Shown here: positions 1 through 64,000 of the stretch, in pieces
How positions within the stretch are numbered: the first letter of the stretch is position 1
How the letters are laid out: each line of letters begins with the position of its first letter
Assembly (NCBI RefSeq): GCF_002001085.1
Contig: NZ_MUNU01000019.1
Span: 310,001 to 374,000 of the forward strand
Direction of reading: 5' to 3'
DNA: 64,000 bases
Source: Rhodanobacter sp. B05
GTDB lineage: Bacteria; Pseudomonadota; Gammaproteobacteria; Xanthomonadales; Rhodanobacteraceae
The notes under the pieces: generated by a model
The model's database searches: none
What the model was told of the DNA's origin: nothing
Seen by the model: the letters and a program-made list of their open reading frames with translations, nothing else
Position numbers and translations under genes: made by a program

Positions 1-107
1 AAGACCCGGCCAAACGCGGTCCGGGCTTTGCGTTGGGCATGCTTGGCTGGATCGCCCTGCTGGTGATGGCCGGCGTCGGCGTGGTGCGCGCCATGAGCGT
101 GGGCTGA
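1..107 (+). CDS. C-terminal end of a membrane protein (partial)
   Basis: An open frame entering from the left edge (codons from base 3) ends at TGA 105-107. The visible 34 residues begin with a charged stretch (DPAKRGPG) and continue into one hydrophobic, probably membrane-spanning segment (LGMLGWIALLVMAGVGVV) followed by a short RAMSVG tail. The gene converges on the methyltransferase gene with only one base between the stops. Too little is visible to name a family. Confidence 0.55.
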   Translation, partial: DPAKRGPGFALGMLGWIALLVMAGVGVVRAMSVG

Positions 108-108
108 G

Positions 109-885
109 TCAGCCCAATGACCCGGGCGCCACGGCGCTCAACGCCCATACCCGATGTGGCACCGCGAGCGGTTCCTGCGGATGGCGACTGGCCAGCATCG
201 CGGCCAGTTCCGCATCGAAGCGTTTCACCTTCGCCTCGTCCAGCACCGCGCCGATCGCCGCACTGGCGCGGATGCGTCCGCGCCAGGCCTCGTGGCTGTA
301 CGGCACATCGAGGTCGAACGACCAGGTGCGCAACTCGGTGAAGCCCGCTTCGGCCACGTCCTTCAGCCAGGCCGGATACAACCCGCTGCCGCTGTGCAGC
401 GTCCACGCGGGATTGCAGGAGAGGATCAGGCGTTCGGTGTCCTGCACGATGTTGCCGTTCAACGGCAGCCAGTCGAAATGGGCAATCAGCAAACGCCCAC
501 CCGGACGCAGCCATCCACGCACCAGTGCGGCCGTGCGCGCGCGGTCGAACCAGTGCCAGCACTGCCCGGCGGTGATCAGATCGAACGAGGCCCGGGCAAA
601 GTCGGCATTCTCGACCCGCGCACGCACCTGCTTCACCTGCACGCCGGCGGCGCGATCCATCTCGGCAGCCTGCGCCAGCAGCGGTGCCGAGTGATCCAGT
701 CCGGTGACCTCGCAACCGCGCAGCGCCAAGCCGCGGGCGACCGTGCCGGTGCCGGTGCCCAGATCGAGTACGGACTGACCGGGTCGCACCGTACCATCGC
801 TGAAAAGGCGCTCGAAGAAGGCATCCGGAAATCCCGCACGATGGCGGGCGTAGTCGCTGGCAGTCTTGCCAAAGTCGATGGCCAT
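109..885 (-). CDS. Class I SAM-dependent methyltransferase
   Basis: A 258-residue cytosolic protein. The glycine-rich SAM-binding motif I is seen as VLDLGTGTGTVARGL near residues 35-50, followed by an acidic/histidine loop (TGLDHSAPLL) and a later QCWHWFD segment typical of methyltransferase type 11 proteins of the UbiE/trans-aconitate methyltransferase style. The start chosen is the ATG at 885 (MAIDFGKTASDY), because a GGGGGG ribosome-binding site lies just upstream. The frame stays open to 984, but that extension has no family character. The substrate cannot be told from sequence. Confidence 0.8.
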   Translation of the reverse strand: MAIDFGKTASDYARHRAGFPDAFFERLFSDGTVRPGQSVLDLGTGTGTVARGLALRGCEVTGLDHSAPLLAQAAEMDRAAGVQVKQVRARVENADFARASFDLITAGQCWHWFDRARTAALVRGWLRPGGRLLIAHFDWLPLNGNIVQDTERLILSCNPAWTLHSGSGLYPAWLKDVAEAGFTELRTWSFDLDVPYSHEAWRGRIRASAAIGAVLDEAKVKRFDAELAAMLASRHPQEPLAVPHRVWALSAVAPGSLG

Positions 886-1103
886 TGCATCCCCCCACGA
901 ACGAATCCGTGCCGGGATGGTAGCGCGAACGTGCGACCCTGCAACGCCGAAGGTGACCATGCCCGCTGCGGGCACGCCTGCCACGCCAGTGACGATCGAC
1001 CGATTGCACCCGATGGCGTCGACAGGCTAGCTTGCCGCATGCACGGAACGTCGGTGCGGATACGCGGTCACTGACGCGTCCTTGCCGCACGATCCGCTAC
1101 CCC

Positions 1104-1943
1104 ATGGATGTCCTGTCTATCGATACTCGCTCCACCCCGTTCGACACCCGACTGCCACCGGTTTTGCCGGCATTGGTGCGCGCACCCGGCGTGTGGACCG
1201 CCTTGGGCTGGATCACGCTCTATTTCGTGCTGCAACTGGCTGGCGGCACCCTGGCCGCCCTGGCATTGGCCATCGCCAGCGGCTCCCTTCACTCGTGGCA
1301 GGGCCTGCTGCATTTCGACGATGTCCTCGGCGCGATGCTGGAGCAGCCGGGCATGCAGTCGCTGCTGGCGATACTGACCCTCGCCGTCGCCGCCATCCCG
1401 ATCCTCCTGCTGACCCGGCGACGCTGGCCGCGCCTGTGGCCGGTCGGGCGTCCGCCAGGTTTCGGTTTCGCCGCCCCGGCCACCTCACGTTATCTCTTGC
1501 TGGCGGTCGTGGTCGGCGTGCTCGCCACGATGCTCGGTGGCTGGTTGACGGATTGGCTGGCACACGGCCAGACCGTCACGCAGAACATCGAGCAACTCGG
1601 CAAAAGCACGTCACTGGGCTGGCGCATCCCGCTGGCGCTGATGGCGGTGAGTCTGGGCCCGCTGGTGGAAGAACTCCTGTTTCGCGGCGTCTTGCTGTCG
1701 GCCCTGCTGCAACGCTGGGGAAGCGCCACGGCGATCCTGCTCAGTTCCCTGCTGTTCGCCCTGATGCACCTGCCGGGGCTGAACTGGCAGGTGTTTGCCG
1801 TACCGAACCTGCTGTTGCTAGCCCTGGCGCTGGCCTGGCTGCGCCTGCGCTCGGAATCGATCTGGCCCAGCGTGCTGGCCCATGGAACCTACAACCTGAT
1901 GGCCGTGGTCGCATGGTTCCTGGCCGCCCCCCTCGGCGGCTGA
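1104..1943 (+). CDS. CPBP family intramembrane glutamic endopeptidase
   Basis: A 279-residue polytopic membrane protein. It has about six to eight hydrophobic segments and the CPBP (Abi/Rce1-like) signature: EE-x3-R at residues 189-194 (VEELLFRGVLL) and a second motif with His222 (FALMHL). The family includes CAAX-type prenyl-protein proteases and bacteriocin-processing or immunity proteins; the substrate here is unknown. The frame is open from 1032, and ATG 1104 (MDVLSIDT) is chosen without a strong ribosome-binding site, so the start is uncertain. The gene ends 2 bp before the convergent maf stop. Confidence 0.82.
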   Translation: MDVLSIDTRSTPFDTRLPPVLPALVRAPGVWTALGWITLYFVLQLAGGTLAALALAIASGSLHSWQGLLHFDDVLGAMLEQPGMQSLLAILTLAVAAIPILLLTRRRWPRLWPVGRPPGFGFAAPATSRYLLLAVVVGVLATMLGGWLTDWLAHGQTVTQNIEQLGKSTSLGWRIPLALMAVSLGPLVEELLFRGVLLSALLQRWGSATAILLSSLLFALMHLPGLNWQVFAVPNLLLLALALAWLRLRSESIWPSVLAHGTYNLMAVVAWFLAAPLGG

Positions 1944-1945
1944 GA

Positions 1946-2524
1946 TCAACCGCCGCGGGCAGCGAACCCGCGCAGCAACCGCGCCGTCTCGAACAACGGC
2001 AGTCCCATCACGCCGGAATAGCTGCCCTGCAGATGCTCGATCAGTGCCGCACCGCGGCCCTGGATCGCATAAGCACCCGCCTTGCCGAACGGCTCGCCAG
2101 TGGCTACATAGGCGGTAATCGCTGCCTCGTCCAGCGCGCCGAAGCGCACCCGGGACACACAGACATCGCCCCGCTCGCAACCATTCGCCACCAGCCACAC
2201 CGCCGAGATCACCTCGTGCGTGCGTCCCGCCAGCCGACGCAGCATCGCCGCCGCATCCTCGGCATCGCGCGGCTTGCCGAACACCTCGCCGTCCAGCACC
2301 ACCTCGGTATCCGCACCCAGCACCAGGGCCTTGCCCAGGTCAGCGGCAGCCAGCGCCCGCAGCCCGGCCTGCGCCTTGTCGCGCGCCACCCGTTCGACAT
2401 AGGCCTGCGGCGTTTCATCGGGCGCACGCTGCTCCGGCACCTCCACATCGAGCACACGGAATGTCGCGCCGAGCTGGGCAAGCAACTCACGGCGACGTGG
2501 CGACTGCGAGGCCAGATGGAGCAT
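1946..2524 (-). CDS. maf: Maf family nucleoside triphosphate pyrophosphatase (dTTP/UTP type)
   Basis: A 192-residue cytosolic house-cleaning enzyme that hydrolyses non-canonical or dTTP/UTP nucleotides to monophosphates. The N-terminal Maf motif [12 protein letters not shown] (residues 3-14) and later blocks ([38 protein letters not shown]) are all present. The SPRR form resembles the YhdE (dTTP/UTP) branch more than the YceF branch. ATG 2524 has a GGGAAG ribosome-binding site. In related bacteria maf follows nadD-rsfS-rlmH; here it lies two genes beyond rlmH, separated by a kinase and an acetyltransferase. Confidence 0.93.
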
Positions 2525-2656
2525 GCACAAGCTTCCCGGGATCAGACGAAGTCCAAGGATAGCGGCGGCCCGTGGGATCTGGCGACTTGCTTCATGCTTG
2601 TGTCTGTTTGCGGCCAGAAACTGCCATTCCACGCAGCATTCCTTGCTCTCAGACTT

Positions 2657-3148
2657 TCAGCTGCGTTCGTGCCGCAAAATCATGAAGCTTTCTTCCGGGG
2701 TTGGCGCCACAAAGTAGCCAGACAGGAGATCGAAGGTGGCCTCGTCCTGTAACGGATCGCCTGGTTTAGCAAGCGCGCGCTCCTTGAGTTGGCGCTTGCA
2801 GACATCATCTGGGACGAGCAGAAGATGTAGCTCATGGGCGGCGCCCGACTGGTCGATCAGCTCACGGAACCAAACGCGCTGACTCACGGTATTGGCCGGG
2901 AAGTCGAGGACCACCGACATGCCTCGACGGAGCAGTGTACTAATGTGCCCGCGCAAGGCCTGCCGCACGCGACCCGCGCAGGACACGTAAGTTGCCAAAT
3001 CCACAACGTCCTTCGGATAAAGATCGCGCAGAAAACCGTCCTCAGACAACAGCACGGCGGAGTTGTCCTCGGCTATCGCTCTTGCGAGCGTGGACTTGCC
3101 CGCACCCATCTTCCCGCACATGAAGTAAAGGACCGCTGTGGTGGCCAT
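2657..3148 (-). CDS. P-loop AAA/kinase-type ATP-binding protein
   Basis: About 163 residues. A Walker A motif (CGKMGAGKSTLARAI) lies at the extreme N-terminus, and a DFPANTVSQRVWFRELI segment follows a VVLDF strand. This layout is typical of small zeta-toxin/gluconate-kinase-like P-loop phosphotransferases that cells annotate as 'AAA family ATPase'. ATG 3148 is preferred because GGAAGA then has a six-base spacing; ATG 3154 is an in-frame alternative two codons upstream. No antitoxin-like partner is adjacent, so a toxin role is not supported. The substrate is unknown. Confidence 0.7.
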   Translation of the reverse strand: MATTAVLYFMCGKMGAGKSTLARAIAEDNSAVLLSEDGFLRDLYPKDVVDLATYVSCAGRVRQALRGHISTLLRRGMSVVLDFPANTVSQRVWFRELIDQSGAAHELHLLLVPDDVCKRQLKERALAKPGDPLQDEATFDLLSGYFVAPTPEESFMILRHERS

Positions 3149-3316
3149 CGACATTCTTCCAAGAGGGTCCCCCGACTATACCGATTCGTTTCAGTCGCGT
3201 GCTCTCGGCATGGAGATTGGTTGGTTCGATGGCTGTCCTTCGTCAGCTCGCCTACCCGAAAGGAGCCGTTCGCGACCGGCAGCAACGGGTCGGTGACAGA
3301 CAGTCAATCACCAGCA

Positions 3317-3766
3317 CTACAGCACCAATCCATACTCGCAAAAGCCCTGATCGCGCCGCCACCCCAGGGACTCATAGAGCGTCTGAGCGGGCAGGTTGTC
3401 GAGCGCGGTGGACAACGACAAGCTGGCAGCGCCCAGGCCACGTGCGTGATCGGCAGCGGCGAGCAGCAGCGCCCTGGCCACGCCCTGTCGACGCGCCGAC
3501 GCGACGACGAACAGGTCGTTGAGCAGGAAAGTGCGCACGGCGCGCACCGAGGAGAACAGCGGATAGAGCTGGGTGAAGCCCAGACCGGTGCCGCTGTCGT
3601 CGAGGGCGAGCAGGATTTCCGATTCGTGTCGGCTCAGTCGCTCGGACAGGAAGTTGCGTGCACGGGTCGGATCGGTAGCCTGCCGGTAGAACTGGCGGTA
3701 GCCGTCGAACAACGGGACCAGGACATCAAGGTCGGGGAACTTGGCGGGGCGAATCTGGAGCGTCAT
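3317..3766 (-). CDS. GNAT family N-acetyltransferase
   Basis: A 149-residue acetyl-CoA-dependent transferase. The GNAT core is recognisable as FLLNDLFVVASARRQGVARALL (acetyl-CoA pyrophosphate loop RRQGVA, residues 92-97) and the C-terminal LYESLGWRRDQGF block. ATG 3766 (MTLQIRPAK) is the natural family start. A much longer open frame continues upstream only because of high GC. It lies between rlmH and the kinase gene on the same strand. The acceptor substrate is unknown. Confidence 0.85.
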   Translation of the reverse strand: MTLQIRPAKFPDLDVLVPLFDGYRQFYRQATDPTRARNFLSERLSRHESEILLALDDSGTGLGFTQLYPLFSSVRAVRTFLLNDLFVVASARRQGVARALLLAAADHARGLGAASLSLSTALDNLPAQTLYESLGWRRDQGFCEYGLVL

Positions 3767-3834
3767 GGCGTCACCGGGGAACGGGGCAAGGCAGAAGCAT
3801 AGATCGCCTTGCGACTCCCGTCGCCGTCCTGCCC

Positions 3835-4305
3835 TCAGGCGCGGTGGTAGGGATGCCCGGCGATGATCGTGGTGGCCCGATACAACTGTTCGGCGAGCAC
3901 CAGCCGCACCAGCATGTGCGGCAGGGTCAACGGCCCCAGCGACCAGTGCTGGTCGGCGCGCGCCAGCACTTCGGGCGCATGGCCGTCCGGGCCGCCGATC
4001 AGGAACGCCACGTCGCGGCCGGCCATGCGCCACTTCGCCAGCTGCCCGGCCAGGTCCTCGCTGGACCAAGGCTTGCCGCGGCCATCGAGTGCGATCACAT
4101 GACTGTCGTGCGGCAGGGCGGCGAGTATCGCCGCGCCTTCGTCCTGGATGGCCCTGGCATCGTCGCGACCCTTGCCGCGGTTGCCGGGTTTGAGCTCGAC
4201 CAGTTCCAGCGGCAGCTCGTGCGAGAGCCGCTTGCGGTATTCGGCAAAACCCTCGGCGACCCAGTCGGGCATGCGTTCGCCAACCGCAATCAGTCGCGCG
4301 CGCAT
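3835..4305 (-). CDS. rlmH: 23S rRNA (pseudouridine1915-N3)-methyltransferase RlmH
   Basis: 156 residues, the normal length for this SPOUT methyltransferase, which methylates pseudouridine 1915 in helix 69 of 23S rRNA on 70S ribosomes. The family landmarks are clear: HVIALDGRGKPWSSE, the SAM-binding knot FLIGGPDGH, and the C-terminal EQLYRATTIIAGHPYHRA with the conserved HPYHR end. It is transcribed in the same direction as rsfS, its usual partner, 182 bp downstream of it; that spacer contains a dispersed-repeat-like hairpin. Confidence 0.97.
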   Translation of the reverse strand: MRARLIAVGERMPDWVAEGFAEYRKRLSHELPLELVELKPGNRGKGRDDARAIQDEGAAILAALPHDSHVIALDGRGKPWSSEDLAGQLAKWRMAGRDVAFLIGGPDGHAPEVLARADQHWSLGPLTLPHMLVRLVLAEQLYRATTIIAGHPYHRA

Positions 4306-4348
4306 GAGCCCGCTTCAATAAAGAGAAACGCGCGCAGCGCCGCGTTCG

Positions 4349-4390
4349 CCTCCTCTCCCCTTTGGGGAGAGGATTGAGGTGAGGGGCCAC
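4349..4390. repeat. Short palindromic dispersed-repeat unit
   Basis: The rsfS-rlmH spacer contains the palindrome CCTCTCCCCTTTGGGGAGAGG followed by ATTGAGGTGAGGGGC. Read in the other direction it would encode HLNPLPKGER, a well known signature of a REP-like repeat family scattered between genes in many gamma- and betaproteobacteria. It could act as a terminator-like hairpin or stabilise the upstream rsfS message. Only one copy is seen in this window. Confidence 0.6.
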
Positions 4391-4487
4391 TCTTGCGCGG
4401 AACCCGCATCAAACCCGTCCTTCAATCAACCATCCGGCAAGCAGCCACCCTCCAGGCACCTTCACCGCAGGGTGATAGGGGATGACT

Positions 4488-4874
4488 TCAGCCGGCTTGC
4501 GCCGCATCGATTTCATGCCCGTGGTCACCGACCGTCCACAACCGCTCCAGGCCGTAGAACTCGCGAATCCGCGGCAGCATCACGTGAACGATCACATCGC
4601 CCAGATCCACCAGCACCCACTCGCCTTCCTGCTCGCCTTCCACGCCCAGCGGCATCACGCCGGCTTTCTTCGCGTACCTGGCGACTTCGTCGGCGAGGGA
4701 TTTGACGTGGCGTGCCGAGGTGCCGGAAGCGATCACCAGCAGGTCGGCGATGGAGGTCTTGCCGCGGACGTCGATTTCGCGAACGTCCTTGGCTTTCAGT
4801 TCTTCGAGTGCGTCGATGACGGACTTGCGCAGGGTGGCCGTGGTGACGGCCTTGTTCGTGCGGGCAGTGCTCAA
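4488..4874 (-). CDS. rsfS: Ribosomal silencing factor RsfS
   Basis: 128 residues. RsfS binds ribosomal protein uL14 and blocks joining of the subunits during starvation. Recognised by [35 protein letters not shown] split across residues 14-50, and by [17 protein letters not shown] near the end. The chosen start is TTG 4874 (MSTARTNKA), which has a GAGG box eight bases upstream; the frame is open to 4943, but those extra residues are not conserved. nadD, which normally precedes it, is about 12 kb away here. Confidence 0.93.
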
Positions 4875-4961
4875 GAGGATGGGCCTCGATGCGGGATTGC
4901 AGCGCAAAATGGCGCTGGCGCAGTATACCTTTCCGGCCGTCAAACGGCGTCCGGAACCTGC

Positions 4962-6044
4962 TCAGGACGCCAGCGTCCGTCTGGCCAGCCGATACTCGTG
5001 CATCAGACGCGCAACCAGTTCGGCGGCCGGCTGGGGTCGCACCAGGCCAGCGGCCTGCCCGCACCATTCGGACAGCAGATCGCCGCGCCCGGCCGCTGCT
5101 GCGGCCCTGCGCAGCGGCGCGGTGAGCGCGTTCAGCAGCGGATACGGCAGCCCTTGCGCCGGCTCCGGCATGGCTTCGACAAAGCGGTTGCGCAGGCCCC
5201 GCGCCGCGCGCCCGGAGAAGCTCCTGATGGTGGTGACCTGATGCTCCTCGGTCTGCAGCAGATCCTGTTTCCAAGCCGCCGCGGCCGAGCATTCGGGACA
5301 GGTGAGAAAGGCCGTGCCGAGCTGACTGGCTGCCGCGCCGAGGATTTCCGCCGCCAGCATGCCGCGGCCGTCCATGATGCTGCCGGCGGCGATCACCGGA
5401 ACATCCCTGGCGCCCGCCGACAACGCACGTACCGCGAGCGGAAGCAGCGCGAACAGGCCGATCATCGCGTCTTCGGGCTGGTGCAGGAAGGTGCCGCGAT
5501 GACCGCCAGCCTCAGCGCCCTGCACGCAGACGGCATCCGCGCCGGCCTCGGCCCAGGCGCGCGCTTCGGCCACCGTGGTCGCCGTTCCGATCAGGTAGAT
5601 GTCGCGTAGCTGCAGCTCGCGCAACTGCGCCGGGCTGATCACGCCAAATGCAAAGCTGGCCACCGCCGGCTGCGCCTCGCACAGGGCTGCAAACTGATCG
5701 GAGAACCGTGGCGCCCAGCGCGCCGGCACACTGGTGCGGACATCGAGGCCCTCGCTTGCCATGAGTGCGTCCAACTGCTCGCGCGCCTTCGCCACGGCCA
5801 CCATGTCGGCATCGAATTCATCCGGCAACACGAACAGACTGATCGCAAACGTCCGAGCGCCGAGCGCACGGATCTGCGCCGCCTGCTCGAGGATCGCCTG
5901 CGGCTCCAGGTAGCCGGCGCCGAGCGAACCCAGCCCGCCCGCATTCGACACGGCGGCTACCAGCGCCGGGGGTGTCGAGCCGGACATCGGCGCCTGGATC
6001 AGCGGATGCTCGATACCGAGACGGTTGGCAAATGGCGAGGTCAC
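4962..6044 (-). CDS. NAD(P)H-dependent flavin oxidoreductase / nitronate monooxygenase family
   Basis: 360 residues, an FMN TIM-barrel protein. It opens with PLIQAPMSGSTPPALVAAVS and AGGLGSLGAGY, continues with FALSLFV-like and GTATTVAEAR segments, and contains the EAGGHRGTF block whose histidine is the family's catalytic base. The late GTAFLTCPE and the C-terminal RNRFVEAM segment also fit. The start is GTG 6044, two bases after the stop of the DUF1345 gene, with GGGGAG upstream, so the two are probably translationally coupled. It may oxidise nitronates or act as an enoyl reductase-like enzyme; the substrate is not determined. Confidence 0.88.
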   Translation of the reverse strand: MTSPFANRLGIEHPLIQAPMSGSTPPALVAAVSNAGGLGSLGAGYLEPQAILEQAAQIRALGARTFAISLFVLPDEFDADMVAVAKAREQLDALMASEGLDVRTSVPARWAPRFSDQFAALCEAQPAVASFAFGVISPAQLRELQLRDIYLIGTATTVAEARAWAEAGADAVCVQGAEAGGHRGTFLHQPEDAMIGLFALLPLAVRALSAGARDVPVIAAGSIMDGRGMLAAEILGAAASQLGTAFLTCPECSAAAAWKQDLLQTEEHQVTTIRSFSGRAARGLRNRFVEAMPEPAQGLPYPLLNALTAPLRRAAAAAGRGDLLSEWCGQAAGLVRPQPAAELVARLMHEYRLARRTLAS

Positions 6045-6046
6045 CC

Positions 6047-6736
6047 CTAGCTCCCCTGCCCCGCCACGATGTTCACCGTGATCGCGATGATGAACACATT
6101 GAAGAAGAACGCGATCACGCTGTGCAGCAGCACCACGCGGCGCAGGTAGCGGCTGGTGATCTGCACGTCGGACACCTGGAAGCACATGCCGATGACGATC
6201 GCAAAATAGACGAAGTCCCAGTAATCCGGCTGTTCGGTGCCGGGAAAATCCAGCCCGGTGTGCTTGTCGCCGAAATCACCGTAGAAGCCGTGCGCGTAAT
6301 GGATCGCGAACATGGTGTTGAGGAACAGCCAACTCAGCACCACGCTGAGCGCCCCCACCGCCAGCGCCAGTACGCCACCGGCCTTGGCTGCATGCAGCTC
6401 ATTGCTCAACGCCACCAGCACCACCGTCGACAGCACGATGCCGCTCCACAGCACGCCCCAGCGCCCGGTGTCCTGCGCCTGCGCCTGGCTGCGCATGTGA
6501 CTCGTCGCAGCCTTGTTGAACAGCCGTGCCAGGATGCTCAGAAACACCACGGAAGCCAGATCGAACGCCAGCAGGATGGCGGTGGCCACGCGCAGCTTCA
6601 TTTGCACCAGCACGGCACTGGCCACCAGGAAAATGATCAGCGAAATGATCATCCGCGGCCGTGACTTTACATAGTGGAATGGCCGCCAGCGACGCTTTTT
6701 CGGCGACGTCGTCATGCCTGTTTCATCGCTGCTCAC
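6047..6736 (-). CDS. DUF1345 domain membrane protein
   Basis: 229 residues with about five membrane segments. The characteristic DUF1345 block LDFPGTEQPDYWDFVYF followed by AIVIGMCFQVSDVQITS is intact near residues 150-190. GTG 6736 is chosen because GGAGG lies six bases upstream; ATG 6748 and ATG 6715 are alternatives. The function of the family is unknown. It is the first gene of a two-gene unit with the flavin oxidoreductase. Confidence 0.85.
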   Translation of the reverse strand: MSSDETGMTTSPKKRRWRPFHYVKSRPRMIISLIIFLVASAVLVQMKLRVATAILLAFDLASVVFLSILARLFNKAATSHMRSQAQAQDTGRWGVLWSGIVLSTVVLVALSNELHAAKAGGVLALAVGALSVVLSWLFLNTMFAIHYAHGFYGDFGDKHTGLDFPGTEQPDYWDFVYFAIVIGMCFQVSDVQITSRYLRRVVLLHSVIAFFFNVFIIAITVNIVAGQGS

Positions 6737-6792
6737 GCAAGCCTCCATGGCGCAGCCATCGGCGCCGGCATGCGGCGATCATAACGGGAGTT

Positions 6793-7068
6793 TCAGGCGC
6801 ACAGCGCGCGATATTCCGGGTGCCGCCCGATCCACACCGCGGCATACGAGCAGGCCGGTACCACTTTCCAGCCTTCGCGGCGCGCTGCCTCGAACGCCGC
6901 CTGCACCAGTGCCGATGCGACGCCGCGCCCACCGACGGCAGGCGGTACGCCGGTGTGGGTGATCGTCATCACCGCAGCCGCCAGTGTGTAGTCGAGTTCG
7001 CATTCGACGCCGTCCACCTGCGTCTCGAAGCGATGGGTGGCGCGATCGTGCCGGATGGAAAACGACAT
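6793..7068 (-). CDS. Short GNAT (YjdJ-type) N-acetyltransferase
   Basis: 91 residues. The protein is a minimal acetyltransferase of the YjdJ/Gcn5-related group: [28 protein letters not shown] contains the acetyl-CoA loop (GGRGVA), and [18 protein letters not shown] is the conserved C-terminal signature of this subgroup. The start is ATG 7068 (MSFSIRHD). Homologues are small stand-alone proteins of unknown substrate. Confidence 0.85.
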
Positions 7069-7218
7069 GTGGGTTCCACATTGACAGAGAAACTCCAAGC
7101 ATACGGCGCGCATGGGGCAACCGCGTGTGAAGCCGGAGCGCCGATCCGTTCGCGCCAGCTGCATGAACCGTGCGGCATAGTGCGCGCTTGTCCGCCATCG
7201 CCAAACAGGAGCATTGCC

Positions 7219-7644
7219 ATGAAGAAATCCGCATCCGCCCACTGGTCCGGCGGCATCAAGGATGGCCAGGGCACGATCTCGACGGATACCAAGGTGCTGC
7301 GCGAAGCGCCGTACGGCTTCAAGTCACGTTTCGAGGACGGTCCCGGCACCAATCCGGAGGAACTGATTGCCGCTGCGCACGCTGCCTGTTACTCGATGGC
7401 GCTGTCGCTCGGGCTGGGCAACGTCGGACTCACTGCCGACAGCATCGACACCAAGGCAGTGGTGACGCTGGACAAGGATGGCGACGGCTTCTCCATCACC
7501 GCCGTGCAGCTCACCTGTGAGGCGAAGGTGCCCGGCGCCGACGCGGCGACGTTCGAGCAGATCGCGCAGGCGACCAAACTGGGCTGCCCGGTCTCCAAGG
7601 TGTTGAAAGCCGCGATCACACTGGACGCACGCCTGAAAAACTGA
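7219..7644 (+). CDS. OsmC family peroxiredoxin (osmotically inducible type)
   Basis: 141 residues. The N-terminal [16 protein letters not shown] followed by [18 protein letters not shown] is typical of OsmC, a thiol peroxidase that reduces organic hydroperoxides. The two redox cysteines are Cys57 (HAACYS) and Cys123 (KLGCPVSK). ATG 7219 has a CAGGAG ribosome-binding site. It converges on the DAHP synthase gene with one base between the stops. Confidence 0.92.
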
Positions 7645-7645
7645 C

Positions 7646-8731
7646 TCAGGCGGCCACCTCCGCGCAAAGCAGGGACGCCGCGACGCAGCGGCGCTGGCGT
7701 ACCGCCTGCGCCAGCCGTTGCAGCACCTGCACCGAGCTGTCCCAGTCGATGCAGCCGTCGGTGATGCTCTGGCCGTAGCGCAGCGGCTGGCCCGGCTGCA
7801 GTTCCTGGCGCCCGCCGAGCAGGTGGCTTTCCACCATCACGCCGAGGATGCGTCGCTCGCCGGCGGCTATCCGCATGGCAAGGTCCTCGACCACCTTCGG
7901 CTGGTTCTCCGGGTTCTTGCCGCTGTTGGCGTGGCTGGCATCGATCATTACCCGGGGGCGCAGGCCGGCCTTGTCGATCGCCGCACAGGCGGCATCGACG
8001 CTGGCCGCATCGTAATTCGGCGCCTTGCCGCCACGCAGGATCACGTGGCAGTCGCCATTGCCGCTGGTGGTGGCGACGGCGACCTGGCCGCCCTTGGTCA
8101 CCGCCATGAAATGATGCGATTGCGACGCGGCCTGCACCGCGTCGACCGCGATCTTCACGTTGCCGTCGGTGCCGTTCTTGAAACCGACCGGGCACGACAG
8201 CCCCGAGGCCAGCTCGCGATGCACCTGGCTTTCGGTGGTGCGCGCACCGATCGCGCCCCAGGCCACCAGGTCCGCGATGTATTGCGGCGTGATCATGTCG
8301 AGGAATTCGCAGCCGGCCGGCACACCCAACGCATTGATGTCGCACAACAGGCCCCGCGCCAGCCGCAGGCCCTTGCCGATGTGGAAGCTGCCGTCCAGGT
8401 CGGGATCGTTGATCAGGCCTTTCCAGCCGACCGTGGTGCGTGGCTTCTCGAAATACACCCGCATCACGATCTCCAGCGCATCGCCCAGCTCACGGCGCAG
8501 CGGCGCCAGCCTCCCCGCATACTCCAGCGCCGCGCGCGTGTCGTGGATCGAGCACGGTCCGATCACCACCACCAGCCGGTCGTCGCGGCCGTTGATGATG
8601 GCGTGCAGCGATTGACGCGAGGCGTCCACCGTGGCGATCGCCGCCACCGTGGCCACGCAGTCGCGCATGACCTCGGCCGGCGTGCTGAGTGGGGTAATGA
8701 CGCTGATGCGCAGGTCGTCGGTGGCGTGCAT
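7646..8731 (-). CDS. aroG: 3-deoxy-7-phosphoheptulonate (DAHP) synthase, AroF/G/H type
   Basis: 361 residues, the usual length for class I DAHP synthases, which condense phosphoenolpyruvate and erythrose-4-phosphate at the entry of the shikimate pathway. Landmarks are VVIGPCSIHD (residues 55-64), MRVYFEKPRTTVGWKGLINDP (91-110), PVGFKNGTDG (181-190), DCHVILRGG (227-235) and DASHANSGKNP (264-274). It is preceded by an aromatic-rich leader peptide gene and a strong terminator hairpin, so expression is probably attenuated by charged Tyr/Phe/Trp tRNA. Which amino acid inhibits the enzyme cannot be told here. Confidence 0.95.
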   Translation of the reverse strand: MHATDDLRISVITPLSTPAEVMRDCVATVAAIATVDASRQSLHAIINGRDDRLVVVIGPCSIHDTRAALEYAGRLAPLRRELGDALEIVMRVYFEKPRTTVGWKGLINDPDLDGSFHIGKGLRLARGLLCDINALGVPAGCEFLDMITPQYIADLVAWGAIGARTTESQVHRELASGLSCPVGFKNGTDGNVKIAVDAVQAASQSHHFMAVTKGGQVAVATTSGNGDCHVILRGGKAPNYDAASVDAACAAIDKAGLRPRVMIDASHANSGKNPENQPKVVEDLAMRIAAGERRILGVMVESHLLGGRQELQPGQPLRYGQSITDGCIDWDSSVQVLQRLAQAVRQRRCVAASLLCAEVAA

Positions 8732-8767
8732 GGCGGCTGTCCTGATGGTTTTCGGATGGCGGCCAAC

Positions 8768-8792
8768 AAAAAACCGCCAGGGATGCTGGCGG
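8768..8792 (-). terminator. Intrinsic terminator (attenuator) of the aroG leader
   Basis: On the minus strand a CCGCCAG/CTGGCGG stem (8786-8792 and 8774-8780) with a five-base loop is followed directly by six T (8773-8768). It sits 24 bp after the leader-peptide stop and 36 bp before aroG, inside the presumed leader transcript, where it would end transcription unless disrupted. A GGCGGCGGCG stretch at 8844-8835, right after the aromatic codons, is complementary to the CCGCC arm and could form the antiterminator. Confidence 0.85.
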
Positions 8793-8816
8793 TTCGGTGT
8801 GATGGTGTCGATCAGT

Positions 8817-8900
8817 TCATGTCGATCGCGCGCACGCCGCCGCCGGTGGCTTCGGATAGCCGTAAAACCAGAAATACAGGCGGGTGGTGGCGGAGTGCAT
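8817..8900 (-). CDS. aroG leader peptide (27 residues, aromatic-rich)
   Basis: A 27-codon reading frame from ATG 8900 to TGA 8817. Residues 9-15 are YFWFYGY, that is six aromatic codons (three Tyr, two Phe, one Trp) in seven, an extreme bias in GC-rich DNA. It stands in front of the terminator and aroG, exactly as leader peptides do in ribosome-mediated attenuation (compare pheL and trpL). Ribosome stalling at these codons when aromatic aminoacyl-tRNA is scarce should favour read-through into aroG. No clear Shine-Dalgarno precedes the ATG. Confidence 0.82.
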   Translation of the reverse strand: MHSATTRLYFWFYGYPKPPAAACARST

Positions 8901-8907
8901 GGCGCCA

Positions 8908-8935
8908 TTGATAGCACAACAGACGTCCAAATCAA
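8908..8935 (-). promoter_or_regulatory. Candidate sigma-70 promoter for the aroG leader
   Basis: On the minus strand TTGATT (8935-8930) and TATCAA (8913-8908) are spaced by 16 bases. Transcription from it would begin at or just before the leader ATG at 8900, which would make the leader message leaderless or nearly so and would explain the missing ribosome-binding site. Weak consensus, so this is a prediction only. Confidence 0.4.
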
Positions 8936-8967
8936 ACTGGCCATGATCCGGGCGATAGACTGGGCGC

Positions 8968-9891
8968 ATGCCCTCGCCTTTCGAACTGTTGACCCGCCCC
9001 GCCCGCGAACCCCTGCGTCGCTGGGTGCTGAGTGCGTTCCCGCGCGCCGATACCGGCAGCCTCGACTACGACCACCCGCCGGGCGACCCGGGCCTGTTCG
9101 GCCCGCGCAGTGCCACCTGGCGGGTGCACGCCGACTTCCCCGGCATGCTGGCCGGCGGCCTCGCCGCGCTGACCCTGCAGACCCTGCACCCGCGGGCGCT
9201 GGCCGGCGTATGGGATCACTCCAATTTTCGTGGCGATCTGCTGGGCCGGCTGCGTCGGACGACAGCCTTCGTCGGCGGCACCACCTACGCGCCTCGCGCC
9301 CAGGCCGCGGCATTGATTGCACACGTGCGGCAGATCCATGGCCACATCGTCGGGCACGCCGAGGATGGCCAGCCGTACTCGGCCAACGACCCCCATCTGC
9401 TGACCTGGGTGCACGTGAGCGAGGCGTATAGTTTCCTGCAGGGTTACCGCCGCTACAGCCACATCGCCTTGCCGCCGGATGCCGCCGACCGCTACTACGG
9501 CGAAGTGCGGCGGATCGCCGAGTTGCTCGGTGCACGCGACGTGCCAGCCTCCGAACACGAAGTTTTCGATTACTTCCGCCGGATTCGGGCCGAACTGGCC
9601 TATACCGGGCGCTCGCGGGTGGTACTCGGCCTGCTGGCGCAGGTGCGCCTGCCGGTGCCGGCAGCCGGTCCGTCGCGCGATCTGTTCCTGCTCGCAGGCA
9701 ACGCCCTGCTGCCGGACTGGGCCAAGACGATGCTCGAGCACACCCCGCGGCAGCGGCGCCAGGCTCGATTCGCTGCCCGCGCGCTATGGTCGATCGCGCC
9801 GGTGTTCCGCGCCGCGTTGCGCGACGGCATCGCCAGCCGCGCCTGCCGGCGCATGGATATCCCGCCGGAGCAGCTGCAGCGCTGGACATAG
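8968..9891 (+). CDS. MpaB-like oxygenase (DUF2236)
   Basis: 307 residues. The DUF2236/MpaB pattern is visible: TLQTLHPRALAGVWDHS, then FVGGTTYAPRAQA, HVRQIHGHIVGHAEDG and DPHLLTWVHVSEAYSFLQGY, which carry the histidines thought to bind haem in latex-clearing-protein-like oxygenases. No signal peptide is evident. It is divergent from the aroG leader, with about 67 bp between the starts. The substrate is unknown. Confidence 0.85.
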   Translation: MPSPFELLTRPAREPLRRWVLSAFPRADTGSLDYDHPPGDPGLFGPRSATWRVHADFPGMLAGGLAALTLQTLHPRALAGVWDHSNFRGDLLGRLRRTTAFVGGTTYAPRAQAAALIAHVRQIHGHIVGHAEDGQPYSANDPHLLTWVHVSEAYSFLQGYRRYSHIALPPDAADRYYGEVRRIAELLGARDVPASEHEVFDYFRRIRAELAYTGRSRVVLGLLAQVRLPVPAAGPSRDLFLLAGNALLPDWAKTMLEHTPRQRRQARFAARALWSIAPVFRAALRDGIASRACRRMDIPPEQLQRWT

Positions 9892-9964
9892 GGCTAGCGC
9901 ACTGGCATTGACAGCCCCGCTGCATCGGCTAACGTCGTCCGGCACGCACCAGTCAGGGGTCTCC

Positions 9965-11836
9965 GTGGCGACACTCATTCCCACCCGCAACAGCTGCCTG
10001 CCACGCATGACCGGTGGCGAGAAGCGCGTCTCCGAGCGACTGGAACAGAAGCTCGAGGACGACTACCTGCTGTGGTACGACGTGCCGATCGGCGTGCGCC
10101 AGCGGCATCCGGACTTCGTGGTGTTCCACCCGCGTCGCGGCCTGCTGGTGCTGGAGGTGAAGGACTGGAAGGCCGACACCATCCGCCATGCCGACAGCAC
10201 CCAGTTCACCCTGGTCACCGAACGCGGCCTGGTGAAGGAGAACAACCCGTTGCTGCAGGCGCGCGCCTATGCGCTGGAAATCGGCGTGGTACTGGAACGC
10301 GATCCGGCGCTGCGCCATCCGGAAGGGTCACGCCATGCCGGCAAACTGATCATGCCGTGGGGCTGGGGTGTGGTGTTGGCCAACATCACCCGCAAGCAGT
10401 TCGACGAAGGCGCGCTGGGTGAGGTCGTGCCCGAGCACTTGGTGATCTGCCGCGACGAGCTTTACGAAACGGTCGAGACCGAAGCCTTCCAGGAGCGCCT
10501 GTGGGCAATGTTCCCACAGGTGTACCCGGTGGCGCTGACCCTGCCGCAGATCGACCGCGTGCGCTGGCACCTGTTCCCCGAACTGCGGGTGGAACCCGGC
10601 AGCGGCCAGTTCGGCCTGTTCGGCCCCACCGACGACGCGGTGCGACCGCTGGAAATCCCCGACCTGATCAAGGTAATGGACGCGCAGCAGGAGCAACTGG
10701 CGCGCTCGATCGGCGGCGAGCACCGGATCATCCACGGCGTTGCCGGCTCGGGCAAGACGATGATCCTGGGCTTCCGCGCAATGCAGCTGGCACGCGAAAT
10801 GGGCAAGCCCATCCTGGTGCTCTGCTACAACAAGACGCTGGCGGCGCGGCTGGAACAGCTGATCGGCGAGCGCGGGCTGAGCGAGAAAGTGCAGGTCTAC
10901 AACTTCCACAAGTGGTGCCGCAAGATGCTGGTGGCCTACCACGTCGACCTGCCCGCCCAAGGCAGCAAGGACTTCTTCGAACAGATGGTGCTGCGGGTGA
11001 TCGACGGCGTGGATCGGGGACAGATCCCGCGCTTCCAGTACGGCGCCGTGCTGGTCGACGAAGGCCACGATTTCGAGCCGGACTGGTACAAGCTGATCGT
11101 GCAGATGATCGACCCGGCGACCAACTCGCTGCTGGTGCTGTACGACGACGCGCAGAACATCTACGGCAGCACCGAGCGGCGCAAGATCAGCTGGAAGAGC
11201 CTCGGCGTGCAGGCGCAGGGGCGCACCACCATCCTCAAGCTCAACTACCGCAACACGCTGGAAATCCTCTCGGTGGCGCGCGTGTTCGCGCAGGACCTGC
11301 TGAAATCGCGCGGCGACGACGACGATGGTGTGCCGCTGATCGCGCCGGAAAGCGCCGGCCGCCGCGGCGCGGTGCCCGAGCTGGTGCGCACCGACACCGC
11401 ACGCGCCCAACTCGACGTGCTGATCGCGCGGCTGCGCGACGAGCACGCACGTGGCCGCCCCTATTCCGACATGGCGGTGCTCTACCGCAACCAGTGGGAA
11501 GGCGAAAAGCTGCACGAAATCCTGCAGGGCCTCGCCATCCCCAGCCGCCTCGCCGACAACGCCGGCAAGCAGACCCTGTTCGTGGTCGAGGACAGCGTCA
11601 AGCTGGTCACGATGCATTCGAGCAAGGGCCTGGAGTTTCCGTTCGTGATCATCCCCGGCCTCGGCTCGCTGCCCAAGGAAGGCCAGCGCGAAGCCGACGA
11701 GGCGCGCCTGCTCTACGTGGCGATGACCCGCGCCACCGAACACCTGCTGCTGATCCACCACGACGACTCGGTGTTCTCCAAGCGCATCCGCGACTCGATC
11801 AACGAAGTGCAGGTGCAGCTGAAGGGCGATCAGTGA
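9965..11836 (+). CDS. NERD domain plus superfamily I (UvrD-like) helicase
   Basis: 623 residues. An N-terminal nuclease-related domain is seen in YDVPIGVRQRHPDFVVFHP and GLLVLEVKDWKAD (residues 38-71; the D-x-n-E-V-K pattern of the PD-(D/E)XK-like NERD fold). It is followed by a helicase core with Walker A GVAGSGKT (258-265), Walker B VLVDEGHDF (about 362-370), TMHSSKGLEFPFVI (motif V) and LLYVAMTRATEHL (motif VI). GTG 9965 has AGGGG upstream. Such proteins act in DNA repair or defence against foreign DNA; the exact role is unknown. It is not in an obvious operon. Confidence 0.88.
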   Translation: MATLIPTRNSCLPRMTGGEKRVSERLEQKLEDDYLLWYDVPIGVRQRHPDFVVFHPRRGLLVLEVKDWKADTIRHADSTQFTLVTERGLVKENNPLLQARAYALEIGVVLERDPALRHPEGSRHAGKLIMPWGWGVVLANITRKQFDEGALGEVVPEHLVICRDELYETVETEAFQERLWAMFPQVYPVALTLPQIDRVRWHLFPELRVEPGSGQFGLFGPTDDAVRPLEIPDLIKVMDAQQEQLARSIGGEHRIIHGVAGSGKTMILGFRAMQLAREMGKPILVLCYNKTLAARLEQLIGERGLSEKVQVYNFHKWCRKMLVAYHVDLPAQGSKDFFEQMVLRVIDGVDRGQIPRFQYGAVLVDEGHDFEPDWYKLIVQMIDPATNSLLVLYDDAQNIYGSTERRKISWKSLGVQAQGRTTILKLNYRNTLEILSVARVFAQDLLKSRGDDDDGVPLIAPESAGRRGAVPELVRTDTARAQLDVLIARLRDEHARGRPYSDMAVLYRNQWEGEKLHEILQGLAIPSRLADNAGKQTLFVVEDSVKLVTMHSSKGLEFPFVIIPGLGSLPKEGQREADEARLLYVAMTRATEHLLLIHHDDSVFSKRIRDSINEVQVQLKGDQ

Positions 11837-11878
11837 CGCGCCGACACGCCACACCGGCGTCCTGCTCGACGGCGCATC

Positions 11879-12451
11879 TCAACGCGGCCTGACCGGCAGG
11901 TACTGCCGATTCTCGCCATAGCGCGCGCCGCGGGTATCCACGTTCGCGCACAGCTTGCCGTTGCCGCACAAAGTGACATCGGCGCCGTTGTAGGCTTTCA
12001 GCAGTTCGGCGGAAAGCTGGTTGTCGCGGATCACCCGGGTGTAGTGCAGCGACAACCACGCGCCGCCGGCAAGCAGCAACGCCAGCGCAAGCACGACGGC
12101 GCCCGTGGCCTTCCATATCAACTGGCGATGCAGCCGTTGCAGCCGGCCGATCTGGCCGGCCAGTGCCTGCGACGCTTTCTCGACATCGTGGCCCGCGGCG
12201 TCCAGGCGCTGCCGGTAGTCACCGATCGACTGCCCGAGGCCGTTGCGCATGACCGATCCCATCTCGGCGGGCAGCGTCTGCAGCACGCCATCGGCGGACA
12301 TCTTGACCACCAGCGGAAGCTGTCGGGTCAGGCTCTGCAGCGTGTCGCCCAGGGCTTGCAGGCGCGCGTCGATGGCTTCGCCCCGGCGCTCGTATTGCGC
12401 CATCAGGGTCGCGGTCTTGTCGATCAAGGTGGTCAATTCGTCCTGTTGCAT
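11879..12451 (-). CDS. Membrane protein with long helical N-terminal region, in effector operon
   Basis: 190 residues. The first 120 residues are heptad-rich and probably helical or coiled-coil (IDKTATLMAQYERRGEAI, VEKASQALAGQIGRLQ). One transmembrane helix follows (AVVLALALLLAGGAWLSL), and then a short tail with two cysteines (VTLCGNGKLCANVDTRGARYG). ATG 12451 (MQQDELTTL) was chosen; the frame is open further upstream into the lipase gene. It lies 32 bp downstream of the DUF2235 lipase gene on the same strand. I do not recognise the family; small membrane proteins of this form are common beside effector lipases in Xanthomonadales. Confidence 0.65.
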   Translation of the reverse strand: MQQDELTTLIDKTATLMAQYERRGEAIDARLQALGDTLQSLTRQLPLVVKMSADGVLQTLPAEMGSVMRNGLGQSIGDYRQRLDAAGHDVEKASQALAGQIGRLQRLHRQLIWKATGAVVLALALLLAGGAWLSLHYTRVIRDNQLSAELLKAYNGADVTLCGNGKLCANVDTRGARYGENRQYLPVRPR

Positions 12452-12483
12452 GGCGTCGCTCCCTGATGGCCGGTTGATCGTGC

Positions 12484-13896
12484 TCAGTGCTGCATGACCG
12501 GACCTTGCACGGACTGCAGCAGCGGCGGTGCCGGCATCGCCTGCTGTTGTGCCGCCTGCTGCTCCAGCCATTGGGCTTGCTCGGCCGCGCGTTCGAGCAT
12601 GTTGCGGCCGGCATTGCCATAGGCCAGCGTCTGGTTCTCGCGACTGAAGGTCGCCCAGTCGTTCGCCTGCCCCGCCACCAGCAGGCGGTCGAGTCGCATC
12701 GACAAATCACTGACCGGCGCCTCCCGCGTCGACTCCGGCGTCACCGTTTGCGCACCGGCCTTCACCACCTGCCGCTCGAACTGCCGGTTCAATACCTCGT
12801 CGCGCGGCTCGGCGTTGTACGGATCGCTGACGTGTCCGGCCTCGCGCCTGGGCACCAGCAACTCGTTGTAGCCATCCGGGCTGAGTCGATCGATCTTGTG
12901 GCCGAGCCGATAGATCAGCATGCCGTCTTCCGAACGGTGCACCACGTTCAGGCGCGGGTCGTCGGGCACCGCCTGCAGCTCGAGGAACGGCCGGTCGCTA
13001 AAGGCATTGAGATAGTCGATCATCAGGTTGTCGCTGCGAATGGCCAGGCCGTCGCGGTGGTAGCTGCCACCGACATCCGAATGCACCCCGGCCACGACCA
13101 CACCCAGGAACCGCCCGTCCGGCGTCATGCCCGGATCGATGATGCGATCGGACTTGAACAAGCCACGCCGCTCGTCCGCGGAAATGATCTGGAACCCGGA
13201 AATCACCGACGGCGGCAGGCGGCGGTCATGATCCCGCACCGGCTCGCCAGTACCCACCGCATCGAACAGGCCCACCGCCTGCGCTACCTGACCGGGAGCG
13301 ACCAGTGGGGGCCTGGTGTATTCGACGTGGGTGATCTGACCATCTCGGTCGAGAGTGTAGTGTGCACCTGCCGGATCCTGTATGCCCCGCTCGTGCACCA
13401 GCCGCGCGAACCCGGCTGCCTGCTCCGAACCCCGACTGAATCCAATGTCGGCAATGCGGATTTCGGCCTGGGGGTCCTCGGCGCGCCATTGCTTGGCTTT
13501 CTCGATGAACAGTTGGTACATCTTTTCGATGCGTTCGTCGTAGGTATTGCCGTCGATACCATCCAGGGTGCGGGCAAGATAGTGGTCTTGCGTGCCGGGA
13601 CCGGGAACGTAGCCTGCCGAAATCTGCCTGTTACCGCCCTCTAATATCTGTTTGTGCAGTTTCGCGATATTGGTTGCGTGCTGAGGATCCTTGTAGACAT
13701 CGTTGCCGGTGCCGTCGAACGCGGCAACATACAAGTACTCGTGCGGGTTGCCCGCGTGCACCAACACAGGCGTCTGGAAGCGCGACAACGCATCAGCCGC
13801 ATCGACGTAACTCTGCAATCGCCTTGCATCAGCCTCGTAATACGGCACGCCGTCATTGCGGATTCCGTCCTTGTCCAGCTTGTCCTCGTGGCTCAT
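12484..13896 (-). CDS. DUF2235 / Tle1-like alpha/beta hydrolase, probable secreted phospholipase effector
   Basis: 470 residues. DUF2235 hydrolases include the T6SS phospholipase effector Tle1. The N-terminal strand-turn is FDGTGNDVYKDPQHATNIAKL in type (residues 60-80, given here in part), the nucleophile elbow is IGFSRGSEQ with Ser154, and later blocks are LFDAVGTGEP and VAGVHSDVGGSY (catalytic Asp region). The last 100 residues are a separate helical, glutamine-rich tail (EQAQWLEQQAAQQQ) of unknown use, perhaps for delivery. No signal peptide. It is preceded by a lipoprotein gene 15 bp upstream, the layout of an effector with a periplasmic immunity protein. Confidence 0.78.
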   Translation of the reverse strand: MSHEDKLDKDGIRNDGVPYYEADARRLQSYVDAADALSRFQTPVLVHAGNPHEYLYVAAFDGTGNDVYKDPQHATNIAKLHKQILEGGNRQISAGYVPGPGTQDHYLARTLDGIDGNTYDERIEKMYQLFIEKAKQWRAEDPQAEIRIADIGFSRGSEQAAGFARLVHERGIQDPAGAHYTLDRDGQITHVEYTRPPLVAPGQVAQAVGLFDAVGTGEPVRDHDRRLPPSVISGFQIISADERRGLFKSDRIIDPGMTPDGRFLGVVVAGVHSDVGGSYHRDGLAIRSDNLMIDYLNAFSDRPFLELQAVPDDPRLNVVHRSEDGMLIYRLGHKIDRLSPDGYNELLVPRREAGHVSDPYNAEPRDEVLNRQFERQVVKAGAQTVTPESTREAPVSDLSMRLDRLLVAGQANDWATFSRENQTLAYGNAGRNMLERAAEQAQWLEQQAAQQQAMPAPPLLQSVQGPVMQH

Positions 13897-13911
13897 TCCG
13901 TTGCTCCCGGA

Positions 13912-14523
13912 TCAATAGGCGTGCGTCCAGACAAGGAACAGGTCGTTCCGGAAATTACTGTCCTTGTTTCCCGGTATCTGTTCCGTCCTCGTCGGAATGA
14001 ACATTTTCGTATAGACATTGATCGTGTGGTCGTTCACCTCCAGGAAAATGCTGGGGTCACCCGCTACTGGGCCGCTGAAGAAATCGGCCATGTCCGACTT
14101 TGGCACTTTGTGCCAGATCAGCTTGTCCTTAAAAATCGCGGCCATGTCCACCTTGGCCTCGTGTTGCACACCGTCCAGCGACTTCCACCTAACTTCTGCG
14201 GGAGGAGGAAAGTTGTGAATATCAATCTCTACCGAGTCCCAGAGCTCCTTTCGGTACTTCGGAGATGGAGGCGGAGGCGCCACTTGGTCTGCACCGTCCT
14301 CTTGTTGATATCGACCGTTGTAGATCACCTGACACCCAATGGTGTTGTAGCAATGTGCCGCAAAGTTGTGACTCGCGAACCGCAGCGGCACCGCAAGCGT
14401 TTCCGGTGGTGGCTGGATCTTTGAGGGTTGGGTGGACATGGCGGGGTGGCATCCTGTCGTCAGTGCAGCGGCAATCACGATCAAGGGAAGTACGCGGTGG
14501 CGCATGGGCTTCCGTCGGCGCAT
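13912..14523 (-). CDS. Lipoprotein, probable immunity protein for the adjacent lipase
   Basis: 203 residues with a lipoprotein signal: MRRRKPMRHRVLPLIVIAA followed by the lipobox LTTGC, lipidated Cys25. The mature part starts with SHNFAAHCYNTIGCQVIYNG and is otherwise of beta-rich appearance, similar in style to DUF3304-type immunity lipoproteins that neutralise Tle phospholipases in the periplasm. ATG 14523 has AGGAG at good spacing. It is the first gene of the lipoprotein - lipase - membrane-protein unit. The immunity role is inferred from position and lipidation. Confidence 0.65.
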   Translation of the reverse strand: MRRRKPMRHRVLPLIVIAAALTTGCHPAMSTQPSKIQPPPETLAVPLRFASHNFAAHCYNTIGCQVIYNGRYQQEDGADQVAPPPPSPKYRKELWDSVEIDIHNFPPPAEVRWKSLDGVQHEAKVDMAAIFKDKLIWHKVPKSDMADFFSGPVAGDPSIFLEVNDHTINVYTKMFIPTRTEQIPGNKDSNFRNDLFLVWTHAY

Positions 14524-14733
14524 GGGGCTCTCCTGCCTCAACCTGCAAACGCCGTCGAATGTACGGCTCCACGGTGCAGCGTGCAACGCGCCGGTCGACA
14601 AATTACCGAATCCATCAAGTTCCGCGGCTTGCGCCCACAGCCTCGTTGGGCTTGTGCCCACGGCGCCACTGCTTGATACACTGCAGACTCGATTCGCGCG
14701 ACCGGCGCGATCAGGGATGAACACGAGGCCAGC

Positions 14734-15762
14734 ATGATCGGAACCGACCGACGACCCATCGCGGCGCGCGACAGCGCATGGGCGAAGTCCGTCACCGGCG
14801 CACTGGTCCGCACGTCGATCACGCCGAACCAGATCTCCTGTGTCAGCGTGCTGTTCGCCGTGCTGGGCGCCGCCGCGCTGCTGACGATGGCCGATCCTTT
14901 CGGCAAGCTGGTGTGCGCCGCGTGCATCGTGCTGCGGCTGCTTTGCAACATGTTCGATGGCATGGTCGCGGTCGAGGGTGGCAAGGGTACGCCGGCCGGC
15001 GCGCTGTTCAACGAGATACCTGACCGGCTGGCCGATTCGCTGTTCCTGGTGGCACTCGGTTACGCCGCCGTGTTGCCCTGGCTGGGCTGGTTGTGCGCCT
15101 TGCTGGCAGCGCTCACTGCCTACGTCAGGGTGCTTGGCGGTTCGCTGGGGCTGGCCCAGGATTTTCGCGGGCCGATGGCCAAGCCGCACCGCATGTGGCT
15201 GCTGGTCGGCGCGCATGCGCGCTGGGTCGGTTGCGCACCATCGCCCGCGCAACGGATCTACTTCGCCAACCATTCCAGCCACCTCGATACGCTGGCGCTG
15301 TGGTCGGCGCTTCCGCCGAACCTGCGCGCCACCACCCGGCCGGTGGCGGCGCGCGATTACTGGGGCCACGGCGGCGCCCGCGGCTTCATCGCCGATCACG
15401 GTTTTCGCGCCGTCTACATCGAGCGTGACCGCAGCCGTTGCGAAGGCGATCCGTTGCAACCGCTGCGGGATGCACTGGACACCGGCGAGTCACTGATCAT
15501 CTTCCCCGAAGGCACGCGCAGCCAGCAGCCGCTGCCCCTCCCCTTCAAGGCCGGACTGTTCCATCTGGCCCGCGATTATCCGCAAGCGGAACTGGTGCCG
15601 GTCTACCTGGACACGCTGCACCGGAGCATGCCCAAGGGCAGCCTGCTGCCGGTACCGCTGACCTGCGTGGTGCGCTTCGGCGCAGCGCTGCGACTGCAGG
15701 CGAACGAAGACAAGGACGACTTCCTGCAACGCGCCCACGCGGCGGTGGTGGCACTGGCATGA
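14734..15762 (+). CDS. Fused CDP-alcohol phosphotransferase (truncated) and lysophospholipid acyltransferase
   Basis: 342 residues made of two enzyme parts. Residues 1-154 match a YnjF-like CDP-alcohol phosphatidyltransferase, with the modified active-site block DGMVAVEGGKGTPAG then NEIPDRLAD (75-101), but stop at the conserved AKPHRM, so the last membrane helices are missing. From about residue 158 the protein is a PlsC-type acyltransferase with NHSSHLD (H-x4-D, 179-185), a VYIERDR block and IIFPEGTRS. In relatives these are, to my knowledge, two adjacent genes. The junction, near base 15,200, keeps the frame. It overlaps cdsA by four bases. Confidence 0.8.
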   Translation: MIGTDRRPIAARDSAWAKSVTGALVRTSITPNQISCVSVLFAVLGAAALLTMADPFGKLVCAACIVLRLLCNMFDGMVAVEGGKGTPAGALFNEIPDRLADSLFLVALGYAAVLPWLGWLCALLAALTAYVRVLGGSLGLAQDFRGPMAKPHRMWLLVGAHARWVGCAPSPAQRIYFANHSSHLDTLALWSALPPNLRATTRPVAARDYWGHGGARGFIADHGFRAVYIERDRSRCEGDPLQPLRDALDTGESLIIFPEGTRSQQPLPLPFKAGLFHLARDYPQAELVPVYLDTLHRSMPKGSLLPVPLTCVVRFGAALRLQANEDKDDFLQRAHAAVVALA

Positions 15763-16697
15763 CGGCACAAGAAAAATTCTGGTGGGTGATGGGCGGCGTG
15801 CTGGCGCTGTTGCTGCTGGCCAGCACGATCGGCTGGTGGCTGGGACGGCGCGCGCCGCAAGGCAGGCGCGAGGTGATCGACAACCTCAACGCGCGCATCC
15901 GCGCCTGGTGGTGGATGGCCGCGCTGCTGTGCGCCTGCTTCGTGCTGGGCCGCGTCACCACCCTGGTGTTCTTCGCGCTGGCCTCGTTCTTTGCGCTGCG
16001 CGAGTTCGCCACGCTCACGCCGACCCGACGCGGCGACCACCTGCCGCTGGTGCTGTGCTTCTACGTGGCGATACCGCTGCAGTACTGGCTGATCGGCATC
16101 GACTGGTACGGCCTGTTCGCGATCTGCATCCCCGTCTACGGCTTCCTGCTGCTGCCGGCGATCACCGCGCTCGACGGCGATATCGAGAATTTCCTCGAGC
16201 GCACGACCAAGATCCAGTGGGGGTTGATGCTCACGGTGTACTGCGTCAGTTACGCGCCCGCCGTACTGCTGCTGCACATCCCCGGCTACCAGGGGCAGAG
16301 CCTGCTGCTGATGCTTTATCTGTTGCTGGTGGTGCAGATCAGCGACGTGTTGCAGTACGTGTTCGGCAAGCTGTTCGGCCGGCACAAGCTCGCGCCCCGG
16401 GTGAGCCCGTCCAAGACGGTCGAGGGCCTGCTCGGCGGCGGCCTCTCGGCCACCGCGATCGGCGCCTGCCTGTGGTGGATCACGCCGTTCACGTTCTGGG
16501 GCTCGGCCGGCATGTCGCTGGTGATCGTGCTGGCCGGCTTCCTCGGCGGACTGGCCTTGTCGGCGGTCAAGCGCAGCATCGGCGCCAAGGACTGGGGCAG
16601 CATGATCGAAGGCCATGGCGGCATTCTCGACCGGCTCGACTCGGTGACGTTCGCCGCGCCGATCTTCTTCCACATCGTGCACTACGCTTACATGTGA
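15759..16697 (+). CDS. cdsA: Phosphatidate cytidylyltransferase
   Basis: 312 residues, polytopic inner-membrane enzyme making CDP-diacylglycerol from phosphatidate and CTP. The CdsA signature is complete near the C-terminus: SAVKRSIGAKDWG followed by EGHGGILDRLDSV. It starts at ATG 15759, overlapping the stop of the fused acyltransferase gene (ATGA), so both are translated together: acyltransferase product feeding CDP-DAG synthesis. The E. coli enzyme has PGHGG where this one has EGHGG, as in the CdsA-like paralogues found beside YnjF-type genes. Confidence 0.92.
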   Translation: MTAQEKFWWVMGGVLALLLLASTIGWWLGRRAPQGRREVIDNLNARIRAWWWMAALLCACFVLGRVTTLVFFALASFFALREFATLTPTRRGDHLPLVLCFYVAIPLQYWLIGIDWYGLFAICIPVYGFLLLPAITALDGDIENFLERTTKIQWGLMLTVYCVSYAPAVLLLHIPGYQGQSLLLMLYLLLVVQISDVLQYVFGKLFGRHKLAPRVSPSKTVEGLLGGGLSATAIGACLWWITPFTFWGSAGMSLVIVLAGFLGGLALSAVKRSIGAKDWGSMIEGHGGILDRLDSVTFAAPIFFHIVHYAYM

Positions 16698-16710
16698 CCC
16701 CGCGCCCGGG

Positions 16711-17346
16711 TCAGCGCTGGCGATACGGCGAGAGCAGTTCCGGCGCATCGAACAGTCCCGCCGGCAACTGGTAGCGCGGCTCGCGGCCGGCGGCGAGCAA
16801 CTGGCGAATGCGCGTGGCCGAGATTTCAAGCGGCGTGACCGACAGCGCCATCACGTGGCCGGCCGACGCGGACTGCAACGAAGTGGAATCGTCCACCCAG
16901 CGATCGACGGTCTCGCGCTGCAATTCCTCGGGCAGCGTGGCCTGCTCGCCCGGTCGGCTGAGCACACCGATGTGGGCCAGCTCGAACAGCCTGCGCCAGC
17001 CATGCCAGTCCGGCAGGCCGGCGAACGCGTCCGAGCCGAGCAGCAGGACCAGCGGGCGATCGCCATGCTCGTCACGCAACTCGACCAGGGTGTCGACGGT
17101 GTAGGACGGTCCGCTGCGTCCCAGCTCGCGTGCATCCAGGATCAGCCGCGACTGGCCGCGCAGGGCGACTTGCAGCATCGCCAGCCGCTGTGGCGCACTT
17201 GCCATGGGCAGCGGACGATGCGGCGGCTCCCCGGACGGCATCATCAACACATCGGCATCGAGCAGTTCGGAGGCTTCCCACGCCACGCACAGGTGGCCGA
17301 GATGGATCGGGTCGAAGGTGCCACCGAAGATCGCCAGCGGTTTCAC
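16711..17346 (-). CDS. nadD: Nicotinate-nucleotide adenylyltransferase
   Basis: 211 residues. It adenylates nicotinate mononucleotide in NAD synthesis. The nucleotidyltransferase motif GGTFDPIHLGHL (residues 7-18) and the C-terminal ISATRIRQLL (S/T-x-x-R) motif are intact, as is LLLGSDAF. GTG 17346 overlaps the holA stop (GTGA), which decides the start. Normally rsfS follows directly; here the next genes are convergent phospholipid genes. Confidence 0.96.
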   Translation of the reverse strand: MKPLAIFGGTFDPIHLGHLCVAWEASELLDADVLMMPSGEPPHRPLPMASAPQRLAMLQVALRGQSRLILDARELGRSGPSYTVDTLVELRDEHGDRPLVLLLGSDAFAGLPDWHGWRRLFELAHIGVLSRPGEQATLPEELQRETVDRWVDDSTSLQSASAGHVMALSVTPLEISATRIRQLLAAGREPRYQLPAGLFDAPELLSPYRQR

Positions 17347-18352
17347 GCCAGCGCCCTGGCCGCGCGCGGCTCGGCGATGGCCGCGATCAGGCGCTCCGCC
17401 TCCAGCCACGCATCGCCGGTTTCGCGCCCCTTGGCCATGCGGTCGATCCGTGCGGCGCGCGCCAGGCATTGCAGCCAGTGTTCGCGCGGCGCACGGCGCA
17501 GTGCCTGGCGGAACATCTGTTCGCGCGACTGCCACAACCGCTCGACCTTGGCCTGCGCCGCGAAATTCTGCGCATTGGCCAACCGCAGCGCCAGCTGCAA
17601 TTGATTGACCAGCCAGCCCATCAGCGCGATCAACTCATCGCCCTCCGCGCGCAGGCCGGCCAGCACGCGCAGTGCGCGCGCGCCATCGCCAGCGAACGCC
17701 GCATCGGCGAGCTTGAAAACATCGTAGCGGGCGCTGTCGGCGACCAGGTTCTCCATTTCGGTCGCGTCGATCCGGCCTTCGCCATGCAAGACCAGCAATT
17801 TGTCAACTTCCTGCGCGGCCGCGAGCAGGTTGCCCTCGACCCGTTCGGCCAGCAGGGCCACCGCATCGGGCGTGGCGGTCAATCCGCGCGAGGCCAGGCG
17901 TGCGCCGATCCACGCGATCCACTCATGCGGTTTGGGCGCGTTGAACACCACCATGCTGCCGCTGGCATCGAGCTTCTTGCTCCAGGCGCCGTCGTGCTTG
18001 CTGCTCCATTCCAGCGCGGTAATCAGCAGGCTGACGTCCGGTGGCGGGTCGGCGCAAAACGCATTGATCGCCTTGGCGCCATCGATGCCCGGCCGCCCCG
18101 TGGGCAGACGCAGGTCGATCAACCGGCGGCTGGCAAACAGCGACATGCTGGCACCGGCCCGGGCGAGATCATCCCAGTCGAAATGCTGGCCGGCCTCGAG
18201 CACCTCGCGTTCGCCGTAACCAAGCTTTCTGGCCTGCGCGCGCAGCGCATCGGCGGCTTCAAGCACCAGCAACTCGTCGCCTGCCAGCAGGTAGACGGAG
18301 TCCAGCCGATCGGACGCCAGCGCCTTGGCCCACTGATTCGCGCTGAGCGGCA

Positions 18353-18353
<1 letters not shown>
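17343..18353 (-). CDS. holA: DNA polymerase III delta subunit
   Basis: 336 residues, the clamp-loader subunit that opens the beta sliding clamp. It begins with the family pattern LDSVYLLAGDELLVLEAADALR, contains VVFNAPKPHEWIAWI and EGNLLAAAQEVDKLLVL (the HolA signature around residue 180), and ends in the helical collar domain. Its ATG overlaps the lptE stop (TGATG), and its stop overlaps nadD, so the cluster is one transcription unit. Confidence 0.96.
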
Positions 18354-21777
<3,424 letters not shown>

Positions 21778-22386
21778 TCAACCGGCAGGACAACTGGCGG
21801 ACTGACCGGCGGCGAGCGCCCGCGCCACGACCGCGATCTGCCCGGCCAACTCGTCCAGTGCCCGCTGGTGGCCCTGCACCAGTGCGTCGTAGCCCGATCC
21901 GACCGATTCGCGGACGCGGCTGCTGCAGGCCAGCGACGCCGGCTTCGCGCCATGTGACCAGCGCACGCTCCACGCTCCCTCGATCAAGGCGTAAGCGCCT
22001 GGCTGCGAATCGAAGCGGCGCAGATCAACCCGGACCTGCAGCGCGGGTTTGCCCGCGGAAGGCATGCCGCCGACGTCCCGGCCAGGCAGCGCACGCGTCA
22101 GGTCAGCCGACAGCGCACCGCGCACCTCGTCGGCCAGCGGCGCGATCCAGCGTTCGCCTTCGAGCAGCGCCACGCTCTGGCCGCCCTCGCGCACGACCAG
22201 TTGCGGCTGGTCGACCTGCGCCGGCACGCTCACCGGCAACAGCTCGAACGCCAGCGACGTCGCCGGGTTCGGTGGTTCGGCCGCCGCCGACGGCAGCAGC
22301 GTGTAGTAATGCATGGGCGCCGAAGCACAGGCGCCCAGCAACGCGGCGGTTGCGACCAGCAACAGCACGTTGGCGTGACGGATCAT
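21778..22386 (-). CDS. pqiC: PqiC-like ABC transport auxiliary lipoprotein
   Basis: 202 residues. Signal peptide with lipobox LGAC at residues 17-20, then the family pattern MHYYTLLPS, WIAPLADEVRGALSADL and VRVDLRRFDSQPG (the ABC-transport auxiliary/DUF330 fold). PqiC anchors the PqiB needle at the outer membrane for lipid transport. ATG 22386 overlaps the pqiB stop (ATGA). Last gene of the pqi operon. Confidence 0.92.
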   Translation of the reverse strand: MIRHANVLLLVATAALLGACASAPMHYYTLLPSAAAEPPNPATSLAFELLPVSVPAQVDQPQLVVREGGQSVALLEGERWIAPLADEVRGALSADLTRALPGRDVGGMPSAGKPALQVRVDLRRFDSQPGAYALIEGAWSVRWSHGAKPASLACSSRVRESVGSGYDALVQGHQRALDELAGQIAVVARALAAGQSASCPAG

Positions 22387-24068
22387 GGCTGGCTCCCGGG
22401 TTTCGGCTGGCTGGCCGGCGCCTGCGGCGTCGGTGACGGATCGGCGCGGCGTCCACGCAGCAGCGCTTCCGGATGACCACCCAGATAATCGGTGAGCACG
22501 CGCAGCGAACGCGCCATGCGCTGCACCTGCTCCAGTGTGGCGCCGAGGTTGCGCTGCAGCGGCGAATCGCCCGAAAGCGCGTCGTTCGCCGTGCCCATGG
22601 TCTTCTGCACGCCGTGCAAGGTGTCGTTGAAGGCGGGCAAGGTCTGCCCGTTGACCTGCTTGAGGGTGGCATTGAGCCCGGCCAGGCTCTGGTCGATGTT
22701 CTTGCCGATACTGTCGAACGGGACCTTGTCGAGCTTGTCCACGATGTCGGCCAGTTGCTCCTGCAATTTGTCGAAGCTGCCCGGCGCGGTCGGTATCGTC
22801 ATCGGCTTGGCATCCGGGTCGAACGTCACCTTCGTGGCGTGCGGCACGAAGTCCAGCGCCACGTACAACTGGCCGGTGAGCAGGTTGCCGGTGCGCGCCT
22901 GCGCGCGCAGGCCCTGGTCGATCAGCCGGCCGACCATGCGCGACAGATCGGGGTTCTCGCCATGCTCCCTGGCCAGCGCTTCCAGCTTGTCGTAGGCGCT
23001 GCCAAGCCGCTGCGGGTAGACCACCGCGCCGACAATGACCGGAAACTTGTGGGTCTTTTCGTCGTAATCCAGCCGCACCGAGACGACCTTGCCGATATTG
23101 ATGCCGAGGAAGTCCACCGGCGCATCCACCGCCAGCCCGCGCACCGATTGCTCGAAACGCATGCGGATATATTGCGGCTCGCCGTCCGGCGGAGCCATCG
23201 CCGTGGCACGGTCGCCAAACAACGTGAAACTGGTGTCCTCCGGCGCACGAATCGTGTCGTGCGGACCCGGCGGATCCTGGAACGCCACGCCACCGGCCAG
23301 CACGGCCGCCAATGACTGCGTGTTGAGCTTCAGCCCATTGGCACCCAGCGAAAGGTCCACGCCGCTGGCATTCCAGAAGCGGCTGGACTGGGTCACATAC
23401 TGGTCGTTCGGCCCGTCGATGAAGATATGCAGCGATACGCCCTTGCCGTTCCTGTCCAGCGCATAGGACGCCACGCGGCCGACCTGGATGCGCCGGAAGT
23501 ACACCGGCGAACCGACGTCCAGCGAACCGAGGTCGTCGGTGTGCAGGACGAAGCTGCGCCCGGGTGCGTCATGCTTGACCGCGGGAGGTATTTCCAACGC
23601 CTGGAAATCGTCCTCCGGCTCGTTCGATTCGCCCACGTCGGCGCCGATGAAGGCGCCGGAAAACAAGGTGTCGATGCCGGACACGCCACCCAGGCCGATG
23701 CGCGGGCGCACCACCCAGTAGCGGGTCCCCTTGGTCGCGAAGCTGCTGGCACTCTTCTCCAGCGCCACCGATACCAGTACGTGGCTGCGGTCTTCGCTCA
23801 GACGGATCTTCTTGACCTTGCCGATCACCACGTTCTTGTACTTCACCGGCGTCTTGCCGGCATCCAGCCCTTCGGCGCTCTGGAAGCTGATGGTGATCTG
23901 CGGACCGGCCTGCAGCCAGCTGTTGACCACCAGCGAGATCCCGACCAGGGCGGCCAGCGCCGGGATCAGCCAGATCAGCGAGGCGCTGAAGCGCCGCCGC
24001 TTCACCACCGGCTGCGGCAATTCCTCGGGCGACGGGAGGCCGTGTTCGCTCTGGCTGTCTTCAGTCAT
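22383..24068 (-). CDS. pqiB: Intermembrane transport protein PqiB (MCE domains)
   Basis: 561 residues. One N-terminal membrane helix (ASLIWLIPALAALVGISLVV) is followed by three MCE repeats, each with the GLDAG/GSPVYFRRIQVG/APVDFLGINIGKV type of core, then a long helical region and a Pro-rich end. PqiB forms a periplasm-spanning hexameric tube that carries lipids between the membranes. ATG 24068 has AGGAA at six bases and overlaps the second pqiA gene by eight bases. Confidence 0.94.
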   Translation of the reverse strand: MTEDSQSEHGLPSPEELPQPVVKRRRFSASLIWLIPALAALVGISLVVNSWLQAGPQITISFQSAEGLDAGKTPVKYKNVVIGKVKKIRLSEDRSHVLVSVALEKSASSFATKGTRYWVVRPRIGLGGVSGIDTLFSGAFIGADVGESNEPEDDFQALEIPPAVKHDAPGRSFVLHTDDLGSLDVGSPVYFRRIQVGRVASYALDRNGKGVSLHIFIDGPNDQYVTQSSRFWNASGVDLSLGANGLKLNTQSLAAVLAGGVAFQDPPGPHDTIRAPEDTSFTLFGDRATAMAPPDGEPQYIRMRFEQSVRGLAVDAPVDFLGINIGKVVSVRLDYDEKTHKFPVIVGAVVYPQRLGSAYDKLEALAREHGENPDLSRMVGRLIDQGLRAQARTGNLLTGQLYVALDFVPHATKVTFDPDAKPMTIPTAPGSFDKLQEQLADIVDKLDKVPFDSIGKNIDQSLAGLNATLKQVNGQTLPAFNDTLHGVQKTMGTANDALSGDSPLQRNLGATLEQVQRMARSLRVLTDYLGGHPEALLRGRRADPSPTPQAPASQPKPGSQP

Positions 24069-24714
24069 CGGTGTTCCTGCCATCCCAGATCAGTCGCGGA
24101 TCGAAACTCATCGAGGCGAGCATCGTCAGCACCACGGTCAGCCCGAAAAAAATCACGCCGGGCAGCGGTTCGACCCGGCTCAATACGCTGAAGCGCACCA
24201 GCGCCGTCAACAACGCCACCACGAACACGTCCAGCATCGACCAATAGCCGATGAACTCCACCAACCGGTACAGTTTCGCACGCTGCGGCCGGGCCCAGTC
24301 GCTGCCGCGCCCACTGCTCAGCAGCAGCATGCTCAGCGAGAGGAACTTCAGCATCGGCACCACGATGCTGGCGGCAAACACGATCACCGCCAGATCCGGC
24401 GAGCCCTTCACCCAAAGCTCGACCACGCCGCTGATGATGGTGTTGTCGTCGATATCGTTCAAGCTGGCGGTGCGCATGATCGGCAGCACGTTCGCCGGAA
24501 TGTACAGGAGGAACGCGGCAATCAGCAGCGCCCACGTGCGCGTGTAACTGTTCGGCTTGCGCCGATGCAGGGTGCTGCCACAGCGCGGACACGCCATCGC
24601 GTCATGCACGCCATCACCGTCGAGCCGCTCGTCGCCCGGCACGCTGCGACAGACCAGGCCGCAGACATGGCAGCCGATCAAGCCCAGCTCGGTGGCGCGT
24701 GGCAACCCGCTCAT
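24061..24714 (-). CDS. pqiA: Paraquat-inducible protein A, second half
   Basis: 217 residues. Contains a zinc-ribbon pair (CHVCGLVC and CPRCGSTLHRRKPNSY) and four membrane helices with YIPANVLPIM, the PqiA signature. E. coli PqiA has two such modules in one 417-residue protein; here they are encoded by two overlapping genes. Four-base overlaps on both sides indicate coupled translation. Inner-membrane partner of PqiB. Confidence 0.93.
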   Translation of the reverse strand: MSGLPRATELGLIGCHVCGLVCRSVPGDERLDGDGVHDAMACPRCGSTLHRRKPNSYTRTWALLIAAFLLYIPANVLPIMRTASLNDIDDNTIISGVVELWVKGSPDLAVIVFAASIVVPMLKFLSLSMLLLSSGRGSDWARPQRAKLYRLVEFIGYWSMLDVFVVALLTALVRFSVLSRVEPLPGVIFFGLTVVLTMLASMSFDPRLIWDGRNTDD

Positions 24715-25322
24715 GGCGACCGCTCCGGCGTCTGATGCCACAACTGGCGCAGATCCACTCCGGCGAAGATGGTGATCAACAGGGTCAGCGCGGCATAGGC
24801 GTAGATGCCCGGATCGGCCACCACGTCGAAATAATTGTGCGCCTTGACGATCGCCACCAGCGCGCCGAGCACGAACACCTCGCTCATCGTCCACGGCCCG
24901 AGATAATGCAACCCCACCATCAGCGGCGCGAAACCCGGCGCGCGCCGGCCCAACCGACCGAACCACAGGAGCCAGCCCAGCACAAGCATCTTGGCGAGCG
25001 GGAAAAAGAACAGCGTGGCCGCCGCCAGGACCGCCACCACCTGGGCGTCCTGTTGCCACATCGTGATGATCATGCCCCACAGCGTGGTAGCGCTGTACTG
25101 GCCATTCAGGCCCAGCGTGACGATCGGCCACATGTTCGCCTGCACGAACACGATCAGCGCCGTCAGGATCAGCGCCAGCAGCGCGTTCACCCCCAGTGCG
25201 CGATGCCGATCCAGCTCGAAGCCGCAACGCGCGCAGCGTGCCACCTCGCCGCGCGCGAGCGCCCGCCGCCGATACACGGTGTCGCAGTGCTCGCAGATCA
25301 GCAGCGCTTCGGACGGACGCAT
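24711..25322 (-). CDS. pqiA: Paraquat-inducible protein A, first half
   Basis: 203 residues. N-terminal zinc ribbon (CEHCDTVYRRR, CARCGFEL), then four helices with FVQANMWPIVTLGLNG, matching the first PqiA module. ATG 25322 is preferred because AGGG then has suitable spacing; ATG 25328 two codons upstream is possible. First gene of the four-gene pqi operon, divergent from cnoX. Confidence 0.92.
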   Translation of the reverse strand: MRPSEALLICEHCDTVYRRRALARGEVARCARCGFELDRHRALGVNALLALILTALIVFVQANMWPIVTLGLNGQYSATTLWGMIITMWQQDAQVVAVLAAATLFFFPLAKMLVLGWLLWFGRLGRRAPGFAPLMVGLHYLGPWTMSEVFVLGALVAIVKAHNYFDVVADPGIYAYAALTLLITIFAGVDLRQLWHQTPERSP

Positions 25323-25474
25323 GCGCATACCCTGGGTAACCTGTTCCGCTGGGTCGATCGGCGGATTCTCGCAAATCCTTCGTGAACGCGCTGGTCGGTT
25401 CGACCCGGCATGCTTGATATGCTGAACGTCGCCCTGATCTGAAACCGCGTAACCCATCCCTGCCGGAGCCTTCC

Positions 25475-26341
25475 GTGACCGCTGCCGCCACTGCCCATGT
25501 TTTCGACATCGACCAGCAAACCTTCGAATCGCAGGTGCTGCAGGCGTCGATGGACACACCCATCCTGGTGGACTTCTGGGCAACCTGGTGCGAGCCGTGC
25601 AAGTCCCTCGGGCCGACCCTGGAAAAGCTGGCTGCCGAATACAACGGCGCGTTCCGGCTGGGCAGGGTCGATGTGGATGCCGAGCAGGAACTGGCGGCGA
25701 TGTTCGGCATCAAGAGCATCCCGACGGTCATGCTGGTCAAGGACGGCCAGGTGCTCGACGGCTTCACCGGCGCGCTACCGGAAGGCCAGTTGCGCGAGTT
25801 CCTCGGCCGCCACGTGCAGCCGCTGGAGGGTGAACCGGCGGAAGCCGACAGTGTTGACCCCGCAGCGGAGACACCCGAGGCGGCGATCAACCGCCTGCAG
25901 CAGGCGATCGCCACCGAACCGGCAAAGGCCGAGCTCAAGCTGGAACTGGCACTGGCCCTGATGCGCGCCGGCCAGGTCGGCGCCGCCCAGGCCGAGCTGG
26001 ACGCCCTGCCCGCCAACCTCGCCACCGACGCGCAGGCCCAGCGCCTGCGCAGCGAACTGGAACTCGCCCACGCCGTGCAGCAGGCCCCCGCGGCGGCCGA
26101 ACTGGAGCAACGCATCCAGGCCAATCCCGAGGACTGGCAGGCGCGCGACCAGCTGGGCGTGCGCCTGCTGCTGGAGGGCCATCCCGAAGCCGGCCTCGAG
26201 CAGTTCCTCGTCATCCTGCAGAAGGCCCGCGACTGGAACGACGGCCAGGCAAAGAAGCGCCTGCTCGCGGCCTTCGCCACGCTGGATGATGCCGAGCTGG
26301 TCGGGCGATACCGGCGGCGGATGGCGTCGATGTTGTTCTGA
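25475..26341 (+). CDS. cnoX: Thioredoxin-fold co-chaperone CnoX (YbbN)
   Basis: 288 residues. A thioredoxin domain (residues 1-115) with WATWCEPCK (Cys39, Cys42) and the cis-proline stretch KSIPTVMLVKDG, followed by a TPR-like helical domain (EAAINRLQQAI, AELDALPANL, DWQARDQLGVRLLLEG). CnoX holds proteins during oxidative stress and hands them to GroEL. Unlike the E. coli SxHC site, this one keeps a full CxxC, so it may also be redox active. GTG 25475 has GGAG upstream. Confidence 0.92.
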   Translation: MTAAATAHVFDIDQQTFESQVLQASMDTPILVDFWATWCEPCKSLGPTLEKLAAEYNGAFRLGRVDVDAEQELAAMFGIKSIPTVMLVKDGQVLDGFTGALPEGQLREFLGRHVQPLEGEPAEADSVDPAAETPEAAINRLQQAIATEPAKAELKLELALALMRAGQVGAAQAELDALPANLATDAQAQRLRSELELAHAVQQAPAAAELEQRIQANPEDWQARDQLGVRLLLEGHPEAGLEQFLVILQKARDWNDGQAKKRLLAAFATLDDAELVGRYRRRMASMLF

Positions 26342-26480
26342 AGCCGGGATTCGGGATTGGCGATTCGAAATTCGAAAGAGCATGACGCTTCGCTTTTTCA
26401 GACCGCTGCCCGGCAAACCCGTACTCACGCGTATGTTCAGTTAAACTGGGCTGAATTCCTGTTGCCCGGACACTTCCCGA

Positions 26481-26933
26481 ATGCGTGCCAGCACCTTTCG
26501 CCACCTGCTCAATCTGTGGCCACCTTTCCTGATCAATGCGATCCGCGTGCAGTCGCTCAGCGACGACTACAGCGAGGCGAAGGTGGTGCTGCGGTTGCGG
26601 CCGTGGAATCGCAACTACGTGAAGAGCCAGTTCGGCGGCAACCTGTTCGCGATGGTCGATCCGTTCTGGATGCTGCTGGTGATGCACCAGCTGGGCAACG
26701 ACTACTACGTATGGGACAAGGCGGGCGCAATCGACTTCGTGGCACCCGGCTACGAGGACGTCTACGCCCACTTCAAGCTGGAACCGGCGGTGGTCGATGA
26801 ACTCCGGGCCGCGGCCGCAGGCGGCGACAAGGTGCTGCGTTGGTTCGAGACCGCGGTGACCACCACCAGCGGCAAGGTCATCGCGGTGGTGCGCAAGCAG
26901 GTCTACGTGCGGCTGAAGCCGCGGGCGCGCTGA
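26481..26933 (+). CDS. DUF4442 hotdog-fold protein
   Basis: 150 residues. DUF4442 proteins resemble PaaI-type thioesterases. Conserved pieces are NLWPPFLINAIRVQSLSDDY, RNYVKSQFGGNLFAMVDPFWMLL split around residues 45-68, and VWDKAGAIDFVAPGYEDVYA. No catalytic role has been shown for this branch. ATG 26481 follows a CCGGA stretch. Stand-alone gene. Confidence 0.85.
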   Translation: MRASTFRHLLNLWPPFLINAIRVQSLSDDYSEAKVVLRLRPWNRNYVKSQFGGNLFAMVDPFWMLLVMHQLGNDYYVWDKAGAIDFVAPGYEDVYAHFKLEPAVVDELRAAAAGGDKVLRWFETAVTTTSGKVIAVVRKQVYVRLKPRAR

Positions 26934-26965
26934 CCCACGGATTTTCCATTGACCAGGAGCGCCTC

Positions 26966-27086
26966 GTTGGAGCACACCCTGTGCGCGATAGCTCTTGCGA
27001 ATCCCGGCTTTCAACAGACGAACGTCTGGTCATCCCGAATCGCGAATCTCGCGGAGAAGCATTCGCGCACAGGGTGCGCTCCTACC
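26966..27086. repeat. Inverted repeat in the DUF4442 downstream spacer
   Basis: Two arms, GTTGGAGCACACCCTGTGCG at 26966-26985 and CGCACAGGGTGCGCTCCTAC at 27066-27085, are near-perfect reverse complements (a few mismatches), separated by about 80 bp that hold a smaller CGAACGTCTGGTC-type dyad. The whole could fold into one long hairpin. The GGAGCGCACCCTGTGCGCGA motif has the look of an intergenic palindromic repeat of Rhodanobacteraceae. It may also end transcription from both convergent neighbours. Confidence 0.65.
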
Positions 27087-27101
27087 GATGCGCAGACGAC
27101 A

Positions 27102-27776
27102 CTACTCGCGCTCGAAGCCGGCGAGCGCATCCAACTGTTGCGAGGCACGCAACAGGCTGCGACCACTCATGTCATCGACGAGCCGCCGCAAGGTCGGCGA
27201 CTTGATCGACCGCCCGGCCAGGCGACGGGCCAGCCAGAGACACGCCCCCATGCCGATCACGCCCACGCCCATCGTCGCCCAGTACCAGCCGGGCGCCGCA
27301 ACCGTATAGAGATCCACGCCCCACAGCCAGACCATGCCGACCGTGGTCACCGGCAACCACAGGAACCACCATGGCAGGCCCAGCAGCAATTGACTGCAGA
27401 AACGGAAGCGGCGCAGTTGGGCCAGTCGTTGCTGCAGCACCAGCACCGGCGCGTCGAACAGATGGATGCGGCTGAGCAGGAACAACTGCGTCGCCGCCGA
27501 CCAGATTGCCGCGATGCCATAACCGTGCAAGAGCAAGCCGATCACCAGCAAGTGCGTGGTATGTCGATGCTGGACCCAGAACGACGCCACCCACACCACG
27601 AAGAGTACCCAGGCCGCGATCTCGATCATCTGCATCAGCAGACTCGAGCGCATCGAACTGCGGGCCTTGTCCAGCTTTCGATCATGAAAATCCCTTCGCA
27701 ACCGCACGTCCATCGCGTCCTGACGCCGCTCCATGCGCGCCCACGCCAGCTTCATCTCATCGAGTTCCATCGTCAT
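27102..27776 (-). CDS. Membrane protein partner of the ECF sigma factor
   Basis: 224 residues. A charged N-terminal cytosolic part (MELDEMKLAWARMERRQDAMDVRLRR in type) is followed by four membrane helices in two pairs and a basic C-terminal tail. Its ATG overlaps the sigma-factor stop by four bases, the usual place for an anti-sigma factor. No zinc-finger (H-x3-C-x2-C) anti-sigma motif is present, so the anti-sigma role is only inferred from position. Confidence 0.7.
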   Translation of the reverse strand: MTMELDEMKLAWARMERRQDAMDVRLRRDFHDRKLDKARSSMRSSLLMQMIEIAAWVLFVVWVASFWVQHRHTTHLLVIGLLLHGYGIAAIWSAATQLFLLSRIHLFDAPVLVLQQRLAQLRRFRFCSQLLLGLPWWFLWLPVTTVGMVWLWGVDLYTVAAPGWYWATMGVGVIGMGACLWLARRLAGRSIKSPTLRRLVDDMSGRSLLRASQQLDALAGFERE

Positions 27777-28300
27777 GCCCTCTTGCTTGTCGTCGCGGTC
27801 ATCTGGCCGCGCAGCTTCTGTTTGATGCGACTGATCTTGGTCGCCACATTGGTTTCGCTGATGCCGAGGATCGCGGCCATCTCCGTATAATTGCGGTCTT
27901 CCAGGTACAGCAGGATCAACGCGCGATTGAGCGGATCGAGTTCGCCGATGAAGGTGTACAGCTCGGTCAACCGCTCGTCCGGCTCGATGATCGCCTCACC
28001 ACCGCCCACGGTTTCCAGGTGATGCAACTGCAAGGGTTCGCAGTGTTCCGCCGCCGACCCGCGCTGCCGTCGCGCCTGCGAGATCGCCACGTTCAGCGCG
28101 ATCCGGTACAGCCAGGTGGAAAACTTCGCCTGTCGCTCGTCATAGCGCGCGAACGAGCGCCACAGCTGCACGCTGATCTCCTGCACCAGATCCTCGTGAT
28201 CGGCCGTGGTGCGGCTGTACAGCCCCGCCACCTTGAACACGATGCGGCGATGCTCGTGCAGCAGTGCTTCGAAACGTTGCTGGTCCTGCCTGGCGCTCAT
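27773..28300 (-). CDS. ECF-type RNA polymerase sigma factor
   Basis: 175 residues, normal for extracytoplasmic function sigma factors. Region 2 is seen in HEDLVQEISVQLWRSFARYD and FSTWLYRIALNVAISQARR (residues 36-78), and region 4 in YLEDRNYTEMAAILGISETNVATKI with its helix-turn-helix (about 130-160). No signal-specific domain. A dyad of nine-base arms lies 30 bp upstream of the start. Confidence 0.93.
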   Translation of the reverse strand: MSARQDQQRFEALLHEHRRIVFKVAGLYSRTTADHEDLVQEISVQLWRSFARYDERQAKFSTWLYRIALNVAISQARRQRGSAAEHCEPLQLHHLETVGGGEAIIEPDERLTELYTFIGELDPLNRALILLYLEDRNYTEMAAILGISETNVATKISRIKQKLRGQMTATTSKRA

Positions 28301-28330
28301 CCGGCCTGTTTCCCTGTGGTTCCATCCATG

Positions 28331-28367
28331 ATTCGCCGGATGGCGGAAAAAATCACAGCCGGCGAAT
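28331..28367. promoter_or_regulatory. Dyad upstream of the ECF sigma gene
   Basis: ATTCGCCGG (28331-28339) and CCGGCGAAT (28359-28367) are perfect reverse complements around a 19-bp A-rich centre. It lies between the MerR gene stop (28406) and the sigma gene start (28300). It could be an operator for the sigma gene or a hairpin ending the merR message, although the T run is in the loop and not after the stem. Confidence 0.4.
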
Positions 28368-28405
28368 GATCCACCGCTCGCCCCTGCAACCCGCGAGATC
28401 GATTG

Positions 28406-28849
28406 TCACCGTACCTTGGCCCTCTTCGCCGCCACACCGACCGGCGCGCAATGGCCACCGACGCCGGTGCCAGCGAACGCCGGCTCGGCGCCGCACTCGC
28501 CGCCTTCGAGCCAGGCGATCTTGGCGCGCAGGTACTTCTTCATCATGCGGATACGCCCGGCCTTTTCCTCGATGGCCTCCAGCTGGCCTCGCATCACGAT
28601 CAGCTTGCGCGCGGTGTCCATCGCGCCAGCCGCGTATTCGCGATTGAGCTCGACGATCTGCTTGAGCGTGAAGCCCAGTTGCTGTGCGGTGCGGATCAGC
28701 GCCGCGCGCTCCACGTCGGCGGCGGCAAACCGCTGGTAGCGGTTGCTGGCGCCGGCACCCACCTCCGGCTCGATCAGGCCCAGCTTCACGTAGAGGCGCA
28801 CGGCATCGCGGGTCAGCCCGGCCCGAAGACAGAATTCGGCAATCAACAT
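28406..28849 (-). CDS. MerR family transcriptional regulator
   Basis: 147 residues. N-terminal winged helix (MLIAEFCLRAGLTRDAVRLY then GLIEPEVGAGASNRYQRF, residues 1-47) followed by a dimerising helix and a short C-terminal tail with two cysteines far apart. Start at ATG 28849. Divergent from an SDR gene whose promoter has the long spacer with internal dyad typical of MerR targets, so the regulator probably activates that gene. The inducer is unknown. Confidence 0.88.
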   Translation of the reverse strand: MLIAEFCLRAGLTRDAVRLYVKLGLIEPEVGAGASNRYQRFAAADVERAALIRTAQQLGFTLKQIVELNREYAAGAMDTARKLIVMRGQLEAIEEKAGRIRMMKKYLRAKIAWLEGGECGAEPAFAGTGVGGHCAPVGVAAKRAKVR

Positions 28850-28859
28850 GACGCGCCTC

Positions 28860-28891
28860 TTGACTGTGGTGTTTACACCCTGGTTTAGACT
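28860..28891 (+). promoter_or_regulatory. MerR-type promoter with 19/20-bp spacer and central dyad
   Basis: TTGACT (28860-28865) and TAGACT (28886-28891; or TTAGAC one base earlier) are 20 (19) bp apart. The spacer holds GGTGTTTACACC (28868-28879), arms GGTGT/ACACC. An overlong spacer carrying a dyad is the hallmark of promoters that MerR regulators untwist. It points into the SDR gene 31 bp downstream. Confidence 0.7.
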
Positions 28892-28922
28892 GTACTCCAC
28901 CGACCTCACCAAGGCACCCATC

Positions 28923-29753
28923 ATGACCACCCGGATTGCATTAATCACCGGCGCCTCCTCCGGCATCGGCGAGGCAACCGCCCGACGACTGCTGACCGAC
29001 GGCTACGTGGTCTACGCTGCCGCGCGACGACTTGAGCGGATGCAGACGCTGGCCACGGCAGGCGCGCGCCTGCTGGCACTGGACCTGACCGACGACGCCT
29101 CGATCGTCGCCGCCGTGGAAGGCATCCGCCGCGCCGAAGGACGCCTCGATATGCTGGTCAACAACGCCGGCTACGGCTCGTATGGCGCGCTGGAGGATGT
29201 ACCGCTCGCCGAAGGACGGCGGCAGTTCGAGGTCAACCTGTTCGGGCTGGCCCGGCTGATCCAGCTGGCCACGCCGATGATGCGTGCCCAGGGCAGCGGC
29301 ACCATCGTCAACATCACCTCGATCGGCGGCAAGATGCACGAGCCGCTGGGCAGCTGGTACCACGCCACCAAGTTCGCCGTGGAAGGCCTGAGCGACTGCC
29401 TGCGGATGGAGCTGGCACCATTCGGCATCGATGTGGTGGTGATCGAACCGGGCGCGATCCGCACCGAATGGAGCGGCATTGCGAGGGACAGCCTGCTGCA
29501 GCATTCCGGCCACACCGCGTACGCCGAACAGGCCGCTGCACACGCACGCATGCTGGCCGCCAGCGACACCTCGAAGATGGTCTCGGCGCCCGACGTGGTC
29601 GCCCGCACCATCGCGCGTGCTTTGCGCGCACGCCGACCGCGCACCCGCTACGCCACCGGCGGTGGCGCGCGCACCATCCTGTTCCTGCGCTGGATGCTCG
29701 GCGACCGCGCGTTCGACGCGGTGATGCGGATGGCCGAGAAAGGACTGGCCTGA
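28923..29753 (+). CDS. SDR family NAD(P)-dependent oxidoreductase
   Basis: 276 residues. Classical short-chain dehydrogenase: cofactor loop TGASSGIGEA (residues 9-18), NNAG motif (MLVNNAGYGSYG), catalytic Ser in ITSIGG, and Y-x3-K as YHATK. The form with RMELAPFGIDVVVIEPGAIRTEW is typical of the DHRS/YbbO-like group acting on ketones or retinol-like substrates. Start ATG 28923. Driven by the MerR-type promoter in front. Confidence 0.92.
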   Translation: MTTRIALITGASSGIGEATARRLLTDGYVVYAAARRLERMQTLATAGARLLALDLTDDASIVAAVEGIRRAEGRLDMLVNNAGYGSYGALEDVPLAEGRRQFEVNLFGLARLIQLATPMMRAQGSGTIVNITSIGGKMHEPLGSWYHATKFAVEGLSDCLRMELAPFGIDVVVIEPGAIRTEWSGIARDSLLQHSGHTAYAEQAAAHARMLAASDTSKMVSAPDVVARTIARALRARRPRTRYATGGGARTILFLRWMLGDRAFDAVMRMAEKGLA

Positions 29754-29776
29754 GCGCGCGCCCTCGCCATGACGAC

Positions 29777-29974
29777 TCAGGCCGGGTTCCAGGCATGCTC
29801 CGGGTAGTAGCGCCGCATCGCGCGATCGACAAAGGCCGGCAGATTCGGCCGCGTTTCCACGGCACGACGCAGCGGCGTCTCGAAGAACGGCGTGGCCACG
29901 CAACCCGGCACATCGCGACCGCCGATGTGTCGATCTCCGCCGAAAATTCCGATGACTTTACCGACGGCAGGCAC
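29777..29974 (-). pseudogene. C-terminal remnant of a glutathione S-transferase-like protein
   Basis: In the 334-bp space between the SDR and the first S9 gene, the minus strand can encode a 65-residue frame. Its second half (TPFFETPLRRAVETRPNLPAFVDR then AMRRYYPEHAW, split here) reads like the C-terminus of a GST/metaxin-like protein. The upstream part has no homology-like character and no complete GST domain precedes it. I read it as a decayed fragment; a short genuine gene is less likely. Confidence 0.4.
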
Positions 29975-30087
29975 GGTCGGTCATGACGGTTGTCCGCTCG
30001 CCACGAGCACCATGTCGCTGCTATAAACTGGAATCCGTACGCGGCCACGCATGAGGTGCGGCCGCGCCGTGACCACAGGGGAACTCG

Positions 30088-32097
30088 ATGATGGATAGGC
30101 GACGCTGGATCGTGGCGGCTTTGCTGTTGCTGTTTGTGTCCGTGCTGCAGGCGCAGCCGGTGTCCTTCGCCGACCTGGCGAAGCATCCTGAATACCGCGA
30201 GGTGAGGATCTCCCCCGACGGGAAGTACGTCGCCGCGACCGCGTTGCTCCAGGGCGGACAGACGGTGCTGGCCTTGGTCGACTTGGCAACCAGGAAGCCG
30301 ATCATCTTGCGCCTGCGCGAAGGCGATGATGTGGTCCGCTTCGACTGGGTGGGGCCGGAACGGCTGGTGTATTCGGTCGGGCATCGAATAGGCGGCTATG
30401 ACGCACCGCTGAGCACGGGCGAGCTGTTTGCGGTCAACGGCGACGGCAGCGGCGCCAACATGCTGTACGGCTACCGCAAGACCGCCGTGAACGCCGACTC
30501 CGGCTCGCTGATCCCGCACGCCACCACCGAACGGGGCACGGCGAGCCTGATCGCCGCGATCCCCGACGACCCGCAGCACATCCTGGTCTCGGTCAGCCTG
30601 TGGGATACCACCGGCTATGAGCTCAACCTGCCGGTCGCGTACCGGATGGACGTGCGCAGCGGCGACAAGATCAAGATGCTGACTGCGCCAATGCGCGGCG
30701 CGGAGTTTCTGGCCGATCACCAGGGCCGGATCCGTTTCGCCTACGGCGAGGCCAACGACGGCAGCTGGAAGGTCTACGAGCATCCGCTCAAGGGCGACGG
30801 CTGGACCCTGCTGCCGGAGTTCAGCAACAACCGCTCCACGCCGCTGGCGTTCAGCAGCGACGACCGCACCGTGTATTTCGAATGCCCTGCCGGAGCCGCC
30901 GGCTTCGGCGTGTGCAGCTGGGATGTGGCGACGCGCAAGCTGGCTACCGTGTGGAGTAACCAGAGGGTGGAGGAGGACGACTTGGCGCAGGGCCTGGCCA
31001 GGGACAGCATCATCGGCGTGAGCTTCACGGACGGGCGCCCGGGCCTGTCGGTGTTCGACTCGCAATCGGCCGATGCGCAGGCGCTGATCATGCTGATGAA
31101 GCAGTTCCCCGGCGAGCAGGTCAGCTTCACCTCCGGCACCACCGACGGCGGCCTGAGCCTGGTGCTGGTCCAGGCCGACGCCGATCCCGGCGCGTTCTAT
31201 CTGTTCGATCCCAAGGCGCACAAGCTGACCATGCTGCTGCCGCGGATGCCGTGGATCGACCCGTCGCAGATGGCACGCAAGCAACCGATCGAGTTCGCCG
31301 CGCGCGACGGCCTGAAACTGCAGGGCTATGTCACCTACCCGCCCGGTGAGGAAAGCGCGAAGCAACTGCCGATGGTGGTGGTGGTGCACGGTGGCCCTTA
31401 CGGCATCCGCGACCGCTGGGACTATGACCCCGACGTGCAGGCCCTGGCGACACGCGGCTACGCGGTGCTGCAGGTCAACTTCCGCGGTTCCGGCGGCTAT
31501 GGCTACGACTTCGTGAAAGCCGGCTGGCGCCAGTGGGGCGGCACGATGCAGGACGACGTCACCGACGGCACCCGCTGGGCGATCGCGCAGGGCATCGCCG
31601 ATCCCAAGCGCATCTGCATCTACGGCGTCAGCTACGGCGGCTATGCGGCATTGGAGGGCGCGATGAAGGAACCGGATCTGTACCAGTGCACGATCGGCTA
31701 CGTGGGCATCTACGACCTCCCGCTGATGTTCCATCGTGGCGACACGCATGATTCCAGCTGGGGCGAAGACTTCCTCAAGCGGGCACTCGGCAACGACATG
31801 GCGGTACTCGCCAGTCATTCGCCGATCAACCAGCTCGATTCACTCAAGGCCAAGGTGATGCTGGTGGTCGGCGGCAAGGACTACCGCGTGCCGGAGATCC
31901 AGGGCCTGCACCTGCACCAGGCCCTGCTCGACCGGCACATCGCCCACGAGTGGATGCTCAAGCCGGACGAGATGCACGGCTTCTACAACGAGGCGAACGT
32001 CACCGAGCTGTATACCCGCATGCTGCAGTTCATCGGTGCGAGTATCGGACCGGGGATGACGGGCAAGGCGGCAGCGGCAGGTGCCGCTGCGCATTGA
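30088..32097 (+). CDS. S9 family prolyl oligopeptidase, first tandem copy
   Basis: 669 residues. Signal peptide (RRRWIVAALLLLFVSVLQAQ) then a beta-propeller-like region starting PVSFADLAKHPEYREVRISPDGKY in part, and a C-terminal alpha/beta hydrolase. The nucleophile is GVSYGG (Ser about 515), the oxyanion region VVHGGPYGIRD, the acid GGKDYRVPE and the base DEMHGF. Likely a periplasmic or secreted dipeptidyl/prolyl peptidase. ATG 30088 or the next ATG. First of three tandem paralogues. Confidence 0.93.
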   Translation: MMDRRRWIVAALLLLFVSVLQAQPVSFADLAKHPEYREVRISPDGKYVAATALLQGGQTVLALVDLATRKPIILRLREGDDVVRFDWVGPERLVYSVGHRIGGYDAPLSTGELFAVNGDGSGANMLYGYRKTAVNADSGSLIPHATTERGTASLIAAIPDDPQHILVSVSLWDTTGYELNLPVAYRMDVRSGDKIKMLTAPMRGAEFLADHQGRIRFAYGEANDGSWKVYEHPLKGDGWTLLPEFSNNRSTPLAFSSDDRTVYFECPAGAAGFGVCSWDVATRKLATVWSNQRVEEDDLAQGLARDSIIGVSFTDGRPGLSVFDSQSADAQALIMLMKQFPGEQVSFTSGTTDGGLSLVLVQADADPGAFYLFDPKAHKLTMLLPRMPWIDPSQMARKQPIEFAARDGLKLQGYVTYPPGEESAKQLPMVVVVHGGPYGIRDRWDYDPDVQALATRGYAVLQVNFRGSGGYGYDFVKAGWRQWGGTMQDDVTDGTRWAIAQGIADPKRICIYGVSYGGYAALEGAMKEPDLYQCTIGYVGIYDLPLMFHRGDTHDSSWGEDFLKRALGNDMAVLASHSPINQLDSLKAKVMLVVGGKDYRVPEIQGLHLHQALLDRHIAHEWMLKPDEMHGFYNEANVTELYTRMLQFIGASIGPGMTGKAAAAGAAAH

Positions 32098-32234
32098 GTT
32101 TCAGCGCGCGACGCAGATAACGGCTGGCGCAGTGCCCGGAGCAGCGCCTGGGCATCCATGGACGGACCTCCCGTCGCGGACTTGCGAGCACGCCGTGACT
32201 CCGGGAATGGTTCCGCCACATGGAGATTCAAACG

Positions 32235-34199
32235 ATGCACTTGCGACACTGGATCGCCGCACTGGCCCTGTTGCTGATCCCTGCCGCGCTGTGCGCGCAG
32301 CCCGTGTCATTCGCCGATCTGGCAAAACACGTCGAGCACGGCACGGTAAAGATTTCCCCCGACGGCGCCTACCTGGCCACCACCAATGTGGTGAAGGGAC
32401 AAACGGTGCTGGCCTTGATCCGCCTGTCCGACAAGATGGAAAGCACGGTGCGCCCGCGCGACGGCGACGATGTCGTCAACTACTGGTGGGCCTCATCCGG
32501 TCGCGTGCTGTACACGGTGGGTATCCGCGACAGCCAGTTCGACGAGCCGTACAGCCTCGGCGAGATCTATGCGGTTGATGCGGATGGCGGGAATCCGAAG
32601 ATGCTCTACGGATACCGTATGGCCAATACGGCCGCACCCGAGCGTGGCTGGGCCGAGGTGATTGGCGGCATCGCGCATGACCCAGACCATGTGCTGGTCG
32701 GAATTACCCCGTGGGAAAAGCAGTACCCGCACAATCTGCTGCCGGTCGCGTACCGGATGGATGTGCACACCGGCAAGAAGATCGCGCTGACCGCCGCGCC
32801 GATCGAGGACGCGGAATTTGTTGCCGATCATCAGGGCCGGATCCGCTTCGCCTATGCCGAGGACGCTGACGAGCGGATGCGGGTGTACATGCTGCAGGAC
32901 GATGGCAAGAGCTGGCAGTTTCTGCCACAGATCAGCGCGCAACGCGCGGTTCCGCTGGCCTTCGATGCCGACGACCGCGTCGCGTACTTCGACTGCCCCC
33001 AACCTGCGGGAGTCTCGGCCATTTGCACCTGGGACGCGGCAACGCACCGATTGACACCGATCTGGAGCAACGCCCGGGTCGAGGCCGATGGCATGCTGCG
33101 CGGTATGGCCAGGGACAGCCTCATCGGCATCAGCTTCACCGATGGCCGGCCCGCAGTAGCCCTGCTCGACAACCAGTCGGCGGATGCAAAGGCCTTGCTG
33201 ATGCTGATGAAGCAGTTCCCCGGCGAGATCGTGCGTTTCGTCTCCGGCAGCCGCGATGGACGCCTCAGCGTGGTGCTGGTCGAGGCCGACGCCGACCCGG
33301 GCACCTTCTACCTGTTCGACCACAGCGCGCACAAGCTGACCTTGTTGCTTTCGCGCGCGGCATGGATCGACCCCGCCAAGATGGCGCGCAAACAGCCATT
33401 CGAGTTCGCTGCACGCGATGGTCTCAAGCTGAAGGGTTACCTAAGCTTTCCACCTGACCAGGGCGGCGGCAAAAACCTGCCAATGGTGGTCATGGTGCAC
33501 GGTGGCCCATACGGAATACGCGACGATTGGGGCTACGAGCCCGATGTGCAGGCACTGGCTACCCGTGGCTACCTGGTGTTGCAGGTGAACTTTCGCGGTT
33601 CGGGTGGCCGCGGCCGCGCTTTCGAGCATGCCGGCTGGCTCGAATGGGGCGGCAAGATGCAGGACGACGTCACCGACGCCACCCGCTGGGCGATCGCGCA
33701 GGGCCTGGCCAACCCCGGGCGCATCTGCATTTTCGGTGCGAGCTATGGCGGCTACGCCGCTTTGGAAGGCGCCGTGAAGGAGCCTGACCTGTACCAATGC
33801 GCGATCGGCTACGCCGGCATCTACAACCTGCAGTTGATGTTCAAACGCGGGGACATTCCCCAGTCCAAGACCGGCAGGAACTACCTCAAGGAAGTGCTGG
33901 GAACCGACATGAACCTGCTGGCCAAACGCTCGCCGGTCAATCAACTCGACTCATTGAAGGCCAGGGTGATGCTGGTCGTGGGTGGTGCGGATACGCGAGC
34001 ACCGCCGGTACAGTCACTGGAACTGCGCAAGGCGCTGCGCAAACACCAGATGGACCCGGTGTGGCTGTTCAAACCCAGGGAAGGCCACGGGTTCCTGGGA
34101 GAGGCCGACAATGTCGAGCTCTATACCCAGCTGATCCAGTTCCTCTCGGCAAACATCGGCCCCGGCGCTACCCCGGCAACCACAGCCGCCACGCACTGA
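32235..34199 (+). CDS. S9 family prolyl oligopeptidase, second tandem copy
   Basis: 654 residues, collinear with the first copy. Signal peptide MHLRHWIAALALLLIPAALC, conserved PVSFADLAKH start, nucleophile GASYGG (Ser about 503) and base REGHGF. The acid loop reads GGADTRAPPVQS, where the other copies have DYRVP/DERVP, so the active-site surroundings have diverged. ATG 32235 starts the signal peptide; ATG 32220 is also open. 137 bp separate it from the first copy. Confidence 0.92.
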   Translation: MHLRHWIAALALLLIPAALCAQPVSFADLAKHVEHGTVKISPDGAYLATTNVVKGQTVLALIRLSDKMESTVRPRDGDDVVNYWWASSGRVLYTVGIRDSQFDEPYSLGEIYAVDADGGNPKMLYGYRMANTAAPERGWAEVIGGIAHDPDHVLVGITPWEKQYPHNLLPVAYRMDVHTGKKIALTAAPIEDAEFVADHQGRIRFAYAEDADERMRVYMLQDDGKSWQFLPQISAQRAVPLAFDADDRVAYFDCPQPAGVSAICTWDAATHRLTPIWSNARVEADGMLRGMARDSLIGISFTDGRPAVALLDNQSADAKALLMLMKQFPGEIVRFVSGSRDGRLSVVLVEADADPGTFYLFDHSAHKLTLLLSRAAWIDPAKMARKQPFEFAARDGLKLKGYLSFPPDQGGGKNLPMVVMVHGGPYGIRDDWGYEPDVQALATRGYLVLQVNFRGSGGRGRAFEHAGWLEWGGKMQDDVTDATRWAIAQGLANPGRICIFGASYGGYAALEGAVKEPDLYQCAIGYAGIYNLQLMFKRGDIPQSKTGRNYLKEVLGTDMNLLAKRSPVNQLDSLKARVMLVVGGADTRAPPVQSLELRKALRKHQMDPVWLFKPREGHGFLGEADNVELYTQLIQFLSANIGPGATPATTAATH

Positions 34200-34276
34200 A
34201 CGATTGCTACCCCGCGATTGCGCCCGGGCGACGGCGCAACCATGCATGGCGCGAGCACCCAAAGGAGAATCCGGGG

Positions 34277-36263
34277 ATGAAATCGCAACAAGGCATCATG
34301 GCATTGCTGCTGTTTTTCGCAAGCATGGTTCAAGCCGCACCGGTGTCCTTCGCGGATCTGGCCAGGCACTTCGAGTACACCGACGTGAAGATCTCGCCGG
34401 ACGGGAAGTATCTGGCCGCATTGAGCGTGGTCAAGGATCAGCATGTGCTCGCGTTGCTCCGCCTGTCGGACAAGCAGGGGCGGGTACTTCATCCGCGCGA
34501 AGGCGACGACGTCACCGACTTCTGGTGGGCGTCGCCGGGCCGGGTCGTCTACACGGTTGGCACCCATGTCGGCGGTATCGACCAGCCGCTGTCGACCGGT
34601 GAATTGTTTGCCGTGAGCGCCGATGGTGGCGATCCGGAAATGCTCTACGGATACCGCAAGGGGGGGCATGACCACGGGCACCCTCATCCCGCACGCGGTC
34701 AGCGCCCGTGGCACGGCACGATTCATCGCCTCGATCCCGGGCGATCCCCGCCATGCGCTGGTGTCGATCAGCTCATGGGATGCGGCGGGCAGCCAGCGCG
34801 ACCTGTCCCAGGCAGAGCGGATCGACCTGCAGAACGGCAACCTGAAACCGATCATCGCCGCGCCGGGCCGTGGCATGTCGTTCGTTGCCGATCACCAGGG
34901 ACACATCCGCTTCGCCTACGGCGAGGAGGATGCCGGCGACATCAAGGTCTACCTGCACCCGGTCGACGGCGAAGGCTGGCAGGAGATGCCGGATGTCGAG
35001 CCGACGCGGTCCATTCCGCTGGCCTTCAACCGGACCGACAGCCTGGTCTATTTCACCTGTACCCCCAAGGATGGCGGATTCGGCATCTGCAGCTGGAGCC
35101 CGACCACGAAGCAGTGGGATACGGTGTGGAGCAATCCCCGGGTCGAGGCCAGCGGGCTGCTGCAGGGCATGGCCAGGGACGAGATTGCCGGCGTGCGCTA
35201 CGAGGATGGCCGCCCGGGGGTGGCGCTGTTCGACGGCGACTCGGACTACGCGAACATCCTTATCGGATTGATGAAGCAGTTCCCCGGCGAGGATGTCCGT
35301 TTCGTCTCCGGCAGCAGTGATGGCCGGCTGAGTATCGTGCGCGTGGATGCGGACATGGATCCGGGCACGTTCTACCTGTACGAGCGCGATACCCGCAAAC
35401 TCACCTCCTTGCTGGCGGTGGCCTCGTGGATCGACCCGCAGCAAATGGCCGCCAAGCAGGCGTTCGATTTCAAGGCGCGCGACGGCCTGCCACTGCAGGG
35501 TTATGTCAGCTATCCACCGGGTGAGGAGGAGGCCACGCACCTGCCGATGGTGGTGTATGTCCATGGCGGCCCCTATGGTGTACGCGACGACTGGGATTAC
35601 GACGCCTATGTACAGGCGTTGGCGACGCGCGGCTACGCCGTGTTGCAGGTGAATTACCGCGGCTCTGGTGGCTACGGCTACGAGTTTGAAACGGCGGGTT
35701 GGCGGGAATGGGGCGGCAAGATGCAGGACGATGTCAGCGATGCCACCCGCTGGGCGATCGCCCAGGGCATCGCCGACCCTCGGCGCATCTGTATCTTCGG
35801 CGCGAGCTATGGCGGTTACGCGGCGTTGGAAGGCGCGGTGAAGGAACCCGATCTGTACCAGTGCGCGATCGGCTACGTGGGTATCTACGATCTGCCGCTG
35901 ATGTACCGGCGCGGCGACATTCCGCAATCCACCTATGGCGAAGGCTATCTGAAGCGCGTCCTGAGTACGGACATGCAGGCGCTGGCACAGCGCTCGCCAA
36001 TCAACCAGCTCGATCGACTCAGGGCGAAGGTGATGCTGGTCGTCGGCGGCCAGGACGAACGCGTGCCGCCGATCCAGGGCAGGCATCTGCACGACGCGCT
36101 GCTCAAGCGACACATCGCCCACGCCTGGATCGACAAGCCAGGCGAAATGCATGGCTTTTACGACGAAAAGGATGTCGCCGCGCTGTACGACCAGATCGTG
36201 CAATTCCTGGGCGCCAACATCGGCCCGGGCACGTCTGCCGCCGCCAGCGCAGCAGCGCACTGA
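34277..36263 (+). pseudogene. S9 family prolyl oligopeptidase, third tandem copy, frameshifted
   Basis: Reading starts at ATG 34277 (MKSQQGIMALLLFF, signal peptide, then APVSFADLARHFEY) with AAGGAG upstream. It is normal to YGYRK, where a run of seven G at about 34659-34666 shifts the frame; the homologous protein continues in another frame from GTLIPHAVSARGTARF to the stop at 36263. The catalytic Ser (GASYGG, codon 35805), GGQDERVPP and GEMHGF are all intact after the shift. One G fewer would restore a protein of about 661 residues. Either a real mutation, a slippage-prone switch, or a sequencing error. Confidence 0.85.
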
Positions 36264-36372
36264 CGGTCGGCGACACCCGACGATCGGCAACTACCCCGAC
36301 TGATGGCCTACGCATGAACGTCGCCGTTCTGGCACAGTGCGGCGATCCATTGCCACGTCACCCGGGGGAACC

Positions 36373-39132
36373 ATGGCCATGCCTGCCTGTCGTCGAATTC
36401 CGCTTACCGCCATGCTGGCGCTGCTCAGCTTCTGCGCCGTCGCCGCCACCGATCCCGATGGCTCGATCACCTACGCGCGCGATCCGGCGCAGCCGGTCGA
36501 CCAGGCGTACACGGCGCAGATCCTGAAGGACACCACCGACCCGTCGTTCAATTCGCCGCTCACCGACTACCTGCCGGCCTCCAGCAGCGTACCCACGCCG
36601 GAAAAGGTGCTCGGCCACATCGCCGGGGCGCCGAACTACCTGCCCTACTCGGCCGACGTCTATCGCTACTTCCGCGCGCTGGCCGCAGCCAGTCCGCGGG
36701 TGAAAGTGTTCTCGATCGGCAAGACCGAGGAAGGCCGCGAGATGATCGCGGTGGCGGTGGCGGACGAGAACCTGCTGGCCGACCTCGATGCGAACAAGGC
36801 GCGGCTGGCGCAGCTCGGTGACCCGCGCACGATCGGCATGGACGACGCCACCGCCGACCAGCTGATCGCGAAATCGACCCCGGTCTACTACATCACCGGC
36901 ACCATCCACTCCACCGAAACCGGCGCGCCCACCGCGCTGATGGAGCTGGCCTACCGCCTGGCGGTGGACAACGCGCCCTACATCAGGCACATCCGTTCGC
37001 ACGTGATCACCCTGATCACGCCGATCGTCGAGGTGGACGGCCGCGATCGCCAGGTCGACCGCTACAACTGGCACCTGGCGCACCCGGGCGAGAATTACCC
37101 GCGGCTGCTGTACTGGGGCCATTACGTCGCGCACGACAACAACCGCGACGCGATGGCGATGACACTGAACCTCACCCGCAACGTGGCCGACACCTTCGTC
37201 GGCTGGCATGCGCAGGTGTTGCACGACCTGCACGAGTCGGTGCCGTTCCTGTACGACAACACTGTCGGCGATGGCCCGTACAACGCGTGGATCGACCCGA
37301 TCCTCACCGGCGAATGGCAGCAACTGGGCTGGGACAACGTGCAGCAGCTGACCAAGCTGGGCATGCCCGGTGTATTCACCCACGGCGATTTCGACACCTG
37401 GAGCCCCGGCTACCTGATGTTCATCGCGGCGATGCACAACGGCATCAGCCGCCTCTACGAGACCTTCGGCAACGACGGCGCCGACACCGTCAAGCGCATC
37501 CTCGCTCCCGACGAATATCAGCGCACCTGGTACAAGCCGAACCCGCCATTGCCGGTGGTGACCTGGTCGCAGCGCGACAACAACAACTACCAACAGACCG
37601 GCCTGCTCACCGCCTTGAATTATTTCTCCGGCAACGGCCAGCTGTTCCTGAAGAACTTCTATCTGAAGAGCAAGCGCTCGATCGAGAAGCCGCAGAACGC
37701 CGGCCCGGCGGCGTACGTGTTCCCCGCCAACGACCCGCGCAGTGGCTCGCAGGCGCAATTGCTGCGCATCATGCAGCGCCAGCATGTCGAAGTCAGCCGC
37801 AGCACCGCACCGATCACGGTGACGCTGCCACCGGTGAAGTCCGACGACGGCAATTCGAAGCAGGCCACCTCGCGCAGCTTCCCTGCCGGCAGCTACATCG
37901 TGCGCATGGATCAACCGTACTCGCGCATCGCCGACACCTTGCTCGACCGTCAGTACTGGTCGCCGAAGGATCCGCAGAAGCATCCCTACGACGACACCGC
38001 CTGGTCGATGGGCGACTTGTTCGACGTGGAGGTGGCGCGGGTCATCGACAACAGCATCCTGAAGGCACCGATGAGCAAGCTCGACGGGCCGGTGAAGGTG
38101 CCTGCGGGGCTGGCGGCCATCGACGTGGCGCCGGCCAGGCTGCCACGCATCGCGGTGATGCACACCTGGCTCAGCACCCAGACCGAGGGCTGGTGGCGCA
38201 TGGCGCTGGACCAGTTGCAGGTGAAGTACGACTACATCAGCACCCAGGACGTGGCGAAGATCAGCGACCTGCGGGCGAAGTACGACGTGATCCTGTTCGG
38301 GCCGGTCGGCGGCGCGAATACGCGGCGCATCGTCGACGGCATGCCGATGTGGGGCAACCCGATGCCCTGGAAAACCACCAAGCTCACGCCGAACATCGGC
38401 CGCATCGACAGCACCGATGATGTCCGTCCCGGCCTGGGCGAGAGCGGCGTGGCGAATCTCAAGCGCTTCGTGCACGACGGCGGCCTGCTGATCACCGCCG
38501 AGGACACCGCGAAATTCGCGATCGACGTGGGCCTGGCACCGGGCGTGTCGGTCACGCCGACCGACAACCTGAGGGTGGTCGGCAGCGTGCTGCAGACGCA
38601 ATTCGTCGATCGCCGCAGCCCGATCGCTGCCGGCTACAGCCGCGACGAGCTGGCCATCTACAGCGCCGAGGGACAGTCGTTCAAGATTTCCAACCTGCTC
38701 AACGGCGACCACGGGTTGCCGACCGCGCAGGACTTCCAGCGTCCCACCGGCCGCGGCGGCCCGCACGACACGGATACGCCCGAGGGCCGGTCGTCCGTCC
38801 CGCCGCCGGCGCTACCCGACGTGAAGCCGTGGCAGGCCACGCCACTCAACGACGAGCAGACGCGCAACAACCCCTGGGTGATTCCGGCCGACCAGCGGCC
38901 GCAGGTGATCCTGCGTTTCGCGGCCGCGGACAAGCTGCTGATCGCAGGCCTGCTCGACCACGGCAACGAAATGGCCGAACGCGCCGCCGTGGTGGACGCC
39001 CGTTACGGCAAGGGCCACGTGCTGCTGTTCGCCAGCAACCCGATGTGGCGCGGCGAGACCATCGGCAGCTACCCGCTGGTGCTCAACGCGATCGTCAATT
39101 TCGACAAGCTGGATACGCCGGCAAAGCCCTGA
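36373..39132 (+). CDS. M14 family zinc metallopeptidase, exported
   Basis: 919 residues. Signal peptide (RIPLTAMLALLSFCAVAA), a zinc carboxypeptidase domain with H-x-x-E as HSTE (His179, Glu182, in GTIHSTETGAP), a VEVDGRDRQVDRYNWH substrate block, and HDLHESVPFLYDN, then a large C-terminal region with a glutamine-amidotransferase-like fold (LFGPVGGANTRR, GGLLITAEDTAKFA). Such proteins are common in Xanthomonadaceae and act on peptides outside the cytoplasm. ATG 36373 follows GGGGGAACC. Same strand as the S9 copies, 109 bp on. Confidence 0.9.
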   Translation: MAMPACRRIPLTAMLALLSFCAVAATDPDGSITYARDPAQPVDQAYTAQILKDTTDPSFNSPLTDYLPASSSVPTPEKVLGHIAGAPNYLPYSADVYRYFRALAAASPRVKVFSIGKTEEGREMIAVAVADENLLADLDANKARLAQLGDPRTIGMDDATADQLIAKSTPVYYITGTIHSTETGAPTALMELAYRLAVDNAPYIRHIRSHVITLITPIVEVDGRDRQVDRYNWHLAHPGENYPRLLYWGHYVAHDNNRDAMAMTLNLTRNVADTFVGWHAQVLHDLHESVPFLYDNTVGDGPYNAWIDPILTGEWQQLGWDNVQQLTKLGMPGVFTHGDFDTWSPGYLMFIAAMHNGISRLYETFGNDGADTVKRILAPDEYQRTWYKPNPPLPVVTWSQRDNNNYQQTGLLTALNYFSGNGQLFLKNFYLKSKRSIEKPQNAGPAAYVFPANDPRSGSQAQLLRIMQRQHVEVSRSTAPITVTLPPVKSDDGNSKQATSRSFPAGSYIVRMDQPYSRIADTLLDRQYWSPKDPQKHPYDDTAWSMGDLFDVEVARVIDNSILKAPMSKLDGPVKVPAGLAAIDVAPARLPRIAVMHTWLSTQTEGWWRMALDQLQVKYDYISTQDVAKISDLRAKYDVILFGPVGGANTRRIVDGMPMWGNPMPWKTTKLTPNIGRIDSTDDVRPGLGESGVANLKRFVHDGGLLITAEDTAKFAIDVGLAPGVSVTPTDNLRVVGSVLQTQFVDRRSPIAAGYSRDELAIYSAEGQSFKISNLLNGDHGLPTAQDFQRPTGRGGPHDTDTPEGRSSVPPPALPDVKPWQATPLNDEQTRNNPWVIPADQRPQVILRFAAADKLLIAGLLDHGNEMAERAAVVDARYGKGHVLLFASNPMWRGETIGSYPLVLNAIVNFDKLDTPAKP

Positions 39133-39149
39133 GGCAGAGCCTGCCGGTT

Positions 39150-39179
39150 CCGTAGCCGCAACGTCAGTCGCGGCTACGG
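39150..39179. terminator. Hairpin between convergent peptidase genes
   Basis: CCGTAGCCGC (39150-39159) and GCGGCTACGG (39170-39179) form a perfect ten-base stem with a ten-base loop. It lies 18 bp past the M14 stop and overlaps the last codons of the convergent M28 gene. No T run follows on either strand, so if it acts as a terminator it is an atypical one. Confidence 0.5.
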
Positions 39180-40862
39180 ACTCCTGGTCGGCGGCGCCAT
39201 CATCGCGTCGCGCTTGGCCTTGAACGGGCTGTCGGCATACCAGGTCGGCCATACGCCGGCGTGACCCAGGTACTGGCCCAGTTCGTACAGCGCCTGGGTG
39301 TCCTCCAGGATGCCGGAATAATCCCAGTCCGGATTGAACACGTCGTTCGGCGTGTGATAGCGGTGCGCGGTGTAGTCTTCGGCCGCTTTCTCGCCCGCCG
39401 CCTTGCCGCCATCGAGCAGGTCCAGGCCCGAGCTGGCCAGCATCGCCGGCACCCCGGCACGGGCGAAGTTGAAATGATCGGAGCGGAAGTAGAAGCCGTT
39501 CTCCGGCGTCGTCTCCGGCGAAATCACCCGGCCCTGGCTCTTCAGGACACCGGCGAGCATGTCTTCCAGTTGCGACTGGCCCTTGCCGATCACGGTCATG
39601 TCGTGGGCGCGGCCGATGATCGGCAGCGCGTCCACCGCGATGTCGGCCACGGTGCGGTTCAGCGGGAACACCGGTTGCGCCGCGTAGTACTGCGAACCGA
39701 GCAGGCCGGATTCCTCCAGCGTGGGCATGAAGAACAGCACGCTGCGCTCCGGCGGCGTTTTCTGCTGCGCGAAGGCATCGGCGATCTCCAGCAGCATGCT
39801 CAGGCCGGTGCCGTTGTCGATCGCGCCGCTGAACACCTGGTGCCCCTTGCGCGAAGGGTCGCTGCCCAGGTGATCCCAGTGCGCGGTATAGACCACCACT
39901 TCATCGGCCTTGGTACTGCCCGGAACCATCGCCAGCACGTTCTTCGATTCGAAGTGGCCGATCTTGTTCTGCAGGCTGATCGAGGCCGTCGCCTTCAGCG
40001 GCACGGCCTTGAAGCCCGGCTTCGCCGCCGCGGCGGCGAGCCGGTCGAAGTCCATGCCGGCCGCAGCGAACAGGCGCGTGGCCGCGGCGTGGGTAAGCCA
40101 GCCGGCCACCGGCAGGCGCGGCGCCGGATCGACGCTGGGCGGCAGGCTCAGTTGCGGGCCGCGGTTGCCGTTCTGCAGCACGCTGAACGGATAGCCCGTC
40201 GCCGCGTCGCTGGTGTGCACGATGAAGCATGCGGCGGCACCCTGTCGTGCGGCCTCGGCATACTTGTACATCCAGCGACCGTAGTAGGTCATCGCGCGGC
40301 CGTTGAACAGTTTCGGATCGCCCGTGGCAAAACCCGGATCGTTGACCAGCACGATCACGGTCTTGCCTTTCACGTCCACGCCCTGGTAGTCGTTCCAGTG
40401 CCAGTTCGGCGCATCGGCGCCATAGCCGAGGAAGACGATCGGCGAATGCTTCAGGTCGACCTGCGCCTTCGACTGCAGGGTCTGCACCACCATGTCGACC
40501 TGGTTGGCGAAATTGGTGTGCCTGCCGCCGGCCGCCACATCCAGCTTCACGTTGCCGTTCAGCAGCAAAGTGCTGTCGGCCGGCACGGTCTGGAACCAGG
40601 AGCCGTGGTTGCCCGGCTGCAGGCCCATCCGCTTGAACTCGTCCACCAGGAAATCGAGCGTGCGCTGCGCGCCGATCGTGCCGGGCTTGCGCCCGCCGAA
40701 CGCATCGGAGGCGAGTGTCTTGTCGAAGCGGGCGAAGTCCGCCGCATTGATCGACGGCGCCAGCGTCACCGGCGAAGCCTCCGGCCGGGCGGCCGTTGCC
40801 GCATGCAACGGCGTCACGACCAGGCCCAGGGTCATCAGCAACACGGAACTCATTGCGCGCAT
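39174..40862 (-). CDS. M28 family aminopeptidase, exported
   Basis: 562 residues. Signal peptide (MRAMSSVLLMTLGLVVTPLHA), a PA-like insert domain (residues about 130-290) and the two-zinc core: TAHWDHLGS, GAIDNGTGLSMLLEIA, PTLEESGLLGSQYY and YFRSDHFNFARAGVPA carry the usual His/Asp/Glu ligands. Releases N-terminal residues from peptides in the periplasm or outside. ATG 40862 has GGGAG upstream. Converges on the M14 gene, completing a run of five peptidase genes. Confidence 0.92.
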   Translation of the reverse strand: MRAMSSVLLMTLGLVVTPLHAATAARPEASPVTLAPSINAADFARFDKTLASDAFGGRKPGTIGAQRTLDFLVDEFKRMGLQPGNHGSWFQTVPADSTLLLNGNVKLDVAAGGRHTNFANQVDMVVQTLQSKAQVDLKHSPIVFLGYGADAPNWHWNDYQGVDVKGKTVIVLVNDPGFATGDPKLFNGRAMTYYGRWMYKYAEAARQGAAACFIVHTSDAATGYPFSVLQNGNRGPQLSLPPSVDPAPRLPVAGWLTHAAATRLFAAAGMDFDRLAAAAAKPGFKAVPLKATASISLQNKIGHFESKNVLAMVPGSTKADEVVVYTAHWDHLGSDPSRKGHQVFSGAIDNGTGLSMLLEIADAFAQQKTPPERSVLFFMPTLEESGLLGSQYYAAQPVFPLNRTVADIAVDALPIIGRAHDMTVIGKGQSQLEDMLAGVLKSQGRVISPETTPENGFYFRSDHFNFARAGVPAMLASSGLDLLDGGKAAGEKAAEDYTAHRYHTPNDVFNPDWDYSGILEDTQALYELGQYLGHAGVWPTWYADSPFKAKRDAMMAPPTRSP

Positions 40863-40985
40863 TGGTGCGCTCCCATCGGCGGAATCAGCCACCTTTGTAG
40901 CGCGCGCCCGCCCGGCTGTCCATGCGATCGGCGGCGATGCACGCGAAATACGCCGGCTACCAGGGGAAAACCGGCCTCTGCATGC

Positions 40986-42767
40986 TCACACGAGGCTCAG
41001 GTGGACATGTCGACTGTCGGACAGGCTGACCCGGTTGCGACCCTCGCGCTTGGCGCGATACAGCGCATCGTCCGCGTCCATCATCAGCTGGCGCAGGTCG
41101 TAGCCGGAGTTGGTCGCGGCGGCCACGCCGAAGCTGGCGGAAATCGGAATGCCTGGAGCGTCCTCGCCAGCCGAAACCGTAGCAATGGCCACACGCATCT
41201 GTTCGACCCGCGCCAGCACCTGGTCCAGCGTGCACTCGGGCAACAGCATGCCGAACTCCTCGCCGCCGAGACGACCGAACACGTCAGTGGAACGCAAGTA
41301 CGCCTGGCAGGCTGCCACGGCGCGCTTCAATACCCGATCGCCTACCGCATGGCCGTGCGTATCGTTCACCGTCTTGAAGTGATCCAGATCGAGCAGCACC
41401 AGGCAGGCATCGCGCTCCGATTTGCGGCAGTACTGCAACTGCCGATCGGCTTCGCCCACGAAATACTGCCGATTGAAAATGCCGGTAAGTCCATCGCGCC
41501 GCGCCAGCTTCATGAAGCTCAACTGCGAACGCTTGATGCGGTAGGTGATGAACCCGACGAAGGCCAGTATCGACAACAGCAGCACGATCCAGAGCCTGCC
41601 CGCCTCCACCGCCTTCTTGCTGAGTGCCTGTTGCAGCGAGAGGATCTGGTTCTGCTTGTTCAGTGCGTCGATCTGCAGCTTTTTCGCCTGCACCTGCTGC
41701 TTGACCGTCTGGTATGCCAACGCCTTCGCACTGACATCGTTCAGATAGCCCTTGTCGGCGGCCATGTATTTTTCGTGCCATGCCAGCGCGGCGTTCGGAT
41801 CGCCCTGCTTCTTGCTGATCAGATACAGCAAGGCATAGGCGCTGGTCCGCGATTTGGTGAACTCGTGCTTGACGCCATCATCAACGGCAGCGTATGCGTA
41901 CTGTTGCGCCAGCGCAGTGTTGCCTTCGTTCCAGTACGCCTGCGCCAGTGCGGCATCAAATTCCGAGATCTGTTCCGGGTAACCGATGCGTCGGACTTCG
42001 GCGTAGTGCTTCTGCAAAAGCTTGATCGCCGCAGACGATTGCCCATGTTGAATGTCAAAACTCGCCACATTGGCACGAATTCCATTAGCGTAGAGGAATT
42101 CCAGCGCCTTGCTGCAGGCGTCAATGGCCTCAGGGTACTGCCTGTCGAATGTTGCGAACTTGCCGCTCTCATACAGCGATTGAATCTGCAAAGCTCTGGC
42201 TTTGCAGCCGCCATCCCCATCCGGGTTCTCCTGGAGCATCTGAGTCGCATAGGTCAGGCCAAGCTCGTATTGGCCAGCCTCGTTGTACAGGAGCGTAGCA
42301 ACACCCAGGCCCTGTATGCGGGCGGCCTTGTCGGTAATCTGCGGCAGTTGATCCAGCAACCGGCTGACTTGCGCAAACGCTTCCTCATAATGGGAGCCGA
42401 TGGCAAGCATGTTCACCAGGGTCGTACCCGCACGAAACCGCAACGTGGCATCCGTGGATTCCGCGATGACCGCATTCAACAGTGGCGTGGCGGTTTCGTA
42501 GTCGCCTTGATAACCGATGGCCCAGGCCTGGAGGTAACGCAAGTGCATGCGCTGCCCCGGAGAAAGCGTGGCTGCCTCGGCGCCCAGCCGCTTCAACAGT
42601 TGGACGAACTCGGGATGGTTCGACGTCTTGACGCCGTCAGCCTGCCTGAGCAGTTGCGCCGAATCATCGGGTGCGGGCACGGCCGCAACGGCCGTGCCCG
42701 CCAGCAGAGCCGCAAGCAGGATACAGCCGGCAACGTATGTCCGGCGCCGGCGGCCCGGAGAAAACAT
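40986..42767 (-). CDS. TPR-containing diguanylate cyclase (GGDEF)
   Basis: 593 residues. Signal anchor (residues 11-30), a periplasmic helical-repeat domain (about 35-390, TPR-like pairs such as AAIKLLQKHYAEVRRIG and AYWNEGNTALAQQYAYAA), a membrane helix (392-409) and a cytosolic GGDEF domain with DGLTGIFNRQYF and RLGGEEFGMLL (GGEEF at 501-505), so probably active in making c-di-GMP. Its ATG is three bases after the stop of the borosin-like precursor gene and has no good ribosome-binding site of its own, which suggests translational coupling to the peptide gene. Confidence 0.93.
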   Translation of the reverse strand: MFSPGRRRRTYVAGCILLAALLAGTAVAAVPAPDDSAQLLRQADGVKTSNHPEFVQLLKRLGAEAATLSPGQRMHLRYLQAWAIGYQGDYETATPLLNAVIAESTDATLRFRAGTTLVNMLAIGSHYEEAFAQVSRLLDQLPQITDKAARIQGLGVATLLYNEAGQYELGLTYATQMLQENPDGDGGCKARALQIQSLYESGKFATFDRQYPEAIDACSKALEFLYANGIRANVASFDIQHGQSSAAIKLLQKHYAEVRRIGYPEQISEFDAALAQAYWNEGNTALAQQYAYAAVDDGVKHEFTKSRTSAYALLYLISKKQGDPNAALAWHEKYMAADKGYLNDVSAKALAYQTVKQQVQAKKLQIDALNKQNQILSLQQALSKKAVEAGRLWIVLLLSILAFVGFITYRIKRSQLSFMKLARRDGLTGIFNRQYFVGEADRQLQYCRKSERDACLVLLDLDHFKTVNDTHGHAVGDRVLKRAVAACQAYLRSTDVFGRLGGEEFGMLLPECTLDQVLARVEQMRVAIATVSAGEDAPGIPISASFGVAAATNSGYDLRQLMMDADDALYRAKREGRNRVSLSDSRHVHLSLV

Positions 42768-42770
42768 CGA

Positions 42771-43073
42771 CTAGGCCGTCGGGATCGCGGTGCGAAGCCC
42801 GCTGTGCTCGGGGGCTTCATCCGGCTCCCTGGACGGAGTCTCCTCGTCCTCGTCGCCTTCCTCTTCTTCCTCTTTGCCGGGCAAAAAATAGCCGCAAACA
42901 GGAGCGTGTCCCAGCAGCGCCTCAACTTGCGCCTGATCCTTGGCGAGAATGGCCGCCTGCAACTCCGGGGTAATCTCGGCGCCGCTCAACGCCAGTTCCA
43001 CTTCATCCTGCGCCGCATGACGCAACTGCGCGTCCTGCCCCATCTGTTCCAGAAAATCGATGACATCCGTCAT
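42771..43073 (-). CDS. Borosin-type RiPP precursor peptide (SonA-like)
   Basis: 100 residues. The N-terminal helical part MTDVIDFLEQMGQDAQLRHA resembles the borosin-binding domain of the Shewanella precursor SonA (which starts LSDFFTQLGQDAQLME), and ITPELQAAILAKDQAQVEAL corresponds to its second helices. A short hydrophobic stretch PVCGYFLPG (residues 58-66) lies where SonA carries its N-methylated core, followed by an unusual acidic run KEEEEEGDEDEE (67-78) and a Pro-rich end. ATG 43073 has AAGGGG upstream. The modifying enzyme gene lies 234 bp upstream on the same strand. Assignment from recalled family resemblance. Confidence 0.75.
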   Translation of the reverse strand: MTDVIDFLEQMGQDAQLRHAAQDEVELALSGAEITPELQAAILAKDQAQVEALLGHAPVCGYFLPGKEEEEEGDEDEETPSREPDEAPEHSGLRTAIPTA

Positions 43074-43083
43074 TGCCTGCCCC

Positions 43084-43133
43084 TTGACCATTGGTTGTTT
43101 GAAAACGCACTGCGAAGGTCAATGGATTTGACC
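43084..43133. promoter_or_regulatory. Cluster of TTGACC boxes before the precursor gene
   Basis: A dyad GGTCAA-tggat-TTGACC lies at 43117-43133, and another TTGACC at 43084-43089 sits just before the precursor start at 43073. Three copies of one hexamer, two of them in a tight palindrome, in a 234-bp spacer suggest a binding site for a dimeric regulator, or hairpin control of precursor translation. No known regulator can be named. Confidence 0.35.
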
Positions 43134-43307
43134 CGATACGTTCGACCAAGACCCCTATCCCCCGTGGATATGTCGAATTGTGGCATATCGCGGCCTACCG
43201 GTGATTGCGGCATCTCCTCGTTTTTGTCGCCGGGCCGGCGGCGTGTGGCGCCCACCCTGCTCTTCCGAAAGCCCCGTGCCGTCGGGCCCGGGAAGGCCGC
43301 GCCTGCT

Positions 43308-44117
43308 TCAAGCCACGCCAGTCGCTGCCTTGTCCAGCGCTGTCAGCCGCGCGCGGGTCTCGTGAGCGATCTGCATGGCCCGCGCGGGCGGAATCACCAC
43401 GGTATCCTGCATCGCGATATCCGCCTGCGGCAAATCGCCCAGCGCCAGCCGCTCGATCCGTGCCGACTGGATCGGCAGGGTCGGCGTGCGATAGATGATG
43501 ACCTCGTGCTCCAGCGGATAGTCGCGCACCAGCACTTCCACCAGCACCTGCCGGTACGCCGGGCCGGTGGAGAAACGCGCCAGCGACTGGTCGCCGACCA
43601 GGCCGACCTGCCACAGCACGAGATACGCGGTGGGGTCGATCCGACGCTGGTAGAACAGCAACTGGCTGGCCTCGTAGTGCTGGCAGCCGAACCGGCCGGG
43701 GTCGATGCCCAGGTCGGCATACAGGCAGTCCTCCGCGGAAATGCCCGGCTCCATGTGCGCGGCAAACCCTTCGCTCCGCGCCACCTCGATCGCCTTGTGC
43801 GGCGCCCAGGCGAACACGCCGGGATGGCCGTAGAACACGCCGCAGACTTTCCGGCCGGCATGCACCTCGGCGAGGATGGCCTCGACCATCTGCCGATAGG
43901 TCTGCATGCGCGACTTGCCCTCGCGGTAGTACGGCTGCAGGCTGCGCACGTCCTTGTGCATGCGCCGCAGCCACAACTCGACGATGCCGTCGGAAACTCC
44001 GGCAAACACCACGTCGGCCTGCTCGATATGGCTGCGCGCCAACGGCCCGAGGTGGGAGCCCAGGGTCATGCCAAGGCCGACGCAGACCAGACTGCCGGCC
44101 GGAGCTGTTGCATTCAT
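43308..44117 (-). CDS. Borosin-type peptide backbone alpha-N-methyltransferase (SonM-like)
   Basis: 269 residues, tetrapyrrole-methylase fold. The order of motifs matches the split-borosin enzyme SonM: VCVGLGMTLG (SAM loop, 11-20), ARSHIEQADVVF (27-38), LQPYYREGKSRMQTYRQMV (60-78) with Tyr63/64, Arg70 and Tyr74 at the places of the catalytic Tyr/Arg/Tyr of OphMA and SonM, YGHPGVFAW (96-104), MEPGISAEDCLYADLGIDPG (122-141), HYEASQ, and IYRTPTLPIQSARIERL. It methylates backbone amides of a peptide in trans. ATG 44117 is 27 bp after the SPFH stop, so it is probably cotranscribed. A porphyrin or cobalamin role is unlikely. Confidence 0.85.
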   Translation of the reverse strand: MNATAPAGSLVCVGLGMTLGSHLGPLARSHIEQADVVFAGVSDGIVELWLRRMHKDVRSLQPYYREGKSRMQTYRQMVEAILAEVHAGRKVCGVFYGHPGVFAWAPHKAIEVARSEGFAAHMEPGISAEDCLYADLGIDPGRFGCQHYEASQLLFYQRRIDPTAYLVLWQVGLVGDQSLARFSTGPAYRQVLVEVLVRDYPLEHEVIIYRTPTLPIQSARIERLALGDLPQADIAMQDTVVIPPARAMQIAHETRARLTALDKAATGVA

Positions 44118-44143
44118 GCTGTTGCTTGCTCGTGCGAGATGGA

Positions 44144-44920
44144 TCAGTCCGTTGTACCCGAATCCCGCTTCGACGGAAATGCCTCCATCAGCGGCTTGAT
44201 CAGATCCAGCGGCAGCGGGAACACGATGGTCGAGGACTTGCCGTTGTTGGACATGTCCGACAAGGTCTGCAGGTAGCGCAGCTGCAGCGCCTGCGGCTGC
44301 TGCGACAGCATCGCGGCGGCATCGCGCAGTTTCTCGGCGGCCTGCATCTCGCCCTCGGCGTGGATCACCTTGGCCCGGCGTTCGCGTTCGGCCTCGGCCT
44401 GGCGCGCGATCGCGCGCACCATCGTCTCGTTGAGGTCGACGTCCTTGATCTCGACGTTCATGATCTTGATGCCCCACGGATCGGTGGCTTCGTCCAGCGT
44501 CACCTGCAAGGTGTGGTTGATCGAGTCGCGCTGGGACAGGATCTCGTCCAGTTCGTGCTGGCCCAGCACCGAACGCAGGCGCGTCTGCGCCAGCTGGCTG
44601 GTGGCCTGCAGGAAGTTCTCCACTTCCAGCACCGACTTGTCCGAATCGACCACGCGGAAATAGACCACCGCGTTCACGCGCACCGAGACGTTGTCGCGCG
44701 AGATCACGTCCTGTGGCGGCACGTCCATCACGGTGACGCGCAGGTCGACCCGGATCATGCTCTGCACCACCGGAATCAGCAGCACCAGCCCGGGCCCCTT
44801 GGTACCGGTGTAGCGGCCCAGGGTCAGTACCACGCCGCGCTGGTACTCCGGCAGGATCTTGATCGCGGCGAACAGCAGCAGCACACCGAGAATGATCAGT
44901 ACACCGACAAATCCGAACAT
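44144..44920 (-). CDS. SPFH/stomatin family protein (slipin)
   Basis: 258 residues. One N-terminal membrane helix (residues 2-20), then the SPFH domain ([41 protein letters not shown]), a coiled-coil part ([21 protein letters not shown]) and a short tail. Slipins form membrane microdomains and pair with NfeD proteases, which is exactly the gene upstream (17 bp). Downstream is the borosin methyltransferase, an unusual neighbour. Confidence 0.93.
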
Positions 44921-44936
44921 GGTTATCTCCTGGCCT

Positions 44937-46355
44937 TCATGAAACGCTCGCTTCGGCTGGCGCCGGCTCGACCCACAACAGCAATCCCTGACGCGACACT
45001 ACGCGCACGCTGGCACCGGCGGGCAAGGCGCTGGCACAGCGCACGCGCCAGCGTTCGCCACGCAGCATCATCCAGCCCTCGCCGTCGGCGGTGACGGGCT
45101 CAAGCAACAAGCCGGTGTCGGCGAGCATCGCCGCGTCGCCGATGAACAGCCGCGTCCGGCGCGCGTGCAACACCAGCCACACGATCACACCCAGCGACGC
45201 CGCAAAACCGACCGCGATGCCGCCGATCACGCCGAGGTTGACGGCATAGCCGGGCACGCCCGTCTTCATCAGCATCACCGAGCCGATCACGAACGACACC
45301 ACCCCGCCCACGCCGAGCGCGCCCACCGTGGGATTGACCGCTTCGGCCACCAGCAGGCCGATGCCCAGCGCCATCAGCGCCAGCCCGGCGTAATTCACCG
45401 GCAGCAGTTGCAGCGCATACAAGCCCACCAGCAGGCAGATCGCACCCACGATGCCCGGCAACATCGCGCCCGGATGCAAGGCCTCCAGCGCCAGGCCGAA
45501 GACGCCGCCAAGCAGCAGCAGATAGGCGATCGTCGGGTTGGTGATGATCGCCAGGAAACGCGTGCGCGCACCCGGCGCATAGTCGCGTACCGTGGCGCCC
45601 TTGAGCTGCAAGGTGACGCTGCGCTCGCCGACCTGCACCTTGCGTCCGTCAGCCTTGGCCAGCAGGTCGGCCACGTCGTTCGCCACGAAGTCGATCACGT
45701 GCTGCTGGGCCGCCTCGCTGGCGGTCAGCGTGGCCGCGCCGCGTACCGCCTGCTCGGCCCAGGTCGCATTGCGCCCGCGCAACTGCGCCAGCGAGCGGAT
45801 GTAGGCGATCGCGTCGTTCAGCACCTTGTGCGATTCGGCATCGTCATCGGCCTGATCCGGCTTGGCGGGCGCGCTGGAACCGGCCGAGGCCGGCAACTTG
45901 TCTGCCGCCTTCGGCAGGGGCATCGGCGTGCTTCCACCGAGCGATACCGGCGTCGCCGCACCCAGGTGGGTGGCCGGCGCCATCGCGGCGATCTGTCCGG
46001 CGTAGAGGATGTAGGTGCCGGCCGAGGCGGCGCGCGCCCCGCCCGGCGCCACGTAAACCAGCGTCGGCACCTTGCTGGCCAGCATGCGCGCGATGATCTG
46101 ACGCATCGATTCGGACAGGCCGCCCGGCGTGTCCAGCTGCAGCACGATCGCCACCGCGCCGTCGGCCGCCGCGCGCTGCGCGGCATCGTCGAAATACTCC
46201 GCGGCAGCGGGCCCGATCGGGCCATCCAGGGTGATTCGCGCCACCATCGCCGGGGGCGCCGCATGCGCGCCGGCAGGCAGGGTATCGGCACACACCGCCA
46301 GCATCGGCAACATGCAGCACAGCAGCATCCCGAGCAGCCAGCAGCCACGCTTCAT
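44937..46355 (-). CDS. NfeD family membrane-bound serine protease (ClpP-class)
   Basis: 472 residues. Signal peptide ([19 protein letters not shown]), a ClpP-like periplasmic protease domain with [17 protein letters not shown] and [17 protein letters not shown] (nucleophile Ser in AASAG), five to six membrane helices, and a C-terminal NfeD OB-fold domain ([16 protein letters not shown]). Cleaves stomatin-family partners; the partner is the downstream slipin gene. ATG 46355 has GGAGG; upstream open frame is not coding. Confidence 0.93.
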
Positions 46356-46492
46356 GATTCCAACCTCCACCGCGTTCGCGACGTCGCCCCACTGTAGCCG
46401 GTCCGGCCTGCAAAGGTGGTTAATCAGCCGGACATGCGCCAGGCCGCAGCCACCGACGCACAATAAGGAGGTGCCAACCCGCGGAGAATCGC

Positions 46493-46957
46493 ATGCCCAG
46501 GATCGACGTTTCCCAGGTTCCCGAACGCAAGGGCTCGGGTTATCCATCACCTTTCGCGGCGACGGCCGGCGCGCGCATCAGGCGGGCGCTGGGCGATGCC
46601 GGTGGCCTCACCGATTTCGGCGTCAACCTGACCCGGCTGCCGCCCGGCGCGTGGTCGAGCCAGCGCCACTGGCATACCGACGAGGATGAATTCGTCTACG
46701 TGCTGTCCGGCGAGCTGGTGCTGGTCACCGATACCGGCGAACAGCTGCTGGCCGCGAATGACTGCGCGGCGTTCCCGAAGAACCGCGTCGACGGCCACCA
46801 CCTGATCAATCGCGGCACGCAGATGGCCGTCTATCTGGAAATCGGCAGCCGCAGCGAGCGCGACTGCTGCCACTATCCCGACATCGACCTGTATTGGGAC
46901 AGCGCCGTCGACGTCTACGCGCACAAGGACGGCTCGCCGTACCCGAACAAGGTCTAG
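46493..46957 (+). CDS. Cupin domain protein
   Basis: 154 residues, single cupin barrel. Motif 1 is RHWHTDEDEFVYVLSGELVLV (residues 58-78 in part), with metal-binding His60 and Glu; motif 2 is FPKNRVDGHHLINR. C-terminal DIDLYWDSAVDVYAHKDGSP is typical of a group of small cupins annotated as possible sugar or transcription-associated proteins. ATG 46493 has CGGAG. Function unknown. Its stop overlaps the stop of the convergent DUF3014 gene. Confidence 0.88.
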   Translation: MPRIDVSQVPERKGSGYPSPFAATAGARIRRALGDAGGLTDFGVNLTRLPPGAWSSQRHWHTDEDEFVYVLSGELVLVTDTGEQLLAANDCAAFPKNRVDGHHLINRGTQMAVYLEIGSRSERDCCHYPDIDLYWDSAVDVYAHKDGSPYPNKV

Positions 46958-47796
46958 CCGGTTGTGGCCGCCGCGGCCGGATGCAGGTTCTGTCCGACCA
47001 GCAGGCTGCGAATGGTGCGCAGCTTCGCCTTGATGGCTGCTTCATTGGCCGGCCCCGTACGCAGCAGCAGGCGCTGCCCCGCCGACAGGGATTCCAGGCC
47101 GGGGTCGGCGTAGACGTAATAGCCGTTGGACAGCCGCAACGCCGGTGGCGCGGCCGGCTCCGGCGCAGCCAGCAGGTTGTCGATCGCCACGATCAGGCGG
47201 TCGTTGAAATAACCCTTCGGGTAACCCAGCTGCCGGTAGGCCTGCTGGAACAGCGGATAGGCGTGCACGTACCAGGCGACCAGCGCCTGCGGATCGACCT
47301 GCTCGACGACCTGCATGTACGGCGCATAGCGCGCGGCATTGCCCGCGCCGATCACGGTGTTGCCGTCGACGTTGCCGGTGACGAAGGCACCCTTCGGCGT
47401 GCGCGCCGGCAGCATGAAGCCGCCGAGGCTGCGGCCGGGCATGGCGTCGATGGTGGCCACGATGCGCGCGATGATCTGCGGGCGCACCAGCAGCAGGGAC
47501 AGCGGGCTGTTGCCGGCCAGCCGCTGCAGGTTCGACGCCACCTCGTCATCGCTTTGATCCAGTGGCGGCAGCGCGGCCGTCGAGGCGCCGGCCGGTTGCG
47601 TCTGCGCATCGGCGATCGGATGCCGGATCGGCACGGCAGCGCTCGTCGGCACGGCCGGAGTCGGCGCGACCGCTGCCGACCCGGCGGATTGGTCCGCATG
47701 CATCGCCTTGCGTGCCAGGAATACGCCGGCCGCGACTACCGCCAACACCACGACCACCGCCACGACCCAGCTGCCTGTTGATCTCTGCCTGCGCAT
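46954..47796 (-). CDS. DUF3014 domain protein
   Basis: 280 residues. One N-terminal membrane helix (WVVAVVVVLAVVAAGVFLA), an Ala/Pro-rich periplasmic linker, and the DUF3014 domain with LPPLDQSDDEVASNLQRL, MLPARTPKGAF and YPKGYFNDRLIVAIDNLLAAP. The function of the family is unknown; it faces the periplasm. Single gene. Confidence 0.87.
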   Translation of the reverse strand: MRRQRSTGSWVVAVVVVLAVVAAGVFLARKAMHADQSAGSAAVAPTPAVPTSAAVPIRHPIADAQTQPAGASTAALPPLDQSDDEVASNLQRLAGNSPLSLLLVRPQIIARIVATIDAMPGRSLGGFMLPARTPKGAFVTGNVDGNTVIGAGNAARYAPYMQVVEQVDPQALVAWYVHAYPLFQQAYRQLGYPKGYFNDRLIVAIDNLLAAPEPAAPPALRLSNGYYVYADPGLESLSAGQRLLLRTGPANEAAIKAKLRTIRSLLVGQNLHPAAAATTG

Positions 47797-47944
47797 GTGC
47801 TTTCCCGTTGTTGCATGTCGATACCGGTTTCGACTTTCCCGCGCCCGAATCGTTCAGCGTAACCGCGCATCCTATCCTCATTCGGCAGCACGATTCGGCC
47901 AAGTGACTGCCAGCCAGGCCCTCAACACAAGGGGCGACCGCCGC

Positions 47945-48706
47945 TCAGGCTTTCAGCCGGTAGCCGCTACGAAAGATCCACCACACCAGGCCCAGGCAGA
48001 TGGCGAGGAATACCAGGGTCATGCCCAGGCTGATTCCCACGCTGACGTCGGAAACGCCGTAGAAGCTCCAGCGAAAGCCGCTGATCAGGTACACCACGGG
48101 GTTGAACAGCGTCACCTTCTGCCACAGCGGCGGCAGCATGTGGATCGAGTAGAAACTGCCACCGAGGAAGGTCAGCGGGGTCACGATCAGCAAGGGCACC
48201 AGTTGCAGCTTCTCGAAGTTGTCCGCCCAGATGCCGATGATGAAACCGAACAGGCTGAAGGTCACCGCGGTAAGCACCAGGAACACGACCATCCACAACG
48301 GGTGCGCGATGCCGAAGGTGACGAACAGCCGCGCCGTGACCAGGATGATGGCACCGAGGATGATCGACTTGCTGGCCGCCGCGCCGACGTAACCGGCGAC
48401 GATCTCGAACGGCGACACCGGCGCGGACAGGATCTCGTAGATGGTGCCCACGAATTTCGGAAAGTAGATCCCGAACGAGGCGTTCGAGATGCTCTGCGTG
48501 AGCAGCGACAGCATCACCAGGCCCGGCACGATGAAGGCGCCGTAGCTGACCCCGTCGATGCCGTTCATGTGCGAACCGATCGCGGCGCCGAACACCACGA
48601 AGTACAGCGAGGTGGAAATCACCGGCGAGACGATGCTCTGCAGCAGGGTGCGCCGGGTGCGCGCCATCTCGAAACCGTAGATCGCCCGGATGCCGTGGAT
48701 GTTCAT
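47945..48706 (-). CDS. ABC-2 type transporter permease
   Basis: 253 residues with six membrane helices. Pattern of the YadH/NodJ group: [53 protein letters not shown] and [19 protein letters not shown] 48706 overlaps the ATPase stop by four bases. With the ATPase it forms a two-gene exporter of unknown cargo (lipid, polysaccharide or drug). Confidence 0.93.
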
Positions 48707-49629
48707 GCGCGCTCCCTGACCAGGTCCACGAAGATGTCCTCCAGCGAGCTCTGGCTGGTCTTGAGATCCTTGAAGTCGATGCCGGCCTCGGCCAGCCGCC
48801 GCAGCAACACGTCGATGCCGGTGTGCTCGCCCTGCGCGTCGAAGCTGTAGACCAGTTGCCGGCCATCGTCGGAAAGTTCCAGCGCATAGCCGTCGAGCGC
48901 GGCCGGGATGGCTGGCAGCGCATCCTGCAACTGCAGGGTCAACTGCTTGCGGCCGAGCTTGTTCATCAGCTCGGCCTTGTCCTCGACCAGGATCAGCTCG
49001 CCCTTGTTGATCACCCCGATCCGGTCGGCCATCTGCTCCGCCTCGTCGATGTAGTGCGTGGTCAGGATGATGGTGACGCCGCTGGCGCGCAGCCCGCGCA
49101 CCATCTCCCACATGTCGCGGCGCAGCTCGACGTCGACGCCGGCGGTGGGCTCGTCGAGGAACAGGATCTGCGGCTCGTGCGACAAGGCCTTGGCGATCAT
49201 CACCCGGCGCTTCATGCCGCCGGACAGGGTGATGATCCGGCTGTCCTTCTTGTTCCACAGCGAGAGGTCCTTCAGCACCTTCTCGATGTGCGCCGGGTTG
49301 GGCGATCGACCGAACAGGCCACGGCTGAAACTCACCGTATTCCACACCGTCTCGAACGAATCGGTGGTGAGCTCCTGCGGCACCAGGCCGATCTTCATGC
49401 GCGCGGCACGATAGTCGCGCACCACGTCGTGGCCGTCCGCCAGGACGCTGCCGGCACTCGGGTTGACGATGCCGCAGATGATGCTGATCAGGGTGGTCTT
49501 GCCGGCGCCGTTCGGTCCCAGCAGGGCGAAGATCTCGCCCTTGCGGATCTGCAGGTCGATCGGCTTCAGGGCCTGGAAACCGGATGCATAGGTCTTGCTG
49601 AGTTGCTGGACTGAGATGATCGGTTGCAC
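48703..49629 (-). CDS. ABC transporter ATP-binding protein (YadG-like)
   Basis: 308 residues. Walker [10 protein letters not shown] (residues 38-46), signature LSGGMKRR (135-142), Walker [13 protein letters not shown] (155-166), H-loop TTHY (190-193), followed by a C-terminal extension ending [16 protein letters not shown] 49629 has GGAG five bases upstream. Energises the permease encoded directly after it. Confidence 0.94.
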
Positions 49630-49822
49630 GCAGGCTCCGCCACGATGGCTCGATGGGCAGCCGATGGTATGCCGGACCGCGCGATGCCGCCAGCATGCGA
49701 GACCGGAGGCGCGGTAACGGGCGCGCCCGGTTCGACGCCTGGCGACTGCGAACGCGGGACAGCGAGCCGTGCGCTGGAGTATCGTCCGCGAGCCGCGCTG
49801 GGCGGCATGAGAGGGGATGCCG

Positions 49823-50425
49823 ATGAGCAGGAAATTTCCGCATGCCGGCACGATCGCCTGCGCCGTGTCCGTCCTGCTGGCGCTGCCGCTGCAGAGCATG
49901 GCGGCGACTTCCGGCGGCCACCCTGCCGCTGCCTCCTCGGCGCCGGAAACGACCTGGGTCTATCCGGTGATCAAGGGATTCGGCAGGGTCCATCCGCGCC
50001 CGGACGCCGCCGCGCAGCCCGACCCCGACGCCGACTACAAGGTGATCGTCGACGTGGTCCACGGCAGCAAGGATCATCACGAGGTGCTCGGTTCGCTGCA
50101 GCGCCTGGCGCGCACCGTGAACCTGATGGGTTTTGCCAGGGTGCCGCCTTCGCACGTGCATATCGTGGCCGTGCTGGAAGGCGAAGCCGCCTACGCCGCC
50201 GCCAGCAACGCCGAATACCGCAAGCTGTTCAAGACCGACAACCCCAACCTGCCGATCCTGCATGCGTTGAAGCAGGCCGGCGTGCAGTTGCTGGTCTGCG
50301 GCCAGGCGATGGCGGAGATGAATCTGCACGACAGCGATCTGGGCCCGGACATCACGGTGTCGCTGTCGGCATTGAGCGACTTCGTGGTGTACGGCCAGCG
50401 CGGCTACAGCTACATGCAGCTGTGA
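49823..50425 (+). CDS. Exported DsrE-fold protein
   Basis: 200 residues. Signal peptide ([22 protein letters not shown]), then a DsrE/DsrF-like domain with [21 protein letters not shown] in part, [16 protein letters not shown] and [12 protein letters not shown] holding the single conserved Cys of the family. Exported DsrE proteins occur near sulfur or stress genes; here the neighbours give no clue. ATG 49823 has GAGAGGGG at better spacing than ATG 49817. Confidence 0.87.
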
Positions 50426-50452
50426 GGCGCGGGCCTGCACCACGCACCCTGA

Positions 50453-50968
50453 TCAGGGGCAGAACGCCCGGGTAATCTCGAACGTGGCGATGGCGCAGGC
50501 CGTCGCCACATTCATCGAGGAATGCCGGCCGCGCATCGGGATGTGCACGGTCTGCTCGGAGAGATCCAGCAGGGCCTGGCTCACGCCGGCGTTCTCCGAG
50601 CCCAGCACCAGACAGATCCGGTCCGAGGCATGGACCACCAGCTGGCGGATGTCGATGCTGGCGCTGGTGAGCTCCAGGCTGATAATGCGATAGCCGGCCG
50701 CCTTCAGCTCCTGCAGGACCGGCAACGGGTCCGCCGCGTGACTGAAAGGCACGTGTTTTTCCGCCGCCCGCGACGTCTTCCTCAGCTTGTTGTTGGGCGG
50801 CACCGGCGACCTGCCGGTCAGGTGGATTTTCTCCACGCCCAGTGCATCGGCGATCCGGAACAGGCTGCCCACGTTCATCGGCACATCGAGGTCGTGTGCC
50901 AGGTAGCACAGCGAAAAATTGCTGTGCGAAGGCCGATGATGCGTATGGTCCAGCTGGATGTTGGGCAT
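50453..50968 (-). CDS. TrmH (SpoU) family RNA methyltransferase
   Basis: 171 residues, a minimal SPOUT 2'-O-methyltransferase. Motifs: LAHDLDVPMNVGSLFRIADALG (motif 1, with the Asn/Arg pair), LVLGSENAGVS (motif 2) and HIPMRGRHSSMNVATACAIA (motif 3). Start ATG 50968; the upstream open stretch overlaps a hairpin-rich spacer and is not conserved-looking. Target RNA unknown. Confidence 0.92.
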   Translation of the reverse strand: MPNIQLDHTHHRPSHSNFSLCYLAHDLDVPMNVGSLFRIADALGVEKIHLTGRSPVPPNNKLRKTSRAAEKHVPFSHAADPLPVLQELKAAGYRIISLELTSASIDIRQLVVHASDRICLVLGSENAGVSQALLDLSEQTVHIPMRGRHSSMNVATACAIATFEITRAFCP

Positions 50969-51047
50969 GCTCGTATCCGGTTGCGCGATGGAGACAGCGA
51001 TGGGCTCACCGGCCTTCGATAGCCACAGGCGCGGACTCAGAGCTTGT

Positions 51048-51076
51048 GAAGAAAACCACTTCCTGTGGTTTTCTTC
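51048..51076. repeat. Perfect hairpin in the TrmH/FAD-monooxygenase spacer
   Basis: GAAGAAAACCAC (51048-51059) and GTGGTTTTCTTC (51065-51076) are perfect complements with a five-base loop. Another stem, CCGGCCA-TCCG-TGGCCGG, lies about 70-95 bp further. The spacer (50969-51188) separates two same-strand genes and has no other coding sign. The hairpin could end transcription of the FAD monooxygenase gene or be part of a dispersed repeat. Confidence 0.55.
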
Positions 51077-51188
51077 TATCGCGAGCCCGGTACACGCCCG
51101 GACTCGCTCACGCGAATCAAGCACATGCGTGCTCGATCCGCGTCCGGCCATCCGTGGCCGGGCTGAGAGGTTGAATAGTCACAACCTC

Positions 51189-52313
51189 TCAGCTCGGCAT
51201 CCGCAGCGGATGGTCGAGGCCCGCCAGGGTCCTGATCATGAGACCCCGCAGCGGCGCCAGTTTCAGTGCCTGCGGCACCAGCGTGTCGCGCAGCCGGCGC
51301 AGCACGGGTGGATGGCCACCCATCAGCCGGGTGAGCGTCGCCACTTTCCGCACCACCCGCCCATCCACCGCCCGGCGCAAGTCCGCGTAGGCCTGCAGCT
51401 GCGCCACTGTTCCGCCGAGGGCACGCGCAGCGCACTCGGCGAATACCCAGGCGTCCTCGATGCCCAGGTTCATGCCGCGCGCGCCCAGCGGCGAATGGAT
51501 GTGCGCGGCATCGCCGCCAAGCATCACCCGCCCGGCACCGAAACGGCTGGCCAGTCGGTGGCCGATATGGAACCGCGACTGCCACTCGACCTGGCCGGCC
51601 ACGCTGTCACCGGGCAGTTGCGCCAGCGGTTCGGCGCCGTTGCCGATGACCCGCCACAGGTCGGCCTGCAGGTTCATCACGAACACGAAGCCATCCGGCG
51701 CCAGCACGATATGCGCGCAGCGCGGGTCGAGCGAAGTGCGCAGATGCAGATCCCACAACAGCCAGGGTTCGGCCAGCGTGTGCCCCGGAAAGTCGATGTC
51801 GAGCGCATGCCGCACGGCGCTGTGCGCGCCATCCGCGCCGAACACCAGCGACGCATGCGCCGTCCGGTTGCCGTGCCCCGACTGCAGATTCAGGCTGACC
51901 TGCTGTGCATCCTGGTGCAGCGTCTGCAGGCTGGTGCCGCGCTCCACCTGCACACCGCACTGCGCCAGCGCCTGGGTGAGCAAGGCCTCGGTGGCCGCCT
52001 GGGCCAGGCCGATCGGCAACTGCGCCGAAAGCTCGCCGCGCAGATCGATCGAGGCCACCTGCCGGCCCGCCCGATGCAGGACGGCGCCGACCACCGCATG
52101 GCCCTCGCCCACGATGCGTCGTGCCACGCCGCTGTCACGCAGGATGTCGAGCGTGCGCGGGTTGACCAGCAAGGCCTTCGAGGTCGTGGTCGGCTCCGCC
52201 GCCGCATCGATGATGCGTACCGGCAGCCCGCGGCGGGCGAGGAACAGCGCCGCGCTCAACCCGGTGGGTCCGGCGCCGACGATCATCACGGGAAGTTGCG
52301 TTGCCGCGCTCAT
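51189..52313 (-). CDS. FAD-dependent aromatic-ring-type monooxygenase
   Basis: 374 residues. FAD-binding Rossmann motif VMIVGAGPTGLSAALFLARRG (residues 9-29 in part), the DG motif FGADGAHSAVR, and the GD motif RVMLGGDAAHIHSPLGARGMNLGIEDA in part, as in PheA/TfdB- and MhpA-like hydroxylases. Shorter than phenol hydroxylases because the C-terminal thioredoxin-like domain is absent. Substrate unknown. Start ATG 52313. Confidence 0.92.
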   Translation of the reverse strand: MSAATQLPVMIVGAGPTGLSAALFLARRGLPVRIIDAAAEPTTTSKALLVNPRTLDILRDSGVARRIVGEGHAVVGAVLHRAGRQVASIDLRGELSAQLPIGLAQAATEALLTQALAQCGVQVERGTSLQTLHQDAQQVSLNLQSGHGNRTAHASLVFGADGAHSAVRHALDIDFPGHTLAEPWLLWDLHLRTSLDPRCAHIVLAPDGFVFVMNLQADLWRVIGNGAEPLAQLPGDSVAGQVEWQSRFHIGHRLASRFGAGRVMLGGDAAHIHSPLGARGMNLGIEDAWVFAECAARALGGTVAQLQAYADLRRAVDGRVVRKVATLTRLMGGHPPVLRRLRDTLVPQALKLAPLRGLMIRTLAGLDHPLRMPS

Positions 52314-52486
52314 GCGTCCCTCCTCCTTACAAGGTATCCCACATCGCCCGACGGCGTGATGGATTTGCAGGGCCGAGCCTGCGCGCCTGCACCCATGAAA
52401 TACGATCCGCCTTTTGAATGGAACGGGGAATCCCGTGCGGGTGAAGTGGCGTTCCTAGTTCATGCCACGGCCGCGACAGCTCGTGC

Positions 52487-52984
52487 TCAGAACAGCAACA
52501 GCAACAACGGCACCATGATCCCTCCGGCCAGCACCGCGCCAAACAGGCCGGGCCGGCGGCTGAAGCGCCAGGCCATGTAGAGCCCACTCAGCACCGACGT
52601 GAACAGGCCCAACGCGATCAAGGCGAAGAAGATCTTCATGGGCAGCAGATTCTTCAACAGCCGGTTGTCGTTTTCACCGCGTTGCGCCTTGCTCGATGCG
52701 ACCGCGGCTGGCGCCGCCGGAGTCCCGGCCTGCGCCGTCGGCGGGCGCGGTCGCCTGGGCGGAACCACCAGTGTCTGCTTCTTGTGCAGTTGCGCCATGC
52801 TGACCAGCCACGCCGGGGGCGCGTAGCTGCTGCCACGACTGGTCTCGTGCAGGCCAAAAGCCTGCAGCCCTCCCGTCAACGCGAAAAACAGCAACATCGG
52901 CGCGGTGAACACGCCGAGGTAGAGGTGGATCGTGCGGACGGTTCTTGGAAAGCGATGGGTCAGCGACATGGCTCTCGATGTCAT
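52487..52984 (-). CDS. PepSY-associated membrane protein
   Basis: 165 residues. Helix 1 (TIHLYLGVFTAPMLLFFALTGGLQAF, given in part; the H-L-Y-x-G-x-F pattern is typical of PepSY-associated proteins), a Pro/Ala-rich periplasmic linker, and helices 2 and 3 (FFALIALGLFTSVLSGLYMAW, AVLAGGIMVPLLLLLF). Members are linked to iron-siderophore reduction or unknown membrane functions. ATG 52984 or 52969. The MITE-like element lies right upstream of its start. Confidence 0.82.
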   Translation of the reverse strand: MTSRAMSLTHRFPRTVRTIHLYLGVFTAPMLLFFALTGGLQAFGLHETSRGSSYAPPAWLVSMAQLHKKQTLVVPPRRPRPPTAQAGTPAAPAAVASSKAQRGENDNRLLKNLLPMKIFFALIALGLFTSVLSGLYMAWRFSRRPGLFGAVLAGGIMVPLLLLLF

Positions 52985-53026
52985 GCATGAGGGGTGGCAC
53001 AGGGTAACCGTGCCGCGATCCGGCAG

Positions 53027-53322
53027 CTAGGAATGCCCTGATCTATTCAGCACAGGCGGCATGATGTCCAGAAGGTTCGCAGGTGGTAGTGCGGGGCACG
53101 GCCAAGGCTGGCCGCCTTGGCAAGCCGCGCGCTGCCGCATGCGGGCCATCTGGACATCACCCCTCATTATTGTTTTCAATCGGTTGGGGCCGGCTATGTC
53201 TGCCCACATCTGTACGGTGCACCGTCTCGACAAGCGGCCAGCCTGCCTTCGCCGGCGCGCCACCCAGCTGCAGGCAGACATGACCGGTGACGCCTGCGTT
53301 GAATAGATCAGAGCATCCCTAG
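53027..53322. mobile_element. MITE-like element with 40-bp inverted ends and CTAG target duplication
   Basis: The ends GAATGCCCTGATCTATTCAG (from 53031) and, on the other strand, GGATGCTCTGATCTATTCAA (from 53318) are imperfect terminal inverted repeats extending about 30 bp. CTAG is repeated directly at 53027-53030 and 53319-53322, as expected for a YTAR duplication of IS5-group transposases. The 288-bp element has no complete transposase and must be moved in trans. It occupies most of the 409-bp gene-free stretch between the PepSY gene and the HD-GYP gene, that is their divergent promoter region. Confidence 0.8.
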
Positions 53323-53393
53323 CGGTTGGCGTCCCGATCCGGACTGCTGCTACGCTCGCTCGTGGCTGTCGACCGTGCTCCTGGCGCCACCAG

Positions 53394-54671
53394 GTGGCCG
53401 CGACAGACACGCAACCAGAATCCGGCGTTGACCTCGGCATTCCCGCGGGAGCAAAGCGCGTGCCTTTTGAAATCGAAGAGCGCCGCATCGACGTGGCCGA
53501 CCTGCAGCTGGGCATGTTCGTGTGCCGGCTGGATCGACCATGGGAAGGGACGCCGTTCCCGTTGCAGGGCGTCGCGCTGACCCGGCTGGAAGACATCGCG
53601 ACGCTGCAGCGCCTGTGCCGCGAGGTTTACATCGACGCCCGCCGGTTGATCGAGCGCGAGTCAGCGCAGGCGCTCACCCGCACCGACCTGTCCCGTTACC
53701 GTTTCAACAGCAGCACGCACTACACCGACCTGGTGGCGGTCGAGGACGAGGCGCCGCGCGCACGCGCCGCGCTCGAGAATGCCTCGCAGATCGTGGACGG
53801 GCTGTTCGAGGACATCGCCAGCGGCCGCGAGCTGTCGGTGGAACACGTCGAGCAAGCCGTGCGCCCGCTGGTGACCACCGTGCTGCGCAGTGCCGACGCA
53901 TTCTTCCTGATCGAGGGCCTGCGCCGCAGCGACAGTTACTCCTACAGCCACGCGATCAGCTGCAGCGCGCTGGCCGCCGCGTTCGGCCGGCACATGGGGT
54001 TCGACGAGGAGACCATCTTCAGCCTGGCCGCCGGCGGCCTGCTGATGGACGTCGGCAAGACCCGCCTGCCCGAGGAACTACTGCAATACCAGGGCTCGCT
54101 GGCACCGAGCGAAGTCGACATCATCCGCTCGCATGTCGCGCATGGACTGACCGTGCTGGAGGAGGCGGGCATCGCCAACCTGGACGTGCTCGACATCGTG
54201 CGCACGCATCACGAGCGGCACGACGGCAGTGGCTATCCCGAAGGCCTGGCCGGCTACGTGATCCCGATCAGCGGGCGCATGCTCGGCATCATCGACAGCT
54301 ACGATGCGATGTCGAGCGCCCGCCCCTACCGCGCCGCCATTTCGCGTCACCAGGCCTTGCAGCAGATCTATGCGGCGCGCAACCGGCTGTACCAGGCCGA
54401 GATGGTCGAGCAGTTCCAGGTCTGCCTGGGGGTCTACCCCACCGGTTCGCTGGTCGAGCTGAGCACCGGCGAGGTGGCCATCGTGATGGCACAGAACCAG
54501 GTGCGCCGGCTGCGCCCGCGCGTGGCGATCCTGAGCGCGCCGAACAAGCAGCCGCTCGACGACTTCCGCCCGGTGGACCTGATGCAGCTGGGCGACAAGG
54601 ACGGCGTCGACATCGTGCGCAGCCTGGCGGTCGGCGACTACGGTGTCGATGCGACACGGTTCTTCCTGTAA
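53394..54671 (+). CDS. DUF3391 plus degenerate HD-GYP domain protein
   Basis: 425 residues. N-terminal DUF3391 (VADLQLGMFVCRLDRPWEGTPF, residues 34-55) and a C-terminal HD-GYP phosphodiesterase-like domain. The GYP part is intact (THHERHDGSGYPEGL, 271-285, and IDSYDAMSSARPYR), but the HD pair reads LLMDVGK (Met218-Asp219), where active enzymes have HD. Loss of this metal ligand makes c-di-GMP hydrolysis doubtful; it may be a binding protein. GTG 53394. The EAL gene follows 49 bp on. Confidence 0.9.
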   Translation: MAATDTQPESGVDLGIPAGAKRVPFEIEERRIDVADLQLGMFVCRLDRPWEGTPFPLQGVALTRLEDIATLQRLCREVYIDARRLIERESAQALTRTDLSRYRFNSSTHYTDLVAVEDEAPRARAALENASQIVDGLFEDIASGRELSVEHVEQAVRPLVTTVLRSADAFFLIEGLRRSDSYSYSHAISCSALAAAFGRHMGFDEETIFSLAAGGLLMDVGKTRLPEELLQYQGSLAPSEVDIIRSHVAHGLTVLEEAGIANLDVLDIVRTHHERHDGSGYPEGLAGYVIPISGRMLGIIDSYDAMSSARPYRAAISRHQALQQIYAARNRLYQAEMVEQFQVCLGVYPTGSLVELSTGEVAIVMAQNQVRRLRPRVAILSAPNKQPLDDFRPVDLMQLGDKDGVDIVRSLAVGDYGVDATRFFL

Positions 54672-54720
54672 TGATGGCCCGCCACCCTGCCCACCCACGC
54701 CGCCACGGACCTGCCAGCGC

Positions 54721-55962
54721 ATGCTGAACCGCGAACACATCTTCAGCGAGATCGAGGCGCATATCCAGGCCAGCGCCGGCGAGCGCTTCGCCGTGCTGGT
54801 GCTGCGCGTACCCGGCCTGCGCGAGATCAGCCTGCGTTTCGGCTACGCCCAGGGCGAACAGGCCGAGGACATGGCGCAGACGCTGATCCAGCATTCGCTG
54901 CGTCCGATCGACCGGGTGTTCCGCGCTGGCGACGACAGCTTCGTGGTACTGCTGCCGGCCATGCTCAGCTACAACCACGCCCTGCTGGCCAGCACCCGCC
55001 TGATCCAGGCATTCGAGCAGCCGCTGGCGGGCACCGCCTCGCCCTGGCTGGTGCGGCCGGTGATGGGCATTGCGCTGTTTCCCGAGCATGGCCCCAGCGC
55101 CGACCGCCTGTGTCGCCGTGCCGGCATGGCGCTGGACGAGGCGCAGCGACGCGGCGAGCTGTGCGTGGTCTACCAGCCGCACGACACCCAGATCGAGATC
55201 TTCTACGACGAGTTGCGCGAGGCGCTGGACGCCAACCGCCTGCAGGTGTTTTTCCAGCCGATCTGGAACCTGCAGGAAAACCGCATCGCCGGCGCCGAGT
55301 CGCTGGCACGCTGGAGCAGCGTCAACCACGGCGAGGTGTCGCCCGCCAACTTCGTGCCGTTTTCCGAGCAGAGCGACCTGATTTCGGTGCTCACCCGCTG
55401 GAGCGTGAACACCACCCTGCGCCACGTGGCCAACCTGCCGCGTGACCAGAACCTGGGCTTCGCGATCAATTTCTCGCCGCGCGTGCTGTCGCGTCCCGGC
55501 ATGGTGGAGCAGCTGATCGGCGCGCTGGAAATCTGGGGCGTGCCAGCGACCTCCGTGATCGTGGAGATCACCGAAACGACCCTGGTCAACGATCTCGACC
55601 TGAGCGTACAGGTGCTGCGTCGACTGCGCGATCACGGCATCCGCATCGCGATCGACGATTTCGGCACGGGCTACGCCTCGATCGCCTACCTGCGGCAGTT
55701 CCCGGCCACGGAACTGAAGATCGACCAGTCGCTGGTCGCCGCCATGCACAGCGAGCCGCATACCGGCAAGCTGGTTCGCGCCATCATCAACATGGCCCAT
55801 CACATGGACCTGGCCACGACCGCCGAGGGCATCGAGGACGCGGCCACCCAGGCACAGCTTGCCGACATGGGTTGCGACTACGGCCAGGGCTTCCACCTGG
55901 GCAGGCCGCAACCTGCGGCGGAATTCATCGCACAGTTCATCGCGGCCGGAACATCGCGGTGA
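54721..55962 (+). CDS. GGDEF (degenerate) - EAL protein
   Basis: 413 residues, cytosolic. The GGDEF part is short and its motif reads AGDDSF, so it should not make c-di-GMP. The EAL part looks catalytic: AGAESLARW (EAL as ESL, Glu kept), VIVEITETTL, AIDDFGTGYASIAYL, ELKIDQSLV and TAEGIED are present. Probable c-di-GMP phosphodiesterase. Starts at ATG 54721, and with the HD-GYP gene forms a two-gene signalling unit. Confidence 0.92.
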   Translation: MLNREHIFSEIEAHIQASAGERFAVLVLRVPGLREISLRFGYAQGEQAEDMAQTLIQHSLRPIDRVFRAGDDSFVVLLPAMLSYNHALLASTRLIQAFEQPLAGTASPWLVRPVMGIALFPEHGPSADRLCRRAGMALDEAQRRGELCVVYQPHDTQIEIFYDELREALDANRLQVFFQPIWNLQENRIAGAESLARWSSVNHGEVSPANFVPFSEQSDLISVLTRWSVNTTLRHVANLPRDQNLGFAINFSPRVLSRPGMVEQLIGALEIWGVPATSVIVEITETTLVNDLDLSVQVLRRLRDHGIRIAIDDFGTGYASIAYLRQFPATELKIDQSLVAAMHSEPHTGKLVRAIINMAHHMDLATTAEGIEDAATQAQLADMGCDYGQGFHLGRPQPAAEFIAQFIAAGTSR

Positions 55963-56010
55963 AGTCGCGCCGCTGTGCACCGCGCCGCGATCTCACCGGA
56001 ACCGGAGCCG

Positions 56011-56784
56011 ATGTCCGCCGCGCTGCCCGCTGAAGCCGCCGGCATCCGCTTCACCGTCGAGCAGGCCAGCAAACGCTACGGCAAGGTGTCCGCGCTGGAA
56101 CGGGTCGAGCTGGAGTTTGCCGCCGGCAGCACCACCGCCCTGATCGGCAGCAGCGGATCGGGCAAGTCGACCGTGCTGCGCCTGTTGCTGGGCCTGGAAC
56201 AGGCCGACAGCGGCTGCGTGCGGATCGACGGGCGGATACTCGAACCGGCCGACGTGCTCGCCTTGCGCCGACGCGTCGGCTACGTGATCCAGGACGGCGG
56301 CCTGTTTCCCCACCTCACCACGCTGGGCAATCTCGCCCTGCTGCCACGCTACCTCGGCTGGAATGCGCCCCGCATCCGCGAGCGCGCCAGGGCCCTGGCC
56401 GCGCTGACCCATCTGCCAGCGGATGCGCTCGACCGCTATCCGGCCGAACTGTCCGGCGGCCAGCGCCAGCGCGTGGCCCTGATGCGCGGACTGATGGCCG
56501 ATCCCGATGCGCTGTTGCTGGATGAACCGCTGGGTGCGCTCGATCCGATCGTGCGGCACGAATTGCAGGACGAGTTGAAGCGCATCTTCGACCAGCTCGG
56601 CAAGACCGTGATCGTGGTCACCCACGACCTGGCCGAAGCGGCCTGGTTCGCCGATCGCCTGGTGCTGCTGCGACACGGGACGGTGCTGCAGGATGGCCGC
56701 TTCGAGGATCTGCGTGATCGCCCTGCCAGCGATTTCGTCCGCCAGTTCGTGCAGGCGCAGCGACGCCTGCCGGAGTCGTCATGA
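56011..56784 (+). CDS. Osmoprotectant-type ABC transporter ATP-binding protein
   Basis: 257 residues. Walker A IGSSGSGKST, Q-loop VIQDGGLFPHLT, signature LSGGQRQR, Walker B ALLLDEPLGALD and H-loop VTHD. The QDGGLFPH form is typical of the OpuCA/YehX/glycine-betaine family. ATG 56011 (MSAALPAE) has GGAG; an earlier ATG at 55975 is possible. Overlaps the next gene by four bases. Confidence 0.93.
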   Translation: MSAALPAEAAGIRFTVEQASKRYGKVSALERVELEFAAGSTTALIGSSGSGKSTVLRLLLGLEQADSGCVRIDGRILEPADVLALRRRVGYVIQDGGLFPHLTTLGNLALLPRYLGWNAPRIRERARALAALTHLPADALDRYPAELSGGQRQRVALMRGLMADPDALLLDEPLGALDPIVRHELQDELKRIFDQLGKTVIVVTHDLAEAAWFADRLVLLRHGTVLQDGRFEDLRDRPASDFVRQFVQAQRRLPESS

Positions 56785-58271
56785 CGCGTCGCATGCCTGT
56801 CATCGCCTTCATGCTGGGCCTGTGCCTGCTGCCCGCGCTGGCGTCTGCCCAACCGGTGCGCATCGGTTCCAAGCAGTTCACCGAGTCGGTGATCCTCGGA
56901 GAAATCGCGCGACTGAGCGCACGCGACGCCGGCGTCGATGCCGTGCACCGGCGCGAACTGGGCGGCACCAGCATCCTGTGGAAGGCCCTGCAGCAGGGCG
57001 ACATCGATGCGTACCCGGAATACACCGGCACGCTGACCCAGGAGCTGCTGAAGAACGTGCCGGCCAACGCCGACATCGCCACGCTGCGCGCGAAGCTGAA
57101 GCCGCTGGGCATCGGCATCACCGACTCGCTCGGCTTCGACAACACCTACGCGATCGGCATGCGCGACGATGAGGCGGCGCGGCTGGGCATCACGCGGATC
57201 TCCGACCTGCGCCTGCACCCGACCCTGCGCTTCGGCTTCTCCAACGAATTCATGGACCGCGGCGACGGTTGGCCCGGTTTGCGCCAGGCCTACGGGCTGT
57301 CCCAGACCGGCGTCAGCGGGCTGGATCACGTGCTGTCCTATCGCGCGGTGGCCAGCGGCGCGGTAGACGCCATCGACCTGTACAGCACCGACGCCGAGAT
57401 CCCCTACTACCACCTGCGCACCCTGCTTGACGACCGCCATTATTTTCCGCGCTACGAGGCCGTCTATCTGTATCGCCTCTCGCTGCAACAGAGCGCGCCC
57501 GCCTTCGTCACGGCACTGCGCAAGCTCGCCGGCCGCATCGACGAACCCGCCATGCGCGCCATGAATGCCGCCGTGAAACTGCACGGTCGCAGCGATACCG
57601 CAGTCGCCGCCGACTTCCTCGGCACGCATGCCGAACCGGGCCGGCACGGCATGTGGCAGCGCCTGCGCCAGCGCAGCGTGGAGCACATCGAGCTGGTGGC
57701 GATCTCGCTCGGGCTGGCGGTGCTGCTGGCGATCCCGCTGGGCATCCTCGCCGCCCGCCTGCGCCGACTGGGGCAACTGGTGATCGGCGCCACCGGCATC
57801 CTGCAGACGGTGCCGTCGCTGGCGATGTTCGTGTTCATGATCCCGCTGCTCGGCATCGGCCGCTGGCCCGCGATCGCCGCCCTGTTCCTGTACAGCCTGC
57901 TGCCGATCGTGCGCAATACACACGCCGGCCTGGTCGGCATCGCACCCGAGCTGCAGGAGTCCGCCGCCGCGTTGGGGCTGCCACGCCACGTGCGCTTGCG
58001 CCGGATCGAACTGCCGCTGGCCACGCGCTCGATCCTCGCCGGGATCAAGACCGCCGCGGTAATCAACGTGGGCACCGCCACCCTGGCTGCCCTGATCGGC
58101 GCCGGCGGCTACGGCCAGCCGATCCTCACCGGCATCCGGCTGGACAGCGTGGGGTTGATCCTGGAGGGAGCGATTCCCGCTGCCGTGCTGGCGCTGCTGG
58201 TGCAGGCGCTGTTCGAGCTGGTCGAACGCTGGCTGACTCCGCGCGGACTGCGCCTGGAAGCGCGCGAGTAG
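56781..58271 (+). CDS. Fused substrate-binding protein and permease of a betaine/osmoprotectant ABC transporter
   Basis: 496 residues. Signal peptide (IAFMLGLCLLPALASA), an OpuAC-like binding domain (VRIGSKQFTESVILGE, DAYPEYTGTLTQEL, GFDNTYAIGM; residues 25-285), then five membrane helices with the EAA loop (GIAPELQESAAALGLP). The order binding domain then permease occurs in some Xanthomonadales and OsmU-type systems. Works with the upstream ATPase, perhaps for glycine betaine or choline. Confidence 0.92.
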   Translation: MTRRMPVIAFMLGLCLLPALASAQPVRIGSKQFTESVILGEIARLSARDAGVDAVHRRELGGTSILWKALQQGDIDAYPEYTGTLTQELLKNVPANADIATLRAKLKPLGIGITDSLGFDNTYAIGMRDDEAARLGITRISDLRLHPTLRFGFSNEFMDRGDGWPGLRQAYGLSQTGVSGLDHVLSYRAVASGAVDAIDLYSTDAEIPYYHLRTLLDDRHYFPRYEAVYLYRLSLQQSAPAFVTALRKLAGRIDEPAMRAMNAAVKLHGRSDTAVAADFLGTHAEPGRHGMWQRLRQRSVEHIELVAISLGLAVLLAIPLGILAARLRRLGQLVIGATGILQTVPSLAMFVFMIPLLGIGRWPAIAALFLYSLLPIVRNTHAGLVGIAPELQESAAALGLPRHVRLRRIELPLATRSILAGIKTAAVINVGTATLAALIGAGGYGQPILTGIRLDSVGLILEGAIPAAVLALLVQALFELVERWLTPRGLRLEARE

Positions 58272-58409
58272 GCCAGAAGCCGGTTATCGACCGGGATTCC
58301 GCAGCAAGCCATCGGCAGCAACCCATCGGTCAGGGCAATCGCCGCGCTCGACATTCCCGCCGACAACGCCCGCGCACGCACGGATGTCGCCAACCCGCGC
58401 TGGACAAGC

Positions 58410-59081
58410 TCAATACGGGTCGGGGAGATCAGGCAGCTCGGGCATGTTGGCCAGCTCGGCCAGCATGTCCACCACCTTGGGCGCCGGCTCCTGCTCCAGT
58501 GGCCAGCACCCGATCACCTCATGCCGGGACTGACCGAAGAAGCTGCGCAGCAACAGGAACTCGCGCGCATGCCACTGGATCGGCGTGATCGATTCCTCGA
58601 TCGCATCGATCGCCGGACCAAACTGCAGCGCCACATGCGGGTGGAAGCTGGAAACGCCGCCGACCTGCAGGCCGACCTTGCGCTGAGCATCGGCGATCGC
58701 CTTGCGCAAGGCCAATGCGGCCTGCGTAGTGGCATGGTCCGCACACAGCACGAACGGAAACTGTCCGTCCTTGGAGATGCAGCGCATGGCCGCATCCAGC
58801 GTGGCCAGAAAACCCGTGGCCCGGACCTCGGCGCCGGCAGCCAGCAAGGCCCGCTCCAGCGGTTGCCGCAGACGCTCCGGGCGCCCCATCGGACACAGCG
58901 ACAGATGCAGACTCTCCACCGGCACCGCCACGCCGCTGACCCGCTGCGCCTTGCGGAAGCGCGCGGCCGCGTCGGCGATCGCGGACCGTGCCTGGTCGTC
59001 CGGCCTCACGGCAAAGAAATAATCGATGCCTGCGGCGAGTTCTGCGGGGGTCGATGGGGTCGGAATGGCCTGTGCCTCCAC
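58410..59081 (-). CDS. 2'-5' RNA ligase family (2H phosphoesterase) protein
   Basis: 223 residues from the chosen GTG 59081. Two H-x-[ST/V]-x motifs define the 2H fold: ESLHLSLCP (about residues 55-63) and FHPHVALQFG (about 150-160). The first motif is HLSL and the second HVAL, where the second Ser/Thr is replaced by Val-Ala, so activity may be changed. Family members cleave cyclic phosphodiesters in RNA or nucleotides. The frame is open to 59414 and no ATG marks the start, so the N-terminus is uncertain. Confidence 0.75.
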   Translation of the reverse strand: MEAQAIPTPSTPAELAAGIDYFFAVRPDDQARSAIADAAARFRKAQRVSGVAVPVESLHLSLCPMGRPERLRQPLERALLAAGAEVRATGFLATLDAAMRCISKDGQFPFVLCADHATTQAALALRKAIADAQRKVGLQVGGVSSFHPHVALQFGPAIDAIEESITPIQWHAREFLLLRSFFGQSRHEVIGCWPLEQEPAPKVVDMLAELANMPELPDLPDPY

Positions 59082-59235
59082 GGCAATCGCGCTGACGAAC
59101 AGTTGACCGAGGCAAAGATACTCCGTCCGCGCGCGACGGCTGTGACCGCCGTCGCCTGATTGCACGCGCACCGTCGCTGCGCAGCGGCAGGAGTCATACA
59201 CTGAGCCGGACTGGCAATATGACGGGAGCCACCCG

Positions 59236-60243
59236 ATGCAGCATGCATGGAGATATCCGGCAGGGATCGTGTTGGGCTTGCTGCTGTGCGGTTCGTGCCG
59301 TGCCGCGGCCCGCGAAACGGCACCTGCCGATGCCGCCACCGGCGCCCAGGGAGCGTGGCTGGAGCAAGCCGTGGCAAGCCTGTCCGCGATGCCCGATACC
59401 GACTCCCTGGTCACCGCGGCCGTACTGGCGCGACAGTTGCCGGACGCTCAGGCCCGGGCCATCGATCTGCTCGACCGCGCAGCCGCGTCGGCGCCGCAGG
59501 CTGCGGATGTCGGCCTGCTTGACATCACCCTGTGCAGCGCGCAAACCGGCTGCGATGCGTTGAAGCGCGAGGCGCGCCTGCGCCACCTCGATCCGCGCAA
59601 CGGCAGCCTGTGGATGGTGGCGCTGCACGACGCCTCGATGCGCAACGACCGGCCGCGCATCGACTCGATGCTTTCCCGGATGGCGCAAGGCGATCGCTTC
59701 GACGTCCATTTCATTTCGCTGGGGCAGCGCTTTCTGGTCGCACTGAAACGCATTCCGCCTCCGCCCGGTGCAACCGGCACATCGGCCGATTCGTTGCGGC
59801 GGATGCAGGCGATGGCCCTGGTCGCGGCCTTCGTGCTGCCCCCGATGCAGGATCTGGTCGAGGCGTGCAAACCGGGCAATCCGGTCAGTGATGCCCGTCG
59901 CAAGACCTGCCGCGCGATCGCCGACTCGCTGCGCCGCAGCGATACGCTGATCGCGGACCTGATCGGCTTGCGCCTGCAGGAATGGACCGCTCGCGATACG
60001 GCCGACAAGGACGACGCACTGGCCCGCCGGCGGCGCCTGCTGTGGAAAATGCACCAGCTGAACGACGTCTCCGGCACCGCCGCCATGCCGCCGGCAGGCC
60101 AGATCGGCATCATGCTGGCGCACGAGAACGAGGTTGAGGGCATCGACGCCGTGCTGCTCGCGACCGCCCGCCCGCTGGATCCGCCGGCACACTGGCAACC
60201 TCCCCGACCGGCGTCGGCGTCGACGCTGCAAACCCGGCACTGA
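59236..60243 (+). CDS. Exported protein of unknown function
   Basis: 335 residues. Signal peptide (WRYPAGIVLGLLLCGSCRAAA) ending near a Cys, so possibly a lipoprotein, though the lipobox is poor. The rest is helical and repeat-like (SLVTAAVLARQLPDAQARAIDLL, LFDITLCSAQ-type pair, LRHLDPRNGSLWMVALHDASM), similar in style to Sel1/TPR solenoids, with four cysteines. I do not recognise the family. Single gene, ATG 59236. Confidence 0.75.
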   Translation: MQHAWRYPAGIVLGLLLCGSCRAAARETAPADAATGAQGAWLEQAVASLSAMPDTDSLVTAAVLARQLPDAQARAIDLLDRAAASAPQAADVGLLDITLCSAQTGCDALKREARLRHLDPRNGSLWMVALHDASMRNDRPRIDSMLSRMAQGDRFDVHFISLGQRFLVALKRIPPPPGATGTSADSLRRMQAMALVAAFVLPPMQDLVEACKPGNPVSDARRKTCRAIADSLRRSDTLIADLIGLRLQEWTARDTADKDDALARRRRLLWKMHQLNDVSGTAAMPPAGQIGIMLAHENEVEGIDAVLLATARPLDPPAHWQPPRPASASTLQTRH

Positions 60244-60425
60244 CCTGGCGCCCAGGGGCGCGTCGACTCCTCAAGCCACCGTTGCTACGTCGACGTCATC
60301 GGGAGCCACCGCATCGGTGAGTGTGATCATGGCGGCCGTCCGGGCGCGGGTGCATCGTGACTGGAGTAGCATCCTGTTCCATTGTCACCAGGGGGTGGCT
60401 GCTCGCCAGCGCCATTGACGAACCG

Positions 60426-62507
60426 ATGACCCTGTATGTCTCCAGCCTGCTGATCGCCTGCGGCATCTGCCTGTTCGCGGGGGTCCACGCCGTGCTGGCG
60501 GGAACGACGGGAAAACGCGAACCCCTGAACCAGGCGTTCGGCTGCCTGAGCCTGCTGCTGGCCGGCTACCTGCTGCTGGCGGCGGCCATCTACCAGGCGG
60601 ATGCGTTGTCGCTGGCCCGCCAGCTGATTCGCCTGCAACTCACCCTCGCCTGCCTGATCTATCCGGCCGCGGTCTGGTTTCTCGGGCTGTACGCCGAGCT
60701 GCGCCAACGGCGCCGCTGGCTGGCACTGGCGAGCCTCGTGTTCGGTGCGTTGCTGGTGATCAATCTGTTGTCCTCGAACAGCGTGATCTATACGCAGATC
60801 ATCAGGGATCACGCCATCGCCCTGCCCTGGGGCGAGCAGGTGCACGACTTCGCCGGCCGCAAATCGAAACTGTTCGGCGCCTATTTCCTGGCCAAGGATG
60901 CGATCTACGTCTTCGCCACCGGCTGCTGCATCGCACTGTGGCGCAGGCATAGCGCTCGCGCCTGGCCGCTGACGCTCTATCTGCTGATCCAGGGTCTGGC
61001 TGCCGTGCACGCGGACATCGTCAACCGCAGCGGCACGCAAATGGTGACCTTCGAGGCGCTTGCCTTCCTCGCGCTGGTGCTGCTGATGGGCGACCGGCTG
61101 CGGCTGGAGCTGTCCCAGCGCGCCACACTGCTGACGCACAACCTCGAGGAGTTGCGCGAGGAAACGCGGCGCCGACAGCAGGTGGAGTCCACCCTTCGCC
61201 ACCTGGCCTACCATGACCCGGTGACCGGTCTGTCGAATCGGCTGGCGCTGCGCGATCACGTACAGGCCGCGCTGGCCGTGCAGCACACCGGCGACCACGC
61301 CCTGATCCTGCTGGACCTGGATCACTTCAGGATCATCAACGAGGCACTTGGCCACGACGTGGGCGACATGCTGCTGAAAGCCGTGGCGGCGCGGCTGCTG
61401 GCCGCCGCACCGGCAGGCAGTCTGGTGGCCCGTCACGGTGGCGATGAATTCGCGTTGCATGTCGGCCTCCCGTCCGGCACCGCGCCGGCGGCAGCCGCGC
61501 GCGAAATCGTGCGTGGCATGACCGCAACATTGACCGCGCCATACACCATTGGCGCGCATGACCTGGCGGTGGGCGTCAGTGCCGGCATCGCGCTGCTGCC
61601 GGGCATGGCCGGCGATGTCGACAGTGCGCTGCGCCAGGTCGCCGTGGCGCTCCATCGGGCCAAGGCTTCCGGCCGCAACACCGCCATCATCTTCGAGCAG
61701 CTGATGCAGGCGCAGGCCGACCGGCGCCTGCTGCTGGAGAAAGGGCTGCGACTGGCGCTGGAACGCGACGAGTTCGAGCTGCACTACCAGCCGCAGCTGG
61801 ATGCGCGCGGGCGTTTCGTGGCGGCCGAGGCGTTGCTGCGCTGGCGTCATCCGCAACACGGCTTGATCGCGCCCGGCGAGTTCATCCCGATCGCCGAGGA
61901 GACCGGCCTGATCCATGCGATCGGTCGATATGTCCTGCACCAGGCCTGCCTGGAGCGGGAAAGCTGGGCGGCGGTGCATGCCGATGCGCGCGTATCCATC
62001 AATGTCAGTCCGTGGCAACTGTTCGCCCAGGACTTCGTGCGCACCGTGCACGAGGCGGTCAACACCACCCGTACCATGCCGCGAAACGTCACCATCGAAA
62101 TCACCGAGAACGCGCTCCTGCATGACCTCGAGGACGTGGCATACAAGATGCGCGAGCTGGCCAGCCTCGGCTTCCATTTCGCGCTGGATGATTTCGGTTC
62201 GGGCTATGCCTCGCTGGGAAACCTCAAGAGGTTGCCGCTGCACGAGCTCAAGATCGACCGTGTCTTCGTCGAAGGCCTGCAGGCGGGCGTGCGTGACCCG
62301 CTGGTCGAGGCCATCATCAACATCGCGCACGAACAGCAGCTGTTCGTGGTGGCCGAAGGCGTCGAAACCGGCCAGCAGCGGGAGGCGCTGGCCGAACTGG
62401 GTTGCGACGCGATCCAGGGCTATCTGATCTGTCGCCCGATGCCGTCCGCCCAGTTCCATCATTGGCTCGATCAGTTGCCCGAACCCGTGGATCTGCCCGG
62501 CCGCTGA
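60426..62507 (+). CDS. Membrane-bound GGDEF-EAL dual-domain protein
   Basis: 693 residues. Seven hydrophobic helices (residues 1-235), a short coiled coil (LTHNLEELREETRRR), a GGDEF domain with the intact motif ARHGGDEFAL, and an EAL domain with AAEALLRWRHP, TIEITENALL, ALDDFGSGYASL, ELKIDRVFV and VAEGVET, all complete. Both activities or GTP-regulated phosphodiesterase activity are possible. ATG 60426 chosen; GTG 60357 gives 23 more residues. Confidence 0.93.
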   Translation: MTLYVSSLLIACGICLFAGVHAVLAGTTGKREPLNQAFGCLSLLLAGYLLLAAAIYQADALSLARQLIRLQLTLACLIYPAAVWFLGLYAELRQRRRWLALASLVFGALLVINLLSSNSVIYTQIIRDHAIALPWGEQVHDFAGRKSKLFGAYFLAKDAIYVFATGCCIALWRRHSARAWPLTLYLLIQGLAAVHADIVNRSGTQMVTFEALAFLALVLLMGDRLRLELSQRATLLTHNLEELREETRRRQQVESTLRHLAYHDPVTGLSNRLALRDHVQAALAVQHTGDHALILLDLDHFRIINEALGHDVGDMLLKAVAARLLAAAPAGSLVARHGGDEFALHVGLPSGTAPAAAAREIVRGMTATLTAPYTIGAHDLAVGVSAGIALLPGMAGDVDSALRQVAVALHRAKASGRNTAIIFEQLMQAQADRRLLLEKGLRLALERDEFELHYQPQLDARGRFVAAEALLRWRHPQHGLIAPGEFIPIAEETGLIHAIGRYVLHQACLERESWAAVHADARVSINVSPWQLFAQDFVRTVHEAVNTTRTMPRNVTIEITENALLHDLEDVAYKMRELASLGFHFALDDFGSGYASLGNLKRLPLHELKIDRVFVEGLQAGVRDPLVEAIINIAHEQQLFVVAEGVETGQQREALAELGCDAIQGYLICRPMPSAQFHHWLDQLPEPVDLPGR

Positions 62508-62628
62508 CCCCGGCGATTGCGTGCAAGCGGCGATCCCGCATGCGTGCAAGCCACCGACCCCGGGATGAACTGGCCCGCGTCGGCGAATCGGGCGATCATC
62601 ATGCGCCTGACCCGAGGAGAAAAGCCGC

Positions 62629-63042
62629 ATGAGCACTCCGATCGTACGCGCGAGCACCGGCAGCGCCCCGTTCGCCGTGACATTCACCGACGACCTGGGT
62701 CACCACTGGCTGGCCGACGAACCGGCCGAAGGCGGCGGCGGCGATACCGGCCCCTCACCGCACCGGCTGCTGCTCTCGGCGCTGGGCGCGTGTACCGCAA
62801 TCACCTTGCAGATGTACGCGGCACGCAAGCAGTGGCCGCTGCAGCACGTCGATGTCGAGCTCCAGTTCAATCCCGAAGGCACGCCCGCCGCCGGCAACGA
62901 CATCAGCCGCGCGATCACCCTGCAGGGCGACCTGACCGACGAGCAGCGCCAGCGTCTGCTGCAGATCGCGAACATGTGCCCGATCCACAAGGTGCTGACC
63001 GGCGAGGTACGCATCGCCACGCGACTGGAGGCAACCGCGTAA
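62629..63042 (+). CDS. OsmC family protein
   Basis: 137 residues. OsmC fold with GGDTGPSPHRLLLSALGACTAITL and redox Cys55 and Cys117 (NMCPIHKVL). The YhfA-like motif PHRLLLSALGACTA separates it from the osmotic OsmC at 7.2 kb. Probable peroxide- or small-thiol-related protein. ATG 62629 follows GAGGAGAAAAGCC. Confidence 0.92.
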   Translation: MSTPIVRASTGSAPFAVTFTDDLGHHWLADEPAEGGGGDTGPSPHRLLLSALGACTAITLQMYAARKQWPLQHVDVELQFNPEGTPAAGNDISRAITLQGDLTDEQRQRLLQIANMCPIHKVLTGEVRIATRLEATA

Positions 63043-63064
63043 CCGTGCTGTCGCCGGAACCGGC

Positions 63065-63331
63065 TCAGCGCAGCTGGCTGTCCTTGCTGCCGCGACGGTT
63101 GTAGAGGCCGGCACCGCGGGACTCCTCGTCATGCGCCTGCTGGCAGGCCACGCACAGGCGCACGCCGGGCACGGCCTCGCGCCGCGCGGCCGGAATGGCG
63201 GCGTCGCATTCCTCGCAGCGGGTCAGGCCCGGACCCTGGCGCAGTTGCTGCCGCGCCCGCTGCACCGCATCGTCGACCGTGGCGTCGATCTGATCCTGCA
63301 CGGCACCATCACCTGCCCAGCCGGTTGCCAT
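63065..63331 (-). CDS. DksA/TraR family zinc-finger protein (YbiI-like)
   Basis: 88 residues. C-terminal C4 zinc finger CEECDAAIPAARREAVPGVRLCVAC in type (Cys39/Cys42 and Cys60/Cys63), the DksA/TraR pattern without the N-terminal coiled coil of true DksA. May bind RNA polymerase in the secondary channel. ATG 63331 has GGAGG at good distance. Confidence 0.9.
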   Translation of the reverse strand: MATGWAGDGAVQDQIDATVDDAVQRARQQLRQGPGLTRCEECDAAIPAARREAVPGVRLCVACQQAHDEESRGAGLYNRRGSKDSQLR

Positions 63332-63417
63332 GGAAACCTCCGCACTACCGATGCATCCGGACTCTCATCCGTACCTGACGAGCTTCGCCGAATGACCACG
63401 CGAGCGAACGATCCGTC

Positions 63418-63635
63418 TCAATGGGACCTCGCGCGCAGGCCGTCGATATAGCCCAGCTCGCCCAGAGATCTGGGTTCGCCCGGTTCGGGTTTCAAGCAGG
63501 CCTTGCAGGCTGCGGCCGCGTCGTCCAGTCGATGCAACTCCACCAGCGCGTAGCCTTGTCCGCGCAGAGCCTTGCATGGCAGCCCGACAATCCGGTGGCC
63601 GCGACCAGAGCCACTCCGATAACCGCCTGCTTCAT
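63418..63635 (-). pseudogene. Broken TPR lipoprotein gene
   Basis: From ATG 63635 (after GGGGGGCGAAAC) the frame encodes a lipoprotein signal (MKQAVIGVALVAATGLSGC) and then drifts. In a second frame, reading from the same place to TAG/TGA 63418, follows a TPR-like end (GYALVELHRLDDAAAACKACLK, PGEPRSLGELGYIDGLRA in pieces). So signal and TPR end lie in different frames and there is no room for a whole TPR protein between. Interpreted as a deleted and frameshifted gene. Confidence 0.55.
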
Positions 63636-63847
63636 GTTTCGCCCCCCGGGATTCCCGATTCAGCATATATGCCGCGCGGCAACCCCGAAAGCGGGGCACC
63701 ATCCCGGCGACAGTTCAGCAGCCATCACCCCGCCGGGCGCGATCGGCACGTAATTGAGAGACGGGTCAGCCGCCGCAACAGGTCGAGGGCAATTGCACCA
63801 TGCTGTGGACAGCCATCAGCCGATCTGCGTGACCGCGTCATTCGCGA

Positions 63848-64000
63848 CTACCGACCGACGCGGCGCCCCTTCCATGCATATCCGATCCCCAGCAGCACGA
63901 ACCACACCGGGCTGGCGACCAGCGCCTCGCGGGTATCCGGCTGCAGGCTCAGCAGCACCAGCACGAACACGAAGAACACCAGGCAGGCCCAGCACATGAA
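63848..64000 (-). CDS. Amino-acid permease, C-terminal end (partial)
   Basis: Fifty codons from the right edge to TAG 63848. Two membrane helices, ACLVFFVFVLVLLSL and PVWFVLLGIGYAW, around QPDTREALVAS resemble the end of CycA-like APC transporters (D-serine/D-alanine/glycine). The gene runs off the window. Confidence 0.7.
   Translation of the reverse strand, partial: FMCWACLVFFVFVLVLLSLQPDTREALVASPVWFVLLGIGYAWKGRRVGR

Follow-up and report, generated by a model that had tools for sequence, protein, structure and literature searches.

The gene aroG of Rhodanobacter sp. B05, which encodes a type I 3-deoxy-7-phosphoheptulonate (DAHP) synthase, is in all probability controlled by a ribosome-mediated transcription attenuator. 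The parts that can be read in the sequence are a promoter-like box, a leader peptide gene with a run of Phe, Tyr and Trp codons, a GGCGG motif after this run, a competing terminator and aroG itself, whose product belongs to the pathway of the amino acids in the run. Regulation of this kind is already known; the element described here is a new, well conserved case with a type I isozyme as its target. In the open-licence literature, judged by title or the start of the abstract and with subscription papers outside the scope, no paper reports this leader. Vitreschak et al. (2004) are said to have surveyed proteobacterial attenuators, and the aroR–aroF attenuator of Corynebacterium glutamicum was reportedly described by Neshat et al. 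(2014).

The stretch of DNA that was analysed, 64,000 nucleotides in length (the window), carries the element on its minus strand. A preliminary description had pointed to a 27-codon frame with the run YFWFYGY, followed by a stem, six T and then aroG, and all of these are present. The leader open reading frame (MHSATTRLYFWFYGYPKPPAAACARST) extends from 8900 to 8817, the sensor codons Tyr-Phe-Trp-Phe-Tyr-Gly-Tyr from 8876 to 8856, the terminator from 8795 to 8768 and aroG from 8731 to 7646. The 361-residue aroG product scores 528.9 bits against TIGR00034 (cut-off 173.2) and also matches PF00793. Across the six frames of the window, YFWFYGY is the sole stop-free stretch of seven codons with at least six aromatic codons, and 40 first-order Markov resamplings of the window yielded no comparable stretch. 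No Rfam family, whether an amino acid operon leader, a T-box or another, matches the feature; the lone match is a chance-level SorX hit outside it, at 9086–9148 (12 bits, gathering cut-off 46.6, E = 7.4). The divergent neighbour on the plus strand (8968–9891) encodes an MpaB/Lcp-type oxygenase domain protein (PF09995), and its start lies 68 nt from that of the leader.

We searched 299 genomes of the order Xanthomonadales, found aroG in 91 and read the upstream DNA for 90, leaving out G069. Both an aromatic frame and a terminator, on whose retention in related genomes the preliminary description had staked its case, are kept in 89 of these 90 regions. The leader frames have 22–28 codons with at least five aromatic residues in nine and occur in three families; each of the 89 is followed by a perfect-arm inverted repeat of 6–11 pairs plus a T run, taking the best repeat found per locus. 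Phe, Trp and Tyr codons occur together in the run of all 89 leaders, a mixture remarked on before for the window and recovered here by a leader search that did not require it. The commonest forms of the run are YFWFYGY (17), FYFWYYGF (16) and FYWYYF (11), and the YFWFYGY pattern matches 26 of the 299 genomes as opposed to none for its backwards control. One locus of the window's own genus (L036, genome G224) has aroG and neither a leader frame nor a five-T run within 420 nt upstream. Codon use in the runs is distinctive: Phe is encoded by TTT in 175 of 207 cases, compared with 11 of 158 in 30 aroG genes, and Tyr by TAT in 113 of 268, compared with 28 of 152, counts that come from related and not independent genomes. 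We can only guess that these rarer codons sharpen stalling, or that their low G+C content avoids mispairing.

Scanning a collection of 84,980 genomes with a DNA pattern that combines the run and GGCGG gave at least 119 matches. Among the 119 matches listed, 115 have aroG and a terminator just downstream, and in the remaining four the stored DNA ends 71–176 nt beyond the motif. Titles accompany 80 of the listed matches and assign 76 of them to xanthomonad relatives, including [Pseudomonas] boreopolis, which we take to be one, and four to other organisms. The same leader and aroG are found in records of Kaistia dalseonensis (L131) and of Phenylobacterium (L150), Rhodospirillales (L196) and Eremiobacteraeota (L199) metagenome-assembled genomes, with AroG about 70–76% identical (for L131 over only 161 residues). 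The leader in these four records could stem from horizontal transfer or from misbinned contigs.

The terminator is built from segment 3 (GAACCGCCAG, 8786–8795), its 5′ arm as assigned by covariation, folding and a terminator scan, and segment 4 (CTGGCGGTTT, 8771–8780), its 3′ arm. The helix CCGCCAG-loop-CTGGCGG is extended by A–U and G–U pairs to ten pairs (8795–8771), and the T run (8773–8768), evident from the sequence and from the terminator scan, comprises six T, of which the first three are also paired. This is the sole terminator-like site in 8600–9100, a region for which shuffles give a mean of 0.2. By RNA folding, which had been suggested as a check, the leader RNA is more stable than all 200 of its dinucleotide shuffles (z = −3.15). 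The 89 genomes contribute 78 different leader segments to an alignment in which 97.8% of cells in the terminator helix are paired and two-sided changes occur at three pairs. Its covariation score was reached by none of 500 shuffles, although the best slid version came close (0.102 versus 0.121), and the count of pairs with two-sided changes was reached by 63 of 500.

Segment 2 (8832–8844), assigned from its invariance, pairing and fold, is the predicted 5′ arm of the antiterminator, with its GGCGG core at 8844–8840. It often has the same sequence as the terminator 3′ arm and is able to take the terminator 5′ arm. The GCGG columns are invariant in 78 of 78 alignment rows, and the five base pairs that link the core to segment 3 (2:3) are each present in 77 or 78 of these rows. 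Because the core of segment 2 hardly varies, covariation of 2:3 is uninformative (among 500 shuffles, 173 match it in pairs with two-sided changes, 71 in cells with such changes and 43 in covariation score). Constraint at the RNA level is indicated by the codons of segment 2: its Ala codon reads GCG, without a change at any position, in each of the 66 usable rows (the other 12 of the 78 had out-of-frame gaps and were dropped), the Ala codons of 30 aroG genes being more often GCC (701) than GCG (575), and synonymous recoding weakens 2:3 pairing from a mean of −15.6 to −11.8 kcal/mol. Compared with synonymous versions, 2:3 pairing reached p ≤ 0.5 in 73 and p ≤ 0.05 in 2 of 75 leaders, these sequences being related and not independent.

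An upstream sequence, GGCGGCGGCG (8844–8835), which contains the GGCGG core, had earlier been put forward as a possible antiterminator arm, and folding agrees with this assignment. In the window RNA from 8847 to 8785, that is, with the 5′ part and the terminator 3′ arm left out, GGCGG pairs with the terminator 5′ arm, as it would before the 3′ arm is made. With a ribosome placed on the last aromatic codon and segment 4 again left out, folding of the RNA ahead of the ribosome gives 2:3 helices of at least 5 bp in 75 of 75 distinct leaders. Adding segment 4 to the window RNA makes the terminator the favoured fold, even in RNA that lacks the 5′ part, so the order of folding must decide antitermination. 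The antiterminator and the terminator share segment 3 and are, at the sequence level, mutually exclusive. Segment 1 (8886–8898) is the predicted partner of segment 2 when no ribosome is stalled, and the 1:2 hairpin is present in the minimum-free-energy fold of the window. We considered selection on 1:2 as a protector hairpin and found little support for it: with segment 1 recoded synonymously, p ≤ 0.05 was obtained in 5 of 75 leaders; recoding the segment 2 side gave 18 of 75, a result qualified by the fact that this side also serves 2:3. The attenuator postulated before aroG is upheld by its presence in 89 of 90 upstream regions, the covariation of the terminator and the near-invariant core of the antiterminator.

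The spacing of these parts suggests how they would work together. A ribosome extends about 12–13 nt past the first base of the codon in its A site. GGCGG, or a variant of it with one base changed, mostly follows the last aromatic codon at 14 nt (72 of 89 leaders); the other distances are 11 nt (11 leaders), 17 nt (2) and 20 nt (4), and in 79 of the 89 the end of the GGCGG core is separated from the stop codon by 20 nt. By this geometry, GGCGG would stay open in most leaders whichever codon of the run the ribosome stalls at, whereas a ribosome at the stop codon would stand between segments 2 and 3. When charged tRNA-Phe, tRNA-Tyr or tRNA-Trp is scarce, the ribosome trailing RNA polymerase would halt in the run, and GGCGG, just ahead of its leading edge, could pair with the terminator 5′ arm before the 3′ arm has been transcribed. 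The 2:3 pairing would then allow the polymerase to continue into aroG. When all three charged tRNAs are abundant, the ribosome would reach the stop codon, usually 20 nt past GGCGG and 20–35 nt before the terminator, and keep the antiterminator arms apart, so that the terminator folds and transcription ends. The enzyme regulated in this way would be the type I isozyme.

Translation of the leader peptide probably takes place on a leaderless mRNA, a point on which the preliminary description is silent. Reading from the sequence, we predict a promoter at 8907–8935 on the minus strand, composed of a −35 element TTGATT (8935–8930), a 16-nt spacer and an extended −10 element TGC-TATCAA(T), with the TG at 8916–8915 and the hexamer at 8913–8908. 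Transcription is predicted to start at, or a few nucleotides from, A8900, at or next to the leader ATG. A lenient motif places the TA of a −10-like box 13–15 nt ahead of the ATG in 87 of 89 genomes; when 60 nt were scanned with a −10 matrix, the best hexamer fell at this position in 47 of 89. Promoter and ATG are too close together to accommodate a ribosome-binding site. A strict sigma-70 scan of the window returned no promoter at the leader. Shine–Dalgarno pairing of −6 kcal/mol or better precedes none of the 89 leaders, as opposed to 52 of 89 aroG starts. Together with the position of the −10-like box, this lack of a strong Shine–Dalgarno sequence makes a leaderless mRNA probable. Upstream of leaders in family f2 (for example L062 and L069), about 39–54 nt ahead of the ATG, we saw by eye an inverted repeat that adjoins the upstream side of the −35 element in several Xanthomonas/Stenotrophomonas-type genomes and reads AGTTGC-N4-GCAACT or, in others, GTTGC..ATGAAAC. 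It is absent from the window and is possibly an operator for a second level of control. Leader transcripts that begin with the start codon, as predicted here, are described for trpL of Sinorhizobium meliloti in the available text of PMC7298713 and for trpL1, leuL1, leuL2 and ilvL of Streptomyces lividans in that of PMC8079986. According to those portions, the leaderless starts of these other genes come from transcript data, whereas the Rhodanobacter start is predicted from the promoter position.

To look beyond the order, we took a sample of 321 genomes of the class: 239 have aroG, among them 4 from the order itself. Sixty upstream regions of aroG in other orders, picked among the best matches where coordinates allowed, yielded only three with at least seven aromatic codons in nine, so the leader is not general for aroG. 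Two of these three belong to family f118, in which the pattern FYFWFS is found in 23 of 100 genomes and its backwards control in 80 of 100; the number of matches alone therefore proves nothing, and it is the location before aroG that counts. In 22 of the 23 FYFWFS leaders, aroG lies 196–261 nt downstream, the other one being at a contig end, and in 22 of 23 GGCGG follows 23–27 nt after the start of FYFWFS together with a terminator of the same type. The peptide tail of this leader differs from that in Xanthomonadales. Family f118 perhaps belongs to the Burkholderiales, since its AroG is nearest to the product of a Cupriavidus plasmid gene (76.8%); no such leader was found in the 700 nt before the aroG of a Cupriavidus megaplasmid, the closest plasmid-borne relative. 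In the family of the third region (genome G570), we inspected 20 aroG loci, ten with AroG at least 60% identical and ten at 51–53%. Eight of the former ten have leaders with at least five aromatic residues in nine, one has a leader with four and one was not anchored, and the latter ten have no leader.

A covariance-model search of the class gave matches at E ≤ 0.001 in 37 of 294 genomes, and among the matches listed most span just the 3′ part with the terminator. Whole-model matches outside the order were obtained in G570, G520, G404, G348, G521 and G528, the last two being weak. The G348 match proved false on inspection of the translations, being a terminator between rpoN-like and ribosome-hibernation-factor-like genes. 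Of ten matches at E ≤ 1 in the window's genome, the known site alone combines full coverage of the model with a high score (118.4 bits, with the next at 28.3). The equivalents in the f118 and G570 families indicate that the arrangement is wider than the xanthomonads, with many aroG genes lacking the leader.

We infer that one element would sense the supply of Phe, Tyr and Trp. The codons of a leader do not have to match the signals it responds to, because AroR of C. glutamicum, which contains Phe-Tyr-Phe, responds to Phe shortage and not to Tyr: in the available part of PMC11802643, aroF transcription rises when Phe is limiting and is indifferent to Tyr availability. It is accordingly conceivable, if rather unlikely, that the attenuator is real and that a single amino acid matters, such as Trp or Phe, the other aromatic codons being passengers or serving to slow the ribosome. 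Among the codons of the run, Trp at position 11 varies least (it is kept in all 66 usable rows), as would be expected if Trp were that signal. However, Phe and Tyr interchange freely at positions 13 and 16, and despite these swaps the three aromatic residues are all retained in 89 of 89 leaders. The eight G570-family leaders, found without a fixed pattern, also carry all three, whereas the 23 FYFWFS leaders hold them by construction of the pattern and provide no evidence on three-way sensing.

Conservation beyond the run raises the question of whether the nascent peptide itself helps to arrest the ribosome, the leader being an arrest-peptide switch that senses a free aromatic amino acid. Pro19 (65 of 66 rows) and Arg26, near the leader end (64 of 66), are kept with their third bases free, as such a switch might require. 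Several other positions after the run vary at codon positions 1 and 2 (for example Lys or Met at 18; Leu, Ala, Pro, Thr or Gln at 20), whereas the RNA arm does not change, and f118 has another tail, all of which makes an arrest peptide improbable. The terminator could also be constitutive, or the leader region could have another role, for instance as a small RNA, with the aromatic frame a coincidence; the attenuated trpL leader of S. meliloti does act as a small RNA, according to the available text of PMC7298713. This we consider highly improbable, given that the aromatic run is kept across families at a near-fixed distance from GGCGG and that none of the listed pattern matches with enough stored DNA lacks aroG downstream.

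The aromatic codons had been taken to be in keeping with a single DAHP synthase, but this part of the preliminary description is refuted. A second DAHP synthase, of type II, is encoded in the window's genome (670.8 bits against TIGR01358, cut-off 614.7). Of the 299 genomes of the order, 288 have a type II enzyme, and none of the 91 with aroG lacks it. The attenuated type I isozyme is therefore the less widespread of the two. No aromatic leader or attenuator was seen before the type II gene in the three loci examined. A second PF00793 match in the window's genome was rejected as a further DAHP synthase, since it is 3-deoxy-8-phosphooctulonate synthase; the only other PF00793 match is aroG.

Comparison with known attenuators brings out both common and distinct features. 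In E. coli, the trpL, pheL and pheST leaders have a 5′ UTR with a Shine–Dalgarno sequence, and their sensor codons lie within segment 1. In contrast, the sensor codons of the Rhodanobacter leader lie between segments 1 and 2 and its stop codon between segments 2 and 3. Each E. coli leader addresses one amino acid, whereas the Rhodanobacter leader has three kinds of aromatic codon. In common with the Rhodanobacter element, the E. coli systems have codons for the pathway product in the leader, alternative hairpins and a terminator before the gene. All three are named in PMC11802643. The closest case we found is C. glutamicum aroR–aroF, where an aromatic leader peptide also precedes a DAHP synthase gene and stalling leads to read-through (PMC11802643, PMC7356990, each as partly available). 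It belongs to a different phylum, and its Phe-Tyr-Phe sets it apart, by description, from the Xanthomonadales leaders with their three aromatic residues. An upstream ORF before aroF of Acholeplasma, uORFC-13-1, similarly contains Phe and is followed by a terminator and a DAHP synthase gene; it differs in having at least one Phe and a ribosome-binding site and is reported from Acholeplasma and environmental sequences, in the available part of PMC8632094.

The most specific version of our proposal could equally well prove right or wrong. It holds that a leaderless leader reads all three aromatic aminoacyl-tRNAs through spacings that fit the ribosome footprint (about 14 and 20 nt), such that a stall at each codon of the run counts; that it tunes the type I enzyme on top of a type II enzyme not controlled in this way; and that f118 has an equivalent with another peptide. 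The element would then offer a compact, conserved and testable case in which stalls at different codons of one run have the same outcome, and likewise a case of attenuation on a leaderless mRNA. The small leader gene is one that automatic annotation may well miss. E. coli has three DAHP synthase isozymes under separate repressors. If the proposal is true, xanthomonads and their relatives would set the entry into the aromatic pathway with a single translation-based sensor of three amino acids.
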